A DNA stretch of 42,663 bases from Flavobacteriales bacterium. GTDB lineage: Bacteria > Bacteroidota > Bacteroidia > Flavobacteriales_E > Vicingaceae. The stretch is from the NCBI GenBank assembly GCA_029262875.1, contig JAJCYO010000042.1:1-42663 (forward strand). The letters are read 5' to 3'. How positions within the stretch are numbered: the first letter of the stretch is position 1; each line of letters opens with the position of its first letter. Shown one piece after another: positions 1-42,663 of this stretch. The notes below the pieces were generated by a model that saw only the letters and a list, made by a program, of their open reading frames with translations, searched no databases and was not told the DNA's origin. A program made the translations under genes and the position numbers.

Positions 1-273
1 TATTTTTGCTTTATTAAGCGATGCAGTCAAATCACTACCAGCTATCCTGGCCTTTTCATAGGCTTTATAATCGGCACCCTTTTCTAAAACAATAATGTAA
101 AAGATACGCGATAAACGATTAATTTCAATTTGTTTTTGCTCTGCCTTTATTTCTTTTTTGATGTAGCTTATCTCTTCTTTAGAAAAAACTTTTGTGGGTA
201 TTTCTTTTTCTGATGTGATTAAATAAACCGCATTATCATTTGCTCCTAATTTGCTCCCTTTTTTTATATCCAT
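1..273 (-). CDS. N-terminal part of a probable M17 leucyl aminopeptidase (partial)
   Basis: An open frame of 91 codons starts at an ATG whose complement is at 271-273 and runs off the left edge without a stop, so the C-terminal part is missing. The visible residues begin MDIKKGSKLGANDN and include a charged stretch around residues 35-50 and the segment EKARIAGSDLTASLNKAK near the cut. This matches my recollection of the variable N-terminal domain of Bacteroidota M17 (leucyl) aminopeptidases, in which an 'EK.R.AG..L...L' segment precedes the catalytic domain. The metal-binding catalytic domain lies outside the window, so the assignment rests on weak N-terminal similarity only. The gene is divergent from mqnC, with about 70 bases between the two starts. 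Confidence 0.5.
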   Translation of the reverse strand, partial: MDIKKGSKLGANDNAVYLITSEKEIPTKVFSKEEISYIKKEIKAEQKQIEINRLSRIFYIIVLEKGADYKAYEKARIAGSDLTASLNKAKI

Positions 274-288
274 GGTTGTTTTTTGTAG

Positions 289-296
289 TATTTTTG
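289..296 (+). promoter_or_regulatory. Probable -7 promoter element of mqnC
   Basis: TATTTTTG matches the Bacteroidota -7 consensus TAnnTTTG at every fixed position. It sits about 46 bases before the mqnC ATG, which would give a leader of roughly 40 bases. No convincing -33 TTTG lies at the usual spacing, so this is a motif match only. Confidence 0.35.
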
Positions 297-342
297 AAAA
301 AGCGAATTTAAGAATAATAAAGGATAATCTAAATACACGCTA

Positions 343-1467
343 ATGCAAGTAGATACATTATTAAAAAGAGCATTAAATCGAGAGTTTTTAAATGCAGCTG
401 AAGGCGAATTTTTATTTCATAATGCCTCAACTGCGGAGTTAATGTTTGTAGGGAATGAGCTTAAAAAACAAGCAAAAAACCACGATAAAGTAACGTGGAT
501 AATTGACAGAAACCTTAACACAACTAACGTCTGTATTGCAAATTGCAAATTTTGTAATTTCTTTCGAGTTCCTGGCCATGAAGAAGCTTATGTAACTTCT
601 ATGGAAGAATATCGAACTAAAATTGAAGAAACCATCAAATATGGGGGGAATCAATTATTGCTTCAGGGAGGACACCATCCAGATTTAGGGTTAAAATTTT
701 ATGTAGATACTTTTAAGGGAATAAAGGAAATGTTTCCAGACATAAAACTACACTGCTTAGGACCTCCAGAGATTGCCCACATAAGTAAACTTGAAGGAAT
801 TTCTCATACCGAAGTATTGAAAGCTTTGTCAGAAGCCGGGTTAGATTCTTTGCCTGGAGCAGGAGCTGAAATATTAAACGACAGGGTTAGAAGGTTAATT
901 TCTAAAGGAAAATGTTCTGGGAGAGAATGGTTAGATGTTATGAGAGCAGCTCATCAATTGAACATAACCACTTCGGGGACGATGATGTTTGGACACATTG
1001 AAACAGTAGCTGAAAGATTTGAGCACTTGGTGTTATTGCGTGAAGTTCAAAGTGAAAAACCAGAAAACGCTAAAGGATTTTTAGCTTTTATTCCTTGGCC
1101 ATTTATGGATGATGGAACATTATTAAAAAGGGTTAAAGGCGTCTCTAATAATGTGACAGACGATGAATATATTCGGATGATTGCATTGAGCAGGATCATG
1201 TTGCCAAATGTTGAAAACATTCAAGCTTCTTGGCTAACAGTTGGAGAGAAAACGGCACAAACTTGTTTGCACGCTGGGGCAAATGATTTTGGGTCAATTA
1301 TGATTGAAGAAAATGTTGTTTCTGCGGCTGGAGCACCACATCGCTTTACTGCAGACGAAATACAGGAATCGATTAGAAAAGCTGGTTTTGAGCCCCAATT
1401 AAGAACGCAAGAGTACGAAGAAAGGGAATTGCCAAAAGATATGGAGCAGCAAATAATTGATTATTAA
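343..1467 (+). CDS. mqnC: Cyclic dehypoxanthinyl futalosine synthase (radical SAM), MqnC
   Basis: A 374-residue radical SAM enzyme of the futalosine route to menaquinone. In this family MqnC converts dehypoxanthine futalosine to its cyclic form in the cytoplasm. The [4Fe-4S] ligands are seen as CxxxCxxC at C64, C68 and C71. They are preceded by VTWIIDRNLNTTNVC and followed by LLQGGHHPDL, GPPEIAH, LDSLPGAGAEIL and GTMMFGHIET, and later by FIPWPF and GANDFGSIMIEENVVSAAG. These blocks in this order fit MqnC better than MqnE, CofH or ThiH. Length is typical. The start is the first ATG, about 46 bases past a TAnnTTTG element. No other futalosine-pathway gene is visible in the window, so the rest of the pathway must be encoded elsewhere. 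Confidence 0.9.
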   Translation: MQVDTLLKRALNREFLNAAEGEFLFHNASTAELMFVGNELKKQAKNHDKVTWIIDRNLNTTNVCIANCKFCNFFRVPGHEEAYVTSMEEYRTKIEETIKYGGNQLLLQGGHHPDLGLKFYVDTFKGIKEMFPDIKLHCLGPPEIAHISKLEGISHTEVLKALSEAGLDSLPGAGAEILNDRVRRLISKGKCSGREWLDVMRAAHQLNITTSGTMMFGHIETVAERFEHLVLLREVQSEKPENAKGFLAFIPWPFMDDGTLLKRVKGVSNNVTDDEYIRMIALSRIMLPNVENIQASWLTVGEKTAQTCLHAGANDFGSIMIEENVVSAAGAPHRFTADEIQESIRKAGFEPQLRTQEYEERELPKDMEQQIIDY

Positions 1468-1573
1468 TGCAATCTTAACCCATCAAAACACGTCTTTACT
1501 TTCAGACAGGACCGTTTCATTTTAGTAACGGTAGATATAAGTGCTCAAAAAGTAGTAACTTTATTGGTTCTAA

Positions 1574-4228
1574 ATGTTAAAGAAACTCACGTACATATTA
1601 CTTTTTTTGGTTTCGGCCAATACTTTTGCCACACACAACCGAGCCGGAGAAATTACGTTTACTCATATTTCTGGGTTAACATATGGGATAACGGTTACTA
1701 CGTATACTAAGGATTCAAGCCCTGCCGATCGGCCAAAATTAGAAATTCGTTGGGGAGACAGTAGTCCTTTAGATTCCATACCAAGAGTCTTTGACTTATT
1801 ATTGGGAAATGACATTAAAAAGAATGTGTATTACGAAGAACATACCTATCCAGGGCCAAGCCCTGCTCCTTATATTATAAGTGTTGAAGATCCGAATAGA
1901 AATGCTGGAATCCTTAACATTCCCAACTCTGTTAATGTTGTTTTTTACTTACAAACCGAGTTATATATAAACCCATTTATGGGGATAAACAATTCTCCTG
2001 TTCTCTTGAACCCTCCAATAGATAATGCTTGTGTAGGGTCAATTTATGTTCACAATCCTGGTGCCGTAGATTCTGATGGGGACAGTCTATATTACACAAT
2101 ACAGCAAAGTTTAAAAGAAGGAGGGCAATTTATTCCGAGTTATCAATTTCCACAAGCCTCAAATTTTCTTACGATAGACAATTTTACTGGTGACTTAATA
2201 TGGGATTCGCCTATGATTGCAGGAGAATACAATGTTGCTATACTAATTGAAGAATTTAGGAATGGATTCAAAATAGGAAGTATTCTGAGGGATATGCAAA
2301 TAACTGTTGTTCCTAACTGTGATCCTCCACCGAATATTACCGGTGTTACAGATACTTGCGTGATTGCTGGAGATACGTTGAATGTTAACTATAGTGCAAC
2401 AGGAAGTTTTGCTGTCACATTAACCTCAACAGGAATACCTTACTCTTTAACATCACCTGCAATATTTCAACAAACAACCTTGCCAGCAACACTAACTTCT
2501 GCTAATTTTTATTGGGAAACTCAATGCAATCATGTAAGGAAAAGCCCTTATTTTATATCTATTAAAGGAATTGATGCAGGGCCTTACGAGTTAGCAGATT
2601 TTCATACTACAACAATTTTGGTAATAGGACCTAAACCTAAAAATGTGATGGCAACTGTTCAAACAAACAACATAAATTTAATTTGGGATAAAACAATATG
2701 TAGTCAAGTAACAGGGTATAAAATTTACAGAAGATTGGGGCCTTCAGGATGGACGCCAGGGCCATGTGAAACAGGAGTCCCTCCGTCAGCAGGGTTTCAA
2801 TTAATAGCAACAACGAGTTCAATAAATGACACTACATTTAGTGACAATAATAATGGTTTAGGGTTAATACCTGGAGAAGACTATTGTTACAGGATTGTTG
2901 CATGTTATCCAGATGGGGCACAAAGCATTGCTTCTGATGAAGTGTGTAACCAATTAATAAAAGATGTTCCTATAATCACACGGGTTAATGTAAATACAAC
3001 ATCACAGACAAATGGATCCATTTATGTAGAATGGTCTAAACCAACAGAGCATGATACAATTCAATGGGCTGGACCTTATCGATATTTGATTTACAGAGGA
3101 GAGCAAACGTCCTCTAATATGATTTTGATTGATTCAACAGCAACAATTAATGACACCATGTATACAGACACCATGTTGAACACCTTAGATTTTCAGTACT
3201 ATTACCGTATTGACATCTATAACTTGACAGGTGGAACGAGAGATTTAATGGGTCAATCTACTGTTGCGTCTTCGGTTTATTTAAACTTAACGCCTTCCGA
3301 TAACGAATTAACATTAACATGGAACGAAGCGGTTCCATGGACAAATACCCAACATGTTATTTATCGACAAAACCCATTTACGTTAAATTTTGATTCGTTG
3401 GATATTACCTCGAACAACATGTATGTTGATACTGGGTTGGCAAATTTAACCACCTATTGCTATAAAGTGAAAAGCATAGGAAGTTATTCTTCTCCAGGAA
3501 CGATAGATCCAATCGAAAATTTTTCACAAGAGAAATGTGATCAACCAGAAGATAATATTAAGCCTTGTCCGCCAAGTTTATGTGTTGAGGTTAACTGTCA
3601 ATTGCAACAAAATAAATTGCATTGGATTAATCAGAATCCAGGGTGTGCAGATGACGTGTTACAATTTAATATATATAAGAAAGACTCACTTAATGGAGAG
3701 TATGTCTTAATTGCAAATATCCCTAATGGGACTGATTCAACATATTTACATGATAATGTTTTATCGATAGTGGGTTGTTATGTAATAACTGGTCTTGATT
3801 CTGTTGGAAACGAAAGTTTGTTTAGTGATTCTGTTTGCGTAGACAATCCAAATGGAGCTTGTGCAGGAAACAACGGGTGTGTTTATAACACTGATGAAAC
3901 AGCAGCGACAAATTGTTTTGTTTATCGATTGCCAAATGTATTTACACCAGGACAAGATGGACACAATGATGTATTTGTTCCTTTTCCTTATCAATTCGTA
4001 GAATCGGTAGACATGCAAATTTTTAATCGTTGGGGTAACTTGGTCTACCAAACATCAGATCCTGATATTTTATGGGAAGGAGTAAACCAAGAGAACGGTA
4101 AAGAATGTGCAGATGGAACATATTATTATGTTTGTACCGTTAACGAAGTATGTTTATCAGGGATAGAACCAAGAATAATAAAAGGCTTTATAACATTAAT
4201 AAAAAATAAAGGGACAACGAAACCATAG
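1574..4228 (+). CDS. Secreted protein with FN3-like domains and a type B T9SS (gliding-motility-associated) C-terminal domain
   Basis: An 884-residue exported protein. Residues 1-19 form a signal peptide (MLKKLTYILLFLVSANTFA). The next ~230 residues are a beta-rich region of a kind seen in Bacteroidota surface proteins, containing DPNRNAGI and DSDGDSLYYTI, which looks cadherin/Ig-like. From about residue 350 come several fibronectin-III-like units marked by 'GYKIYRR', 'YLIYRGE' and 'FNIYKKD'. The C-terminal ~98 residues start with LPNVFTPGQDGHNDVF and contain MQIFNRWGNLVYQ, the hallmark of the gliding-motility-associated C-terminal domain used as a T9SS type B sorting signal. The protein is therefore inferred to be secreted across the outer membrane; its ligand is unknown. 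A 6-bp inverted repeat (ACCGTT at 1511-1516, AACGGT at 1527-1532) lies just upstream. The riboflavin synthase gene begins 2 bases after its stop. Confidence 0.85.
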   Translation: MLKKLTYILLFLVSANTFATHNRAGEITFTHISGLTYGITVTTYTKDSSPADRPKLEIRWGDSSPLDSIPRVFDLLLGNDIKKNVYYEEHTYPGPSPAPYIISVEDPNRNAGILNIPNSVNVVFYLQTELYINPFMGINNSPVLLNPPIDNACVGSIYVHNPGAVDSDGDSLYYTIQQSLKEGGQFIPSYQFPQASNFLTIDNFTGDLIWDSPMIAGEYNVAILIEEFRNGFKIGSILRDMQITVVPNCDPPPNITGVTDTCVIAGDTLNVNYSATGSFAVTLTSTGIPYSLTSPAIFQQTTLPATLTSANFYWETQCNHVRKSPYFISIKGIDAGPYELADFHTTTILVIGPKPKNVMATVQTNNINLIWDKTICSQVTGYKIYRRLGPSGWTPGPCETGVPPSAGFQLIATTSSINDTTFSDNNNGLGLIPGEDYCYRIVACYPDGAQSIASDEVCNQLIKDVPIITRVNVNTTSQTNGSIYVEWSKPTEHDTIQWAGPYRYLIYRGEQTSSNMILIDSTATINDTMYTDTMLNTLDFQYYYRIDIYNLTGGTRDLMGQSTVASSVYLNLTPSDNELTLTWNEAVPWTNTQHVIYRQNPFTLNFDSLDITSNNMYVDTGLANLTTYCYKVKSIGSYSSPGTIDPIENFSQEKCDQPEDNIKPCPPSLCVEVNCQLQQNKLHWINQNPGCADDVLQFNIYKKDSLNGEYVLIANIPNGTDSTYLHDNVLSIVGCYVITGLDSVGNESLFSDSVCVDNPNGACAGNNGCVYNTDETAATNCFVYRLPNVFTPGQDGHNDVFVPFPYQFVESVDMQIFNRWGNLVYQTSDPDILWEGVNQENGKECADGTYYYVCTVNEVCLSGIEPRIIKGFITLIKNKGTTKP

Positions 4229-4230
4229 TT

Positions 4231-4818
4231 ATGTTTACAGGAATTATAGAAGGATTAGGAGAGGTGGTCGCAATTGAAAAACAAGGAGAAAATGTTCATT
4301 TTTCAATTAAGAGCTCTTTTACAAGTGAATTAAAAGTTGATCAAAGTTTGGCCCACAATGGTGTTTGTTTAACTGTTGTGAAGATAGATGGAGAGACATA
4401 CACTGTTACAGCAATTAAAGAGACATTAGATAAATCAAGTTTAGGAAGCTTAGTAGTAGGCAGTTTAGTTAACTTGGAAAGGGCAATGCTTGCCAATGGT
4501 CGTTTTGATGGACATGTTGTTCAGGGTCATGTTGACCAAACGGCAGTATGCAGTTCAGTTATAGAAGAAGACGGAAGTTGGACTTTTACTTTTGATTATG
4601 ATAGTGAAAACGGAAACATCACCGTTGAAAAAGGTTCTATCACAGTAAACGGAGTGAGTTTAACGGTGGTCAATTCTCAAAATGGTCAATTCTCGGTGTG
4701 TATTATTCCTTTTACCAAAGAGCACACCACTTTTAATAATTTAAAAGGAGGAGACAAAGTAAATTTGGAGTTTGATATTATTGGAAAGTATGTAGCCAAG
4801 TTATTGGTTAAAGCCTAA
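4231..4818 (+). CDS. ribE: Riboflavin synthase, alpha subunit
   Basis: A 195-residue protein that disproportionates two 6,7-dimethyl-8-ribityllumazine molecules into riboflavin, the last step of the riboflavin pathway. It begins with the diagnostic MFTGIIEGLGEV and consists of two lumazine-binding repeats (about residues 1-97 and 98-190). Each repeat carries the 'NGVCLTVV' / 'NGVSLTVV' signature, and GHVVQGHVDQ marks the linker. Length is normal. The ATG is two bases after the stop of the preceding cargo gene, so the two are probably co-transcribed although functionally unrelated. The stop codon overlaps that of metF on the other strand. The symbol ribE (ribC in some species) is by family. 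Confidence 0.93.
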   Translation: MFTGIIEGLGEVVAIEKQGENVHFSIKSSFTSELKVDQSLAHNGVCLTVVKIDGETYTVTAIKETLDKSSLGSLVVGSLVNLERAMLANGRFDGHVVQGHVDQTAVCSSVIEEDGSWTFTFDYDSENGNITVEKGSITVNGVSLTVVNSQNGQFSVCIIPFTKEHTTFNNLKGGDKVNLEFDIIGKYVAKLLVKA

Positions 4819-5768
4819 AAAACAGCCTTAACAACTTCTCTTACAGCCAGTGATTTCCCCATGGTATAGTAATGGATACATGGAACACCAAAATCAAGTA
4901 AATCTTTAGACTGTTTGATGGCCCAATCAATTCCAACTTGTTTTACGGCATCATTATCTTCACACTTTTCAATTGCATCAACCAATTCATCTGGCAAATC
5001 GATATGGAAAAATTTAGGCAATGAAAGAATTTGCTTTTTTGTAGATATTGGTTTAATTCCAGGAATAATGGGAACTGTGATTCCTTCTTCTCTACAAATT
5101 TCAACAAAAGCTTTAAACTTAGCGTTGTCGTAAAACAATTGAGTAACGATGTATTCGGCACCAGCATCAATTTTTTGTTTTAAGTACTTCAAATCGTTTT
5201 TCATATTTGGAGCCTCAAAATGCTTTTCAGGATATCCCGCAACACCAATGCTAAAGTTAGTTGGAGTAGCATTTTGTAAATCTTCATCCATGTAGTCGCC
5301 ATTGTTAAGTCCTGCCACTTGCTTCACTAAATCCACAGCATAATGGTGTCCATCTTCTTCTGGAACAAAAGCAGGTTCAGTTTTAATGGGATCACCTCGC
5401 AACAACAAAACATTGTCTATTCCTAAAAAGTTGAGGTCAATTAAGGCGTTCTCTGTCTCTTCTTTGGTAAATCCCCCACAAATGATATGTGGAATAGCAT
5501 CTACTTTGTATTTGTTTACAATTGCAGCACAAATACCAACGGTTCCAGGTCTTTTTTTGATGGAAATTTTTTCTAAGTACCCTTTTTCTCTTTTCTTGTA
5601 AACAAACTCCTCTCTGTGATAGGTAACATTAACAAATGCTGGCCCAAACTCTATCAAAGGATCAATTCCCTCATAAATAGCTTGAATTCCTTTTCCTTTT
5701 AATGGAGGAAGAATTTCCAACGAAAAGATTGGTGATTTAGCTTGTTTTAAATGTTCTGTTACTTTCAT
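4815..5768 (-). CDS. metF: Methylenetetrahydrofolate reductase
   Basis: A 317-residue FAD-dependent TIM-barrel enzyme reducing 5,10-methylene-THF to 5-methyl-THF for methionine synthesis. Family blocks seen are SLEILPPLKGKG (with the conserved early Glu), FVNVTYH, the LLRGDP segment, FSIGVAGYPEKH, IVTQLFYDN and IPGIKPI. Length is close to the bacterial norm of about 300. The ATG at 5766-5768 is about 50 bases downstream of a TACATTTG promoter element. Its stop (5815 region is not involved; complement at 4815-4817) overlaps the riboflavin synthase stop by four bases, leaving no room for a terminator between these convergent genes. Confidence 0.95.
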   Translation of the reverse strand: MKVTEHLKQAKSPIFSLEILPPLKGKGIQAIYEGIDPLIEFGPAFVNVTYHREEFVYKKREKGYLEKISIKKRPGTVGICAAIVNKYKVDAIPHIICGGFTKEETENALIDLNFLGIDNVLLLRGDPIKTEPAFVPEEDGHHYAVDLVKQVAGLNNGDYMDEDLQNATPTNFSIGVAGYPEKHFEAPNMKNDLKYLKQKIDAGAEYIVTQLFYDNAKFKAFVEICREEGITVPIIPGIKPISTKKQILSLPKFFHIDLPDELVDAIEKCEDNDAVKQVGIDWAIKQSKDLLDFGVPCIHYYTMGKSLAVREVVKAVF

Positions 5769-5818
5769 TTGAGCTTAACAATTATTATTGGTCGAGATTC
5801 CCGACAAAATTTAATTTG

Positions 5819-5826
5819 CAAATGTA
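5819..5826 (-). promoter_or_regulatory. Probable -7 promoter element of metF
   Basis: On the minus strand this reads TACATTTG, a full match to TAnnTTTG. A TTTTG lies 14 bases upstream (complement of 5841-5845), closer than the usual -33 spacing. The predicted leader is about 45 bases. Confidence 0.45.
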
Positions 5827-5907
5827 ATAGAGAACTTTGTCAAAACGAAATTTAATTTTCAATTAAACCTTTATGGACTGCTTATAGGAAACCATAAGTT
5901 AAAAAAG

Positions 5908-5915
5908 TAAGTTTG
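5908..5915 (+). promoter_or_regulatory. Probable -7 promoter element of lepA; decides the lepA start
   Basis: TAAGTTTG is a full match to TAnnTTTG. It includes the in-frame TTG at 5913, so that TTG would lie inside the promoter and upstream of the transcription start. This favours the ATG at 5934 as the true lepA start. Confidence 0.5.
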
Positions 5916-5933
5916 TACCCTTATTTGGTAAGC

Positions 5934-7727
5934 ATGAAGAATATTAGAAACTTTTGTATTATCGCCCATATTGACCATGGTAAAAGTACCTTGGCAGATA
6001 GGCTATTACAAACGACAGGGACGATATCTGACAGAGATTTGCAAGAGCAGACCTTAGACGATATGGACATTGAAAGGGAGCGAGGAATAACAATTAAGAG
6101 CCATGCCATCCAAATGGAGTATAATTACGAAGGAGAGGATTACATTCTTAATTTAATTGATACTCCGGGTCACGTTGATTTTTCTTATGAAGTTTCGAGG
6201 TCTATAGCTTCTTGTGAAGGAGCATTGTTAATTGTTGATGCAACCCAAGGAATACAAGCACAAACCATATCTAACCTCTATTTAGCAATAGAGAATGATT
6301 TAGAAATCATTCCGGTGATGAATAAAATGGACTTGCAAAGTGCTATGCCTGAAGAAGTAAAAGACCAAATAGTGGACTTGATAGGATGTGATAGAGAGGA
6401 AATAATTTCGGCAAGTGGAAAAACAGGGTTAGGCGTTGAAGAGGTTTTAAAAGCTGTAATAGAAAGAGTTCCAGCTCCTGTTGGTGATCCAACTGCTCCT
6501 TTTCAAGCATTGATTTTTGATTCTGTTTTTGATTCATATAGAGGGATTAATGCTTATTTCAAAGTACTAAACGGAGAAATAAAGAAGGGAGAAAAAGTGA
6601 AATTTATTAATACGGATAAAGAATACTTTGCAGATGAGATAGGGACGCTGAAATTGACCCAAGAGCCGAAACCGGTAATTAAAACAGGAGATGTTGGTTA
6701 TATTATTTCTGGAATTAAAGTGGCTAAAGAAGTAAAGGTCGGAGATACCATTACTACCGTTGCCAATCCAGCAGAAGCAATTCAAGGGTTTGAAGATGTT
6801 AAACCAATGGTTTTTGCTGGGATCTACCCAGTTGATACTGATGAATATGAAGAATTGCGTGATGCGATGGAGAAGCTTCAGCTAAATGACGCTTCGTTAA
6901 CCTTTGAACCAGAATCTTCTGCAGCCTTAGGGTTCGGATTTCGATGTGGGTTTTTAGGAATGTTGCACATGGAAATTATACAGGAACGTTTAGAAAGAGA
7001 GTTTGACATGACTGTCATTACCACGGTACCAAACGTATCATACCACGCATTTTTAACGAGAGACAAAGAGACCCCAATTATCGTAAATAATCCAATTGAT
7101 TTTCCAGATCCAAGCATGATTCATAGAATGGAAGAACCTTACATTAAAGCTTCTGTTATTACCAAAGCTGATTATGTTGGTTCAATAATGAGTTTATGCA
7201 TTGAGAAAAGAGGTGAACTAACAAATCAGGTTTACTTAACGACAGACAGAGTAGAATTAAACTTTAATGTACCCTTAGCTGAAATCGTTTTTGATTTTTA
7301 TGACAGGTTAAAATCCATTTCAAGGGGGTATGCTTCGTTTGATTACCATCCAATTGGATTTAGAGAATCTCAATTGGTGAAAATGGACATCTTATTAAAT
7401 GGAGATATGGTTGATGCCTTATCTGCATTAGTACATAAGGACAATGCTTACGAATTGGGTAAAAAAATCTGTAAAAAATTAAGAGAATTGATACCTAGAC
7501 AACAATTTGCTATTGCCATTCAAGCGGCAATTGGATCCAAAATAATTTCTAGGGAATCATTATCTGCTTTACGTAAAGATGTTACTGCCAAATGTTATGG
7601 AGGAGATATTTCACGTAAACGTAAGTTGCTGGAAAAACAAAAAGCAGGGAAGAAAAAGATGAAGCAAATTGGGAATGTAGAAATACCACCAAAAGCATTT
7701 TTAGCAGTATTGAAGTTGAATGACTAA
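5934..7727 (+). CDS. lepA: Elongation factor 4 (LepA) GTPase
   Basis: A 597-residue translational GTPase that acts on ribosomes with mis-set or stalled tRNA positions. The G-domain motifs are AHIDHGKST (P-loop), [12 protein letters not shown] (switch I region), DTPGHVDF and NKMD. EF-G-like domains follow, and then the LepA-specific C-terminal region with [18 protein letters not shown] and [11 protein letters not shown]. The start [19 protein letters not shown] matches the family. An in-frame TTG seven codons upstream would overlap the -7 promoter element and was not used. The length is the usual one. The predicted leader is only about 12-15 bases. The gene is convergent with the intradiol-dioxygenase-like lipoprotein gene, 64 bases away, with no clear terminator between them. 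Confidence 0.96.
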
Positions 7728-7791
7728 CGGGTTAGGATAAGTTGTATATACTATTCACTGCATTTAGAATCTACCCCTAAAAGTTCCATAC

Positions 7792-8421
7792 TTATTTAAA
7801 TTTTTCAAGAACAATATTTCGTTCACCTCTTAAAACATTGTTTTCATCTTTTGTCAAAACTATAATGTTAGAAAACCCTCCACTTCTCTTGACATTTTTT
7901 TTATATTCATTTGTAATTCTTGGATCATCAGCAAACCATGTAGCAGTGAGCCAATATTCAGGATAATCAGTACCTTGAATGTTATAATGAATATGTGCAG
8001 GTTCCCCTCCGTGACTGTGATACGGAGCAGGGCGGATGGTCTCAAACTTATATTTACCGTTTGAATCTGTTTTCATCCACCCTCTTAAATATCCGTGGTA
8101 CTTACCATTTCCTTTTTCATTTCCTTTTTTAGGGTAAAGGCCTTTAATGTTGGTGTGATGAACGTAGACGATAATATCTTTTGCAGGAGTTTTACGATCA
8201 GGGAGATACACTGTTCCTGAGATGATGAGCTTCTCTCCTGCTTCTCCTTTAGGAGGAATAACTGTATTCCAGGTAACATTTTGTGGGGCTTCTGAGGTTC
8301 CGCACCAGTTACATTTTTCTTGATTCGTACTTATGATACTGTTGGTATTATTTTCTGTCTGTGAACAGGCAAAAAAAATGGCGTATAAGCTTATTAAGCA
8401 GAGAAATAATGTTTTTTTCAT
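7792..8421 (-). CDS. Intradiol ring-cleavage dioxygenase-like lipoprotein
   Basis: About 209 residues. The N-terminus MKKTLFLCLISLYAIFFAC ends in a lipobox-like cysteine (C19), predicting a lipoprotein. An ATG two codons further upstream (8427) is the alternative start. The mature part has a CxxC pair (KCNWCG) and then a domain resembling the intradiol dioxygenase fold: 'ISGTVYLPDRKTPAKDIIVYV', 'GYLRGWMKTDSNGKYKF', TIRPAPY and PAHIHY. In catechol dioxygenases two Tyr and two His bind non-haem Fe(III). Candidates here are the Tyr of RPAPY and the two His of HIH, plus an upstream Tyr. Extracytoplasmic members of this superfamily are common in Bacteroidota, and their substrates are mostly unknown, so catechol cleavage is not claimed. 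The gene follows the DUF5686 gene on the same strand after about 65 bases. Confidence 0.75.
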   Translation of the reverse strand: MKKTLFLCLISLYAIFFACSQTENNTNSIISTNQEKCNWCGTSEAPQNVTWNTVIPPKGEAGEKLIISGTVYLPDRKTPAKDIIVYVHHTNIKGLYPKKGNEKGNGKYHGYLRGWMKTDSNGKYKFETIRPAPYHSHGGEPAHIHYNIQGTDYPEYWLTATWFADDPRITNEYKKNVKRSGGFSNIIVLTKDENNVLRGERNIVLEKFK

Positions 8422-8491
8422 AATCATTTCTTTCTATAACGCATTATCTTCAAAAAGATACGATTATTAAGATTAAATATTCTTTCGATGA

Positions 8492-11149
8492 TTAATTAAA
8501 AGAATCAGTATTTCGGTTGATGAAATTTAAGCTTAACTTAACACCAACTGCGTTGTAATTTGCGTTTTTGAAACTTACAAAAGTTTCAATGTCAAACAAT
8601 AAGAACACATTTTTTAAGGCATAACCGAACTCATAATAATGATCTTGTTGATTGGTGTATAAATAATTAGCATAGAGCCCCTCTGACATAAATGAGGTGT
8701 TAAATAGCGGCAAGTTTTTCAGTAACAAAAAATTATCTTCCACTGCAAAATGAGCTTCAAAAAAGTAATCATTAGTACTATAAGTATAAAAATCTAACAG
8801 TTTAAACGATTTAATATTTGATCTACCGATAAGGTAAAAAGGCTGGGTATTAAAACTTTTATAATCGGCAAAGTAAAGGGCGTTATTGGATAAAAATTTA
8901 CCCCCACCAACATGGTATTTTACTCGGTCTACCAAATTAATGTTTTTTGATTGAGCAATGGAGGCTTCAATAAAACTAAAGTCAGATTGGCTTTCAGCGG
9001 CATTTTTAAACCCATGCTTATAGGTAAGGTTGAATGTTGGGTATTTTGAGCGAGACATCTTTTTTTCATCGTTTCTATACCTAAAATACTGCTTTGGTGT
9101 GTAGCTCAAGGTTGCTGTTAAGTTCATTGCCTTATTACTGTTAAAAATAAAAGCAGAAGCATTTGTGTCTGCAATTGCTGGAAGATTTGAGGTGTAATCT
9201 TGGTTTTGGAAGTCAAGTATTTTAAAATCTGTATTATTGAACAATTGTGTTCGATTAGCATATTCAACGGAGGTATTTAAGTTTAATCCATTGCTGAGGT
9301 CAAATGAATGCCCTAGAAGAGCATATTCTTTCTGGTAAAGCTTTTTATAGTTTTCCGTAAAAAATAATGTTGCCAGACTATTAAAAAAATTAGGCATAGG
9401 TCCTTCGTTATTAAAATCACTATTAATCTTTCCAACAGAGAAATAAATGTGCCCACGTTTTTTCATGTTGTATTGAGAAGTGAAGTCAAATTTTCCCATT
9501 AAGTCTTCTCTCGCAACAGCATACAAAAGGGAAGGCTCTATTTTAAACCACTTCCCTTTGGTGAACTTTCTTTTATAAGAGAACAAGGTTTTTCGAACTA
9601 AAAAACCGTCAACAGTATTGAAGTTTAAGCTTAGCCTGGATAGTAACCCGGGTATTTTAAGTTTAGAATTTTTGTTCTTGCTTTTTATTGTTCCATTAAA
9701 AAACAATAGGTCACCGATTAAACTTCTGTCTTTATTAATAACAGTATCCCCATTTTCAACTCTGGTTAGTGAATCTCTAACATGGTAAATAACATTTTCT
9801 TCTTCTGATAATGGAATTTCTCTAATTGCTGACCAAACACTATCGTTTCCAGCAAATGCACTGTCGGCATATTCTGTATGATGGTCACGCGTTAACTCAA
9901 AGGTGGTTGAATCTTTTGGTGATTTTTTTGCTTCTTCATTAGCCTGCTTGTTCACCAAACGAACAAGTTTCATGGTTTCACCTTTAGTTAATTTATCTTG
10001 ATCCATTAAAGCTTGAATTTTTTTCTCGGTTTTTGAAACTTTAGCGGAAGGGTTGGTTGGAGTTTCTTGTGTTTCAAATTCTTCGGTGACCGGTAGCGTA
10101 ACCAAGGATTTTATTTTTTTATCAAGTTCAGGATCTGTTTTTAGTTTAATGTTACTCATGGAAACAAGGTGCTTAAAATGCCCCTTAAACCCCATAGCTT
10201 TTGCTTTTACTTTTATTTCATGGCTGATGGGCATCCATGCATTGTCAGAAATTTCAGAATAAATTTGTTTGTATTGTATGTCTACAAATTGTTGTTTAAA
10301 CTTTACATCTACACTATTAATATTCCATGTGCCATCATTAATGTAGAGGTATCCACTCATTAGATCTGTTCCCTTTCGTCTGGGAATTATTTTTATTTTA
10401 TTCACTGTGTTTTCCCCTTCCATATAGGTGCTGATGAGCTCAAACTTATATACGGTAAAAGCATTTCTGCTTAAAGGAGAAATAATGGTGTTTCCTCCGA
10501 GGTTGTAAAAACTAAAATTAACATAAGGAGACCTTCCTTTGGTGGTATCATTACTTGCGCTTCGTGTGTATATTATTTTTTCTTTTACTTTATTGGGACG
10601 CTCATAATGATATTGTATGAGGGTTTCAGACATGTCTCCAGCTTCGAGTTGTTTAATGTCATGTTCTTCTGCAAAAAGCTTTGCAACTTTTGGAATATTA
10701 TCTGCTAAAAAGAAAAATCGAACATATATTTTGGCATCATATTCTACAATTTGTTTCTTATAGTATTTTGCCATCACTACGGCCTTTCGCATTACATTGT
10801 AGGCAGGGTCTTCATCAGAAGCATTTACGGTAACCTCTCTAATACTAAATGATTTTTGAGAAAGCGAAATTGTTTTTGTTTGGTTAGATGAAGCATCTAT
10901 GTCTAAGAATTTGGTTTCGTACCCTAAACATTGCACCTTAATCTTATACTTTCCACAAGGTAAACTCATTTTGTATTTACCATCCATATTTGCCATTTTA
11001 CCAGTGGCTAATTTTGGAATGTAGATACTACTGTAGGGAATAGGCTCTCCTTTAGTGTCTTGAATAGTGCCTGAAAAAGTACAGGTCTGAGAAAAAATAG
11101 AACCAGAAGCTATTAAAACAAGAATGGATATGAGAAGTGTTTTTTTCAA
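8492..11149 (-). CDS. DUF5686 / carboxypeptidase-regulatory-like-domain outer membrane protein
   Basis: An 885-residue exported protein. Residues 1-20 are a signal peptide ending in SIFSQ. Residues ~22-107 form a carboxypeptidase-D-regulatory-like beta-sandwich (FSGTIQDTKGEPIPYSSIYI, followed by a CLGYET segment), as in the N-terminal plug region of many Bacteroidota outer membrane proteins. The remainder fits DUF5686 (DPAYNVMRKAVVMAKYYK, YNLGGNTIISPL), with a C-terminal half of alternating polar and aromatic strands consistent with a beta-barrel. The start codon is TTG (complement of 11147-11149); MKKTLLIS is a normal signal-peptide start and no in-frame ATG lies near. Function is unknown. 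It lies 63 bases downstream of the GNAT gene and may be read from the same transcript. Confidence 0.8.
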   Translation of the reverse strand: MKKTLLISILVLIASGSIFSQTCTFSGTIQDTKGEPIPYSSIYIPKLATGKMANMDGKYKMSLPCGKYKIKVQCLGYETKFLDIDASSNQTKTISLSQKSFSIREVTVNASDEDPAYNVMRKAVVMAKYYKKQIVEYDAKIYVRFFFLADNIPKVAKLFAEEHDIKQLEAGDMSETLIQYHYERPNKVKEKIIYTRSASNDTTKGRSPYVNFSFYNLGGNTIISPLSRNAFTVYKFELISTYMEGENTVNKIKIIPRRKGTDLMSGYLYINDGTWNINSVDVKFKQQFVDIQYKQIYSEISDNAWMPISHEIKVKAKAMGFKGHFKHLVSMSNIKLKTDPELDKKIKSLVTLPVTEEFETQETPTNPSAKVSKTEKKIQALMDQDKLTKGETMKLVRLVNKQANEEAKKSPKDSTTFELTRDHHTEYADSAFAGNDSVWSAIREIPLSEEENVIYHVRDSLTRVENGDTVINKDRSLIGDLLFFNGTIKSKNKNSKLKIPGLLSRLSLNFNTVDGFLVRKTLFSYKRKFTKGKWFKIEPSLLYAVAREDLMGKFDFTSQYNMKKRGHIYFSVGKINSDFNNEGPMPNFFNSLATLFFTENYKKLYQKEYALLGHSFDLSNGLNLNTSVEYANRTQLFNNTDFKILDFQNQDYTSNLPAIADTNASAFIFNSNKAMNLTATLSYTPKQYFRYRNDEKKMSRSKYPTFNLTYKHGFKNAAESQSDFSFIEASIAQSKNINLVDRVKYHVGGGKFLSNNALYFADYKSFNTQPFYLIGRSNIKSFKLLDFYTYSTNDYFFEAHFAVEDNFLLLKNLPLFNTSFMSEGLYANYLYTNQQDHYYEFGYALKNVFLLFDIETFVSFKNANYNAVGVKLSLNFINRNTDSFN

Positions 11150-11212
11150 GAATTTAGGATTTTGGTTATAGTTATGACGATTGTGTTATAAACTTTGTTA
11201 CAGGTAGCTTTA

Positions 11213-11713
11213 TTATCTTCTTACGGCATAAATTAATTCATCTAAGAGTTCGCCATTTTTATACAGTGTTTTTTCAAACTTCCCTTCTAAAATAAAACCA
11301 GCTTTCTCTAACACCCTTTGTGAACCAATATTCGTTCCAAACGGTCTTGCAAAAATCCTGTTAATGTCTGAAAATGTTGAAAAACCATATGTTACCATCT
11401 CTTTTACGGCTTGAGTCACAATTCCGTTTCCCCAAAAAGGTTCTGCTAACCAATACCCTAACTCTACATTTTTAATGTGTATATCAGTTTGAGCATGAAG
11501 CCCAATACCTCCAACAGCTTCACCGTCTACTTCTATGGCTAAAATAGCTGTAGGACTTTGGGCTAAAGTCATTTGAATAAATTTTTCTCCGTCTTGTTTG
11601 GAATAAGGATGTGGAAATTGGTTGGTCAAATTGTCGGACACATTTTTGTTGTTAGCATGTTTTACCAAGCTATCAATGTCGTTCATGTTCCAGGGCCTCA
11701 ATTTAAAATCCAT
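11213..11713 (-). CDS. GNAT-family N-acetyltransferase (RimJ/RimL type)
   Basis: A 166-residue cytoplasmic acetyltransferase. It begins MDFKLRPWNMNDIDSLVKHANN and carries the RimJ/RimL-type blocks 'ELGYWLAEPFWGNGIVTQAV' (acetyl-CoA loop region) and IGSQRVLEKAGFILEG, the typical end of the fold. The substrate cannot be deduced; RimJ/L homologs modify protein N-termini or small molecules. The ATG at 11711-11713 fits the family, while an ATG seven codons upstream (11734) would lengthen the overlap with the antiporter gene. With the chosen start the overlap is 11 bases, suggesting translational coupling with the antiporter. Confidence 0.85.
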   Translation of the reverse strand: MDFKLRPWNMNDIDSLVKHANNKNVSDNLTNQFPHPYSKQDGEKFIQMTLAQSPTAILAIEVDGEAVGGIGLHAQTDIHIKNVELGYWLAEPFWGNGIVTQAVKEMVTYGFSTFSDINRIFARPFGTNIGSQRVLEKAGFILEGKFEKTLYKNGELLDELIYAVRR

Positions 11714-13040
11714 CTTGCTCTTGAGGTGTATCACTGTCGTTGTTAAAATCTATTCCATCATCGCTTTCAGAAGGAAGTTCTTCTTTGAGTGTATTTTCTG
11801 CGATTTCCACCTCTTCCTTATAACCTAAAACCTTTTTGAGGTAGCCAATTTTTAATGGATTTTGACTCAGGATAATTACCAAAATAGAGCAGATTAAAAT
11901 GCTTAACAATACTACGGCAAAAGAGAGCATTTGGATGTTATCTCCACCAGTCATACCATACTGTATGGGTATAGAAGCTAAAATAGCAGGGACTAATCCT
12001 TTTGGCGCCATTATAGACATGATGCTTAAATCTTTAAACGACATTTTTGTACGCACCAATAATTTAATGGACAAAGGCCTTATGAGAATAATCAAGGCAA
12101 CAATGAGAAGCGCCAATAGGTAGACCCCAACACTACCAAATTTCATACAGATACCTACGTAAACAAAAAAGAAGGTAGACATAATGAACACCAACTCACT
12201 GAAAAAGTCTTTCTCATTTTCAAGCAATTCTTTAGATGGAAAGACATCTTTCAGGAAAGTCTTTTGTAGTAAATGGGCATTGCCCAATGTGATACCAAAG
12301 ATTAAAACGGCAATGCCTCCGTTTAATTTTAAGTATTCTGTTAAGCCATAAATAATAAAAACAATGGCCAAGTTCATCACCTTAGAGTTTTCTATGATTC
12401 TGGTAAAACGAATGATAATTGACCAGACGAAACCTCCAGCAAATCCAATAAGAAAAGCAAATAAAAATGACTTCCATATCGCATTCAAAATGTCACCCAT
12501 TTCAAAAACACCTTGTTTCATGGCTTGTAACAAAGCCAAACCTATTACTAAACACAATACATCACTCAATGCAGACTCTAACATTAAAGTAGTGTATCCT
12601 TTTTCGTTCATTTTAAGCTGTTTAATGATAGGAATAACTACAGCGGAAGAGGTTCCTGCGATAATGACACCAAAAAATGTCGCGCTTAAAAAATCAATAT
12701 CAGAGAAGAAAGTAACAGCTACAAAAGTTCCAATTACTGCACTGGCTATAAAATTAAATAGCGTGAGTAAAAATGCAGAACCAATGGATTTGAACAATTC
12801 ACCAATTTTCAGATTAGTACCACTTTCAAATAGAATTAAAACTAAGGTTATGGAAGTAAATATTGGTCCGATTGAACCAAAATGAGCCTCTCTAACAAAG
12901 CCTAAAATAGGACCAGCAACAATACCAATGACCAATAGGATTAATACATTAGGAATTTTGGTAAACTTAAAAAGACCATTAAAAAGGTGTGCCCCAAAGA
13001 TGAGCAACCCGATCATAATAATAATTAAAGGAACATTCAT
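11703..13040 (-). CDS. Cation:proton antiporter (Na+/H+ exchanger family)
   Basis: A 445-residue inner membrane protein with about 11-12 hydrophobic segments spanning residues 1-400. Antiporter signatures are TKIPNVLILLVIGIVAGPIL near the N-terminus, LILFESGTNL in an early helix, GTSSAVVIPI in an unwound-helix position, and LESALSDV, which places acidic residues where the CPA family binds its cation. MAPKGLVPAILAS lies further on. The C-terminal ~45 residues are acidic and soluble, and no TrkA nucleotide-binding domain is present. Whether it moves Na+ or K+ cannot be told. It starts 31 bases after the M42 peptidase stop on the same strand and overlaps the GNAT gene at its end. Confidence 0.88.
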   Translation of the reverse strand: MNVPLIIIMIGLLIFGAHLFNGLFKFTKIPNVLILLVIGIVAGPILGFVREAHFGSIGPIFTSITLVLILFESGTNLKIGELFKSIGSAFLLTLFNFIASAVIGTFVAVTFFSDIDFLSATFFGVIIAGTSSAVVIPIIKQLKMNEKGYTTLMLESALSDVLCLVIGLALLQAMKQGVFEMGDILNAIWKSFLFAFLIGFAGGFVWSIIIRFTRIIENSKVMNLAIVFIIYGLTEYLKLNGGIAVLIFGITLGNAHLLQKTFLKDVFPSKELLENEKDFFSELVFIMSTFFFVYVGICMKFGSVGVYLLALLIVALIILIRPLSIKLLVRTKMSFKDLSIMSIMAPKGLVPAILASIPIQYGMTGGDNIQMLSFAVVLLSILICSILVIILSQNPLKIGYLKKVLGYKEEVEIAENTLKEELPSESDDGIDFNNDSDTPQEQDGF

Positions 13041-13071
13041 AAAACAAGTTTACGAAATATTATGGAGCTTA

Positions 13072-14076
13072 TTAGCTATTTATATAAGCCAAGCACAAAT
13101 CAATGGTAGCTTCAATTCCTTTTATATGAGTCCGTTCTGTTCCATGGGAAGCAGCGACACCCATTCCAATTAGGCCGACTCTGAAATCGTTGCCTGCACG
13201 TAATGCGGCAGATCCATCTGAACCGTAAAAAGGATAAACATCTACTTTGTAAGGGATCTTATTTTTTTGAGCAATGTCAACTAATTTTTTTCTGAATTCA
13301 TAATCGTAAGGGCCGGAAGAATCTTTCGCACAAATAGAACAACTTACTTCATTGCCTTGACAATCATCTCCCAAAACACCCATGTCAATGACTAATAATT
13401 CTTCGATAGAATCACCATAGCCAACGGTTCCTCCATGTCCAACTTCTTCATAATTTGAAAAGAAAATTTCTACAGGAGCTTCTTTCCCTTGTTCTTTTAG
13501 TCTTCTTGCCAATTCAAAAAGCACATAACATCCTGCTTTGTTGTCTAAAAAACGTGATTTAATATAACCACTGGACAGCTCTTCATACTTAACGTCTACA
13601 CAAATAATGTCTCCAACTTCAACTCCAATTTTTTCAACATCTTCTTTGGTATAAACCTCTTCATCAATTCTGATGTGCATGCTTTTTATGCTACGCTGCG
13701 TTTTTTCTTTTTCGTTGTTAGCATGTACCGAAGGATTGTCCAGTAAGATAGTTCCCGTATATGTTTTCCCAGAATGAGTAATAATTTTTACATATTCCCC
13801 TTCAGCACCTGTTAAAGAAAGCCCTCCTAAAAGAGAAAAAGCTAATGTTCCATTAGGTTTAATTCCAGAAACGATTGCTCCCAAAGTGTCCACATGACCA
13901 GCAATGGCTAATGTTGGATTTGCACCTAAAGCACATTTTACAGCCCCTTTATTAGTGTATTCTGGAGTATAACCGTAACTGGTTAATAAATCAAAAATGT
14001 ATTTACTGGCATTATCAGTATAACCAGTAGGCGAATCAATTGCAATTAATTCTTTAAGCGTGCTGTATTTTTCCAT
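13072..14076 (-). CDS. M42-family metallo-aminopeptidase
   Basis: A 334-residue cytoplasmic peptidase of the M42 (TET-type glutamyl/deblocking aminopeptidase) family, a large oligomer that trims peptides. The dinuclear metal site residues are visible in order: GHVDTLG, SRFLDNKAG (bridging Asp), NYEEVGHGG (catalytic and ligand Glu), VIDMG and ASHGTERTH (last His). The start MEKYSTLKELIAIDSPTG is typical of the family (IDSPSG-like). The ATG lies 23 bases inside the end of asd, so the two genes overlap and translation is probably coupled. The link between peptide turnover and aspartate-family synthesis is positional only. Confidence 0.92.
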   Translation of the reverse strand: MEKYSTLKELIAIDSPTGYTDNASKYIFDLLTSYGYTPEYTNKGAVKCALGANPTLAIAGHVDTLGAIVSGIKPNGTLAFSLLGGLSLTGAEGEYVKIITHSGKTYTGTILLDNPSVHANNEKEKTQRSIKSMHIRIDEEVYTKEDVEKIGVEVGDIICVDVKYEELSSGYIKSRFLDNKAGCYVLFELARRLKEQGKEAPVEIFFSNYEEVGHGGTVGYGDSIEELLVIDMGVLGDDCQGNEVSCSICAKDSSGPYDYEFRKKLVDIAQKNKIPYKVDVYPFYGSDGSAALRAGNDFRVGLIGMGVAASHGTERTHIKGIEATIDLCLAYINS

Positions 14077-15067
14077 TGTTAACTAAGTTATTTTCAACTA
14101 AATATTCCGCAATTTGAATTGCATTGGTTGCGGCACCCTTTCTAAGGTTATCGGTAACCACCCACATGTTGATGGTGTTCGGTTGAGATTCATCTCTTCT
14201 GATTCTACCTACAAAAACATCATCCTTATCTGCTGCATACAAAGGCATAGGGTAAGTGTTCGTGTCCGTATTGTCTTGTAAAGTAATGCCATCCGTTTCA
14301 TGTAAAACCTTACGAATTTCAGCGAGATCAAAATCGTTATCAAATTCAATGTTGAGGGCTTCAGAATGGCCACCAACCACAGGAACACGCACAGCTGTTG
14401 CAGTAATTTTCAAGTTTTCATCACCCAAAATTTTCTTAGGCTCATTCACCAATTTCATTTCTTCTTTGGTATAACCGTTGTCTTCAAAAACATCACAGTG
14501 TGGAATGCAATTTTTATCAATTGGATAAGGATATGCCATTTCACCTGCTGTATTATTTCTTTCATTTTCCATTTGCTCCACCGCTTTTACACCCGTTCCG
14601 GTAGTGGATTGATACGTTGAAACAATGGTTCTTTTAATGCCATACTTTTTATGCAAAGGGTCCATTACCAAAACCATTTGTATGGTCGAGCAATTTGGGT
14701 TTGCAATTATTTTATCTTCAGCAGTTAACTGATTGGCATTAATTTCAGGAACAATTAATTTGTGGTTAGGATTCATTCTCCAAGCAGAAGAATTGTCTAT
14801 GACCGTTGTTCCAGCAGCAGCAAATTTTGGAGCCCATTCCAACGAAGTACCTCCACCAGCAGAAAAAATAGCAATGTCTGGAGTCATCTCAACAGCCGTT
14901 TGCAAACCAACTACTTTAAAATTATTCCCCTTAAATGTAATCTCTTTTCCAACAGATTTTTCAGAAGCAACAGGAATGATTTCTGTTACAGGAAAATTTC
15001 TTTCCGCTAATACTTTTAACATAATGTTTCCTACCATTCCAGTGGCACCAACTACAGCTATCTTCAT
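14054..15067 (-). CDS. asd: Aspartate-semialdehyde dehydrogenase
   Basis: A 337-residue NADPH-dependent enzyme reducing aspartyl phosphate to aspartate semialdehyde, the branch point to lysine/diaminopimelate, threonine and methionine. It shows the Rossmann motif GATGMVG at residues 8-14, the catalytic Cys126 in ANPNCST, and the proton-relay His234 in VGGHSEAL. Length is normal. The last residues (NNGKIQHA) extend a little past the usual end because the frame continues into the start of the M42 gene. It is the first gene of a minus-strand series asd, M42, antiporter, GNAT. A TACTTTTG promoter element lies about 20 bases before the ATG. Confidence 0.96.
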   Translation of the reverse strand: MKIAVVGATGMVGNIMLKVLAERNFPVTEIIPVASEKSVGKEITFKGNNFKVVGLQTAVEMTPDIAIFSAGGGTSLEWAPKFAAAGTTVIDNSSAWRMNPNHKLIVPEINANQLTAEDKIIANPNCSTIQMVLVMDPLHKKYGIKRTIVSTYQSTTGTGVKAVEQMENERNNTAGEMAYPYPIDKNCIPHCDVFEDNGYTKEEMKLVNEPKKILGDENLKITATAVRVPVVGGHSEALNIEFDNDFDLAEIRKVLHETDGITLQDNTDTNTYPMPLYAADKDDVFVGRIRRDESQPNTINMWVVTDNLRKGAATNAIQIAEYLVENNLVNNGKIQHA

Positions 15068-15087
15068 GTTTAATAAATTTTATTAAG

Positions 15088-15095
15088 CAAAAGTA
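15088..15095 (-). promoter_or_regulatory. Probable -7 promoter element of the asd series
   Basis: The minus strand reads TACTTTTG, a full match to TAnnTTTG, about 20 bases before the asd ATG. It is placed to drive the asd-M42-antiporter-GNAT series. No clear -33 TTTG was found. Confidence 0.45.
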
Positions 15096-15209
15096 GAATT
15101 AAATTTTATTAGAAAGGAAACGATTGCAATTTAAACCCCATTATATTTTACATTTTAACTATCTTGTGTTTCCAAGCAAATAAATTAACAAAATGGGTAC
15201 TTTTATTCT

Positions 15210-18200
15210 ATGCTAAAAAAAGCACTTCTTATTTTAACACTGATTTCTCTAACACAAATGAGCTTTGCTCAGTTTGTAGATGACTTTACAGATGGGGATT
15301 TTATCGCCAATCCAGTTTGGTCTGGTGATAACGGTTTGTTTACCGTAACCGCCAATCAATTGAATTCACAAAGTGCAGTTGCCAATGTTTATTACTTGAG
15401 CACCCCTTCTACGTTAGCCGCTAATGCACAATGGGACTTTTTCTTTAACATGCAGTTTGGTACTTCAGGAGCCAATTTTGTGGATGTATATTTAATGTCT
15501 GATGTTGCAAATGTTACCACCCCAAACGATGGTTACTTTGTAAGAATCGGAGGAACTCCGGACGAAGTTTCATTGTATAAAATAGTTGCAGGAGCGCCTA
15601 CCATATTAATAGATGGACCTGACGGGGTGGTGAACAGTAGTTCTAATAACCCATTTGATGTTCGTGTTACAAGAGATGCTGCTGACAATTGGACCTTGTT
15701 TTATGATGATGGCGCAGCGAGCAGTTTGGTGTCTATAGGAAGTGTCATGGATAACTCGGTGAATGTTTCTAACTTTTTTGGAATAGCCATAACCCAATCG
15801 GGAGCAGCTGGGCCAGTTAACAGTCATTTCTTCGATAATTTTAGTGTAGGGCCAATTTTAGGAGATACGGCTTCACCATTAATAGACTCTCTTATTGTTG
15901 TGAACTCCACCAATTTAGATGCGTATTTTAATGAGCCAGTTGATTTAACAACTGCTCAAGCCTTAACCAATTATTCTGTTGATGTAGGAATAGGAACCCC
16001 GAGTTTAGCCGTTAGAGATGCATTGGATTCTTCCATTGTACACTTAACTTTTGCCACACCTTTTGTAAACGGACAACCTTATAATTTAACCATTAGCAAT
16101 GTAGAAGATACCTTGTCAAATGCAACTGCAGGAATCGTTCAGCCTTTCATTTATATCTTAGTTATTGCACCGAATGCTGGGGATGTGGTTATCAATGAAG
16201 TTTTTCCTGACCCAAACCCACAAGTGAGTTTGCCGATAGAAGAATTTGTGGAAATATACAATACTTCTAATAATGCATTTGTCCTCAACAATTGGCAATT
16301 TATAAATTCAACCACAGCTAAAACACTTCCTAATTTTGTGTTGGCGCCAGACAGCTATGTGATTATTTGTGATGTGAACGATACTGCATTGTATACGCCT
16401 TATGGAGATGTAATAGGCGTAAGTTCGTTTACTGCATTAACCAATGGAGGCGATAGTTTAACGTTGATGGATGACAACAGTAATGTGTTGGACATTGTAA
16501 AGTACGACATCAGTTGGTATCAAGATGCTGTAAAGGATGATGGTGGTTGGACTTTAGAAAGAATTAACCCAAAACACCCGTGTAGTAATTCCTTAAATTG
16601 GATTGCTTCATCTGATCCAAATGGGGGAACACCAGGAACACAAAATTCTGTTTTTGATACCTTGCCAGATGCGACAGCACCACTAATTGCCTCGGTAAAC
16701 ATTATTAGCACCACTCAAATTAGTGCTTTGTTTAACGAAACGATGGACAGCACCAGTTTAGCAAATGCGGTGTATACCATTACAGGAGGAATTTCAGTAA
16801 CCTTGGTTACAGTGAACAATGACAATCAAGGGGTGACGATTACCGTTAATCCAGCCTTGGATTCATCAACGGTTTATACGTTAACAATCGTTGGAGCAAA
16901 TGACTGTTCTGGAAACTTATTAAACCCAAACTTTATTGATTTTGGAATCGGCAAAGCACCTTTGAAGTATGAAATAGTGATCAACGAATTGTTTGCAGAC
17001 CCTTCTCCTACGATGGGTTTACCAACAGAGGATTATTTAGAGTTGTACAACACCACTACAAAAATTATTGACTTAACCAATTGCTGGATTTCTGATTTAA
17101 CCAGCATGGATCAATTGAATGCGGGAAAAATTTTACCGGGAGAACATGTTATTGTTTGTGATGATGCTTTTGCAAATCAGTATTCACCTTTTGGAAAAGT
17201 AATTACCGTAAACAGTTTCCCATCGCTAAACAATGCAGACGATGAGATTACAATCTCAAGCCCTGATACGAACCTGGTTCACCAAGTTCATTATTACGAT
17301 ACGTGGTATCGAGATGACAACAAAAAAGATGGCGGTTGGAGTTTAGAGATGATAGACCCCAACAATCCTTGTGGAGAAGCAGAAAATTGGATTGCTTCTG
17401 CCAAATGGTTTGGAGGAACACCAGGAACACAGAATACTGCTTTTGGAGCTAACCCAGATGTCGTTTTGCCAATGCTTACCGAAGCCAATGCAATAGACGA
17501 CTCTACTGTGATGGTTACTTTCAGCGAGCCCTTAGACAATGCTGGGATGATGGCGGCTATTTATGTCATTGACAATGGGATTACGATTGGAACGATTCAA
17601 ATCATTGACAGTAAAAATGTACAGTTGAACTTGAGCAATAAGCTAACTTTTCAAATAAAATATGTGGTTACCGTAACGGGTGCTTTTGATTGTGTGGGCA
17701 ATGTCATAGGGTCAAACAACACAGCTGTATTTGCATTGCCGGAGCAAGGATTTGCAGGAGACCTAATCATTAACGAAGTACTGTTTAACCCTTACACAGG
17801 AGGGTCTGATTTTGTAGAAATTTACAACAACTCCAACAAGTTCATTAACATTCAAGGGTGGAATTTGGCCAATTTAGACAATGACAGCATTGACAATTAT
17901 GACGAGTTAACAAGCAATCCAAAATTGATATTACCAGGCGAATTCGTACTCTTAACCAAAGACGCTCAAAATGTGCAAGACGAGTACATCAATTCTGTGG
18001 CGGATGCATTTTTACAAATGGCGGCTTTACCAACGTATAGTAATGATGAAGGTAGTGTTTACCTCATCAATAACTTAAACATGCCGGTAGACAGTTTTCA
18101 TTATACCGATGACATGCACTTTGCGTTGTTGAACAGTGAAGATGGCGTATCCTTAGAACGAATCGATTACGATAGACCAAGTACTGATGAAACCAATTGG

Positions 18201-18596
18201 CATTCTGCTGCCGAAGATGTTGGTTTTGCAACACCCGGTTATGAGAATTCTCAATACTTAAAAGCGAATACCGATGGTGGTGAGATTACCATTTCTCCTG
18301 CTACTTTCTCTCCAGATAACGATGGTGTAGATGATGTAGTGAACATTGCCTATCAATTTCCTAACCCAGGATTTGTAGCGAGCATTATCATCTATGATTC
18401 CAAAGGAAGGTTAATAAGAAACTTGATCCAAAGTGAATTGTTAGGTGCATCAGGAACTTTCAGTTGGGATGGCATTAACGAAAATGCCGAGAAAGCACGT
18501 ATAGGCATTTACATCATTTTTGTAGAAGCTTTTGGTGTGGATGGTGATGTAAAATCGTTTAAGAAAACGGTGGTGTTGGCTGGGCAGTTGGAATAG
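15210..18596 (+). CDS. Large secreted protein with three lamin-tail domains and an unusual FlgD/CHU_C-like C-terminal domain
   Basis: A 1128-residue exported protein. A signal peptide ends at about residue 20 (MSFAQ). Residues ~21-215 form a lectin/laminin-G-like region (DDFTDGDF ... FDNFSVGPI). Three lamin-tail domains follow: ~325-484 (VVINEVFPDP), ~588-747 (IVINELFADP) and ~851-1019 (LIINEVLFNP). Each ends in a '(S)LERI/EMI ... TPGTQN / TPGYEN' segment. Ig-like 'D...P.....' modules of the SbsA type separate them. The last ~100 residues (ISPATFSPDNDGVDDVV, IIIYDSKGRLIRNL, FSWDG, IGIYIIFVEAF, then KKTVVLAGQLE) resemble both FlgD-type and T9SS type B domains, but lack the canonical 'FNRWG' segment. 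Surface display through T9SS is inferred. Four small membrane-protein genes follow on the same strand. Confidence 0.85.
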   Translation: MLKKALLILTLISLTQMSFAQFVDDFTDGDFIANPVWSGDNGLFTVTANQLNSQSAVANVYYLSTPSTLAANAQWDFFFNMQFGTSGANFVDVYLMSDVANVTTPNDGYFVRIGGTPDEVSLYKIVAGAPTILIDGPDGVVNSSSNNPFDVRVTRDAADNWTLFYDDGAASSLVSIGSVMDNSVNVSNFFGIAITQSGAAGPVNSHFFDNFSVGPILGDTASPLIDSLIVVNSTNLDAYFNEPVDLTTAQALTNYSVDVGIGTPSLAVRDALDSSIVHLTFATPFVNGQPYNLTISNVEDTLSNATAGIVQPFIYILVIAPNAGDVVINEVFPDPNPQVSLPIEEFVEIYNTSNNAFVLNNWQFINSTTAKTLPNFVLAPDSYVIICDVNDTALYTPYGDVIGVSSFTALTNGGDSLTLMDDNSNVLDIVKYDISWYQDAVKDDGGWTLERINPKHPCSNSLNWIASSDPNGGTPGTQNSVFDTLPDATAPLIASVNIISTTQISALFNETMDSTSLANAVYTITGGISVTLVTVNNDNQGVTITVNPALDSSTVYTLTIVGANDCSGNLLNPNFIDFGIGKAPLKYEIVINELFADPSPTMGLPTEDYLELYNTTTKIIDLTNCWISDLTSMDQLNAGKILPGEHVIVCDDAFANQYSPFGKVITVNSFPSLNNADDEITISSPDTNLVHQVHYYDTWYRDDNKKDGGWSLEMIDPNNPCGEAENWIASAKWFGGTPGTQNTAFGANPDVVLPMLTEANAIDDSTVMVTFSEPLDNAGMMAAIYVIDNGITIGTIQIIDSKNVQLNLSNKLTFQIKYVVTVTGAFDCVGNVIGSNNTAVFALPEQGFAGDLIINEVLFNPYTGGSDFVEIYNNSNKFINIQGWNLANLDNDSIDNYDELTSNPKLILPGEFVLLTKDAQNVQDEYINSVADAFLQMAALPTYSNDEGSVYLINNLNMPVDSFHYTDDMHFALLNSEDGVSLERIDYDRPSTDETNWHSAAEDVGFATPGYENSQYLKANTDGGEITISPATFSPDNDGVDDVVNIAYQFPNPGFVASIIIYDSKGRLIRNLIQSELLGASGTFSWDGINENAEKARIGIYIIFVEAFGVDGDVKSFKKTVVLAGQLE

Positions 18597-18621
18597 AAAG
18601 AGACTTCTTTATGTTTATAGG

Positions 18622-18813
18622 ATGATTATGGTATTTATTATAGTTTCTCTTGTTTCAATAGGAATTGCAATTGGAGGATCAGTATGTGTCTGGCACTTTA
18701 TTCAAAATAGGATACGCTCTCAATGGATTCGCACGGTAATAGTCTTCTTCTCTTTTCCTTTCTTATTTTTAACTTCCTTTAGAGTTTTAATGTGGATTTT
18801 CGAAAACTATTGA
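18622..18813 (+). CDS. Small two-helix membrane protein, unknown
   Basis: A 63-residue protein (61 if the second ATG at 18628 is used). Two hydrophobic segments, about residues 1-27 and 38-58, are separated by a basic loop (QNRIRSQWIR). I do not recognise a family. It begins 26 bases after the lamin-tail protein stop, so read-through is possible. TATGTTTA, one base off the -7 consensus, lies five bases before the ATG. It is the first of four small same-strand membrane-protein genes. Coding status is supported by the hydrophobic pattern, tight packing and the neighbours, but the protein is short. Confidence 0.55.
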   Translation: MIMVFIIVSLVSIGIAIGGSVCVWHFIQNRIRSQWIRTVIVFFSFPFLFLTSFRVLMWIFENY

Positions 18814-18830
18814 TATTGTATATTTATTGA

Positions 18831-19331
18831 ATGACTGAAGTAAAGAAACAGAACAAGAATGTTGGGCGTATCATTAGTTACTCTACAGGAGCTTGTTATT
18901 TTTTTTACGGGGGATTTTCTCTTTTGATAGTCTATCTTCAGAAAATGATGATATCAACAGTTGAAAACCAAATGGGCGATGAGATAGATTACTTTAATAC
19001 GATGCATACTATTTTCCTTGAATACCTTCCTTATCTTATGTTATTAGGAGTAGGTTATCTTCTCTTTGGTTTATTTTATAAAAAATTGGGATCATATAAG
19101 TTTCTCATAAATATTCTACTCGCGATTATCTCTGTTTTAGGTGTAATATCTTACACTTCCACAATCTCAGGTAATGAAACTATCACGTCTGAATTTTCAA
19201 GTATGCCAGATGAAATATCTGGTGCCATGGACACTGTTCTTGTTGTGAGTTACATTGTTATTTTCTCATTTTTCACAGTTCCACAATTTATAATAGGAAG
19301 AAAAATTTTACTTGGGGATGGAAGAAATTAA
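18831..19331 (+). CDS. Four-helix integral membrane protein, unknown
   Basis: A 166-residue inner membrane protein. After a basic N-terminal tail (MTEVKKQNKNVGR) come hydrophobic segments at about 14-35, 63-84, 90-110 and 132-155. The ~28-residue polar loops between segments 1-2 and 3-4 probably face the periplasm. No enzymatic motif or known family is evident. The gene starts 17 bases after the preceding small membrane-protein gene, and its end overlaps the next gene by 14 bases. This indicates one transcript and probably coupled translation with the Imm17-like gene. Confidence 0.65.
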   Translation: MTEVKKQNKNVGRIISYSTGACYFFYGGFSLLIVYLQKMMISTVENQMGDEIDYFNTMHTIFLEYLPYLMLLGVGYLLFGLFYKKLGSYKFLINILLAIISVLGVISYTSTISGNETITSEFSSMPDEISGAMDTVLVVSYIVIFSFFTVPQFIIGRKILLGDGRN

Positions 19332-19578
19332 CCTAAGTGAGTTAAAGGAATTGGTCTTGCCATATATTGCACTTATTGGTGGAGCTTGGACTATAGTAGG
19401 AAGCATTCTTAATTGGAACATCTTTTTTGATAATGGGTTAGCTGGTGCAATAGCTAAATCAATTGGCAGAACGCCAGCAAGAATGATTTATATAACATTC
19501 GGAACCTTAATGATTGTATTGGCATTGTATTTAAAACCTGAATGGTATGAATTCCTTTCAAATTTGAAATGGGAATAA
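19318..19578 (+). CDS. Imm17-like two-helix membrane protein (possible immunity protein)
   Basis: An 86-residue protein with two transmembrane segments, about residues 13-34 and 57-75. The motif layout is a first helix followed by 'GSILNWNIFF', then a polar stretch, then 'IGRTPARMIYITFGTLMIV'. This agrees with what I recall of the immunity protein 17 family: two helices, an 'NW..FF' motif and 'GR..AR..Y...G'. Imm17 proteins are found beside polymorphic toxin genes, but they also occur as solitary genes in Bacteroidota, and no toxin is recognisable here. The ATG at 19318 was preferred to a TTG two codons upstream. It overlaps the previous membrane-protein gene by 14 bases. Confidence 0.6.
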   Translation: MEEINLSELKELVLPYIALIGGAWTIVGSILNWNIFFDNGLAGAIAKSIGRTPARMIYITFGTLMIVLALYLKPEWYEFLSNLKWE

Positions 19579-19590
19579 CCCTTCCTCAAA

Positions 19591-19598
19591 TATCTTTG
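19591..19598 (+). promoter_or_regulatory. Probable -7 promoter element of the 60-residue membrane protein gene
   Basis: TATCTTTG is a full match to TAnnTTTG, 13 bases before the ATG at 19612. A TTTG lies at 19563-19566, spaced 24 bases, slightly longer than usual. The last small gene of the cluster may thus have its own promoter. Confidence 0.4.
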
Positions 19599-19611
19599 TT
19601 ATATTTATTTC

Positions 19612-19794
19612 ATGTTTATAGTTCCCGTAATTTTTCAGTTTATGTTACTTGTAATGGGGGGTGTAATTTATTCGATGGGATTCTTATTTGGTAGGGTTAA
19701 AATAGTCAAAATTATATTACAAGTAATTGGTGGGGCAGCCGTTCTTTTAGCCCTTGTTAATCTTTTCATCATAGCATGGGGCCTTTTTACATAA
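19612..19794 (+). CDS. Small two-helix membrane protein, unknown
   Basis: A 60-residue, almost wholly hydrophobic protein with two segments, about residues 3-26 and 33-57. They are separated by a short basic turn (GRVKIVK). No family was recognised. It lies 33 bases after the Imm17-like gene, behind a TATCTTTG element, and is followed by a strong terminator at 19829-19860. Phospholamban-like or small-complex-subunit roles are possible, but nothing in the sequence decides between them. Confidence 0.5.
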   Translation: MFIVPVIFQFMLLVMGGVIYSMGFLFGRVKIVKIILQVIGGAAVLLALVNLFIIAWGLFT

Positions 19795-19828
19795 CGTATA
19801 TTTTATGTTAAAGTTAATGGTATAAAAC

Positions 19829-19860
19829 AAAAAAAGGGAAGCACATGCTTCCCTTTTTTT
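19829..19860. terminator. Bidirectional Rho-independent terminator
   Basis: A near-perfect hairpin: the arm with GGGAAGC is preceded by seven A, the loop is ACAT, and the arm with GCTTCCC is followed by seven T. The flanking A and T runs let it work in both directions. It serves the small-membrane-protein cluster (plus) and the type B cargo gene ending at 19876 (minus). Confidence 0.9.
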
Positions 19861-19875
19861 GCTATAAAGGTTTAT

Positions 19876-22296
19876 TTACTTTTTATTAAATACCGTTACC
19901 GAATTCGTAATCACATCGGCTTCTAATATTCCACCAGGTGTTAAAATGTAGAAGTAAGTTCCATCAGAAAGATCTGATGGGCTCCAGTCGTTGAGGTAAT
20001 TTTCGTTTTCATAGATCTTTTTTCCCCATCGGTTAAACACGACTAAGTGACTTCCCGGGTAACGATCCAACCCCTCAAAGAAGAGGGCATCATTTTCACC
20101 ATCATCGTTTGGTGTAATTACATTAGGCGCAAAAATGTCACAAATCATAGTAGTTACCGTTACCGTATCAGCGGCAACGTTACATAGCCCACTTACAGCC
20201 ACATAATAAGCTCCAGAATCAGTTACATCAATAGTTGGAGAGGTGAGTCCATTACTCCACAAATAGGAGGCCTCAACAACTTGAGAGGTGGCATCCAGCG
20301 TGGCAGCATCACCTACACAGAAATCTGCTGTAACCAAGTCAACAAATACCGAATCGGCAAAATAGACATCAATGGTACTATCCAAGTTACAATAGTTATC
20401 TGTAAAGGTAAAGGCATAAGTGCCATTAACATTAACATTAACTAAAGGATTTTCTACATTTTGGTTCGGTAAAAAAGAGGCGGTTCCAGGACCAGAATAC
20501 GTCCAAATTCCTCCTGCATATGATGTTGTATTAGCCATTTGATACTGTCCGGCACAGGCAAAAGATCCAACAACCTCTATAGATGGTACAGGTATAAATT
20601 CTACAAAAACAGTAGTGTCATAAGTACATCCAAAATTATCAATTACTTGCATGGTATACCCAAAAGTTCCTGGGGAGTTTGAAGACACCACAATAAAAGT
20701 ATCTGTAGGCAATCCAGGCAATACAGTTGCACCAGAAAGCCACTGGGCAGAAACAATATTAGGAACATAAGTTTCTTGGTTAGGGTTAATGTTTGGATCA
20801 AATACAATCCCCCATTCGAAAATATATCCGTCATCAACACCTAAATTATCTCTAACTGTAATGGTCCAGTTTCCATTAATAGGGCAACCAATAAAACTGG
20901 CAAAAGAGGTTTCTGGCAGGTAAATTCCCGCAGGGTTCATCGCTTGACCAGCTGATATTGTGGTTGGAACAGTGTTTCCTCCAGCAAATTCTGTTGGAAA
21001 ACTACCCCAGGTTGCGTTTACTGTAGACCATTTGTATTCCCAACCAACCCCTGGTGTTCCCAAGTTGTTGTCAAAGGCATCTCCCAAGTAGGTTCCTCCC
21101 CCATTAAATCCACCTGGAATAATTCCTGGAGAGTAGCTATTAAAAATAGTTGCTTGCGTACCATTTGGGCATTCCAATAACATCTCCAAATCTCCCAAAT
21201 AAGAGTGCTCCATGGTAATGCTTAATTCTTGAATATCACTTGCAGCAGTAATGGTTTGTGCAGGTAAAAAACCGCTAATACCAACCGTTGTCGTATAATT
21301 TAATCCACTACCATCAGGTAACCATGTTAACCCTGCAAAAGTTCCTCCCAATTGGAAATTAGAACTTGTGGGGTCTACACCAGAAGTATCGGAAGATGTA
21401 ACAGCGCCAACTATAAGTGTTGTGTCACCCACACAAACAGTATCTCTGTTAATAAGTACCCCAGTAAAACTGGGTATAGTAGAAACCCTCACTTTAGATT
21501 GTATGGATTGTGATTGAGGAAATGAGTCTGTAATTTTTAGTGTAACAATGTATCCGCTTCTGGCAGGAGGTTTAAACCAAGCCGTATCTCCTGTCGCTTG
21601 TGTTCCATCACTAAATGTCCAGTCAAAAGTTACATTTCCAGCATTTTGAGAATAACCAACCCCAGTAACATCAGAAGAGTAAGGGAAAACACCAGTAGCC
21701 ACAAACATAATAGAATCATCAAAACAAACATCTGCATAACCTGTATCAGCAGGGTTGATGATATCAGGACCAGCACCATTTAAATAGCCTGCCATTTTTG
21801 GTTCAAATGGCTGTGGAATGGTAACACAAGTTACATTCGCATCCCAACCAATACCTTCAACGGCACCATCAGAAACAAACTGAACAGTTAAACAGCCACT
21901 AGGGTTATTTATAAAACTTGCAACATGGTTAAAACCAGTTGGAGCATTGTTCGTATTATAAGCACCTAATAAAGGTGATGAAGTATTTGGGCCATCATAA
22001 ACGTAAACCGTATCACTTGCATCTACTCCAAATAATAACCCTGTATTTATTCCAAAAGTTAGGGCCAATTTAGAAGTTCCTCCAGCAAAATCAGGACAAA
22101 TAGTAATTACCTCATTTTCGTTAGGTCCATAATTAGCTGAATTATTTCCAGAGTCAAAAAAGTTTGGTGCAGGACCAGCATTAGCAGCACAATCCAAAGG
22201 ATTTAGTGTGTCTAAATCAGGATCTGTAATCAGTATTTGAGAAAATGATACTGATGAATAAACAAGTGCAATTGCGATAACGATAAGTTTCTTCAT
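19876..22296 (-). CDS. Secreted CUB / PKD-like / P-domain protein with type B T9SS C-terminal domain
   Basis: An 806-residue exported protein. The signal peptide ends at about residue 20 (SVSFSQ). Residues ~30-155 look like a CUB domain (DTVYVYDGPNTSSPLLG, then GCLTVQFVSDG). A PKD-like module follows (VTFDWTFSDGTQATGD, ~225-270). A proprotein-convertase P-domain-like unit spans ~330-500 (SITMEHSYLGDLEMLLECP, then NWTITVRDNLGVDDG). Ig-like repeats come next. The C-terminal ~86 residues begin APNVITPNDDGENDALFF and contain LVVFNRWGKKIYEN, the type B (gliding-motility-associated) T9SS sorting domain. No protease active site was seen, so it is a binding or structural surface protein by inference. 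Its ATG is one base after the stop of the small exported-protein gene upstream. Confidence 0.88.
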   Translation of the reverse strand: MKKLIVIAIALVYSSVSFSQILITDPDLDTLNPLDCAANAGPAPNFFDSGNNSANYGPNENEVITICPDFAGGTSKLALTFGINTGLLFGVDASDTVYVYDGPNTSSPLLGAYNTNNAPTGFNHVASFINNPSGCLTVQFVSDGAVEGIGWDANVTCVTIPQPFEPKMAGYLNGAGPDIINPADTGYADVCFDDSIMFVATGVFPYSSDVTGVGYSQNAGNVTFDWTFSDGTQATGDTAWFKPPARSGYIVTLKITDSFPQSQSIQSKVRVSTIPSFTGVLINRDTVCVGDTTLIVGAVTSSDTSGVDPTSSNFQLGGTFAGLTWLPDGSGLNYTTTVGISGFLPAQTITAASDIQELSITMEHSYLGDLEMLLECPNGTQATIFNSYSPGIIPGGFNGGGTYLGDAFDNNLGTPGVGWEYKWSTVNATWGSFPTEFAGGNTVPTTISAGQAMNPAGIYLPETSFASFIGCPINGNWTITVRDNLGVDDGYIFEWGIVFDPNINPNQETYVPNIVSAQWLSGATVLPGLPTDTFIVVSSNSPGTFGYTMQVIDNFGCTYDTTVFVEFIPVPSIEVVGSFACAGQYQMANTTSYAGGIWTYSGPGTASFLPNQNVENPLVNVNVNGTYAFTFTDNYCNLDSTIDVYFADSVFVDLVTADFCVGDAATLDATSQVVEASYLWSNGLTSPTIDVTDSGAYYVAVSGLCNVAADTVTVTTMICDIFAPNVITPNDDGENDALFFEGLDRYPGSHLVVFNRWGKKIYENENYLNDWSPSDLSDGTYFYILTPGGILEADVITNSVTVFNKK

Positions 22297-22297
22297 G

Positions 22298-22684
22298 TTA
22301 TTTTTTATTTAACTCTCTTAAAATGTGATTTTTTGATTTAACAATTAATATCTTTTTGGTGCCTTTAATGACAAAAGATTGGTAGTCATTTTCTTTTAAA
22401 TCAATGTTTAATTGATAAAAATCAATTTTTGAAATGTTCTTTATGCTAACCTCTCCAAACTTTGATGGGTTCGCCTTCACTTTTTCTTGGGGCATTTCAG
22501 CGATGTAAAAAGCATTTTCTATACAGTAGTTGATAAACTTGTATTCTTTAGGGTTTTCAGCTTTAATGGTTTTCAGTTCTTCAACGGTGTATTTAGCAAG
22601 CAATCTTTTATCTGTTTTATTGTTTTGAGCTAATGTTGAAATTGAAATGGTAATAAATGCAATAATTAGTAAGGCGTTCTTCAT
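22298..22684 (-). CDS. Small exported protein, unknown, paired with the type B cargo gene
   Basis: A 128-residue protein starting MKNALLIIAFITISISTLAQ, a clear signal peptide cleaved after residue ~19. An upstream ATG 19 codons earlier would bury this signal and was rejected. The mature part is lysine-rich (DKRLLAKYTVEELKTIKAENPKEYKFINYCIENAFYI, given here only to mark residues ~24-60) and has no transmembrane segment. I do not recognise the family. Its stop is one base before the ATG of the 806-residue type B cargo protein, so the pair is almost certainly one operon. A periplasmic partner, or an independent small protein of the same regulon, are both possible. Confidence 0.75.
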   Translation of the reverse strand: MKNALLIIAFITISISTLAQNNKTDKRLLAKYTVEELKTIKAENPKEYKFINYCIENAFYIAEMPQEKVKANPSKFGEVSIKNISKIDFYQLNIDLKENDYQSFVIKGTKKILIVKSKNHILRELNKK

Positions 22685-22872
22685 AATATTCTTTTTACTA
22701 TTGACGAGTAGGTTTTTACAAAAGTTGCACGAAGTTAACAAAATCCGAATAGTTTAACAAACGCAAGCAGATTTGTTAATTTTTAGCAATCCAATAATTC
22801 TCTGTATTGGTGTGATTTAGGAACTTTTTTTTTGAAGAAAGAAATCATATTTAATTTTGTAAAAACAAATAG

Positions 22873-22880
22873 TAAATTTG
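22873..22880 (+). promoter_or_regulatory. Probable -7 promoter element of the VWA-protein/dxr transcript
   Basis: TAAATTTG, a full TAnnTTTG match, lies 45 bases before the VWA-protein ATG. A TTTTG lies 13 bases upstream, short of ideal -33 spacing. The divergent 183-base stretch 22742-22924 also contains a 6-bp hairpin (CCAATA at 22791-22796, TATTGG at 22805-22810); nothing else was seen in it. Confidence 0.45.
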
Positions 22881-22924
22881 TACACATATTTTAATTTGGC
22901 AGCAAATTTGCCTCATACAAAAAC

Positions 22925-24253
22925 ATGAATAAAATACTTACCATACTAATTGGATTATTCTTCTTGAATAATCTTTCTGGGCAAGTTATTTTTAATACCT
23001 CTTACCATGATTTAGGGGAAATAAACAAGGAGGACAAAAAGTACTTTGATTTCACATTAACCAATGCGGGGAAAGAAACGGCTTATTTATTAAGGGTAGA
23101 GGAACCTTATGGAATAGATGTGAAATTTTCTAAGAAAGAAATTTTACCAGATAGCACTATAATTGTTCGGATAAAATACACTCCTAAAAAGAAAGGAGCA
23201 TTTAAAAAAGATGTTCCGGTTTGGGTAAGTGTAAACAATGAACCGATAACGCTAACTATAGAGGGAGATGCAAAAACATTTGACATTAATGAGTCATTGC
23301 AATGCCCTGATTTTACAACAAAAAAGCAACCTAAGGATTTAAAATCTGATTTAAAAATTAAGGTGGTTGATGTAAACACGAAAGAGCCTATTAAGAACGC
23401 TACGGTAGAAATAATTTGGGATGGACTGAACTATAAACAGCTTAAAACAGACAAAAATGGGGAGATCATTCAAAAATTAAAATGGGAGATCTATTATTTT
23501 GTGGTGAATGCTGAGGGTTATGGAACCAAGGAAACCGACTTTTATGTAAATGAAAAAAACAATTCCATAGAATTTCAGTTGGGCGAACCAACAGAGGAAG
23601 AAATAATAGCGGCAAAAGAAGATACGATTGTTGAAGAAGTGGTAGTGATTGAGCCTGAAGATACTGTTTCTACAAAAGAATTACCAGTTAATTTATTTGC
23701 ACCGAACAACGTGGTCTTTTGTATAGATATTTCTGTTTCTATGAAACAAAAAGGAAGATTAGATTTATTAAAAGCTTCTATGATTGAGCTGTTAAATGGA
23801 CTTCGCCCAATAGACAAGTTGGCAATTGTAACGTATGCATCCTCAACAGATGTGCTATTAGAATCGCAATACGTTACAGATAAAGCCAGCATTATGCAAC
23901 TCATAAAAGACTTAACAGCTGGTGGGTATACAGCAGGAGGAAAAGGAATTAAAAGAGCCTATCAAGTGGCAAGAGAAAACACCATTGAAGGAGGAAATAA
24001 CCAAGTAATTATTGCTACGGATGGAGCGTTTAATTTGGATAAAGGAGATAGAGGGATTTTAAAAAATGTGGAGTCTAACCTTAAAAAAGGAGTAACCATT
24101 TCTGTTGTAGGTGTAAAAAATGAAAAATGGACTGTGAAGTCGATGTCATCTATTGCAAAAACAGGAGATGGACATTACATTCACATCAAATCTTACGAGC
24201 AGGCCAAGAGCGTTTTAATGGATGAAATTAAAATGAACTCAAGAAAAAAATAA
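22925..24253 (+). CDS. Exported DUF1573-like / carboxypeptidase-regulatory-like / VWA-domain protein
   Basis: A 442-residue protein. The signal peptide ends near residue 19 (LSGQ). Residues ~20-118 are a DUF1573/HYDIN-type Ig-like domain (YHDLGEINKEDKKYFDFTLTN). Residues ~145-212 form a carboxypeptidase-regulatory-like sandwich (VVDVNTKEPIKNATVEI). An acidic linker leads to a von Willebrand A domain at ~260-435. The VWA domain has the MIDAS motif as DISVSM, with downstream TYASST, TAGG and ATDGAFN. It should bind a divalent cation and a protein ligand outside the cytoplasm; the ligand is unknown. Its stop is followed after three bases by the TTG start of dxr, so the two are almost certainly co-transcribed. 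Confidence 0.85.
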   Translation: MNKILTILIGLFFLNNLSGQVIFNTSYHDLGEINKEDKKYFDFTLTNAGKETAYLLRVEEPYGIDVKFSKKEILPDSTIIVRIKYTPKKKGAFKKDVPVWVSVNNEPITLTIEGDAKTFDINESLQCPDFTTKKQPKDLKSDLKIKVVDVNTKEPIKNATVEIIWDGLNYKQLKTDKNGEIIQKLKWEIYYFVVNAEGYGTKETDFYVNEKNNSIEFQLGEPTEEEIIAAKEDTIVEEVVVIEPEDTVSTKELPVNLFAPNNVVFCIDISVSMKQKGRLDLLKASMIELLNGLRPIDKLAIVTYASSTDVLLESQYVTDKASIMQLIKDLTAGGYTAGGKGIKRAYQVARENTIEGGNNQVIIATDGAFNLDKGDRGILKNVESNLKKGVTISVVGVKNEKWTVKSMSSIAKTGDGHYIHIKSYEQAKSVLMDEIKMNSRKK

Positions 24254-24256
24254 GTA

Positions 24257-25408
24257 TTGGAAAAGAAAAAAATTGCAATACTCGGCTCAACAGGATCTAT
24301 TGGTACTCAGGCTTTAGAGGTTATAGAAGAACATTCAGACAAATTTCAAGTGGAGGTGTTAACAGCAAATAAAAATGCTGAACTCTTAATTGAACAAGCT
24401 ATCAAATTTAAACCAAATGTTGTAGTCATTGTTGACGAAAGTAGATTCGATGAAGTATCGGAAAAACTTTGGGAACACGACATCAAAACATTTACCGGAG
24501 AGGCGGCTTTAGCTCAAGTGGTTGAAATGGATGACATCAACATGGTGTTAACAGCATTGGTTGGATATGCAGGGTTGCTTCCTACCATTCATGCGATAAA
24601 AGCTAAAAAGAGTATTGCGTTAGCCAATAAAGAAACCTTAGTGGTTGCTGGAGAACTCATCACTAAATTGGCTACTGAGAATGGTGTTGTCATCTTACCC
24701 GTAGACTCAGAACATGGTGCTATTTTTCAGTGTTTAACAGGAGAGGTTCAAAATAAAATTGAAAAAATATATTTAACAGCTTCGGGAGGACCTTTTAGAG
24801 GGAAGAAAAAAGAGGACCTACAAAACACAACAAAAGAGCAAGCGTTGAAGCATCCCAATTGGGACATGGGAGCGAAAATCACGATTGATTCGGCTACGCT
24901 TATGAACAAAGGGCTGGAAGTGATTGAGGCGAAGTGGTTGTTTAACCTAAAACCAGATCAAATAGATGTTATTGTTCACCCACAGTCTATCATTCATTCC
25001 GTTGTTCAGTTTGAGGATGGAAGTATGAAGGCTCAAATGGGGTTGCCAGATATGAAGCATCCAATACAATATGCTTTATCATTCCCTTATCGATTTACTT
25101 CCAAATCACCACGATTCAATTTTATGGTTTACCCTGAATTGACTTTTGAACAACCGGACACCGACACATTCCTAAACCTTTCCTTAGCCTATTTGGCATT
25201 GGAAAAAGGAGGAAATACTGCTTGTGTTTTGAATGCTGCAAACGAAATAGCTGTTGAAGCTTTCCTAAACGATAAAATCAAGTTTTTGGAAATTGCTGAG
25301 ATCAATAAAAGGAGTATGGAGGAAATGGAGTTCATTAAAACCCCGACTTACGAAGACTATGTTTCAACCGATGCTGAAACAAGAAAATTTGCATCATCTC
25401 TTATCTAA
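24257..25408 (+). CDS. dxr: 1-deoxy-D-xylulose 5-phosphate reductoisomerase
   Basis: A 383-residue NADPH-dependent enzyme making 2-C-methyl-D-erythritol 4-phosphate, the committed step of the non-mevalonate isoprenoid pathway. Motifs are GSTGSIGTQ (NADPH binding), ALANKETLVVAGE, PVDSEHGAIFQ (metal-binding D and E), TASGGPFRG, and HPNWDMGAKITIDSATLMNKGLE. Length is normal. The start is TTG, three bases after the VWA gene stop; no in-frame ATG occurs before the Rossmann motif, so the TTG is well supported. The rseP gene follows 37 bases downstream, a pairing common in this phylum. Confidence 0.96.
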   Translation: MEKKKIAILGSTGSIGTQALEVIEEHSDKFQVEVLTANKNAELLIEQAIKFKPNVVVIVDESRFDEVSEKLWEHDIKTFTGEAALAQVVEMDDINMVLTALVGYAGLLPTIHAIKAKKSIALANKETLVVAGELITKLATENGVVILPVDSEHGAIFQCLTGEVQNKIEKIYLTASGGPFRGKKKEDLQNTTKEQALKHPNWDMGAKITIDSATLMNKGLEVIEAKWLFNLKPDQIDVIVHPQSIIHSVVQFEDGSMKAQMGLPDMKHPIQYALSFPYRFTSKSPRFNFMVYPELTFEQPDTDTFLNLSLAYLALEKGGNTACVLNAANEIAVEAFLNDKIKFLEIAEINKRSMEEMEFIKTPTYEDYVSTDAETRKFASSLI

Positions 25409-25445
25409 ATAATACCTAACTTCGCTCGAAATCTAATTTAAAGAA

Positions 25446-26780
25446 ATGGAATACGTAATACAAGGTGGACAATTATTGCTGAGTATCTCAATATTGGTGG
25501 TTCTTCATGAAGGAGGGCATTTTGTTGCTGCAAAACTTTTCAAAACGAAAGTAGAAAGCTTTTATTTATTTTTTAATCCTTGGTTTTCTATTTACAAGAA
25601 AAAGATTGGAGAAACAGAATATGGTATAGGCTGGTTGCCGTTAGGGGGCTATGTTAAAATAGCAGGAATGATTGATGAGAGCATGGATAAAGAACAAATG
25701 GCTAAGGAACCACAGCCATGGGAGTTTCGTTCTAAACCAACTTGGCAGCGATTAATTATCATGTTAGGTGGAATTATTGTTAACCTCATTGTCGGATTTC
25801 TTATCTACAGTTTTGTATTAATGGCGTATGGTGAAAAGTATTTACCAAATGAGAATTTAACGGATGGTGTTTGGGTTACCAATGAAGTAATTTCAGAAGA
25901 AATAGGATTACAAACGGGTGATAAAATACTGACCATTAATGGAGAGTCCTTCAATAGTTTTTCAAATACCTTGGAGAACATGCTTTACGCAGAAACAGTT
26001 GTTGTTGAACGTAAAGGTCAAAAAGAAACCCTAACTGTTCCTGTAGATGTTTTAGGTAAGCTCATGGATAACAGAGAAGGCGGGATTATGATGTACAGGA
26101 TGCCATTTACGATTGCTGGAATTCGTGATGGGTATGTTGCAGAGGAAGCCGGTTTTGAATTAAAAGATGAAATTGTAGGAATCAATGACATTTCCATAAA
26201 GTATTATGATGAATTTAAAGCGGTAGCGGAGCAATTCTCTGATCAAGACGTTGAAATAAAAGTAAGACGCGAAGGACAGGTCATGTCTATTCCATTACAT
26301 ATGCCAGACTCTAATATTGTTGGTTTGGCTCCCTATGCATATAGCCTTGATGAATTGGATGAAATTGGTTTTTATGAGACCAAAACACTGGAATACACTT
26401 TCTTTTCTTGTTTTCCAAGAGGTGCTTCTAAAGCCCAAGAAGAATTAGTAAAGTATTACAGAGGGTTTAAGAAAATGGTGAACCCAAGCACAGGAGCATA
26501 TAAAGGAATGGGTGGGTTTGCTACCATTAGCAAACTATTTGGCCCCAAATGGAAATGGCAAAATTTCTGGGAAAAAACGGCCTGGATCTCTTTGGTACTT
26601 GCTTTTATGAATTTACTTCCTATACCTGCTCTTGATGGAGGTCATGTGATGTTCTTGTCTTATGAAATGATTACACGAAGAAAACCAAACGAAAAAATGA
26701 TGGAGTATGCACAGATTGGAGGAATGGTTTTACTATTGGCATTCATGATCTATGCGAACACCGATTGGCTAAGATTTTAA
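25446..26780 (+). CDS. rseP: RseP-type site-2 intramembrane zinc metalloprotease
   Basis: A 444-residue inner membrane protease. HEGGH (residues 21-25) in the first helix is the zinc-binding HExxH. The second metal motif is LPIPALDGGH near residue 400. Between them are a second helix (~105-125) and two PDZ-like domains (~140-210 and ~215-290). In other bacteria RseP cleaves anti-sigma factors or remnant signal peptides; the substrate here is not visible in the window. Length is near the family norm. It is likely co-transcribed with dxr. Confidence 0.95.
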   Translation: MEYVIQGGQLLLSISILVVLHEGGHFVAAKLFKTKVESFYLFFNPWFSIYKKKIGETEYGIGWLPLGGYVKIAGMIDESMDKEQMAKEPQPWEFRSKPTWQRLIIMLGGIIVNLIVGFLIYSFVLMAYGEKYLPNENLTDGVWVTNEVISEEIGLQTGDKILTINGESFNSFSNTLENMLYAETVVVERKGQKETLTVPVDVLGKLMDNREGGIMMYRMPFTIAGIRDGYVAEEAGFELKDEIVGINDISIKYYDEFKAVAEQFSDQDVEIKVRREGQVMSIPLHMPDSNIVGLAPYAYSLDELDEIGFYETKTLEYTFFSCFPRGASKAQEELVKYYRGFKKMVNPSTGAYKGMGGFATISKLFGPKWKWQNFWEKTAWISLVLAFMNLLPIPALDGGHVMFLSYEMITRRKPNEKMMEYAQIGGMVLLLAFMIYANTDWLRF

Positions 26781-26832
26781 CTTCCTGAATTTTCGGCATT
26801 GACTTTGCAAAAGGGTTAGTAATTAACTTACA

Positions 26833-26848
26833 ACTGTTTAAAAACAGT
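26833..26848. repeat. 16-base palindrome between rseP and the unknown exported gene
   Basis: ACTGTTT at 26833-26839 and its exact complement AAACAGT at 26842-26848 are separated by two bases. It is followed by GTTTG rather than a long T run, so it could be a weak terminator for rseP or a protein-binding operator for the gene at 26920. Confidence 0.5.
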
Positions 26849-26919
26849 GTTTGTGTGAGCTATACTAATATCAAATTAGAGTAGTTTTACTTGTAACGTT
26901 TATTCTAAACCTAAAAACA

Positions 26920-27744
26920 ATGAAAAAAATAGTCATTTGTTTATTTGCTATTGCAAGTGCAGTAGCAGTTAACGCACAAAGTACCACAACAGGTAATTCC
27001 GATGAAACGGTGGTTACCAATAAGTCTTCAGTTTTAGTTGTTCCCTTTGAGTCTAAAATGTACCTCTCAGATATCGATAGAGATTTGGCACTTAAAAATG
27101 GAATGAATTTTCAAGAGATTAAAGCAAAATTTAGAGCGGCATTAGATCGAGAGATTTTTATTTCATTAAAAGCGTATTACAATCCGTTGTCATTCTACTC
27201 CATTGAACCTAAAGAATCAGTAAAAGAATTGGCTTACATCTATAATTCTATTGGGTATAAATATGAGGTGGTTCCAGAAGAAGTTGTGGTAAAAAAAGAA
27301 CCCGTAGGAAAAAAATTACTTGGAAAGTTCAAGAAGAAGGAAAAAGAAGGAGAGTACATTGAAGCTGGAATCCAAAATGGAGAAGTCGTTTCTCAAGTTG
27401 ACAATCGCGAAAAGTACATGAAAACAAAGTTGACCAACGAAAAGCTTTTGCCTAATTTGAATAAAAAATACGGAGCATCGTACTATGTTTTCATTAACGA
27501 GCTTGACATTAAAAGGGCAGCCAACGATGCTTACCAAGCTGCCGAGGAGCAGTACAAAAGAGAAATAAAAGTACACTATACTATTTTTGATGATGCCGGA
27601 AAAGAGGTGAGTAGTGGAGCCATTAAATCTAGGTTTGCTTCTGGACAAAATGACATAGATAAAATTATCAAAGTTCAATTTCCTCTGATTGCAGAGAGAA
27701 TAGTCAATAACCTTGTTGGTCCAGATGAAGCGGCTGTAGAATAG
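26920..27744 (+). CDS. Exported protein of unknown function
   Basis: A 274-residue protein with a signal peptide ending near residue 19 (AVNAQ). The first mature block, SVLVVPFESKMYLSDIDRD, followed by a helical KAKFRAALDREIF, recalls the beta-alpha start of CsgG/LpoB-like periplasmic proteins, but the resemblance is too weak to name it. A lysine-rich segment (~124-145) precedes GEYIEAGIQNGEV. The C-terminal third (GASYYVFINELDIKRA ... VHYTIFDDAGKEVSSG) looks like beta-strands with a helix. The stop codon abuts the ATG of the polysaccharide deacetylase with zero spacing, so the two are translated together. TAGTTTTA near 26880, one base off consensus, may be the promoter. Confidence 0.7.
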   Translation: MKKIVICLFAIASAVAVNAQSTTTGNSDETVVTNKSSVLVVPFESKMYLSDIDRDLALKNGMNFQEIKAKFRAALDREIFISLKAYYNPLSFYSIEPKESVKELAYIYNSIGYKYEVVPEEVVVKKEPVGKKLLGKFKKKEKEGEYIEAGIQNGEVVSQVDNREKYMKTKLTNEKLLPNLNKKYGASYYVFINELDIKRAANDAYQAAEEQYKREIKVHYTIFDDAGKEVSSGAIKSRFASGQNDIDKIIKVQFPLIAERIVNNLVGPDEAAVE

Positions 27745-28362
27745 ATGTTTTTAGCAAAATCACCCGGTATTATTAAAAAGTATTATCCTCGTTTAGTGTG
27801 GGATATACCCAATGAAGAAAACAAAATTTACCTTACGTTTGATGATGGCCCTACTCCTGAAGTAACGGAGTGGGTATTGGATGTTTTAAAGAAACACAAC
27901 ATTAAAGCGACCTTCTTTTGTTTGGGCTGCAATGCTGTAAAAAACCCTACCATATATTCGAGAATAATAAATGATGGACACACAGTAGGGAATCACTCCT
28001 ACCACCATCTCAGCGGTTGGGATACAGACGATGAAGACTACCTAAACAACATTAAAAAATCCAATGAGTTGTTAAATGCAAACTTGTTTCGCCCTCCGTA
28101 TGGAAGGATTAAGAAGAGTCAAATTTCTGAATTAACTGAAGTGTATAAAGTAGTCATGTGGGATGTGTTAAGTGGAGATTTTGACCCTAAAACGACTCCT
28201 GAAAAATGCTTTAACAATGTGATTAAAAATACTAAATCAGGTTCCGTAATTGTGTTTCATGATAGTGTAAAAGCTTCAGAAAAGCTAAAATATGCATTGC
28301 CAAAATCAATTGAGTACCTATTGGATCAAGGGTTTGTTTTTGATGTGATACCCGAAGATTAA
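27745..28362 (+). CDS. Polysaccharide deacetylase (NodB/CE4) family protein
   Basis: A 205-residue NodB-homology-domain protein. CE4 motifs are TFDDGP (catalytic Asp33, metal Asp34), the metal-binding HSYHH (His84, His88), RPPYG (116-120), and FHDS near the end carrying the late His. CE4 enzymes remove N- or O-acetyl groups from chitin-like oligomers or peptidoglycan; the substrate here is unknown. No signal peptide or transmembrane helix is visible, so it is cytoplasmic or exported by other means. It begins immediately after the TAG of the unknown exported protein. Its stop overlaps the purN stop on the opposite strand. Confidence 0.9.
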   Translation: MFLAKSPGIIKKYYPRLVWDIPNEENKIYLTFDDGPTPEVTEWVLDVLKKHNIKATFFCLGCNAVKNPTIYSRIINDGHTVGNHSYHHLSGWDTDDEDYLNNIKKSNELLNANLFRPPYGRIKKSQISELTEVYKVVMWDVLSGDFDPKTTPEKCFNNVIKNTKSGSVIVFHDSVKASEKLKYALPKSIEYLLDQGFVFDVIPED

Positions 28363-28922
28363 CGCAATAGCTTTTCTATTTCTTTAGGAAAATGTTCGTA
28401 CTCCAGAGCATGAATTTTACCAGCTAAATCACCAGGAGTATCTGTTGGCTCAATGTTGCATTTCGCTTGAAATATAATCTCACCTTCATCATAATGCTCA
28501 TTTACATAATGTATGGTAATGCCAGATTCTGATTCTTTAGCATTAATTACTGACTCATGAACTTTGTCTCCATACATTCCTTTTCCGCCATATCTTGGAA
28601 GCAGAGCAGGATGAATATTTATGATTTTATTTGGAAACGATTTTATCAGATTTTCGGGTATTTTTAGCAAAAAACCAGCCAAAACGATCAATTCTATATC
28701 ATTTTTGACTAAAAAATGCAAAATATCGTCATTTTTTAAAAAATTATCTTTTTGAAAAACAAGTGATTTTATCCCCAAATTTTTAGCTCTTTCTATTACA
28801 AAAGCGCTTGGATTGTTTGTTAGTATCAATGAAACATCAACGGAAGGGTTGTCACTAAAATAATTAGCAATATTTTCGGCATTTGAACCACTTCCTGAAG
28901 CAAAAATTGCAATCCGTATCAT
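28359..28922 (-). CDS. purN: Phosphoribosylglycinamide formyltransferase
   Basis: A 187-residue 10-formyl-THF-dependent GAR transformylase of purine synthesis. Motifs are IAIFASGSGSNAENI at the N-terminus (ribotide phosphate binding), INIHPALLPRYGGKGMYG with the catalytic Asn and His, and SGITIHYVNEHYDEGEII with the catalytic Asp. The ATG at 28920-28922 gives the family's usual MIRIAIFASG start; an ATG six codons upstream lies almost on the promoter and was rejected. It is divergent from the nitroreductase gene with only 36 bases between starts. Confidence 0.95.
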   Translation of the reverse strand: MIRIAIFASGSGSNAENIANYFSDNPSVDVSLILTNNPSAFVIERAKNLGIKSLVFQKDNFLKNDDILHFLVKNDIELIVLAGFLLKIPENLIKSFPNKIINIHPALLPRYGGKGMYGDKVHESVINAKESESGITIHYVNEHYDEGEIIFQAKCNIEPTDTPGDLAGKIHALEYEHFPKEIEKLLR

Positions 28923-28944
28923 AGAATTTATTATCTTCAACGCT

Positions 28945-28952
28945 CAAAAATA
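28945..28952 (-). promoter_or_regulatory. Probable -7 promoter element of purN
   Basis: The minus strand reads TATTTTTG, a full TAnnTTTG match, about 23 bases before the purN ATG. It lies in the 36-base gap to the divergent nitroreductase gene, whose own promoter must overlap this region. Confidence 0.45.
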
Positions 28953-28958
28953 TAAAAG

Positions 28959-29621
28959 ATGACTCAAAAATTTATTCCATACCAACAAAAAGAATTAACA
29001 AAAGAGGAGCAAGAAACCAACAGCGAGAATTTTTATCAATTGTTAGATCAAAGGCGTTCTATACGAGAGTTCTCTGATAGACCAGTAGACATTAAAATTA
29101 TTGAAAATATTGTGAAAGCTGCATCTACAGCGCCATCGGGAGCACATAAACAACCATGGACCTTTTGTGTTATTTCTAATCCGGAGATAAAAAAACAAAT
29201 TAGAGATGCTGCGGAAATAGAAGAGAAAGAGAATTACTCCAAAAGAATGAGTGACCGTTGGATAGAAGATTTAGAACCTTTTGGAACCAATTGGGAAAAA
29301 CCATTCATAGAAATAGCACCTTATATAATTGTAGTTTTTAAAAGAGCCCATGAAACCATAGACGGAGAAAAACGAAACAATTATTATGTAAATGAATCGG
29401 TTGGAATTGCTTGTGGAATGTTGATTTCAGCCATACATAATGCTGGCTTGGTAACGCTTACGCATACACCAAGTCCAATGAATTTTCTTACGAAAGTCTT
29501 AAATAGGCCAGAAAATGAGCGAGCGTATTTATTATTGCCAGTTGGATACGCGGCAAATGATGCTGAAGTGCCTGATATACATAGAAAGTCGTTAAATGAA
29601 GTAATGGTTCGTTACGATTAA
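28959..29621 (+). CDS. Nitroreductase-family FMN oxidoreductase (iodotyrosine-deiodinase-like subgroup)
   Basis: A 220-residue flavoprotein. RRSIREFSDRPV (residues ~32-43) and APSGAHKQPWTF (~59-70) bind FMN phosphate and ring in this family. SVGIACGMLISAIHNAGLVTLTHTPSPMNFL and LLPVGYA mark the C-terminal half. The combination PSGAHKQPW with HTPSPM is typical of the iodotyrosine deiodinase/BluB-like branch rather than classical NfsA/B. Electron donor and substrate are not known. The gene sits between purN and acpP. Confidence 0.85.
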   Translation: MTQKFIPYQQKELTKEEQETNSENFYQLLDQRRSIREFSDRPVDIKIIENIVKAASTAPSGAHKQPWTFCVISNPEIKKQIRDAAEIEEKENYSKRMSDRWIEDLEPFGTNWEKPFIEIAPYIIVVFKRAHETIDGEKRNNYYVNESVGIACGMLISAIHNAGLVTLTHTPSPMNFLTKVLNRPENERAYLLLPVGYAANDAEVPDIHRKSLNEVMVRYD

Positions 29622-29631
29622 TTAAAAATAA

Positions 29632-29663
29632 TTTGATTATGTAGAGATAAATAATTTTCTTTG
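29632..29663 (+). promoter_or_regulatory. Probable acpP promoter
   Basis: TTTG at 29632-29635 is followed after 20 bases by TTTCTTTG at 29656-29663 (one mismatch to TAnnTTTG), good -33/-7 spacing for Bacteroidota. The acpP ATG is 31 bases further on, behind an A-rich leader suited to strong translation. Confidence 0.45.
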
Positions 29664-29693
29664 CACCTTAATAACAATTAAAAAAAATATAAC

Positions 29694-29930
29694 ATGTCAG
29701 ATATCGCAGGAAGTGTAAAATCTATTATCGTTGATAAATTAGGAGTTGACGAAAATGAAGTGACTATGGAAGCAAGCTTTACAAATGATTTAGGAGCTGA
29801 TTCATTAGATACAGTTGAACTAATTATGGAATTCGAAAAAGAATTCAATATCGCAATTCCAGATGATCAAGCAGAAAAAATTGCTACAGTTGGAGACGCT
29901 GTAAAATACATTGAAGATAACGCAAAATAA
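29694..29930 (+). CDS. acpP: Acyl carrier protein
   Basis: A 78-residue acidic carrier of growing fatty acyl chains in type II fatty acid synthesis. The phosphopantetheine attachment site is Ser37 in [12 protein letters not shown]. The four-helix pattern and the length are standard. It lies directly upstream of fabF and rnc, the usual order. An inverted repeat separates acpP from fabF and may reduce downstream transcription, which would suit the high level of ACP needed by cells. Confidence 0.97.
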
Positions 29931-29957
29931 TTAGCGTTCTTATAGATTAATTGACAT

Positions 29958-29981
29958 AGCTTTGAATTTCAATTCAAGGCT
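29958..29981 (+). terminator. AT-rich hairpin between acpP and fabF (possible attenuator)
   Basis: AGCTTTGAATT at 29958-29968 pairs with AATTCAAGGCT at 29971-29981 (11 pairs, one of them G-T), with the innermost pairs opening to form a loop. The sequence after it is T-rich but interrupted (ATTTCAATTT). It may act as a partial terminator or RNA-processing site. Confidence 0.5.
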
Positions 29982-30019
29982 ATTTCAATTTATAGTAATA
30001 AATTTAATCAATCATCTCA

Positions 30020-31273
30020 ATGGAATTAAAGAGAGTTGTAGTAACAGGATTAGGGGCAATTACACCTTTAGGGAAAACGTTTCCTGAAACATGGAAAAAT
30101 TTGAAAGCTGGGGTTAGTGGATGTGCTCCAATTACGAGATTTGATGCATCAAAGTTTAAAACACAATTTGCTTGTGAAGTAAAAGATTATGATGTAGCAG
30201 ATTATTTTGAAAGAAAAGAAGGGCGAAAGATTGACCCTTATACACAGTTTGCATTAATAGCAGCAAAAGAAGCTGTTGCAGATTCCAAATTGGATATCGA
30301 ATCGGTTGATAAAGATAGAGTTGGTGTTATTTGGGGATCAGGAATTGGCGGAATAAAAACGTTTCAAGAAGAAGTAACCAATTTTGTTGAAGGAGATGGA
30401 ACTCCAAGGTTTAACCCTTTCTTCATTCCTAAAATGATTGCAGATATTGCTTCAGGACTTATATCTATGGAGTTTGGGTTTAGAGGACCAAACTTTACAA
30501 CTGTTGCAGCATGTGCTTCATCAACCAATGCGTTAATCGATGCATTTAATTACATCAGATTAGGAAAGGCTGATGTCTTTGTTTCAGGAGGCTCTGAAGC
30601 TTCTATATATGAAGCAGGAATGGGTGGTTTTAATGGAATGCATGCACTGTCAACAAGAAATGATTCTCCGGAAACAGCTTCTCGTCCTTTTGATAAGGAA
30701 AGAGATGGTTTTGTAATGGGAGAAGGTGGAGCTTCTGTAATTTTAGAAGAATACGAACATGCAATTGCACGTGGAGCAACAATATATGCAGAGATTGTTG
30801 GTGGAGGAATGTCTGCCGATGCTCACCATATGACGGCACCACACCCTGAAGGATTAGGGGCTACTAATGTGATGAAAAATGCATTAAGTGATGCAGGCAT
30901 GGATGCTACTGAAATTGATTACATCAATGTTCATGGAACGTCTACACCTTTAGGTGATATTGCAGAATCTCAAGCCATTTTAAGAGTGTTTGGAGATCAT
31001 GCCTATGATCTAAATATCAGTTCAACAAAATCGATGACAGGTCATTTATTAGGGGCTGCAGGAGCATTAGAAGCAATGGCAACTTTAATGGCTGTTAAGG
31101 AAAATATTGTTCCTCCGACCATTAATCATTTTACAGATGATGAATCTTTTGATCCAAAATTGAACTTTACATTTAATAAAGCTCAAGAAAGAGAAGTAAG
31201 GGCAGCATTAAGTAATACCTTTGGTTTTGGTGGACACAATGCTTCAGTTATCTTTAAAAAATACGAAGCGTAG
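30020..31273 (+). CDS. fabF: 3-oxoacyl-ACP synthase II
   Basis: A 417-residue condensing enzyme that elongates acyl-ACP with malonyl-ACP. The Cys-His-His catalytic triad is visible: Cys165 in TVAACASSTNA, His305 in NVHGTSTPLGD and His342 in STKSMTGHLLGAAG. The glycine-rich end SNTFGFGGHNAS is also present. Length is typical. It is followed with no spacing by rnc, whose TTG start abuts the fabF TAG. Confidence 0.97.
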   Translation: MELKRVVVTGLGAITPLGKTFPETWKNLKAGVSGCAPITRFDASKFKTQFACEVKDYDVADYFERKEGRKIDPYTQFALIAAKEAVADSKLDIESVDKDRVGVIWGSGIGGIKTFQEEVTNFVEGDGTPRFNPFFIPKMIADIASGLISMEFGFRGPNFTTVAACASSTNALIDAFNYIRLGKADVFVSGGSEASIYEAGMGGFNGMHALSTRNDSPETASRPFDKERDGFVMGEGGASVILEEYEHAIARGATIYAEIVGGGMSADAHHMTAPHPEGLGATNVMKNALSDAGMDATEIDYINVHGTSTPLGDIAESQAILRVFGDHAYDLNISSTKSMTGHLLGAAGALEAMATLMAVKENIVPPTINHFTDDESFDPKLNFTFNKAQEREVRAALSNTFGFGGHNASVIFKKYEA

Positions 31274-31975
31274 TTGCCTTTTTTAAAAAGAGTCTTTCGA
31301 AAAAAAGATGAATTCGGACTAACATTAGAACGAATAATTGGATTTTATCCGCATCAAATTTCGATATACCAACAAGCTTTTTTACACAAATCACTCACAC
31401 AAAATAACCAGCTCAAGTCTTTCGAAAGTAACGAAAGACTTGAGTTTTTAGGTGATGCTATTTTAGATAGCATCATTTCTCATTACCTTTTTAATAAATT
31501 TCCTAAAAAGGACGAAGGCTATTTAACAATGTTGAGATCACGTTTGGTAAGTAGACAAACGCTTAACAATCTTGGGGTTAAAATAGGCCTTCAAGAACTG
31601 ATTAAATCAAATTTGGATAGAGCGTCAAAATCAATTTACGGAGATGCTCTGGAAGCGTTAATTGGAGCGATCTATTTAGATAAAGGGTATGGTTTTGCAC
31701 AAAAATTTGTAGAAGAAAAGTTATTGCAAAATCACATTGATATTGATGAGGTGATGCAAACCGAAACGGATTTTAAGAGTAGGGTTATTGAATGGTGCCA
31801 AAAAGAGAAGCTCAGTTTTGATTTTGAAATAACAGAGCAAGAAGAAAAAAACGAGAAACTTTATACTGCAGTATTGCTTGTTAATAAGGAGTTCAAAGGG
31901 AAAGGGATAGCTTTTACTAAGAAAAAAGCAGAACAATTAGCTGCTGAACAGTATTACAATAAAAAAAGTCTCTGA
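31274..31975 (+). CDS. rnc: Ribonuclease III
   Basis: A 233-residue double-strand-specific endoribonuclease for rRNA processing. The catalytic signature is NERLEFLGDAILD (residues ~54-66), and GDALEALIGAIYLDKG carries the second acidic pair. A double-stranded RNA-binding domain occupies ~160-233 (KSRVIEWCQKEKL ... KGKGIAFTKKKAEQLAA). The start is TTG immediately after the fabF stop; the next in-frame ATG lies beyond the catalytic signature, so TTG is required. Its TGA is part of the downstream terminator stem. The IPExxxVDY and pyruvate kinase genes often seen after rnc in this phylum are absent here. Confidence 0.95.
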   Translation: MPFLKRVFRKKDEFGLTLERIIGFYPHQISIYQQAFLHKSLTQNNQLKSFESNERLEFLGDAILDSIISHYLFNKFPKKDEGYLTMLRSRLVSRQTLNNLGVKIGLQELIKSNLDRASKSIYGDALEALIGAIYLDKGYGFAQKFVEEKLLQNHIDIDEVMQTETDFKSRVIEWCQKEKLSFDFEITEQEEKNEKLYTAVLLVNKEFKGKGIAFTKKKAEQLAAEQYYNKKSL

Positions 31976-31992
31976 TCAATTCAGAGACTTTT
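31964..31992. terminator. Bidirectional terminator overlapping the rnc stop codon
   Basis: The arm AAAAGTCTCTGA (31964-31975) pairs with TCAGAGACTTTT (31981-31992) around a five-base loop. The arm is preceded by a run of A, so it can work for both rnc and the convergent DUF1566 gene. The rnc stop TGA is the last three bases of the left arm. Confidence 0.85.
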
Positions 31993-32012
31993 CTCAAACA
32001 AAATAACCCTAA

Positions 32013-33455
32013 CTATTGAATTATTATCTTTTTAACAACCTTGTTGTCATCTTTATTGGCATGAACAATATAGTAACCCGATTCAAGCTTCGAGACGTCA
32101 ATTACCTTATTTATTAACGTGTTTTTCTCCAAAATTAATTTACCAGAAACGTCATAGATTTGGATATAATCTACTTCGCCAATTATAGTAAGTTGATCTA
32201 TGACAGGATTTGGATATATGTTGAATTTAAGAGTGGATTCTTCATTTATTGACGTTGTTCCAGCATTTCTTACGGCCCTTGTATAATTAAAAACGTACAG
32301 CACATCTCCTTGTGGTCCAAAATATTGAGGGTAGTTAGCAGGAATACCCGTTTTAGGATCATTTCTTTGGGAGCCCGCTCCATGTGTATCCATCAGAACA
32401 AAACTACCTGAACCTGGAGGGCTTTCCATTTCACCTTGTGCCTCACCAAAAGGAATGTAAACAGCATCGGTATAAGGTGATGGACCATCCATTAGTGGAG
32501 AACTAGTCCAATAATAGCCATATTGACCAGGAGCACCACTTGGATCGTTAAATGTGGTACAGAAAAATAGAGGGTCAATGGCTGGTGAATTTGTTACATC
32601 AGGGCAACGCGTATAATCTAAAATACTGTGAAGTTCTTTAGCATTTGGTAAACGCCAATCATTATGCCCAGCAAGAGATAAATTTTCTGCATAAGATAAT
32701 GAGTTTTCCCAATCACGAGTTGTTCCATCGTCCGCTTGTTGCCACATTAATCCTGTTGCATTATCAGTAATTGTTCCGTCACCGTTATCTACAAAATTAT
32801 TAATACCATAAGAGGTAGCACCTCTTACCATCCTGAAATACATGGTCATTGGAACAGTAAAGGAAGGTGGTTGGTACATAGGATAACCTTTTAACCTTCC
32901 ATCAACAAAATTGTATCCAAAAACCGTTGAGTCACCCCCCATAGTTAAGCCAACGTATTTAGTACTAGACCATGTTTGTGCATCAATTTCTCGTTCACCA
33001 ATTCCCGTATTTCCAACAGGTTGGTTAAAATAAACCGTATCAATAAACTTATACATAGCATTATCTCCATAACACCTACCACTAAATTGAGCTAAAGAGT
33101 ACAATTCTTTTATGGTTGGTACTCGCCAATCAGTATGCCCACCCAATGTTGAAGTAGCTGCTTTTGTAAATGCATCATAATAAGCTATTTTTACTCCCAT
33201 ATCTTGTTCCCACATCAAACCAGTAACATTATCAGTTACAGTACCATCACCATTATCAGTATACGAAGGTTGGTTTCCATTGTAAGATGCATCTTGTCCA
33301 TAAAATGCTTGGCCAGATGACGGGGATGAAATGATAGCAGTATTATTATAAAAATCTTGAACATCGGTATCAACAATAGGGTAAGTTTGACCATACCCAG
33401 CGGTTACAGTAATTGAACAAACTATTGTTGTTAATAATTTGGCAGAATTTTTCAT
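32013..33455 (-). CDS. Secreted protein with two DUF1566 (Lcl-like) domains and a type A T9SS tail
   Basis: A 480-residue exported protein. It starts MKNSAKLLTTIVCSITVTAGYGQ, a signal peptide; an ATG 18 codons upstream would bury it. Two DUF1566 domains are marked by NGDGTVTDNVTGLMWEQD (~67 on) with HTDWRVPTIKELYSL, and NGDGTITDNATGLMWQQ (~228 on) with HNDWRLPNAKELHSI. The ~70-residue C-terminus is a Por-secretion tail (IYPNPVIDQLTI, IYDVSGKLIL, ESGYYIVHA, KKIIIQ), the type A T9SS signal. DUF1566 is found in Lcl-type adhesins and phage-tail-like C-type-lectin folds, so ligand or surface binding is inferred. The gene is followed by the bidirectional terminator shared with rnc. Confidence 0.88.
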   Translation of the reverse strand: MKNSAKLLTTIVCSITVTAGYGQTYPIVDTDVQDFYNNTAIISSPSSGQAFYGQDASYNGNQPSYTDNGDGTVTDNVTGLMWEQDMGVKIAYYDAFTKAATSTLGGHTDWRVPTIKELYSLAQFSGRCYGDNAMYKFIDTVYFNQPVGNTGIGEREIDAQTWSSTKYVGLTMGGDSTVFGYNFVDGRLKGYPMYQPPSFTVPMTMYFRMVRGATSYGINNFVDNGDGTITDNATGLMWQQADDGTTRDWENSLSYAENLSLAGHNDWRLPNAKELHSILDYTRCPDVTNSPAIDPLFFCTTFNDPSGAPGQYGYYWTSSPLMDGPSPYTDAVYIPFGEAQGEMESPPGSGSFVLMDTHGAGSQRNDPKTGIPANYPQYFGPQGDVLYVFNYTRAVRNAGTTSINEESTLKFNIYPNPVIDQLTIIGEVDYIQIYDVSGKLILEKNTLINKVIDVSKLESGYYIVHANKDDNKVVKKIIIQ

Positions 33456-33535
33456 GTTTAAAAGGCTTGTTTTAATGTGAATGACTTGTCTTGTATTAAG
33501 ACACAACAAAACACAAAAGGTTTAATGCAAGCATT

Positions 33536-34285
33536 TTATCTTTTACTGTAAGCTATTAATTCGTTATTAATAATGTTATAAACCTTATCACGCAAAGGGA
33601 CAACATCCTCTTCTGTCATTCCTTTAGTTGGTATAGGTTCGTGAATGACTGCTTTGGCAACACCAGGGCCAGCTTTTCCAGAAAACAACCCGGCCATTTC
33701 CAAGCGTTTATAATTGGTAAAAAAAGTAATTGGAATAACAGGAACTTGTTTTTCAATAGCCAATTTAAATGCTCCATTTTTAAACTTTAACATCTCTGGA
33801 ACATCTACAGATATTGTTCCTTCAGGAAACAAGACGACACTATGTCCTTTATCCAATTCGTTGCCACACCTATCGATAGCTCGTTTTCCATCAGCGGCAC
33901 TTTTCCGATTAACTGTAATGTTCATCTTTTTAAAAAAGATATTGAATAATGGAACTGTTGCCAATGATTTTTTGCCCATAAACACAAAGTATTGGGTGAA
34001 TGTCTGGTACAAAATTACAATGTCTAAATAAGAGGAATGATTTGGAGTAATTACATAAGCTTGACCCTTTTTAATGAAATGCTTGTTTTTTACTTGCATA
34101 AATATACCGGTAAAAAACATCAGTATTCGTGTGTGGACCAACAGTAAATTAAAGGCTTTGTTAAAGTGTTTTTCATTTAAGCAAAAAATCAAATAAAAAG
34201 GATACAATAGAAGGAGCAATAGAAGGAACCAGATGAAAACGTAAATTTTCCAGATTCCACCAAGTATTTCTTTTATCTTTTTCAT
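33536..34285 (-). CDS. plsC: 1-acyl-sn-glycerol-3-phosphate acyltransferase (PlsC-type)
   Basis: A 249-residue membrane-associated acyltransferase converting lysophosphatidate to phosphatidate in phospholipid synthesis. One hydrophobic segment (~13-35) anchors it. The catalytic NHSSYLD places His83 and Asp88 in HxxxxD spacing, and FPEGT (153-157) binds the acceptor phosphate. VPVIPITFF completes the fold. The ATG lies about 10 bases after a perfect TATCTTTG element, implying a leader of only a few bases. It is divergent from trpS. The DUF1566 cargo gene follows 80 bases downstream. Confidence 0.88.
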   Translation of the reverse strand: MKKIKEILGGIWKIYVFIWFLLLLLLLYPFYLIFCLNEKHFNKAFNLLLVHTRILMFFTGIFMQVKNKHFIKKGQAYVITPNHSSYLDIVILYQTFTQYFVFMGKKSLATVPLFNIFFKKMNITVNRKSAADGKRAIDRCGNELDKGHSVVLFPEGTISVDVPEMLKFKNGAFKLAIEKQVPVIPITFFTNYKRLEMAGLFSGKAGPGVAKAVIHEPIPTKGMTEEDVVPLRDKVYNIINNELIAYSKR

Positions 34286-34295
34286 TTTGAACCAG

Positions 34296-34303
34296 CAAAG
34301 ATA
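34296..34303 (-). promoter_or_regulatory. Probable -7 promoter element of plsC
   Basis: The minus strand reads TATCTTTG (full TAnnTTTG match), ending 11 bases before the plsC ATG. A transcription start a few bases later would leave a leader of about five bases. Confidence 0.5.
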
Positions 34304-34373
34304 TGCAAAGCAATTCTTTTTTTACTAATCACACTTAATCGTCTTTTTACTTTATCACTAAGGTTAAAAAATA

Positions 34374-34381
34374 TATTTTTG
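34374..34381 (+). promoter_or_regulatory. Probable -7 promoter element of trpS
   Basis: TATTTTTG (full TAnnTTTG match) ends only four bases before the trpS ATG at 34386. At the usual distance, transcription would start at or next to the ATG, suggesting a leaderless mRNA. Confidence 0.45.
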
Positions 34382-34385
34382 CTCC

Positions 34386-35354
34386 ATGGCAAGAGTTTTA
34401 ACAGGAGTACAAAGTACAGGAACACCTCACTTAGGAAATTTATTGGGAGCAATATTACCAGCAATAGAAATGGGAAATGACCCGAATAATGAGTCTTTTT
34501 TATTTATTGCAGACTTACATTCTTTAACACAAATAAAGAATGCCCAAGAATTAAGAACCAATACATACAGTACCGCTGCAGCTTGGTTAGCATGCGGGTT
34601 AGACCCTGAAAAAATGGTTTTTTATCGCCAATCTGATGTTCCTGAAGCAACCGAATTAACATGGTATTTAAGTTGTTTCTTTCCTTATCAACGAATGACT
34701 CTTGCACATTCCTTTAAAGACAAAGCTGACCGATTAGAAGATGTAAATTCAGGTTTATTTACCTACCCGATGTTAATGGCTGCAGATATTTTATTGTATG
34801 ATGCCGAGTTGGTTCCGGTGGGAAAAGATCAGATGCAACATTTAGAAATGACAAGAGATGTAGCGGGAAGGTTTAATCATCAAATGGGAGAAACCTTAGT
34901 ATTGCCAGAGGTAATTGTACAAAAAGATACGATGTTGATTCCTGGAACGGATGGGGAGAAAATGAGTAAATCAAAAGGGAATCTAATTAATATTTTCCTA
35001 GATGATAAAAAACTTCGCAAACAAATCATGTCTATTGAAACAGACAGTACACCCATGGAGGAACCAAAAGAAACGACCACATGTAATGCTTTTGCTTTAT
35101 ACGAATTATTAGCCTCTAAAGAGCAGGTTACTAAAATGGAAGCAAATTATGCGGGCGGAAATTATGGTTACGGGCATGCCAAACAAGAATTATTTGAATT
35201 GATTTGTGAGCGGTTCGAAAAAGAAAGAAAACAATACGATTATTACATGAACAACCTAAATGAATTGGATGAAAAACTGAAAATAGGATCGGATAAAGCT
35301 CGTGTTGTTGCTACTGGAGTATTAAAAAGAGTAAGAAAAAAATTAGGGTACTAA
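34386..35354 (+). CDS. trpS: Tryptophanyl-tRNA synthetase
   Basis: A 322-residue class I aminoacyl-tRNA synthetase charging tRNA-Trp. The HIGH-equivalent TGTPHLGN is at residues 11-18, and the KMSKS loop (GEKMSKSKGN) is near residue 192. LFIADLHSLT, YPMLMAADILLY, VPVGKDQMQHLEM and the GYGHAKQEL C-terminal segment all fit TrpRS. Length is normal. The start MARVLTGVQSTG is standard for the family, and there is no upstream in-frame alternative. No leader-peptide or T-box is visible; the promoter element abuts the ATG. A terminator follows at 35383. Confidence 0.96.
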   Translation: MARVLTGVQSTGTPHLGNLLGAILPAIEMGNDPNNESFLFIADLHSLTQIKNAQELRTNTYSTAAAWLACGLDPEKMVFYRQSDVPEATELTWYLSCFFPYQRMTLAHSFKDKADRLEDVNSGLFTYPMLMAADILLYDAELVPVGKDQMQHLEMTRDVAGRFNHQMGETLVLPEVIVQKDTMLIPGTDGEKMSKSKGNLINIFLDDKKLRKQIMSIETDSTPMEEPKETTTCNAFALYELLASKEQVTKMEANYAGGNYGYGHAKQELFELICERFEKERKQYDYYMNNLNELDEKLKIGSDKARVVATGVLKRVRKKLGY

Positions 35355-35382
35355 TCAAGAAAACAAATATCGAAAGAACATA

Positions 35383-35416
35383 AAAAAAGGCTTGGAAATT
35401 TTTCCAAGCCTTTTTT
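35383..35416. terminator. Bidirectional terminator between trpS and the FN3 cargo gene
   Basis: AAAAAAGGCTTGGAAA (35383-35398) pairs with TTTCCAAGCCTTTTTT (35401-35416). A and T runs on both sides let it serve both convergent genes. The 22-base core at 35389-35410 is identical to that at 38083-38104. Confidence 0.92.
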
Positions 35417-35435
35417 ATAATTTAATTATTACTAA

Positions 35436-37841
35436 CTATTGAATAATCACTTTGTGTGTTTTTACTCCTTTATCAGAAGTAATGGTAATAAAGTATATTC
35501 CATTGGCATTCTCACTTAAATCAATTTTCTCACTAACATTAGAAACATTGTCAAAGTTATTTTTAGCAAAAACAACTTGACCGTGTAAATTCAGTACTTT
35601 AATTTCTAATTCATTAACATCAACCGTATTAATATTAAGTGTAAACATTCCATTTGTTGGATTTGGATACACCGTTGAGCTAATGTTATTTGAAAGGTTA
35701 TTAATACCTGCACATATAGAGAAATCTACAACAATTGTGTCAGTAGAAGTACATGACGTTAAGGTGTCAGTAACATCTACAACAACAGTATAGGTACCAT
35801 TACCTCCTAAGGTTGCAGTATCTAAAACTATCGTTTGAGTTACATCACCAGTTGGAGTTCCATTGATAGCCCATACATAAGTATAAGGGCCTGCACCTGC
35901 ATCAAGTGTGATGTTGTCAATTGAACAAACAGTTGTATCAGCACCTAAGTTGACAGCACATGTAGGTCCTGCAACACAAGTAATTGTAGCATCCCATCCT
36001 GCATTTTGTACAGAACCATCCGATGTAAACACAAATGTTAAACATCCTGAAGGGTCAGTTGATGTAAAAGGTCCAGGAATAGTTGTTCCTGCAAATGTTC
36101 CAAAAGAAGTTCCTCCAGTACCATTACCATTAAAGACAGTTAAGTCATCACAACAAGATTCTAAATCGAAGCTGTTGAAAGTAACCGTAACAAGATCTCC
36201 AGGAGTAGTAGGGCAAATTACAATGGTATCATTTGAATTTACCAAATAAGGACCTGTTGCACCACCATTATCATAAAATGGGTCACCAGCACAATAATCA
36301 GGAGCAGTAGTAAAGCTAAATGGTCCTGTCCAAGTACTTGTTCCATTTACAGCACCACAATCAGCTCTTACGTAAAACTCATAAGTAGTACCTGAAGTTA
36401 AACCAGTAAGGTTATGTGGGTTAGTAGTTGTACCAACAATATTCGGAGTTCCAGTAGGAACGAAAGGAGCAGTACCCCATTCAATGTCCCATAAAGAAAC
36501 ACCAGCATTATCAGTCCACCCTAAATCAACAGAAGTTGTATTAACATTAGTAACATTCAAAGCAGTTGGAGCAGCACATGTAGGCGCTTCTTCAAAAGTA
36601 ACATCATCAATAGCGATGTCATCATAAAAATCGCCAGAAACAGTTTCTGAAAAAGTAAAACGTACTGCTGCAGGTCCAGTAAAAGTAAGGCTAGAAAGAA
36701 CAATTTGTCTCTTTTCCCAACCAGCTGTATTGGTGTTAAATGTTCCTACAGCATTCCATGCTGCACCGTCCCATACTTCAACATCTAATGTTGAATTAGC
36801 ATTTCCTTCATTGTCACTAATTTCATAAAATGATACTTGTGGAACTGTTAACGTACTGATATCAACAAAAGGACTTGTTAACGTTGCTGGGGCTTCCGTA
36901 CCTGAAGCATCAACCCATCCAAAATAATTGTTACTCACAGTGGTTCCAGATAGTGTTCCATTGTTTCCAACATGACCTGTTCCTGCATTATTAAATAACC
37001 AGTTTTCCCCACCAGCCATTGTCCAGCAATTTGGAATGGTTCCAGCGTTTTCAAAATCTTCAGACCAAGGAAGCGTCATAACGGTACAAGCCGTTGTAAA
37101 GCTAAATGGGCCAACCCATGCACTAGTTCCTGAACCACCACAATCAGCCCTTACATAAAAGTCATAAGTAGTGGCAGGTGTTAATCCCGTTAAGTTGTGA
37201 GGATTAGTTACAGTTCCTGTAATAGTAGGAGTTCCTGTTGGCGCAAAACCAATTGCTCCCCATTCAATGTCCCATAGAGAAACACCAGCATTGTCAGTCC
37301 ACCCTAAATCAGCAGAAGTAGCTGTAATGTTACCAGCAGTTAAAGCAGTAGGATCTGCACAAAGAATAGGTGTAACAGTAAAGTTGGTTACATCAAAATC
37401 TAAATCGTTAGGTGTTCCCCATTGACCAACAGCAATATATACCGTATTTCCAGGTGCAATTGCTGCAGTTACAACACTTGATGTAGCAGCTGTTGTATTG
37501 CTCGCTGCATCTAATTCGGTACTGAAAGTAGTTCCTGTACAGTCATCAAAAATACCTATTCCATACCAGGCATTTCTCGAAAAAATAGTCATTGATATAC
37601 TTTCAGCTGTTACTCCAGCAGTGTATTCAAATAAATAAACATCATCATCCCAGTAAGATGCATTAATTGATGTTCCTGTTGGATTGATGTTCCAATCTTC
37701 TACACCTCCAGTTCCAGGCGTTACTATACCCAACTGAGTATATCCGTTTGTAATTGGAATTCCTGTTCCACACCCAAATTGTGCATTGGCTTGCCAACTT
37801 AGGAGGGTAAGAAATACTGTTAAAATTGTAATTTTTCTCAT
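35436..37841 (-). CDS. Secreted FN3 / MAM-like / CUB protein with type A T9SS tail (paralog of the 38130-41387 gene)
   Basis: An 801-residue exported protein with a signal peptide ending near residue 20 (QANAQ). Inferred order: an N-terminal beta-rich domain (~25-160, ending 'VTPILC'), FN3 (~163-250, with NPHNLTGLTPATTYDFYVRA), a MAM/'choice-of-anchor'-like jelly-roll (~255-420, with IAIDDVTF), FN3 (~425-515), CUB-like (~520-630, with CLTFVFTSDGSVQNAGWDA), a PKD-like module (~635-710), and a Por-secretion tail (~717-801, VYPNPTNGMFTLNI ... KVIIQ). The tail and FN3 units closely match the next gene, indicating duplication. It is inferred to be surface-exposed through T9SS; an adhesin role is possible and no enzyme motif is seen. 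A TAGCTTTG promoter element lies upstream. Confidence 0.88.
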   Translation of the reverse strand: MRKITILTVFLTLLSWQANAQFGCGTGIPITNGYTQLGIVTPGTGGVEDWNINPTGTSINASYWDDDVYLFEYTAGVTAESISMTIFSRNAWYGIGIFDDCTGTTFSTELDAASNTTAATSSVVTAAIAPGNTVYIAVGQWGTPNDLDFDVTNFTVTPILCADPTALTAGNITATSADLGWTDNAGVSLWDIEWGAIGFAPTGTPTITGTVTNPHNLTGLTPATTYDFYVRADCGGSGTSAWVGPFSFTTACTVMTLPWSEDFENAGTIPNCWTMAGGENWLFNNAGTGHVGNNGTLSGTTVSNNYFGWVDASGTEAPATLTSPFVDISTLTVPQVSFYEISDNEGNANSTLDVEVWDGAAWNAVGTFNTNTAGWEKRQIVLSSLTFTGPAAVRFTFSETVSGDFYDDIAIDDVTFEEAPTCAAPTALNVTNVNTTSVDLGWTDNAGVSLWDIEWGTAPFVPTGTPNIVGTTTNPHNLTGLTSGTTYEFYVRADCGAVNGTSTWTGPFSFTTAPDYCAGDPFYDNGGATGPYLVNSNDTIVICPTTPGDLVTVTFNSFDLESCCDDLTVFNGNGTGGTSFGTFAGTTIPGPFTSTDPSGCLTFVFTSDGSVQNAGWDATITCVAGPTCAVNLGADTTVCSIDNITLDAGAGPYTYVWAINGTPTGDVTQTIVLDTATLGGNGTYTVVVDVTDTLTSCTSTDTIVVDFSICAGINNLSNNISSTVYPNPTNGMFTLNINTVDVNELEIKVLNLHGQVVFAKNNFDNVSNVSEKIDLSENANGIYFITITSDKGVKTHKVIIQ

Positions 37842-37870
37842 ATTTTATTTTTTTAGTTTCTAATTTGATA

Positions 37871-37878
37871 CAAAGCTA
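37871..37878 (-). promoter_or_regulatory. Probable -7 promoter element of the 801-residue cargo gene
   Basis: The minus strand reads TAGCTTTG (full TAnnTTTG match), 30 bases before the ATG. The rest of the 288-base gap 37842-38129 holds the terminator at 38076-38111 and no other feature I can support. Confidence 0.45.
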
Positions 37879-38075
37879 CCAACAACATCGATATAAAATC
37901 ATATTTTTTAGACTTACTCGAGTAAAAAATCGATGAAGAATTGAAATAATTTGTAGACGAACTTAGATGTTTTGAATGTTGAATATTAGCTAATATTCGA
38001 TTGATGTAACCATTGTGTCTATAAGAGCTTTTTCGACCAATTATTTTAAAGAAAACAATGTGTTTTTATAGAAAA

Positions 38076-38111
38076 AGAAAAGGGCTTGGAAATTTTTCCA
38101 AGCCCTTTTCT
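38076..38111. terminator. Terminator of the 1085-residue FN3 cargo gene
   Basis: AGAAAAGGGCTTGGAAA (38076-38092) is exactly complementary to 38095-38111, giving a 17-pair stem with T and A runs outside. It lies just past the stop of the minus-strand gene. Its central 22 bases are identical to those of the terminator at 35383-35416 behind the paralogous gene. Confidence 0.92.
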
Positions 38112-38129
38112 TGTAATATTTACTATATA

Positions 38130-41100
38130 CTATTGAAGAATCATTTTACGTGTTACAATTCCTTTATCAGAAGTAACCCTTATAAAATAAATTCCTTTAG
38201 CATTACTGCTTAGGTCAAGTAGTTCATTAATAATAGAAACATTATCAAAATTGTTTTTGGCAAAAACAATTTGACCTTGTAAATTCATTATTTTGATCTC
38301 TAATTCATTAATATTAGTTGTGTTAATACTTAATGTAACTATTCCATTAGACGGATTAGGATAAACAGCTAAATTAATGTTATTAGCAACTTCATCAATA
38401 CCTACATTTAATGTATTGAACGAAGAAGGCCCTGTCCATGTGCTTGAATCAGCAGGCCCACAAATAGCTCTTACATAAAAATCATAAGCAGTATTGGCAG
38501 TTAACCCAGTTAAATTGTGCGGATTAGTGGTTGTAATAACTGTATTTCCTGTTCCTGGAACAAAACCAGCAGTATCCCACTCAATTTCCCAAGTAGTTGC
38601 TGTACCTAATTCTGTCCACCCTAAATCAACAGTAGTGTTAGCTACATTGCTTGTTGTTAAATTATTAGGAGCAATACAGGTGATAACTGTAGATTCTTTA
38701 ACTTCAATGTTATCCAAAGAAATATCACCTTCAAAAGTACCAGCACTAATCGCTCTAAATCTAACTTGGATAATCCCTGTATATGTAGATATGTCTACCA
38801 CTTTAAGTAACCAAGGGTCCGCTTGAGCTGCTTGTTGTTGCCCCATTATAGAATCAAGAGTTGTCCAAGTAGCGCCATCCCAGACATCAACATATAAATT
38901 ACCCATATCTGTTCCAAACATGTGATAGTAGAATTCAATAGAAGGAATAGCTAATGGAGTTACATCAATCAAAGGGGATACTAATTCCGCTACATCTCCA
39001 GCAGCACCATTTGAAGCTTCCGTAAAAAAGAAATTTGTACCACTAAAAGCTACAGTAGGTCCAGTTCCAGTAGAAGGAGTATTACCAGTACCACTAATGT
39101 CCCAACCATAAGTTCCAGTAGCTGTAGCATTCCAGCAATTAGAATTAGTAAGGGCAGTCGTAGGTGTATGCGTTTCAATACTATCCATAAAAGGAGCAAC
39201 TGTTGCAGTACAAGGTGTTGTAAAAGTAAATACTCCCGTCCATAAACTTGAATCAGCAGGCCCACAAACAGCTCTTACATAAAAATCGTAAGTAGTATTA
39301 GCCGTTAACCCAGTTAAGTTATGTGGATTAGTAGCAGTAATTACTGAAGTTCCAGCACCCTGAACAAAACCAGTAGCACCCCACTCAATTTCCCAAGAAG
39401 TAGCAGCACCATTTTCTGTCCAACCTAAATCAGCAGATGTTGGTGTAAAGTTTGTTACTGTTTGTGCTGTTGGAGCAGGGCAAGAAACAGTTGTCGTAAA
39501 AGTAAAAGGACCTACCCAAAGACTTGTATCACCAGGAGCACAAACCGACCTTACATAAAAATCATAAGTAGTAACAGGTGTTAACCCAGTTAAGTTATGT
39601 GGATTAGTAGCGGTAATTACTGAAGTTCCAGCACCCTGAACAAAACCAGTAGCACCCCACTCAATTTCCCAAGAGGTAGCTGAACCGTTTTCAGTCCAAC
39701 TTAAGTCAGCAGAAGCACCAATTACATTACTTGCCATTAGTGCTGTAGGATCTGGACAAGAAGGCGTTTCTCTAACATTGATGTCATCCAAAGAAATATC
39801 TCCTTCAAAGGAACCTCCTCCAACGGCTCTAAATCTTATTTGTATAGTACCACTAAAAGCTGAAAGATTAATAGACCTTTTTAACCATGGGTCGGCTTGA
39901 GCAACTTGCTGTTGCCCTAAAATAGAATCAACAGTTGTCCAAGTAGCACCATCCCAAACATCAACATACAAGTCACCCATAACAACACCAAACATATGAT
40001 AATAAAACTCTAATAATGGAGCAGTTAACGGGGTTAAATCTACCATCGGAGAAAGTAAATCGGCAGTATCTCCAGTAGCTGAACCGGAAGCCTCAATGTA
40101 AAAATAGTTAACACCACTAAAAGCGCCAGTTGGACCTGTATTACCAGAAGGAGTTGAACCAGCACCATCAATGTTCCAGTCATATCCAGTACCTATTGCA
40201 TTCCAACAATTAGACAAACCTAAGTTAGTAGTCGTTGCATGCGCTTCAACATCATCCATCCATGGCGCTGGAATGGTAGCACAAAGGGTTGTAAATGTAA
40301 AAGGACCAGTCCAAGTACTCACTCCATTAACACCACCACAATCAGCTCTTACATAAAAATCGTAAGTAGTTGCTGCTGTTAATCCAGTTAAATTGTGAGG
40401 ATTAGTAGTTGTTCCAGCTATAGTAGGAGTTCCTGTTGGAGCAAAACCAGTTGTACCCCATTCAATATCCCAAAGTGTAGCCGTACCATTTTCTGTCCAA
40501 CCTAAGTCAGCTGATGTTGCTGTAATTGCTGTTGCTGTTAAAGCAGAAGGAGCCGGACAAGAAACCAAAGTAGTAAATGTAAAGGGTCCTGACCAAAGAC
40601 TTAGATCGCCCGCTCCACAATCGGCTCTTACGTAAAAATCATAAGTGGTTGCCGCTGTTAATCCAGTTAAATTATGAGGGTTAGTAGTTGTTCCAGCTAT
40701 AGTAGGAGTTCCTGTTGGAGCAAAACCAGTTGTACCCCATTCAATATCCCAAGTGGTAGCCGTACCATTTTCTATCCAACTTAAGTCGGCCGTTGTTGTT
40801 GTAATAGCTGCAGCATTTAAGGCAGTTGGTTGCGGGCAAGTAACATTATGAATAATTACATTGTCAATCATCCACCACCATGCCCAAACATTGTTATCAT
40901 CATAAATAAACCGAACTTGCATATTAGCATTTGCTAATGCAGTGATATCAATCATTTGACGATCTGGAGTACCAAAGTTTCCTATATCAGCTGTCTGGTT
41001 TAATACAACCTGCCATGTAGCCCCATCAAAGACTTCAACTTGACTAAAATCACCAGATTGATCACCATTAAAGTATTGATCAAACTCTAAAAATAAAGCG

Positions 41101-41387
41101 GTTGCTCCAGTCGAATTAAATATAGGAGATTCCAATGTCTCAATCAATTGCTGACCATTTCCATTCGCATCACTATCTACAATAGCACCGTTAGTACCAT
41201 CTAAATTGTTGGCACCACCTTGTTGTCCTGAAATCCAGGAATCACCAATTGCAGTACCACCATCGGTAATTATCCATGTACCAGGAATACTGGCATCAAA
41301 ATTTTCTTGTAAAAAGATTTGTGCACTACTTTGCCAACTGATTGCAGTTAAAAACAAAGTAGAAAGTAAAAGAGTAATTTTTTTCAT
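38130..41387 (-). CDS. Large repetitive secreted FN3 / MAM-like protein with type A T9SS tail
   Basis: A 1085-residue exported protein with a signal peptide ending near residue 22 (WQSSAQ). The order is: a MAM/'choice-of-anchor'-like jelly-roll (~23-183), FN3 x2 (~184-366), a second MAM-like unit (~367-542), FN3 x2 (~545-722), a third MAM-like unit (~725-900), a fifth FN3 (~905-995) and a Por-secretion tail (~1003-1085, VYPNPSNGIVTLSI ... KMILQ). FN3 units share NPHNLTGLT and YDFYVR(A/S). MAM-like units two and three share LEFYYHMFG/IEFYYHMFG and WDGATWTT, and are followed by conserved acidic EGDISLD. The repeats are duplicated at DNA level in frame. T9SS type A surface export and an adhesive role are inferred; the ligand is unknown. 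Confidence 0.9.
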   Translation of the reverse strand: MKKITLLLSTLFLTAISWQSSAQIFLQENFDASIPGTWIITDGGTAIGDSWISGQQGGANNLDGTNGAIVDSDANGNGQQLIETLESPIFNSTGATALFLEFDQYFNGDQSGDFSQVEVFDGATWQVVLNQTADIGNFGTPDRQMIDITALANANMQVRFIYDDNNVWAWWWMIDNVIIHNVTCPQPTALNAAAITTTTADLSWIENGTATTWDIEWGTTGFAPTGTPTIAGTTTNPHNLTGLTAATTYDFYVRADCGAGDLSLWSGPFTFTTLVSCPAPSALTATAITATSADLGWTENGTATLWDIEWGTTGFAPTGTPTIAGTTTNPHNLTGLTAATTYDFYVRADCGGVNGVSTWTGPFTFTTLCATIPAPWMDDVEAHATTTNLGLSNCWNAIGTGYDWNIDGAGSTPSGNTGPTGAFSGVNYFYIEASGSATGDTADLLSPMVDLTPLTAPLLEFYYHMFGVVMGDLYVDVWDGATWTTVDSILGQQQVAQADPWLKRSINLSAFSGTIQIRFRAVGGGSFEGDISLDDINVRETPSCPDPTALMASNVIGASADLSWTENGSATSWEIEWGATGFVQGAGTSVITATNPHNLTGLTPVTTYDFYVRSVCAPGDTSLWVGPFTFTTTVSCPAPTAQTVTNFTPTSADLGWTENGAATSWEIEWGATGFVQGAGTSVITATNPHNLTGLTANTTYDFYVRAVCGPADSSLWTGVFTFTTPCTATVAPFMDSIETHTPTTALTNSNCWNATATGTYGWDISGTGNTPSTGTGPTVAFSGTNFFFTEASNGAAGDVAELVSPLIDVTPLAIPSIEFYYHMFGTDMGNLYVDVWDGATWTTLDSIMGQQQAAQADPWLLKVVDISTYTGIIQVRFRAISAGTFEGDISLDNIEVKESTVITCIAPNNLTTSNVANTTVDLGWTELGTATTWEIEWDTAGFVPGTGNTVITTTNPHNLTGLTANTAYDFYVRAICGPADSSTWTGPSSFNTLNVGIDEVANNINLAVYPNPSNGIVTLSINTTNINELEIKIMNLQGQIVFAKNNFDNVSIINELLDLSSNAKGIYFIRVTSDKGIVTRKMILQ
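39209..39760 (-). repeat. Tandem FN3-encoding repeat, 276-base period
   Basis: The DNA at 39304 onward recurs at 39580 onward with very high identity for about 120 bases (encoding ATNPHNLTGLT and GATGFVQGAGTSVIT). The period is 276 bases, or 92 codons. Outer limits are approximate. Confidence 0.75.
39210..40280 (-). repeat. Long in-frame duplication unit (MAM-like + FN3 modules) inside the 1085-residue cargo gene
   Basis: Matching segments such as the GQQQ-encoding stretch occur at 39910 and again at 38836, a period of 1074 bases (358 codons). The unit comprises one MAM-like domain and the two following FN3 domains; in the third copy the array ends after one FN3. Boundaries are approximate. 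Confidence 0.65.
40299..40857 (-). repeat. Tandem FN3-encoding repeat, 279-base period
   Basis: Two adjacent FN3 modules share long nearly identical DNA. The stretch starting at 40378 recurs at 40657 with only scattered differences over about 140 bases. The period of 279 bases is 93 codons, so the repeat is in frame. Outer limits are approximate. Confidence 0.75.
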
Positions 41388-41422
41388 GTAGCCTTAATTT
41401 TGTTTAAAATAAAAAATGAGGA

Positions 41423-41433
41423 GCGAAGTTCGC
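41423..41433. repeat. Short palindrome upstream of the 1085-residue cargo gene
   Basis: GCGAA and TTCGC flank a single G, in the divergent 247-base region between two cargo genes. It overlaps CAAAATTT (41433-41440), whose complement AAATTTTG is one base off the -7 consensus for the minus-strand gene. It could be an operator. Confidence 0.4.
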
Positions 41434-41537
41434 AAAATTTTTGTTCTTATATTTTTGTTGAAGGCATTATTTTTAAAATTTAAGAGATAAAGTAATTATG
41501 CCGACAATTTGACCGTTAAGTGCTTAAAACAAAAAAA

Positions 41538-41570
41538 CATACCTTTCCTTAAATGATAAATTAAGGTATG
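41538..41570. repeat. Inverted repeat in the divergent cargo-gene intergenic region
   Basis: CATACCTT (41538-41545) and AAGGTATG (41563-41570) are exact complements. An alternative inner pairing is CCTTAA (41547-41552) with TTAAGG (41561-41566). It lies about 40 bases before the -7 element at 41609, where a regulator could bind. It lacks a T run and is not a good terminator. Confidence 0.5.
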
Positions 41571-41608
41571 GAATGCCTGTTTTAGTTTTTTATAGCACTA
41601 TTTTTTTA

Positions 41609-41616
41609 TAATTTTG
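41609..41616 (+). promoter_or_regulatory. Probable -7 promoter element of the VCBS-repeat gene
   Basis: TAATTTTG (full TAnnTTTG match) lies 18 bases before the ATG at 41635. The predicted leader is about 12-15 bases. Confidence 0.45.
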
Positions 41617-41634
41617 TAGTCGCAAATTTTTAGG

Positions 41635-42663
41635 ATGTTAAATAATAATTTTTTTTCTTTTTTCTTTTTGATATTACCCGTTATAGGGAATGCTCAAATT
41701 TATTTTGAGAATCAAGCGATTAACCAAAATATTAATTATAACTATCAACAGGGAAGTTTATTTGGTGGGGGAATTTCTTTTTGTGATTTTAATGGAGATG
41801 GTTGGGACGATTTAACTATAGCTACATCAGCAGGGGATAGTTTGGAGTTTTATCAAAATAATAACGGTTCATTTACCAAATTAAATCCTTTGGTTGATGA
41901 TACTTCAGGGGTAAAGCAGATTAACTGGGTAGATATTGACAACGATGGAGACAAAGATTTATTTCTTGTTGGAGTTTATCAGGGGTGTAGATTATATGAA
42001 AATACAGGAAATATGGCTATGGTTGATATTACCAGTTCCAGTATGATTGACCCAACTGCAATGACCGGTTTTAGTGGATCATGGGGAGATTATAACAATG
42101 ATGGATATCTTGATGTATATGTTTCGAATAGGGAGGAAGGAGGGCCTGTAACAGATTTACTGTATAGGAATAATGGAAATAATACCTTTACAGATGTTAC
42201 CAGTGTCGCAGGGTTGAGAGATACTACTAAATTATCATTATGTGCAGCTTGGTTTGACTACAATAATGATGGCTGGCAAGATATTTATTCGACCTCTGAC
42301 CGGATGTACTCACCAAATAGACTGTATAAGAATAATGGAAATGGAACATTTACTGATGTAAGCGCAAGTAGTAACATGCTTATTTTTATGGATGCTATGT
42401 CTGCAACAGTAGATGATTATAATAATGATGGTTGGTTGGACTTTTATATAACAAACACAGATACAGGGAATGTTTTCTTACACAATAATGGAGATGGGAC
42501 ATTTACTGATACTGCTTTAGCGAGTGGTGTCAGTTATAATGGTATTGGTTGGGGCGCAGCTTTTTTGGATGCCGAAAATGATGGAGACATGGATTTATAT
42601 GTTAGTGGCATGGGAGTTGGAATAATTAGGCCTTCATCGGTATTTTATGAAAATAATGGCAAT
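41635..42663 (+). CDS. N-terminal part of a secreted FG-GAP/VCBS-repeat protein (partial)
   Basis: An open frame of 343 codons begins at ATG 41635 and continues past the right edge. Residues 1-20 are a signal peptide (MLNNNFFSFFFLILPVIGNAQ). The rest is a series of VCBS/FG-GAP repeats, each carrying a calcium-loop motif DxNxDGxxD or variant: DFNGDGWDD, DIDNDGDKD, DYNNDGYLD, DYNNDGWQD, DYNNDGWLD and DAENDGDMD. 'LYRNNGNNTFTDVT'-type segments separate them. Such repeats build a beta-propeller in secreted proteins, often with ASPIC/UnbV domains and a T9SS tail further on, which lie outside the window here. It is divergent from the 1085-residue cargo gene, and the promoter at 41609-41616 supports the start. 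Confidence 0.85.
   Translation, partial: MLNNNFFSFFFLILPVIGNAQIYFENQAINQNINYNYQQGSLFGGGISFCDFNGDGWDDLTIATSAGDSLEFYQNNNGSFTKLNPLVDDTSGVKQINWVDIDNDGDKDLFLVGVYQGCRLYENTGNMAMVDITSSSMIDPTAMTGFSGSWGDYNNDGYLDVYVSNREEGGPVTDLLYRNNGNNTFTDVTSVAGLRDTTKLSLCAAWFDYNNDGWQDIYSTSDRMYSPNRLYKNNGNGTFTDVSASSNMLIFMDAMSATVDDYNNDGWLDFYITNTDTGNVFLHNNGDGTFTDTALASGVSYNGIGWGAAFLDAENDGDMDLYVSGMGVGIIRPSSVFYENNGN

Follow-up and report, generated by a model that had tools for sequence, protein, structure and literature searches.

An apparently species-restricted cluster of small membrane proteins with a divergent Imm17 relative, and the genomic positions of Imm17-type genes

We analyzed a cluster of four short genes, encoding the small membrane proteins A to D, in a window of 42,663 nucleotides. 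The window is the whole of contig C42 of a Flavobacteriales genome of 3.94 Mb in 173 contigs. The best reading of the cluster is a species-specific accessory islet, located in a gap that varies between relatives and is flanked by a conserved surface-protein gene and a conserved VWA-protein gene. Proteins B and C may form an accessory membrane pair within this islet, without a link to any toxin, a reading we hold with middling confidence. Judged by profile comparison, C is a real but divergent relative of immunity protein 17 (Imm17) at the superfamily level, below membership of PF15562. The features discussed are as follows.

15210-18596, + strand: neighbor outside the cluster, 1128 aa, with three stretches each of lamin-tail and Big_5 and, below threshold, a T9SS-type C terminus (Pfam)
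18610-18617, + strand: TATGTTTA, a start-site motif or degenerate -7-type element, exactly 4 nt upstream of the A start codon (motif scan)
18622-18813, + strand: protein A, 63 aa, two membrane helices predicted, not assigned to a family (ORF list, hydropathy, family searches)
18819-18826, + strand: TATATTTA, exactly 4 nt upstream of the B start codon (motif scan)
18831-19331, + strand: protein B, 166 aa, unnamed family, four helices in a low-confidence model (ORF list, profile comparisons, model)
19318-19578, + strand: protein C, 86 aa, ATG at 19318, two-helix hairpin, divergent relative of Imm17 (PF15562) (profiles, model)
19591-19598, + strand: TATCTTTG, a -7 promoter element that fits the Bacteroidota consensus perfectly, 13 nt upstream of the D start codon (sequence; consensus TAHHTTTG, PMC6847099)
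19600-19607, + strand: TATATTTA, exactly 4 nt upstream of the D start codon (motif scan)
19612-19794, + strand: protein D, 60 aa, two membrane helices predicted; of the four genes, the one least well supported as coding (hydropathy, codon use)
19828-19861, no strand assigned: 15-pair terminator-like hairpin with A/T tracts, between convergent genes (fold -22 kcal/mol, z -6.1)

The ORF list bears out the four genes described in an earlier note on this DNA, together with the spacing of 17 bases between A and B, -14 bases between B and C (a 14-base overlap of the frames) and 33 bases between C and D. The two to four transmembrane helices per protein given in that note are upheld: hydropathy yields 2, 3, 2 and 2 membrane segments for A, B, C and D, and four long helices of B appear in a model of low confidence (pLDDT 58). 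ORFs of at least 59 aa with at least two membrane segments cover 88% of positions 18597-19875, a coverage that was reached in 0 of 1000 first-order resamplings (maximum 33%). Tandem membrane ORFs of this packing are not a product of chance. Synonymous codon use is gene-like in C, intermediate in A and B, and indistinguishable from random in D (P 0.20 under the random model and 0.011 under the gene model). Among the four, D has the weakest claim to be a gene. A, B and D, previously described as unrecognized, matched nothing significantly in Pfam, NCBIfam, PHROGs or PADLOC. Defense and phage families gave no match for A, C and D and weak noise for B, whose best library match, to CmlA (E 0.0055, 16 of 875 bits), was dismissed as noise. 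The searches for A and D across the 14 genomes of the genus returned chance-level matches alone (E 0.04 or worse), and A has no credible relative in the other 13 genomes (best E 0.13).

The packing of A to D is compatible with a single operon, yet D has its own -7-type element. Because the perfect -7 element (TATCTTTG) is found before D only among the cluster genes, D is likely to be separately transcribed. The motif TATRTTTA lies exactly 4 nt before the ATG of A, B and D, and start elements of this kind may mark separate promoters. It resembles the Bacteroidota -7 element TANNTTTG without its nearly invariant G, and the G in the element before A is almost never found in F. johnsoniae promoters (PMC6847099). 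Leaderless mRNAs account for 5.5% of those mapped in a flavobacterium (PMC9723704). Genome-wide, TATRTTTA-N4-ATG has 28 matches versus 9 for the reversed control; three of the 28 are in the cluster, an enrichment to be discounted because the motif was picked after being seen. Our own gene calls put 16 of these matches outside any longer ORF. Of the 16, 14 (the three in the cluster among them) start an ORF of at least 60 aa. Loosening the motif to a TANNTTT[GA]-type pattern gives no excess over expectation (65 versus 68), and a sigma-70-type promoter scan is uninformative for this phylum. Elsewhere in the same genome (L184, position 1513), another 60-aa two-helix ORF has a TATATTTA-N4-ATG start just after an apparent terminator hairpin. 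The strong terminator said to close the cluster was recovered as the 15-pair hairpin after D, a structure that a simple terminator scan did not list. As the hairpin sits between D and a convergent 806-aa gene, it may serve both.

We assessed the kinship of C to Imm17. The Pfam Imm17 profile (PF15562), which the earlier note had proposed as a check, scores C at 23.0 bits (E 7.3e-5), just below the gathering cut-off of 25; the score in the genome scan with the Imm17 profile is 23.8 bits. This cut-off is permissive in six-frame searches, in which a frame with a stop codon in the same genome (G000:C153:20891-20986) scores 24.7 bits, and 25.1 with its neighbors in frame, and so passes it. Since such a frame makes scores near the cut-off unsafe, we built a leave-one-out profile from 10 Imm17 relatives with C excluded. 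C scores 44.8 bits with this profile. Hydropathy-preserving permutations of C reached at most 16.5 bits (4979 of 5000 scored), full shuffles at most 10.5 bits (4887 scored), and none of the 35 small membrane ORFs scored as unrelated controls exceeded 5.1 bits. C keeps G22, W33, F37, R51, R55 and G62, six columns that are invariant across the 23 aligned sequences, C included. The AlphaFold model of C, made with the 23-sequence alignment, has a pLDDT of 92.9 and shows helices at residues 6-30 and 51-72 with two short helices between them; the invariant R51 and R55 are at the start of the second helix.

Imm17 has been described as having two transmembrane helices with WxW and R between them and as occurring in heterogeneous polyimmunity loci (Zhang et al. 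2012, PMC3482391). The model of C has the two helices, and C has the arginine between them; at the WxW position it reads W-N-I. Several clear Imm17 relatives read W-D/N/E-F at this position, so WxW is not universal in the family. The Imm17 likeness claimed in the earlier note is thus sound as homology, and fails at the Pfam cut-off and at WxW. Foldseek comparison of the C model with the PDB returned nothing at E 0.001, profile searches of PDB sequences returned no match, and C and B on plasmids and C in phages had no match at E 0.01. Candidate second Imm17 copies on C153 and C64 were rejected as frames with stops, and an Imm17 match on C112 was rejected as antisense to a transporter-like ORF.

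Profile comparisons place B in an unnamed family that is present elsewhere without C. No close relative of B was found in the 100 genomes searched. Its distant relatives are an ORF of 164 aa after a pntB-like gene (G079) and an ORF of 171 aa (G356), in other genomes of the class, with 21-22% identity to B in alignment A3. B scores 20.3 bits against the G079 ORF, where permutations of the target reached at most 11.1, and 24.7 bits against the G356 ORF, where they reached at most 22.5, a narrow margin (~3000 permutations in each case). The other cross-comparison directions in the family were likewise above all target permutations (~3000 each). Permutations of the target were used as the control; permutations of the query, which score up to 52, were set aside because many query positions are preserved in them. 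Pfam assigns the G079 and G356 relatives to no family; two matches of the latter (E 0.026 and 0.051) are noise. Neither relative adjoins an Imm17-type gene. Further weak hits of B, in G013, G033, G008, G125 and G157, come from frames with stops and were set aside. The single-sequence model of B was too poor to serve as the query of a fold search.

The site of the cluster varies between relatives. The earlier note had suggested a tie between the cluster and the lamin-tail protein. That protein has a match at E 1e-20 in 45 of 47 genomes (often as separate pieces), whereas the B and C profiles match the window's genome only, one of 46 genomes of the order, all of one family. Given this distribution, the tie is unsupported. 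We surveyed 20 stretches after the best lamin-tail match, four of which are 4.1 kb or shorter, and found none of A to D at E 1e-3 in the first nine ORFs shown. An inorganic pyrophosphatase gene occupies the site in seven of the 20 (G009, G004, G005, G011, G016, G006 and G003), as called by sequence recognition, with one of the seven confirmed with Pfam. The closest relative, G010, has 127 bases at the site versus 1279 in the window, and G008 has 52 bases before the next gene. The G002 site has a 59-aa two-helix ORF with a TATATTTA element, and a sub-threshold DUF3800-like ORF lies further downstream; a 40-aa one-helix ORF is found in G013. Kinship of D to the 59-aa ORF was rejected (score 32 versus a permuted mean of 29.5, P 0.29). 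Depending on the species, the lamin-tail gene is followed at this site (18597-19875 in the window, L062-L078) by a pyrophosphatase gene, nothing, small membrane ORFs, other genes or the cluster. The GC3 of the cluster (0.275-0.303) is ordinary for the window (mean 0.275, sd 0.046), which does not support a foreign origin by base composition, and no flanking repeats marking an insertion were seen. It is therefore the distribution, and neither composition nor repeats, that suggests a recent arrival.

The proteins encoded at 15210-24253 carry LTD, Big_5, CHU_C, P_proprotein, PKD, VWA and DUF1573 domains (Pfam). No toxin domain was detected in the neighboring proteins scanned in this stretch, in agreement with the earlier remark that none was visible. 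A polymorphic toxin-immunity system has a toxin gene adjoining an immunity gene, and none was found here; polyimmunity has several tandem immunity-family genes, and here C alone resembles one. The genome-wide toxin search was for the RHS type, with no RHS-repeat match at E 0.001. The immunity reading of the cluster is not supported, because the lamin-tail and B-C distributions differ and there is no nearby toxin or second immunity family; the immunity array or toxin link offered in the earlier note falls with it. That note had looked to conserved neighborhoods for support, and to scattered homologs together with a missing Imm17 match for refutation. Homologs of B and C turn up at unrelated positions with no conserved association, whereas C does show kinship to Imm17.

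We determined the genomic positions of Imm17 relatives. A GTDB r220 genome scan gave 68 loci and a class search of 395 genomes gave 10 loci in nine genomes besides the window's. Two of these 78 loci are common to both sets, leaving 76; three identical-protein pairs within the 68 were kept. Neighbors were assigned by tblastn with exemplars, and TsaE, SRP54 and S16 were confirmed by Pfam. The Imm17-type gene is just after tsaE in 46 of the 76 loci, beside ffh and/or rpsP in 12 (between both in nine of them), and after an AIRS-family gene in five (Pfam: AIR-synthase domain only), which we take to be thiL. Thus 63 of the 76 loci adjoin one of these genes and 13 are elsewhere, proportions that do not apply family-wide because the scan pattern favors canonical Imm17 and the species are mostly gut Bacteroides-type and Ruminococcus-type. 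In the Bacteroidales, 41 loci of the GTDB scan and L052-L057 have the hairpin gene after tsaE, and the gap between the two genes is -4 to 45 bases (37 loci measured). The ffh/rpsP set is from Clostridia (L089, L091, L092, L096, L097, L098, L108, L110, L114, L121, L131 and L154); L091 and L092 have two tandem copies of the Imm17-type hairpin gene.

Among the 13 other loci, one to three neighbors or the fused protein were Pfam-scanned for nine, and L058, L112, L122 and L127 were judged by eye. The sole T6SS-like setting among the 76 is L060, where the Imm17-type gene has a VgrG-like/446-aa gene pair on one side and a 1515-aa RHS gene on the other. L126 (6004-7836) is a planctomycete Imm17 hairpin fused to HEAT repeats; its Imm17 score of 31.1 bits is over the cut-off. 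An endonuclease/exonuclease/phosphatase-family gene is upstream in L130 and in L122; in L130 it looks like a household gene, though a toxin is possible. L138 has enoyl-CoA hydratase and DUF427 neighbors and L061 has an HTH protein; scanned neighbors in L090, L093, L094 and L105 have no Pfam match. No convincing relative of A, B or D was found in the 78 loci, where a 27-residue blast match (E 0.05) and a short-ORF profile match (E 0.012) were taken as chance.

For the cluster itself, we most likely have a four-helix protein (B) and a hairpin (C) that would be made together by translational coupling across the 14-base overlap. C may pack against B via the conserved segment between its helices (W33, F37, R51, R55), and the likeliest job of the two would be that of a small accessory complex, presumably in the inner membrane, without a toxin partner. 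A and D would each be a small hairpin apart from this pair, and D is probably transcribed from a promoter of its own. The homology of C to Imm17 and of B to its two relatives, the restriction of B and C to the window's genome and the variable site count in favor of the B-C pair. Against it are the lack of a convincing B relative in the 78 Imm17 loci, the G079 and G356 relatives of B without an Imm17-type neighbor, the poor model of B, the narrow G356 margin, and the ordinary GC3 and lack of insertion repeats. A serious competitor, though a somewhat doubtful one, is that the four are unrelated small membrane genes that accumulated at a permissive location flanked by two core genes, with no joint function and D perhaps no gene at all. 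The TATRTTTA-N4-ATG start before each of A, B and D suggests separate units, A and D are without credible homologs in the genus, D has random-like codon use, and G002 and G013 have different small membrane ORFs at the site, the former with TATATTTA. However, the B-C overlap argues for co-expression of that pair at least, and tight packing over 88% of the region also counts against a mere pile-up.

We consider it unlikely that the cluster is an orphan (poly)immunity locus, a shield against competitors' membrane-acting or membrane-crossing toxins with its own toxin absent. An orphan immunity gene can do without a neighboring toxin, the islet is an accessory one in a variable location, and C is kin to a family that is listed in heterogeneous polyimmunity loci and for which a possible block on toxin uptake at the membrane has been suggested (PMC3482391). 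Imm17 domains have also been reported among the immunity genes of Neisseria maf islands (PMC4287609), and one of the 76 loci (L060) is a T6SS/RHS locus. However, A, B and D include no second immunity family, the Imm17 row of the published table names no toxin (PMC3482391), the genome has no RHS-repeat match in the RHS-type search, and 63 of the 76 relatives' loci adjoin housekeeping genes. A cluster that serves the preceding lamin-tail protein, for example as a dedicated membrane helper, is very improbable: A does begin on the same strand 25 bases past the stop codon of that gene, but the contrast between 45 of 47 and one of 46 genomes largely refutes this role, and in relatives other genes come after the lamin-tail gene.

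The accessory B-C pair without a toxin partner matters little beyond offering two unrecognized membrane proteins; that Imm17 mostly marks housekeeping positions is of more interest. The tsaE, ffh/rpsP and thiL positions do not appear in the available portions of the Imm17/PF15562 literature (PMC3482391, PMC4287609). As a tentative proposal, with a fair prospect of being right and a larger one of being wrong, PF15562 may be misnamed for most of its members. These would be old small membrane hairpins kept next to housekeeping genes (after tsaE or thiL, or between ffh and rpsP), perhaps aiding membrane-protein biogenesis or folding. A minority would have been drawn into immunity, and the window's divergent member would have acquired a four-helix partner by coupling, the two making up a new accessory membrane module. 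If the Imm17 name were taken at face value, annotation would label housekeeping-position hairpins as toxin-immunity genes. Most surveyed loci are unlike immunity loci, so the family name is testable.

We compared the cluster to known systems. It shares with the polyimmunity loci of Zhang et al. (2012) short tandem genes, one of which has immunity-family kinship, and differs in that only one of the four genes is immunity-like and the scanned neighbors have no toxin domain. C shares with Imm17 (PF15562) two membrane helices, conserved arginines between them, profile similarity and the six invariant columns, whereas it is below the cut-off, reads W-N-I, has no toxin or polyimmunity neighbors found, and overlaps a four-helix gene by 14 bases. 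The tsaE-linked and ffh-rpsP-linked relatives of the Bacteroidales and Clostridia belong to the same hairpin family; unlike C, they occupy recurrent housekeeping positions, have higher Imm17 profile scores where measured, and have no B-like partner found. Although the C-type neighbor is absent from G079 and G356, the family in these genomes resembles B in its similar length, its 21-22% identity and its scores over the permuted target controls.
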